This document shows, in pieces, positions 1 to 10,542 of a stretch of DNA of 10,542 nucleotides. Source of the stretch: JBHIER01 sp046760705 [NCBI: bacterium] (lineage in GTDB: Bacteria > JBHIER01 > G020348925). The notes beneath the pieces were generated by a model. That model was not told the DNA's origin. It made no database searches and saw only the letters and a list, made by a program, of their open reading frames with translations. The DNA is taken from contig JBHIER010000071.1 in assembly GCA_046760705.1 (NCBI GenBank), forward strand, positions 1 through 10,542. Direction: 5' to 3'. Numbering within the stretch: position 1 is the first letter of the stretch; every line of letters begins with the position of its first letter. The position numbers were made by a program, and so were the translations under genes.

Positions 1-1
1 G

Positions 2-70
2 ACGGTGACGGTCACGAAGCCCGCCCTGTTAGAAAGGGATCTTCTGAAGGGCTCCTTCCCATTAAAATGA
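2..70 (+). CDS. Possible 3' end of an upstream gene (partial)
   Basis: Frame 2 is open from the window edge to a TGA at 68-70. It reads TVTVTKPALLERDLLKGSFP followed by LK. About two thirds of its codons end in G or C, as in the T9SS genes downstream, and the alternating TVTVT run would suit a beta-strand near a C-terminus. Only 22 codons are visible, so chance is a real alternative. Frame 1 is also open, from base 1 to a TAA at 142-144, ending in GYGRW. I recognise neither. Confidence 0.22.
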   Translation, partial: TVTVTKPALLERDLLKGSFPLK

Positions 71-142
71 GCATTTCCAATAGGGACTATCGCGCTAAAG
101 AGAGTATTTCTAACAAGCCCCGTATCGGTTACGGTAGATGGT

Positions 143-182
143 AACGTCGATAAAAGACGAAGAACGTCACCGAAAGACGAAA
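143..182. repeat. Two tandem copies of a 20-bp unit
   Basis: Positions 143-162 and 163-182 share AACGTC, then four variable bases, then AAAGACGAA. That is 15 of 20 positions identical, head to tail with no gap. Two in-phase copies 20 bp apart, upstream of a promoter, could be a duplicated protein-binding site. They could also be the remains of a small tandem duplication. Confidence 0.45.
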
Positions 183-185
183 CGG

Positions 186-217
186 GCCCCGTTAGATATG
201 GAGTTATCTCACGGGGC
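186..217. repeat. Strong inverted repeat (hairpin) without a T-run
   Basis: GCCCCGT (186-192) pairs with ACGGGGC (211-217). After a one-base mismatch on each side, AGATA (194-198) pairs with TATCT (205-209) around the loop TGGAGT. This gives 12 base pairs. Neither strand has a T-run beside it, so it is not a textbook intrinsic terminator. It may mark the end of an upstream transcript, act as an operator, or belong to a repeat family. Confidence 0.5.
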
Positions 218-274
218 GGGCATCGAAATGCGGGGCAGGCTGTAGGGGATAGATGATCCAACGGGGAGGGTGGC

Positions 275-330
275 AAGAAAAATAAAAAAAATGCTTGACA
301 TGGACTGTCTCACCCTTTATCTTATTGACA
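275..330 (+). promoter_or_regulatory. Sigma-70-type promoter with an A-rich upstream tract; second TTGACA box
   Basis: TTGACA (295-300) is followed by a 17-base spacer and TATCTT (318-323). An A-rich stretch at 275-291, like an UP element, lies just upstream of the -35 box. Transcription would start near 330. A second perfect TTGACA lies at 325-330, with only a weak -10 (TATTGG, 347-352) after a 16-base spacer; it would start near 359. Both would read into the structured RNA at 380-513. This is consensus matching only. Confidence 0.5.
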
Positions 331-379
331 CGAATTTGTGAAGACGTATTGGCAACTGAACGACAGTAAAAAAAGGAAA

Positions 380-513
380 GGCTTATAGAAGTTCGTTAAA
401 GGGTTTGGTTGTAGTGCTCTGTTGAGTGTGGTATCTGACTGAGGGCCAATTTGGGCTCTCAAAAAAGCGGTTTTGGAGCATCCAACCGAAGGCCCTGAAA
501 CGAGCTGTATGCC
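380..513 (+). ncRNA. Rod-shaped structured RNA with a central open bubble (unidentified; 6S-like shape)
   Basis: The two halves of this segment pair over about 30 base pairs. From the base upward: 380-387 with 506-513 (one U-U mismatch, one G-U), 391-397 with 499-505 (one G-U), GGG 401-403 with CCC 493-495, 404-411 with 483-490, and 415-419 with 476-480. Small bulges separate the helices. Above them is an open bubble (420-439 and 462-475), capped by an 8-bp stem-loop (440-447 with 454-461, loop AATTTG). A promoter lies upstream and an intrinsic terminator directly downstream. No convincing coding frame fits. The closing stem, central bubble and apical stem recall 6S RNA, the RNA-polymerase decoy of about 160-200 nt. 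I see no sequence signature that proves this. A cis-acting leader or an unknown riboswitch controlling the T9SS operon is the main alternative. Confidence 0.6.
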
Positions 514-522
514 AAACGTTTA

Positions 523-559
523 GGCCGGGTTGGACATGTTCTCAAGCCCGGTCTTTTTT
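523..559 (+). terminator. Intrinsic terminator
   Basis: GGCCGGG (523-529) pairs with CCCGGTC (547-553), with one G-U pair. Two further pairs (530-531 with 545-546) extend it to a 9-bp stem with a 13-base loop. Six T residues follow (554-559). It would end the transcript carrying the rod-shaped RNA. It stops eight bases before the ATG at 568, so it is either the end of an independent RNA gene or an attenuator for the operon. Confidence 0.7.
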
Positions 560-567
560 ATGGTGTT

Positions 568-3500
568 ATGGGCGCAGGACGGAAGATACAGACGGTGCTT
601 TTTGTTGTTCTTATTGCTACCGGATATGGTGGCGCGCTCCACGCGGACCGATCCGAAGGGGGCGGCCTTCTCCTTGGCCGGGCCGACGAGGAGGGGGTGG
701 CCTTCGATTATGTCCTGCCGGAAGTTGAGGAGATGAGCACCATGATCGAGGGCCAGGAGTATCATCTCCTGAGACTGGCCGGTTTCGGGTTTACAAACCA
801 GGTGGGGGCTCCCCAGTTGCCCCAGTTGAGGCTCCTTGTGGGCCTGCCCCTGAAAGGCGATGTCGAAGTGGCCATTCTTGGGGCCGAGTTTGAGGAGAGA
901 AGCGGCTATCGGGTGGCCCCGGTGCCAACCCTCTTTCGTTACACCGAAGATGGGACCGCTCTCTCTCGGAAGGAATATATCACCGATCCTGAGATCTATG
1001 CGGCCGATAGTTTTTACCCTCAACGTGTGATCGAGGTTGAGAAGCCCTCCTTTCTCAGAAATCAACGGGTCGCCGGAGTGGTGCTCCGCCCCGTCCAGTT
1101 CAATCCCGTCTCCGGGGCGCTGCGCCTCTATTCGAAGATCTCAGTCGAAGTCCGTTTCAAGAGGGGCAGCGTTGAGCCTGTTGGGCCCCAGAGGCCGTCG
1201 AGGGATCTCTTTGAGGATGTCTATCGCAGGGTGCTCATCAATTACGAGGCGGCGAAGCGGTGGCGGCGAGGGCCATCGGCCCTGAGGGAGGAAGGCTTTC
1301 TCTTCCAGGATGATCGGGACTGGTATAAGGTGAAAGTGAAAGAAGACGGGGTGTACAAATTGGATTCTGATGACCTATCAGAGGCCGGGATCGATGTGGC
1401 CAGCCTCGATCCGAGAAGAGTCCGGATCTTCAACGGCGGGGGCCGGGAATTGCCGAGGGATCTGTCAGCCTCCAGGCCCGATTCCCTCACTGAACTGGCC
1501 ATCAGCGTCAGGGGCGAGGGGGACGGCTCCTTCGACCCCGGCGATTACGTCCTCTTCTACGGCCAGGCCCTTTCGGGCTGGGATTACGATCCCGGAGAAG
1601 ATGTGTACACGCATTACGTTCACCATTACACCGACGACAACATCTACTGGCTGACCTTCGGGCCCGACGGGCCACTGGGGAAGCGGATGGCCTCGAGAGA
1701 TGGATCGTTGTACTCCCCAAATCCACTCTACCTCCAGAGCTTCCGGGATAGAACCCACGAAGAGATTGAGTTCATCAATCCCGCCGCCTCAGGCTTGACC
1801 TGGTTCTGGCGCACCTCATCCGGCGGCGAGACCGATGTCTTTCGGACGGAGTTGGAAGGAGCTGTTGCGGAATCTCTGTGCACCGTCACAGTGAGGATGA
1901 AAGGGAAGACGAGGGGTGAGTTGTGGCGACATGAGGTGAAAATATATTTCAACGGTCACCTCGTGGCCCACTCCACTTTTTCCAACGAAAATATCCTCCT
2001 GGTCCAGGAGGAGGGAAGGGGTTGGGTGGTCGATGGGGAGAACAAACTGAGAATTGAACATGTGGAACAGCCTGGCTCAGATTCATCGGAGAAAGACCAG
2101 ATATATTTCGACTGGTATGAGATCCGATACTGGCGCCGTTTCGAGGCCCAGGACGGGGAGCTTGAGTTCTTCAGCCCGAGAGGCCAGAAGGTGGTCGAAT
2201 ATAGTCTGTCCGGTTTCGCCGGCAACTCGGCGGTGGTGTACGATGTCACCGATCCGTTCAATGTGGTCGTTATTGAGAACCTGACCGTGGGAGAGACCCT
2301 CCGTTTTCAGGACCATCAGGACCCCTCCTTCGAGAGGCGGTACAGGGCTGTGGAGCTGGAAAGGGCCAAAAGTCCGGTGAGCATCGTCAGGGTTGAGCTG
2401 GGGGACCTCAGAGCCTCAACGAACGGGGCCGACTACCTGATTGTGACCCACGACGACTTTGTCCCGGAGGTGGAACCGCTGAGGGCGCACCGCCAGAGCT
2501 ACAACGGGTTCGCAGTGAAGGTGGTGAAGACTTCGGCAATCTATGACCAATTCTCCTGGGGACTCTTCGACCCGACGGCCATTCGGGATTTCTTAAAATA
2601 TGCCTTCGACAATTGGCACCCTCAACCCGCCTATGTTCTTCTCGTCGGAGACGGCAACTACGATTACAAAAATTACCTCCTGACCAGCCCTGGGAACTGG
2701 GTCCCGCCCTATGAGCAGGGGAGCGAAACCTATGATGACTGGTACGTTTACTTGGACGGTGACAAGGACTCGGACATGTTTGTCGGTCGGCTCCCGGCCC
2801 AATCGAGACGGCAGGTTCAGACCATGGTGGAGAAGGTGAAGGGGTATGATGACGAGCCGCAACTGGAGCCTTGGCGGAACAGGGTTCTCCTCCTGGCCGA
2901 TGACGAGCTGGTCCATTGTGACGAAATATCCTGGAACACGGTTCACGTTCGAGATACGGAAAAGTTGTCCCGCTCCTTGCCGAGAAACTTTGAACAGATC
3001 AAAATCTATCTCATGGATTACGAGCTGGATCAGTCTTGCGAGAAGCCAGAGGCGACAGAGGATCTGCTAACGCACCTGAACAGTGGGGTGGTCCTGTTCA
3101 ACTATATCGGTCACGGCGGATACAACGTGATGGCCGACGAACATGTCTTTCGCTCGTCAAAGGATCTGCCCCGGCTGCGCAACGAAGGGATGGCCTTCCT
3201 GTTGACGGCTTTCACCTGTGATGTGGGCGTCTTCGACCACCCCATAAACGAGGGCATGGCCGAGGATCTGGTCCGGATGGAAGGGAAGGGCGCAGTGGCC
3301 GCTATTGCCGCCACTCGAGGGACCTATTCTGGGCCCAATTTGGACCTGAACCGCAGGTTCTACGACAATCTCTTCGCGGGCGGGGCAGGTTTCGGGACGA
3401 CAGCCACCTTCGGTGAGGCCCTGGTAGAAGCTAAGGCGACGGCATCAAGTTTGTCTAATGCCAAGTTGTACCTTCTTTTCGGTGATCCTGCCCAAAGGCT

Positions 3501-4554
3501 GGGTGTGCCCCGGTATGAGGTGGTCATTACGCAACTTGAGCCGGACACCCTGCAGGCGCTGAGGGTGATCGCCCTGGAGGGAGAGACGGTCGGAACCGAT
3601 GGAAATGTACTGGAAGACTTCGATGGGACCGCGCTGGTGAATGTGTTCGACTCCTTCAAGGAGGTGGTCCACATCACCCCAGATACAAAAACAGAGGTGC
3701 CCTATCAACTCTCAGGAGCGGTGCTCTTCCGGGGGATTGCTCCGGTCGTCGATGGTTCATTTCGGACTCAGTTCGTGATTCCCAAAGACATCACCTACGG
3801 CGGAACGACGGGACGGATTAGCCTCTATGTATCGAACGACAACTACGACGGGGTTGGTTACCGGGACTCTCTGGTCACGGCAGGGGGTTCTGTTTGGGCC
3901 ATCGACTCCGTGGGCCCCCTCATCGACATGACCATAAAGGGGCGGGAGGAGACCTTTGCCGAGGGCGATTACGTCCAGCCTGGGGAGCTGTTGAAGGCCA
4001 CTCTCTTCGACAGCAGCGGGATCAATATCACCGGTGAGACCGGCCATTTGATTGTGCTTCAGACCGATGGCGACTCGCGCACCAGGGTGGACCTCACCCC
4101 CTATTTTGTCTACGACGAGGGGAGTTATCAGAAGGGCTGGGTCGAATATGAACTGTCGAACCTGGCCCCAGGGGAGCACACCTTGGAGATAAAGGCCTGG
4201 GACAATCATAACAACGCCTCGGTCCGGTCGCTCTTTCTGCGGATGGCCACGGCCGAGGATTTCCGAATACTCAACGTGATGAACTATCCGAACCCCCTTT
4301 TCAGGGAGACGACCTTCACTTATGAGTTGACACAGCCGGCAAATGGTGTTATCATTAAGATATATACGGTCGCCGGCCGACTGGTGAAGACCCTTTCGGC
4401 CCCAGGCGATCTGGGGTTCAATCAGACCAGTTGGGAGGCCCTGGACGAGGATGGTGACGCTCTGGCGAACGGTTTATATCTCTACAAGGTGATCGCCTCA
4501 GGGATCGGCGGACAGCGCCGGGAGCAGATTGGGCGACTCGTAATCATGAGATAG
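568..4554 (+). CDS. porU: PorU-like type IX secretion sortase (C25 cysteine peptidase)
   Basis: 1328 aa. PorU cleaves the C-terminal sorting domain from T9SS cargo at the outer membrane and helps attach it to the surface. A signal peptide is visible (GRKIQTVLFVVLIATGYG, likely cleavage after ALHA). A C25-propeptide-like region follows (about 40-200), then the DRDWYKVKVKEDGVYKLDSD segment typical of PorU. The gingipain-type domain (about 600-960) keeps both catalytic residues: His849 in YIGHGG and Cys884 in AFTCDVG. An Ig/FlgD-like C-terminal domain starts near 1235 (NYPNP, ending in GLYLYKVIASG). Start choice: 568 is the first ATG after an upstream in-frame stop at 496 and gives a proper signal peptide, but no Shine-Dalgarno site precedes it; a terminator hairpin does. 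The adjacent PorV-like gene supports PorU over a secreted gingipain-type protease, the main alternative. Confidence 0.8.
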   Translation: MGAGRKIQTVLFVVLIATGYGGALHADRSEGGGLLLGRADEEGVAFDYVLPEVEEMSTMIEGQEYHLLRLAGFGFTNQVGAPQLPQLRLLVGLPLKGDVEVAILGAEFEERSGYRVAPVPTLFRYTEDGTALSRKEYITDPEIYAADSFYPQRVIEVEKPSFLRNQRVAGVVLRPVQFNPVSGALRLYSKISVEVRFKRGSVEPVGPQRPSRDLFEDVYRRVLINYEAAKRWRRGPSALREEGFLFQDDRDWYKVKVKEDGVYKLDSDDLSEAGIDVASLDPRRVRIFNGGGRELPRDLSASRPDSLTELAISVRGEGDGSFDPGDYVLFYGQALSGWDYDPGEDVYTHYVHHYTDDNIYWLTFGPDGPLGKRMASRDGSLYSPNPLYLQSFRDRTHEEIEFINPAASGLTWFWRTSSGGETDVFRTELEGAVAESLCTVTVRMKGKTRGELWRHEVKIYFNGHLVAHSTFSNENILLVQEEGRGWVVDGENKLRIEHVEQPGSDSSEKDQIYFDWYEIRYWRRFEAQDGELEFFSPRGQKVVEYSLSGFAGNSAVVYDVTDPFNVVVIENLTVGETLRFQDHQDPSFERRYRAVELERAKSPVSIVRVELGDLRASTNGADYLIVTHDDFVPEVEPLRAHRQSYNGFAVKVVKTSAIYDQFSWGLFDPTAIRDFLKYAFDNWHPQPAYVLLVGDGNYDYKNYLLTSPGNWVPPYEQGSETYDDWYVYLDGDKDSDMFVGRLPAQSRRQVQTMVEKVKGYDDEPQLEPWRNRVLLLADDELVHCDEISWNTVHVRDTEKLSRSLPRNFEQIKIYLMDYELDQSCEKPEATEDLLTHLNSGVVLFNYIGHGGYNVMADEHVFRSSKDLPRLRNEGMAFLLTAFTCDVGVFDHPINEGMAEDLVRMEGKGAVAAIAATRGTYSGPNLDLNRRFYDNLFAGGAGFGTTATFGEALVEAKATASSLSNAKLYLLFGDPAQRLGVPRYEVVITQLEPDTLQALRVIALEGETVGTDGNVLEDFDGTALVNVFDSFKEVVHITPDTKTEVPYQLSGAVLFRGIAPVVDGSFRTQFVIPKDITYGGTTGRISLYVSNDNYDGVGYRDSLVTAGGSVWAIDSVGPLIDMTIKGREETFAEGDYVQPGELLKATLFDSSGINITGETGHLIVLQTDGDSRTRVDLTPYFVYDEGSYQKGWVEYELSNLAPGEHTLEIKAWDNHNNASVRSLFLRMATAEDFRILNVMNYPNPLFRETTFTYELTQPANGVIIKIYTVAGRLVKTLSAPGDLGFNQTSWEALDEDGDALANGLYLYKVIASGIGGQRREQIGRLVIMR

Positions 4555-4610
4555 GTGAGCAGGATGGAAGGGTGTCTGAAAAAGGCACAATGTATCACTT
4601 TTTAACCTTT

Positions 4611-4620
4611 GGAGGAGGGA
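4611..4620 (+). promoter_or_regulatory. Shine-Dalgarno site deciding the porV start
   Basis: GGAGGAGGGA lies a few bases before the ATG at 4626. That ATG also begins a clean signal peptide. An in-frame GTG at 4572 would add 18 residues ahead of it and has no comparable site, so 4626 is preferred. Confidence 0.8.
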
Positions 4621-4625
4621 GAGTC

Positions 4626-5681
4626 ATGAAGAGACTTCTCGGGGTTGGAGTTTTGGGAGCAGTACTTATTGTGTGCTCCTCGGAGGCCTTCGCCCAGAGT
4701 GAGGCGGCGGTACTCTATCTGATGATCAAGCCGGGGGCCCGGGCTGCTGGGGCTGGAGAGGCCTTCGTGGCCACGGCCGACGATGCCTGGGCTACTTACT
4801 ACAACCCGGCAGGTTTGGGCTTTCAAAGGGGCAAGGTCTTCGGCATGTCCCATACGAATTGGCTGCCAGCTTTTGCCAGCGACCTGTACCATGAGTATTT
4901 CGCCTATGCGTGGGAGCAGGAAGGCTGGGGCAATTTAGGTGTGAGTGCCATCTATATGTCATACGGCGAGCAGGTGAGGACAAGCGAGATCGGTGACGTA
5001 TTGGGGACGTTTCGATCCTTTGACACGGCCATAGGTGTCTCCTACGGGGCCCTTCTTTCGGACAGGTCGTCCGCAGGAGTGACCATGAAGATCCTATACA
5101 GCCGTTTGGCCCCCTTTGGGGCAGCGGCGGAGAAAGGATCAGGGACAGGGACATCATATGCCGTCGATCTCGGTTTTCTCATCAAAGATTTTCTGATGAG
5201 GGGTCTCTCCCTGGGGGTGGCTCTGCAGAACATGGGTCCCTCTATTGCTTACATCGATGTTGAGCAGGCCGATCCCCTACCGCAGAACTTGAAGATGGGT
5301 TTTGCCTATCAGATATTCGAATCTGAATACAACAGCCTCAAGTTGTCAGCCGATTTCAGCAAGATGTTAGTGAAGAAGGAGAAAGATAAGGCAGATCCCT
5401 TTTACAAGGCTCTGATCACCTCCTGGTTCGATCGACCCCTGAAGACAGAGATCGACGAGGTGATCGAGAACGTCGGCTTCGAATACTGGTACGGCTCCTG
5501 GGTCTCACTGAGAGCTGGGTTCTTCCGGGATACATACTTTAACACCGGGGAAGGAAAGCCGTACATGACTTTCGGAGCTGGACTGAAATACAGCATGTTC
5601 CAGTTCGATGCGGCCTATGTGCCTGCCTCGGAGACACCCTTAGCCGACAACACCCGTTTTTCCCTGACCCTGAGGTTCTGA
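4626..5681 (+). CDS. porV: PorV/PorQ-family T9SS outer-membrane protein
   Basis: 351 aa from the preferred ATG. PorV is an outer-membrane beta-barrel of the FadL-like class that receives T9SS cargo from the translocon and passes it to PorU. The signal peptide is MKRLLGVGVLGAVLIVCSSE with likely cleavage after AFA. The mature N-terminus has the family hallmark: LMIKPGARAAGAGEAF, then a segment including DDAWATYYNPAGL. The rest alternates short strands and turns, as in a barrel, and ends in a C-terminal aromatic strand (FSLTLRF). The gene lies 71 bases after the PorU-like gene and 48 bases before the M6-like gene, on the same strand. The porU-porV pairing is also known from Porphyromonas gingivalis. 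PorQ or another PorV paralogue is possible, because many non-Bacteroidota genomes carry several copies. Confidence 0.75.
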   Translation: MKRLLGVGVLGAVLIVCSSEAFAQSEAAVLYLMIKPGARAAGAGEAFVATADDAWATYYNPAGLGFQRGKVFGMSHTNWLPAFASDLYHEYFAYAWEQEGWGNLGVSAIYMSYGEQVRTSEIGDVLGTFRSFDTAIGVSYGALLSDRSSAGVTMKILYSRLAPFGAAAEKGSGTGTSYAVDLGFLIKDFLMRGLSLGVALQNMGPSIAYIDVEQADPLPQNLKMGFAYQIFESEYNSLKLSADFSKMLVKKEKDKADPFYKALITSWFDRPLKTEIDEVIENVGFEYWYGSWVSLRAGFFRDTYFNTGEGKPYMTFGAGLKYSMFQFDAAYVPASETPLADNTRFSLTLRF

Positions 5682-5713
5682 GATGAATATAGAAGAGAGC
5701 ACAGGGGATCGAC

Positions 5714-5732
5714 AGGAGGGGAGTGGCCAGTG
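5714..5732 (+). promoter_or_regulatory. Shine-Dalgarno site and GTG start of the M6-like gene
   Basis: AGGAGG (5714-5719) lies ten bases before the GTG at 5730. The GTG starts a protein with an immediate signal-peptide-like segment. A 16-codon open frame from the ATG at 5683 ends at a TGA (5731-5733) that overlaps this GTG, so translational coupling is possible. Confidence 0.6.
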
Positions 5733-8700
5733 ACCCTGAGCCGACTGTGGTCTTTGGGACTGCTTCTCGGGTTGATTCTTTCTGGTTCCGACAAGGTCAA
5801 TGGGCAGGGGGGCGGTTCTGTCCCCTCGAAGGCCCTTTCTCTCAAAAGGAGCGGGGTGTCCGCCTCCAACCTTTTGGGGATCGAAAGGAAGGGCCCTGGA
5901 CGTCTGCCAAAAGGGTCGATGGAGGGAGAATCTGATACGGTGAGGGTGCTGGCCCTCAGGGTCCAGTTCCAAAAGGATGACGAGCCGCAGACCACCGGGG
6001 ATGGTACCTTCGATCTGTCTACGAGCTCCGAGGCCGAGATCGATCCGCCACCTCACAATTACGGCTATTTCGAGCGCCACCTGCGGGCTCTGAGGAATTA
6101 CTACCACTCAGCTTCCCAGGGGAAATTGGTCATCCTTTCCACTCTGTACACCTGTGGAGGCGATTCTGACTACGTTTTCAACCTACCCCATCGGATGGCA
6201 TTTTATACCTCCGGTCCATCGAGTGAGGCCAACGATAGTCTGCTGGCCGTCTTTTTTCGAGATGTTATCCGCATGGTCGATACCACCTGTTCAATACAAT
6301 TCTCAGCCTACGACAGCTATCTCATCTTCCATGCTGGGGCAGGGCGCGAAAGTGATCTGAGGCGCAATTCGCCCAAAGATATCCCCTCGGCCTTCTATAG
6401 TTTTGATGATTTGAAGAAATATCTGGGCGGCGGCGATCCTACCTATGAGGGCATCCGGGTCAAGGAGGGATTCGTCCGCGAGGGGTTCTGGTTGCCGGAG
6501 ACGGAGAGTCAGGATGGTTATGAGCTTGGGCTCAACGGGATAGCGGCTCACCTTTTCGGTTATCAGTTGGGTTTGCCCAGTTTGTTCAAAACCGACCCCC
6601 ATCGGTCGGGCATCGGCCTATGGGGGCTCATGGATCATGGGTTCGAAAACGATTCGAGCCGCGTTCCGGCGCAGCCGTGCGCATGGTCGAAGGCCTTTTT
6701 GGGATGGGTTGAGCCCTATGAAGTCAAGGGAAGTGTACACACTTTGATTGCCGCCTGGGCTCTGAACAGCGATTCTATCGAGGTGGTCAAAGTCTCCATC
6801 ACACCCACAGAGTATTTTTTGATCGAGAATCGGCAACAGGATGTGAATGGGGATGGAACGGTTGTGAAAACAATCGAGGAGGGCGTCGTCATCGACGTTG
6901 ACGAGTACGATTGGTTTATACCCGGATCTGGGCTCTTAATCTGGCACATCGACGAGGAGGTGATCGCCGCCAACTACTGGGAGAACAAGGTGAACGCCAA
7001 TCCCGGCCACCGGGGCGTTGATTTAGAGGAGGCCGACGGCGTCCAGGAGATCGGCACCAGCTACGGATATATTTATGGCCAAAAGGAAGACGCCTATTAT
7101 GCCGGGAATGAATCGTGGGAGTTGGCCAATCCTCTATTGGATGAGGTCTCCTTCACCCCAACATCTGTTCCCAACAGCCGGAGCTATTCAGGGGCAAACA
7201 GCCACATTCATGTGACGGACATCGGCGTTTCTAAACCAGTTATGACTTTTAAAGTCTCCCTTGATACCTATCAACCGGGTTGGCCTCAAATTTTGGGCTC
7301 TTCCATCGGCACGAATTCACCTGTTTTCGGTGATTTGGACAACGACGGGGATATTGAAGTTGTTCTGACCTCAGAAGACGGGAGGGTTTTTGTATGGAAT
7401 GAAGATGGGTCCAAGTTCATTCAAAATTCTGACTCGGTGTTTGTGCTTGATCCAAAGGGCGATACTCTCTGGGTTCGAGCGGCGATTTTTGCTGAGACGG
7501 GCGATTCAATCTTTTCTTCTCCTGCATCAGGCGATATTGACGGAGATGGAGACTTGGAGGTTGTCATCGGATCGGACGGTGAGAGGGTGTATGCCTGGCA
7601 TCATACTGATAATAATCCTTCCGACGGAAGGGGTGATCTCGTTGAGGGGTTTCCTGTTGAGCTCGAATCGAAAATCCGATCTTCAGTGGTCATTGCTGAC
7701 ATGGATGCGGAGGCCCCAGGGTTGGAGATAGTAGTGGGGACAATGGATGGAAGGCTATTCCTTGTGTATTCTGATGGGGATAAACGTTTGCTCAAAACTT
7801 TTGAAAACGACGCTATTAAGGCAACCACGGCTGTAGCCGACATCGACGGCGATGGGGCTCTTGAGATCGTCGTTGTCACTGAGAAGGGGAGCATGCAGGC
7901 AATTAGGTTTGATCGGAGTGATTTGGGTTGGACTATAACTGTCGATTCGCCAATAGTATCTTCACCCGTGATTGGTGATATTGATAGAGATAATACGAAT
8001 GAAATTGTCGTTGTCAGTGGCGCAGGGAAAATTTACGCTTTTCGTTCTGATCGTAATCCAATCTACAATTGGCCCGTGGAGGTGGGAGATCATTTCGAAT
8101 CTTCTCCGGCCCTGGGTGATATCGATGGTGATGGATATTTAGAGATAGTCGTCTCTGGCACGAATAAAATATATGCCTTCAATTACAATGGTTCAGCGCT
8201 TCCCAATTGGCCCGTGACGGTGGATCGAACAGATCCTGTGGGTGTTGTTATTAGCTCTTCACCTGTCATTGGAGATATTGATGGTGACAAAGATTTGGAG
8301 GTTGTGGTCGGTTCGCCCAAAGGGCAGCTTCTGGCTTACCATCATGATGGAACTGTGGTGGATGGTTTTCCGCTTCCTTGTGGGGGAGAGGTCAATTCAA
8401 CGCCGGCCCTGTTGGATGTTGATGGTGGTGGGGATGTTGAGGTGATGGTCGGGTCTGATGACGGGTACCTGTATATGTGGGATCTTCCTGGGACGTACAA
8501 TGATGAAAACATCCCATGGCCAATGTATGCTCATGACGTCCAACATACAGGTGCCTTTCCCATGGATCAACTGCCCCCCGAAATCCCGGAGGAAGAGCTT
8601 CTTTCCGAGACGTCGGTGTACAATTTTCCCAATCCGACAGAGGGCAATTCGACGTTGATTCGTTACCGTTTGGGTGAAGAAGCCTCGGTCACGATCAAGA

Positions 8701-8879
8701 TCTTCAATCTTGCCGGAGAATTAGTGGACAAGTTCACGGGACCTGGATATGCTCACACCGAGAACGAAGTTCGCTGGGATCTCACTGATTTTGCCACCGG
8801 TGTCTACATCTGTCGGGTTGAGGCCACCGGGGCGATAAAGACCAAGACGGCTTTTTGCAAGATTGCAGTGGTTAAATGA
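5730..8879 (+). CDS. Secreted M6-metallopeptidase-like protein, probably inactive, with FG-GAP propeller and T9SS sorting domain
   Basis: 1049 aa. A hydrophobic signal segment (LWSLGLLLGLILSG) is followed by an M6 (immune-inhibitor-A-like) domain at about 67-450. Recognisable M6 landmarks are FHAGAGRESD, GIGLWGLM, GLLIWHIDEE (His406) and DLEEADG (433-437). The zinc-site motif, normally HExxH followed by GLPD, reads HLFGYQLGLPS at 274-284. The catalytic Glu (Leu275), the second His (Tyr278) and the Asp (Ser284) are all replaced, so proteolysis is unlikely. Eight FG-GAP/VCBS-type repeats with GDIDGDGxxEVVV cores begin near residues 534, 601, 656, 703, 749, 796, 848 and 895, which fits a calcium-binding beta-propeller. 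A T9SS type-A-like sorting domain (about 961-1049: YNFPNP, IKIFNLAGE, GVYICRVEATG) follows. It is probably exported, displayed by the adjacent PorU/PorV, and used for binding rather than cleavage. The propeller-coding part is poorer in GC than the rest of the gene. Confidence 0.78.
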   Translation: MTLSRLWSLGLLLGLILSGSDKVNGQGGGSVPSKALSLKRSGVSASNLLGIERKGPGRLPKGSMEGESDTVRVLALRVQFQKDDEPQTTGDGTFDLSTSSEAEIDPPPHNYGYFERHLRALRNYYHSASQGKLVILSTLYTCGGDSDYVFNLPHRMAFYTSGPSSEANDSLLAVFFRDVIRMVDTTCSIQFSAYDSYLIFHAGAGRESDLRRNSPKDIPSAFYSFDDLKKYLGGGDPTYEGIRVKEGFVREGFWLPETESQDGYELGLNGIAAHLFGYQLGLPSLFKTDPHRSGIGLWGLMDHGFENDSSRVPAQPCAWSKAFLGWVEPYEVKGSVHTLIAAWALNSDSIEVVKVSITPTEYFLIENRQQDVNGDGTVVKTIEEGVVIDVDEYDWFIPGSGLLIWHIDEEVIAANYWENKVNANPGHRGVDLEEADGVQEIGTSYGYIYGQKEDAYYAGNESWELANPLLDEVSFTPTSVPNSRSYSGANSHIHVTDIGVSKPVMTFKVSLDTYQPGWPQILGSSIGTNSPVFGDLDNDGDIEVVLTSEDGRVFVWNEDGSKFIQNSDSVFVLDPKGDTLWVRAAIFAETGDSIFSSPASGDIDGDGDLEVVIGSDGERVYAWHHTDNNPSDGRGDLVEGFPVELESKIRSSVVIADMDAEAPGLEIVVGTMDGRLFLVYSDGDKRLLKTFENDAIKATTAVADIDGDGALEIVVVTEKGSMQAIRFDRSDLGWTITVDSPIVSSPVIGDIDRDNTNEIVVVSGAGKIYAFRSDRNPIYNWPVEVGDHFESSPALGDIDGDGYLEIVVSGTNKIYAFNYNGSALPNWPVTVDRTDPVGVVISSSPVIGDIDGDKDLEVVVGSPKGQLLAYHHDGTVVDGFPLPCGGEVNSTPALLDVDGGGDVEVMVGSDDGYLYMWDLPGTYNDENIPWPMYAHDVQHTGAFPMDQLPPEIPEEELLSETSVYNFPNPTEGNSTLIRYRLGEEASVTIKIFNLAGELVDKFTGPGYAHTENEVRWDLTDFATGVYICRVEATGAIKTKTAFCKIAVVK

Positions 8880-8880
8880 T

Positions 8881-8908
8881 CCACAGATTCCACAGATTAT
8901 CACGGATT
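8881..8908. repeat. Short tandem repeat CCACAGATT x2 plus a degenerate third copy
   Basis: CCACAGATT occurs at 8881-8889 and 8890-8898. A third, diverged copy (CACGGATT) lies at 8901-8908. It starts one base after the stop codon of the M6-like gene. Similar CACAGATTA strings are, from memory, common dispersed intergenic repeats in uncultured bacterial genomes. I cannot check copy number here. Confidence 0.45.
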
Positions 8909-8952
8909 ATGCAAAGAAGATAGAGAGGATGCTCAAGGAGATTTAGCCCGCT

Positions 8953-9005
8953 GGGACAGGAGTTGCCTGCCTGTGCCGGGCACGGCAGACAGGTACTCCT
9001 GTCCC
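8953..9005. repeat. Long imperfect inverted repeat
   Basis: GGGACAGGAGT (8953-8963) and ACTCCTGTCCC (8995-9005) are perfect 11-bp inverted arms. Between them a second, interrupted set of complementary segments folds inward, including GTGCC/GGCAC. No T-run follows, so a terminator role after the M6-like gene is uncertain. The shape suits a small dispersed palindromic element. Confidence 0.55.
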
Positions 9006-9036
9006 CTACACCCCTATATCCAGAATGCAGGTGATG

Positions 9037-9061
9037 CGGGTAGGAGTGCAACTCCTACCCG
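9037..9061. repeat. Perfect 11-bp inverted repeat with a 3-base loop
   Basis: CGGGTAGGAGT (9037-9047), loop GCA, then ACTCCTACCCG (9051-9061). It shares the AGGAGT/ACTCCT core with the larger palindrome 32 bases upstream, so both may belong to one repeat family. No T-run follows on the plus strand. Confidence 0.6.
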
Positions 9062-9136
9062 AGCTGATGGGTAACTTACTACGTATGGGAATTTAAGAAA
9101 GGAGAAGAAGCGTTATCTTTTTTCCAGATCTGATAT

Positions 9137-9241
9137 TTAGCTCACTCCTACCTCCATGTACTCCAGATACAGCTTCTCCAGATTTTCGTACTCCAGTTCT
9201 TCTTTGGTCTTGGTCATCACCAGGCGGCCTTCCTTCATGCC
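9137..9241 (-). pseudogene. 3'-terminal fragment of an ABC-transporter ATPase gene
   Basis: On the minus strand this reads GMKEGRLVMTKTKEELEYEN, then LEKLYLEYMEVGVS and a TAA (9137-9139). The tail of the larger ABC ATPase gene nearby is GIMKEGRLVMIRTKEELEYE, then NLERIYLEYMQETV. The DNA match is 69 of 84 positions (9155-9238 against 9911-9994). Upstream of the Met the match fades quickly, and no Walker A, signature or Walker B motif is present. About 34 codons survive. At 82% identity it is more likely the remnant of a paralogous ATPase gene than a recent copy of its neighbour. It is too short to work as an ATPase. Confidence 0.75.
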
Positions 9242-9287
9242 CAATAGCGACTCAATTGGCAGTAGCCTAAGCATCATAAATTTTTTG

Positions 9288-9316
9288 TTGACATTATGAT
9301 TAAAACTTCTTATTAT
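9288..9316 (+). promoter_or_regulatory. Consensus-like promoter overlapping the start of the first small gene
   Basis: TTGACA (9288-9293), a 17-base spacer and TATTAT (9311-9316) form a near-consensus sigma-70 promoter. Transcription would start near 9323, which is inside the reading frame that begins at 9296. If it is real, the first gene's start is wrong or the promoter mainly serves the second gene. In DNA this AT-rich a chance match is possible, though the 17-base spacing and an 11 of 12 consensus match make it notable. Confidence 0.4.
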
Positions 9317-9601
9317 TTAAATCTCAGGGCTGAGAAAGAATTCCTCAAATCTCTGGGAACCAAGGAAACTGACCCACTGAGAATGAAACTCGTTACGGAG
9401 AAAGGAAAAGTAGTCAGCCTATTGGTCCAATATGAAACCTATATTGAAGATCAGTGGCGCGCTATTGTCCGTTACAATACGGCTCATGGCTTTCCTCACC
9501 GAGATGTTATTCATCCAAATGGAGGCGAAGAAAAATTTTCCCTGTCTTTCCCAGATTTGAAGACAGCGTTACAATATGCTGAACAGGATATCAAAGATTG
9601 A
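9296..9601 (+). CDS. Small uncharacterised protein (DUF7718-like), truncated by an in-frame TGA
   Basis: 101 aa as read to the TGA at 9599-9601. The core KGKVVSLLVQYETYI, WRAIVRYNTAHGFPHRDVIH and NGGEEK resembles, from memory, a family of small uncharacterised proteins (DUF7718). Its function is unknown. After the TGA the same frame continues as WQWYRERYIKEMKK to a second TGA (9647-9649). That stop overlaps the ATG of the next gene as ATGA, and as I recall family members usually end in such a W-YRER tail. The first TGA therefore looks like a nonsense change that removes the last 14 residues. No Shine-Dalgarno site precedes the ATG at 9296, and a promoter-like match overlaps it. The next in-frame ATG is at 9383 (residue 30). 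GC content is far below that of the T9SS genes, which suggests separate origin. Confidence 0.6.
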   Translation: MIKTSYYLNLRAEKEFLKSLGTKETDPLRMKLVTEKGKVVSLLVQYETYIEDQWRAIVRYNTAHGFPHRDVIHPNGGEEKFSLSFPDLKTALQYAEQDIKD

Positions 9602-9649
9602 TGGCAATGGTACCGCGAACGATACATCAAGGAGATGAAGAAAAAATGA
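9602..9649 (+). pseudogene. Detached C-terminal tail of the preceding gene
   Basis: In the frame of the preceding gene, after its TGA, codons 9602-9643 read WQWYRERYIKEMKK, then one more Lys and a TGA at 9647-9649. The stretch also carries the AAGGAG site (9629-9634) for the next gene. Its protein-like content and the ATGA junction indicate that it once belonged to the upstream coding region. It could still be made by read-through. Confidence 0.55.
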
Positions 9650-9885
9650 AGGAACAAGAAGTCATTCAAAGAGATATTGGGTTGACTTTTGATTTTTTAC
9701 GATATTTAATTGATAACCCTCAGATTGTTGACGAAATTCCTGACGGCGCTGAGTTGATTTTTTTATGCAATGAGTTTCCTTTGAAGATAGATGCCACCCA
9801 TGCAACACAGCTTAAGCAAGGGGAAAAAATTATCTTTAATTGCCGTCATATCTTTGAGCCAGTTCGTTTAGTAACTGAGGAGTAA
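9646..9885 (+). CDS. Small uncharacterised protein (DUF5647-like)
   Basis: 79 aa (MKEQEVIQRDIGLTFDFLRY..., ending RLVTEE). The pattern of an N-terminal helix, then LIDNPQIVDEIPDGAELIFL and a short beta-rich end, resembles from memory the DUF5647 family of small proteins of unknown function. There is no signal peptide or membrane segment, so it is probably cytoplasmic. Start choice: the ATG at 9646 has AAGGAG 11 bases upstream and forms an ATGA overlap with the original stop of the preceding gene. In-frame TTG 9598 and ATG 9601 would add 15-16 residues that simply read the upstream gene's tail in another frame, so they are less likely. The coupled arrangement suggests that the two small proteins act together. 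A toxin-antitoxin role is conceivable but nothing in the sequence proves it. It ends 10 bases from the convergent ABC gene. Confidence 0.6.
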   Translation: MKEQEVIQRDIGLTFDFLRYLIDNPQIVDEIPDGAELIFLCNEFPLKIDATHATQLKQGEKIIFNCRHIFEPVRLVTEE

Positions 9886-9895
9886 TTTACCATTT

Positions 9896-10542
9896 TTACA
9901 CCGTCTCCTGCATGTACTCCAGATAAATCCGTTCCAGATTTTCGTACTCCAATTCCTCTTTGGTACGAATCATCACCAGTCTCCCTTCCTTCATAATCCC
10001 TGCCCGATCGGCGATCTGTTTGGCGCGGAAGATGTCGTGGGTGCACATGAAGATGGCCTTGCCGTCATCTCTGAGTCCCCTTAGGATTTTCAAAAATTCA
10101 GCGGCTGCTTTCGGATCTAAACCGGCAGTGGGCTCATCTAATAGCACATTGGGTGCGTCTTTAATAATGGCAATGCAGATGCCCAGCTTCTGGCGCATAC
10201 CTTTGGAGAAATTCTTAAGCCGCATCTCGAAAGCTTCCTCTTGCAGTCCCACCTTTCTCATTACCATGTAGTAGTTTTCTTTGGTGAGATCCTTTTTACC
10301 ACCGAGCTTGGCAAAAAAGTCCAAATTCTGACGGGCGGTGAAGTTGCCGTAGAGCATGACATTTTCCGAGAGGTAGGAGACATACTTTTTGGCCTCCAGG
10401 GGATCTCTGGTGACGTCAACGCCGTTGATCTTGGCGGTGCCATAGGTGGGATCGATGAAGTTGAGGAAGAGGTTGATGGTGGTGGTTTTTCCAGCCCCAT
10501 TGGCCCCCAATAAACAAAAGATTTCCCCCTCTTTAACCCCCA
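9896..10542 (-). CDS. ABC transporter ATP-binding protein (5' end beyond the window)
   Basis: 214 codons plus the stop are visible. The frame stays open to the window edge (GVKEGEIFCLLGANGAGKTT...), so roughly the first 25-30 residues are missing. All ATPase motifs are intact: Walker A GANGAGKTT, a Q-loop region with Glu in place of Gln (YLSENVMLY), an ABC signature NFSKGMRQKLG, Walker B NVLLDEP, D-loop AGLDP and H-switch CTHD. This is the form typical of ABC-2-type exporters (drug, antibiotic or polymer export, or gliding-type systems), which pair with a separate membrane permease gene. A permease may lie outside the window. A TTG at 10510 falls inside Walker A and cannot be the real start. 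The last 28 codons match the gene fragment at 9155-9238, so a second paralogous ATPase gene once existed here. Confidence 0.88.
   Translation of the reverse strand, partial: GVKEGEIFCLLGANGAGKTTTINLFLNFIDPTYGTAKINGVDVTRDPLEAKKYVSYLSENVMLYGNFTARQNLDFFAKLGGKKDLTKENYYMVMRKVGLQEEAFEMRLKNFSKGMRQKLGICIAIIKDAPNVLLDEPTAGLDPKAAAEFLKILRGLRDDGKAIFMCTHDIFRAKQIADRAGIMKEGRLVMIRTKEELEYENLERIYLEYMQETV

Follow-up and report, generated by a model that had tools for sequence, protein, structure and literature searches.

A candidate transcription attenuator upstream of porU, from an RNA family preceding type IX secretion genes

Leaders of the trp, pyr, T-box and SAM types are attenuators or transcriptional riboswitches that work through an intrinsic terminator. 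The element described here, located upstream of porU in the window (the whole 10,542-nt stretch of DNA analysed), resembles them in its layout, with a promoter, a structured leader and a terminator beside the first gene, and in having a strand able to pair either within the leader or with an arm of the terminator. It differs from them in that its family has no Rfam match, in its type IX secretion system (T9SS) targets, in an AGGAG-N5-8-AU[AC] box and, in part of the phylum of genome G010, in a helix between the 5′ end and early porU codons. A rod-like fold and a promoter and terminator of its own are also found in 6S RNA (RF00013), from which the window element differs by the lack of a covariance-model match, by its cis position before T9SS genes and by the presence of two elements in the related genome G001. 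T9SS is best known from Bacteroidota, in which protein regulators have been described. PorX and PorY regulate T9SS components in Porphyromonas gingivalis (PMC8050853) and are proteins acting at promoters, whereas the window carries a leader RNA. No T9SS leader RNA was found among the matches listed in the open-licence literature on type IX secretion, porU or sprA and structured RNAs; the available passages of PMC9723704 mention PorU twice, and also 5′ regulatory RNAs, with no porU leader RNA among them.

The porU leader of the window and its counterparts in G001

A sigma-70-like promoter (TTGACA-N17-TATCTT, 10 of 12 consensus bases) lies on the plus strand at positions 295–323, as originally predicted, and is conserved in G001. 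The match is weak evidence by itself, because 0.8 such sites are expected by chance in shuffled sequence, but it gains weight from the conservation of CTTGACAT...TATCTTA in G001; the transcript would be expected to start near position 330. The intrinsic terminator proposed at the same time was also recovered on the plus strand, with a stem at 522–554 and a run of six T residues at 554–559 (−16.4 kcal/mol); a simple scan had missed it, probably because its loop exceeds the 3–8 nt allowed in that scan. It ends at position 559, 8 bases ahead of the start codon of porU (568), and the distance from the start of the T-run to the ATG, in the strict terminator test described below, is 14 nt both in the window and in the porU leader of G001. 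The coordinates of the original prediction were correct to within a few bases, and the element is to be grouped with the start of porU at 568.

The porU gene (568–4554, plus strand) encodes the type IX secretion sortase, a C25 peptidase (NF033707, E = 7e-237; PF01364, Peptidase_C25), and is presumed to be the gene controlled by the leader. A porV-family gene on the same strand (4572–5681; NF033709, E = 2.7e-79) probably belongs to the same operon. As there is little room for a second promoter and leader between the terminator and the start codon, porU would most simply be transcribed through the terminator. Further downstream, positions 5730–8879 contain a gene for a T9SS-dependent M6-like inactivated metalloprotease with a T9SS sorting tail (576.4 bits, just below the NCBIfam cut-off of 600 bits), and a small neighbouring gene pair, DUF7718 and DUF5647, occupies 9296–9885. 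At the other end, a terminator-like site was seen on the minus strand at 181–193, and positions 1–270 were assigned to no gene family here.

The rod-like fold suggested for this region was borne out by comparison with shuffled sequences: positions 330–562 reach a folding energy of −82.5 kcal/mol, equalled by 0 of 200 shuffles (z = −4.60), and positions 364–520 alone give a z value of −4.44 (0 of 200). In the minimum free energy (MFE) fold, 390–397 pair with 499–506, 400–411 pair with 483–489 and 492–496, and the anticipated 8-bp apical stem joins 440–447 to 454–461. All the parts lie on the plus strand. The first, AGGAAAGG (374–381), is a degenerate counterpart of the family AGGAG(G) box, according to alignments with the models R2 and R3 presented below; GGAG, AGGAG or GGAGG is present in 38 of 46 family rows. 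The TATAG at 384–388 is matched by sequence to a family TAT[AC]G element, for which the family counts are suggestive only, and its AUA (385–387) opens AUA-GAA-GUU-CGU-UAA (385–399), a possible mini-ORF. The 5′ strand of the rod, AGTTCGTTAAAGGGTTTGGTTG (390–411), is the most conserved block, as judged from the MFE fold and the comparison with G001, and is followed by a variable apical part (412–480), which includes the apical stem (440–461) and has diverged in G001. The 3′ strand (481–506), recognised from the fold and from its family equivalents, comprises TCCAACC (481–487), GGCCC (491–495) and AACGAGCT (499–506), and is able to pair either with 390–411 or with the 5′ arm of the terminator.

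The nearest genome by PorU sequence was CP070758.1 (L001, hereafter referred to as G001), with 66% identity; it is the sole member of its class and phylum among the genomes compared. The promoter, both strands of the rod and the terminator are conserved in its porU leader, and the apical part has diverged. G001 carries a second element upstream of sprA, in which TTGACA-N17-TAATTT is followed by AAAAGGAGG...TATATCCGTTCGTTAAGGGAGTTGGTTG ... GAGCAACCAAGGCCTTTGAACGAACG and a terminator. This second leader folds with a z value of −8.05 (0 of 200 shuffles as good) and has a 21-nt core in common with the window (391–411), with three mismatches. Its terminator carries AAAGGCC-A-GGTTG, the complement of CAACC-AA-GGCCTTT in the same leader, a match equalled by 8 of 500 shuffles; read from the sequences, this is the same design as TCCAACC-GAA-GGCC / GGCC-G-GGTTGGA in the window. 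The two G001 leaders align locally over a 21-nt core only, indicating that the design has been kept more than the sequence. The model R1, built from the window and the G001 porU leader, matched the G001 sprA leader with an E-value of 0.0086. A first search of G001 with R1 had returned the porU leader only (E = 0.1), and a search of 51 sources returned the window, L001, the antisense of L001 (E = 0.049) and L060 (E = 1.5). In a BLAST search of 98 genomes, the G001 leader matched G001 alone, and a pattern scan of viral contigs gave no match.

Related leaders in other phyla

Among 290 relatives of G001, 45 had PorU at an E-value of 1e-60; PorU was also detected in 120 of the 132 genomes of the G010 phylum and, as a match, in all 10 genomes of the G268 phylum. 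A strict test, in which a terminator had to lie 5–35 nt before the start codon, replaced a looser one to which 21 of 258 genes were positive. Strict terminators were found at 6 of 45 porU loci (drawn from L016–L065, with the truncated L039 left out, as were L025, L040, L042 and L043, which other versions of these regions replaced) versus 7 of 257 other genes (Fisher p = 0.006), the comparison set excluding an eighth positive, which was G001 porU itself; the window also has such a terminator and stands outside the six. In the G010 and G268 phyla, a motif of the GTTAAAGG/GCTAAAGG/GTTAACG type was present in 59 of 111 upstream regions (L144, with 79 bases, being excluded), and a looser 5′ pattern fitted 82 of the 111, with some anchors wrong.

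A MAFFT alignment of 29 leaders (A5), 22 of which were chosen by pattern and seven added by hand, gave a consensus with AGGAG-N7-TATAGC-N3-ACGGTTAA(C/A)G in the 5′ part and GGCCC-N3-AACCGT-GCTATA ... GGTTCC-GGGCCGGGT...ACCCGG in the 3′ part, followed by the porU start. Neither the model R2 (29 leaders) nor the model R3 (47 leaders of another phylum) includes the window or G001; the 47-leader alignment (A7), from which L148 was left out, was produced by alignment to the model. R2 matched the window at 25.2 bits (E = 0.0014), the best match among 44 sources (176 kb), and in a larger search (97 sources, 579 kb) the window was among 31 matches, with an E-value of 0.0047; G001 (L001) was aligned weakly and out of register (E = 0.038 and 0.13). 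With R3, the window scored 45.3 bits (E = 2e-5; 48 sources, 520 kb) and L001 was matched in register (E = 0.0017), the third match being L047, another porU upstream region (E = 0.17); all R2 and R3 E-values are rough, owing to short calibration. Neither model had any match in 19 random 20-kb pieces (380 kb; L067–L086 without L072, which contains G001 porU). The alignment sets the AGGAAAGG, TATAG, GTTAAAGG, GCCCTGAAAC stretch, GCTGTA and GGCCGGG hairpin of the window on the family blocks.

Within the 132 genomes of the G010 phylum, R3 had exactly one match in each of 67 genomes at an E-value cut-off of 0.05, and 60 of these matches immediately precede porU, with both on one contig and one strand. 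Three others (L210, L211 and L215) precede PorU as identified by NF033707, with partial-length scores below the cut-off because the contigs end; three (L212–L214) precede short fragments resembling PorU N-termini, by reading only; and one (G405, E = 0.043) precedes sprA (TIGR04189, E = 8.6e-41). The count near porU is biased, because many of the 67 had served to train the model, whereas the absence of other R3 matches in those genomes at this cut-off is free of training bias. Over 386 relatives of G001, R3 returned only G275 (E = 0.007) under strict filters that left 8 of 606 candidates scored; the leader of G001 itself was not returned, so that absence from this search means little. The G275 member (L217:1501–1662; R3 E = 0.007 / 0.00028) has no porU visible behind it, and the next start seen is at 1919, about 260 nt downstream; G275 has sprA and lies outside the PorU genomes at 1e-60. 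Reading of 17 sprA upstream regions (within L218–L236) showed that 12 fit the 5′ pattern. These 12 keep AGGAGG-N-TAT[AC] with an in-frame stop shortly after it, and in many of them a full rod cannot be seen. Few sprA upstream regions were matched by R3 (G405, E = 0.0011; L236, E = 0.036; the rest at 0.3 or above).

The pairing of the rod and last hairpin in the family is supported by covariation. In A5, the rod and last hairpin were paired in 87.7% of cells, versus at most 45.2% in slid versions, with 26 double-change cells versus 12.1 in shuffles (0 of 500 as good); the A5 rows had been selected for recognisable 5′ and 3′ motifs, and mostly also for the last hairpin, which raises the percentages paired. 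In A7, 84.6% were paired, with 55 double changes versus 21.3 in shuffles (0 of 500), but this alignment was fitted to the model and its pair counts lean toward the structure, making A5 the cleaner test. Although shuffling leaves the relatedness of the rows uncorrected, double changes exceed the control by a wide margin. The compensatory changes sought in the porU upstream regions of relatives are present in both alignments.

The window is, as far as sequence comparison goes, a member of an RNA family that precedes T9SS genes and matches no Rfam family: at gathering scores, none of the Rfam 15 families matches the window or 20 related loci. The Rfam search envisaged at the outset revealed neither a 6S RNA (RF00013) nor a riboswitch. 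The weak matches obtained in positions 200–620 (6A, L20 leader, anti-hemB, ArcZ, CrcZ and gut-2; E = 0.53–9.2) fell far below the gathering scores and were rejected as chance-level. The leaders of G002 and G156 (L020 and L026) have a terminator and a rod-like fold before porU and no match to R1, R2 or R3, and were kept apart from the family. Leaders of the G268 phylum share the layout but do not match R2 or R3, and their relationship to the family is unproven.

Alternative pairing between the rod and the terminator

The 5′ arm of the window terminator (GGCC-G-GGTTGGA, 523–534) is complementary to positions 481–494 (−22.6 kcal/mol; 4 of 500 shuffles as good). The same complementarity was found in leaders of unrelated sequence from G145 (8 of 500), G268 (7 of 500) and G010 (1 of 500); it was weaker in G001 porU (37 of 500, or 15 of 500 with a slightly longer arm), and none was detected in G002 and G156 (392 and 352 of 500, respectively). 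In the five pairing leaders (the window, G145, G268, G010 and G001 porU), the upstream strand lies 26–57 nt ahead of the arm; as a control, one of 30 ordinary terminators pairs as well, and none does so with a partner at −60 to −15. At the level of the family, the antiterminator was paired in 88.0% of cells, versus at most 61.3% when slid. In shuffle tests on the 35 of 47 family rows with a hairpin recognised by pattern, 22 were equalled by no more than 5 of 100 shuffles, and 13 failed. The antiterminator pairing shows only weak covariation of its own (15 of 500 shuffles), and 42 of 5000 permutations of the partners did as well as the true pairs.

Leaders were also folded with the 5′ box and rod strand forced to remain unpaired. 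In five hand-chosen family leaders, the antiterminator probability ranged from 0.36 to 0.77, with values of 0.74, 0.77 and 0.71 for L135, L183 and L137; the terminator stayed likelier in L142 (antiterminator 0.36 versus 0.48) and in G001 porU (0.23 versus 0.43), and the antiterminator probability was 0.46 in G001 sprA and 0.01 in the window. Blocking the 5′ strand of the window at equilibrium leaves the terminator with a probability of 0.76–0.82, versus 0.03–0.09 for the antiterminator. When the nascent transcript is stopped at position 541, before the 3′ arm exists, the antiterminator probability is 0.54–0.70. A change of fold is thus predicted only for the nascent transcript, and the switch of the window would have to be kinetic.

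These sequences contain a promoter, a conserved rod, a terminator that stops just short of the start codon and a 3′ strand recurrently complementary to the 5′ arm of the terminator, and two mutually exclusive structures, one containing the intrinsic terminator, are predicted. We consider it likely that the window element is a cis-acting transcription attenuator of porU. The alternative offered in the original prediction, a cis-regulatory leader for a T9SS operon, is supported by the conserved position before porU across phyla, by covariation and by the alternative pairing with the last hairpin. Formation of the rod would hide the 3′ strand and allow the terminator to form, so that transcription would yield no more than a short RNA of about 230 nt. 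If the 5′ strand (390–411) were occupied, 481–494 would capture the terminator arm (523–534), and RNA polymerase would read through, with expression of porU and porV. Several family hairpins lack a T-run, indicating that termination is not the mechanism everywhere; in relatives in which such a hairpin touches the start codon, the same switch may act on translation.

Candidate triggers and implications for T9SS control

The trigger that we tentatively favour is a ribosome or 30S subunit at AGGAG-N5-8-AU(A/C), which would cover the 5′ strand of the rod and make the leader a sensor of translation initiation. The family motif was recognised in 89 of the 130 upstream sequences counted. Among these, AUA or AUC, with an AGGAG-like box mostly 5–8 nt before it, stood at the codon position in 73 of the 77 porU leaders and in 10 of the 12 sprA upstream regions; at that position, the sprA upstream region of G275 has AUG. 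In clustered sequences, stops within four codons were commoner in the frame of this codon (frame 0), being found in frames 0, 1 and 2 in 30, 22 and 15 of 49 porU leaders and in 8, 3 and 4 of 10 sprA upstream regions; a few rows were misplaced by the anchoring, including L104, the sole porU row with AUG. This frame bias is modest, and the mini-ORF reading suggestive. In Escherichia coli, infC has AUU as its start codon and is regulated via IF3. The likeness lies in an AU(N) codon other than AUG, spaced as for a Shine-Dalgarno sequence; unlike infC, the AUA or AUC here would open at most a short, putative ORF.

The same attenuator might instead respond to a small molecule bound by the rod, as a true riboswitch, a reading to which we give a minor share of our belief. 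The promoter, structured domain and expression platform stand in the order that it would predict, and the blocks GTTAA[AC]G and GGCCC are conserved inside paired regions beyond the needs of pairing; it is weakened by the lack of an Rfam riboswitch match, by the lack, on inspection by eye, of a conserved internal or junction loop resembling a binding pocket, and by the nature of the controlled genes, which encode secretion machinery rather than metabolic functions. Binding of the rod by a protein, either an RNA-binding regulator or a T9SS component, such that porU and sprA follow secretion demand, appears similarly doubtful. The element precedes two core T9SS genes in G001, and G405 has both the R3 match before sprA noted above and, by eye, a GTTAAAGG motif in its porU upstream region (L102), but no candidate protein has been identified.

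A classical leader-peptide attenuator, using the GTG frame at 338–388, whose end coincides with the foot of the rod, is very improbable: the open frame, of 16 codons in the window and 15 in G001, does end at the same aligned place, by eye, but conservation of TATAG/TATAA would by itself produce such a shared stop, and inspection by eye showed neither a ribosome-binding site before the GTG of the window nor any peptide similarity. Least probable of all is the 6S-type RNA of the original prediction, a free transcript binding RNA polymerase and adjoining porU by chance, which would account for the rod shape, the promoter and terminator of its own and the length of about 230 nt, and was rejected because RF00013 has no match in the window at the gathering score, in positions 200–620 at an E-value of 10 or in G001, because G001 has two elements, each before a T9SS gene, and in view of the 60 of 67 R3 matches directly before porU, the several members without a terminator T-run and the aligned rods of only about 100 nt (by eye). 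Of 31 genomes with such leaders (G001 and 30 others), 0 had an RF00013 match, a point in favour of a 6S role, and 6S RNA elsewhere in the genome is consequently unusable as an argument; above the cut-off, 23 of 59 relatives of G001 had a match.

If the ribosome is the trigger, the family might constitute a T9SS riboregulon, in which one RNA family controls porU and sprA in at least two phyla by sensing translation initiation; we put this forward as a speculative extension. It would combine a ribosome-binding box, a near-cognate AUA or AUC and a mini-ORF only a few codons long; with a ribosome held at the box, the 5′ strand of the rod would be covered, and the antiterminator would form. In part of one phylum, pairing between the 5′ end of the transcript and early porU codons would close the whole leader. 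This helix (P0), involving the presumed transcript 5′ end, had a mean energy in the G010 phylum of −12.55 kcal/mol for matched versus −10.30 kcal/mol for mismatched partners (0 of 5000 permutations as good; 45 of 47 rows used), and of −14.54 versus −11.41 kcal/mol in the GGCCC subgroup (27 rows). As it was seen in that subgroup, P0 was not taken as family-defining; in the window and G001 porU, 86 and 119 of 500 shuffles, respectively, were as good, and P0 was not recognised there. In L112, L130, L135, L183, L194 and others, TTATACA pairs with TGTATAA, and these early codons encode a recurrent LYK in the N-terminus of PorU.

The leader adds an RNA family with no match in Rfam 15, with a predicted two-state switch amenable to testing in vitro. 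Should ribosomes prove to bind the AGGAG-N5-8-AU(A/C) box, it would represent an uncommon type of sensor. For uncultured phyla, a conserved leader RNA before porU, and sometimes before sprA, gives a direct handle on the control of T9SS.
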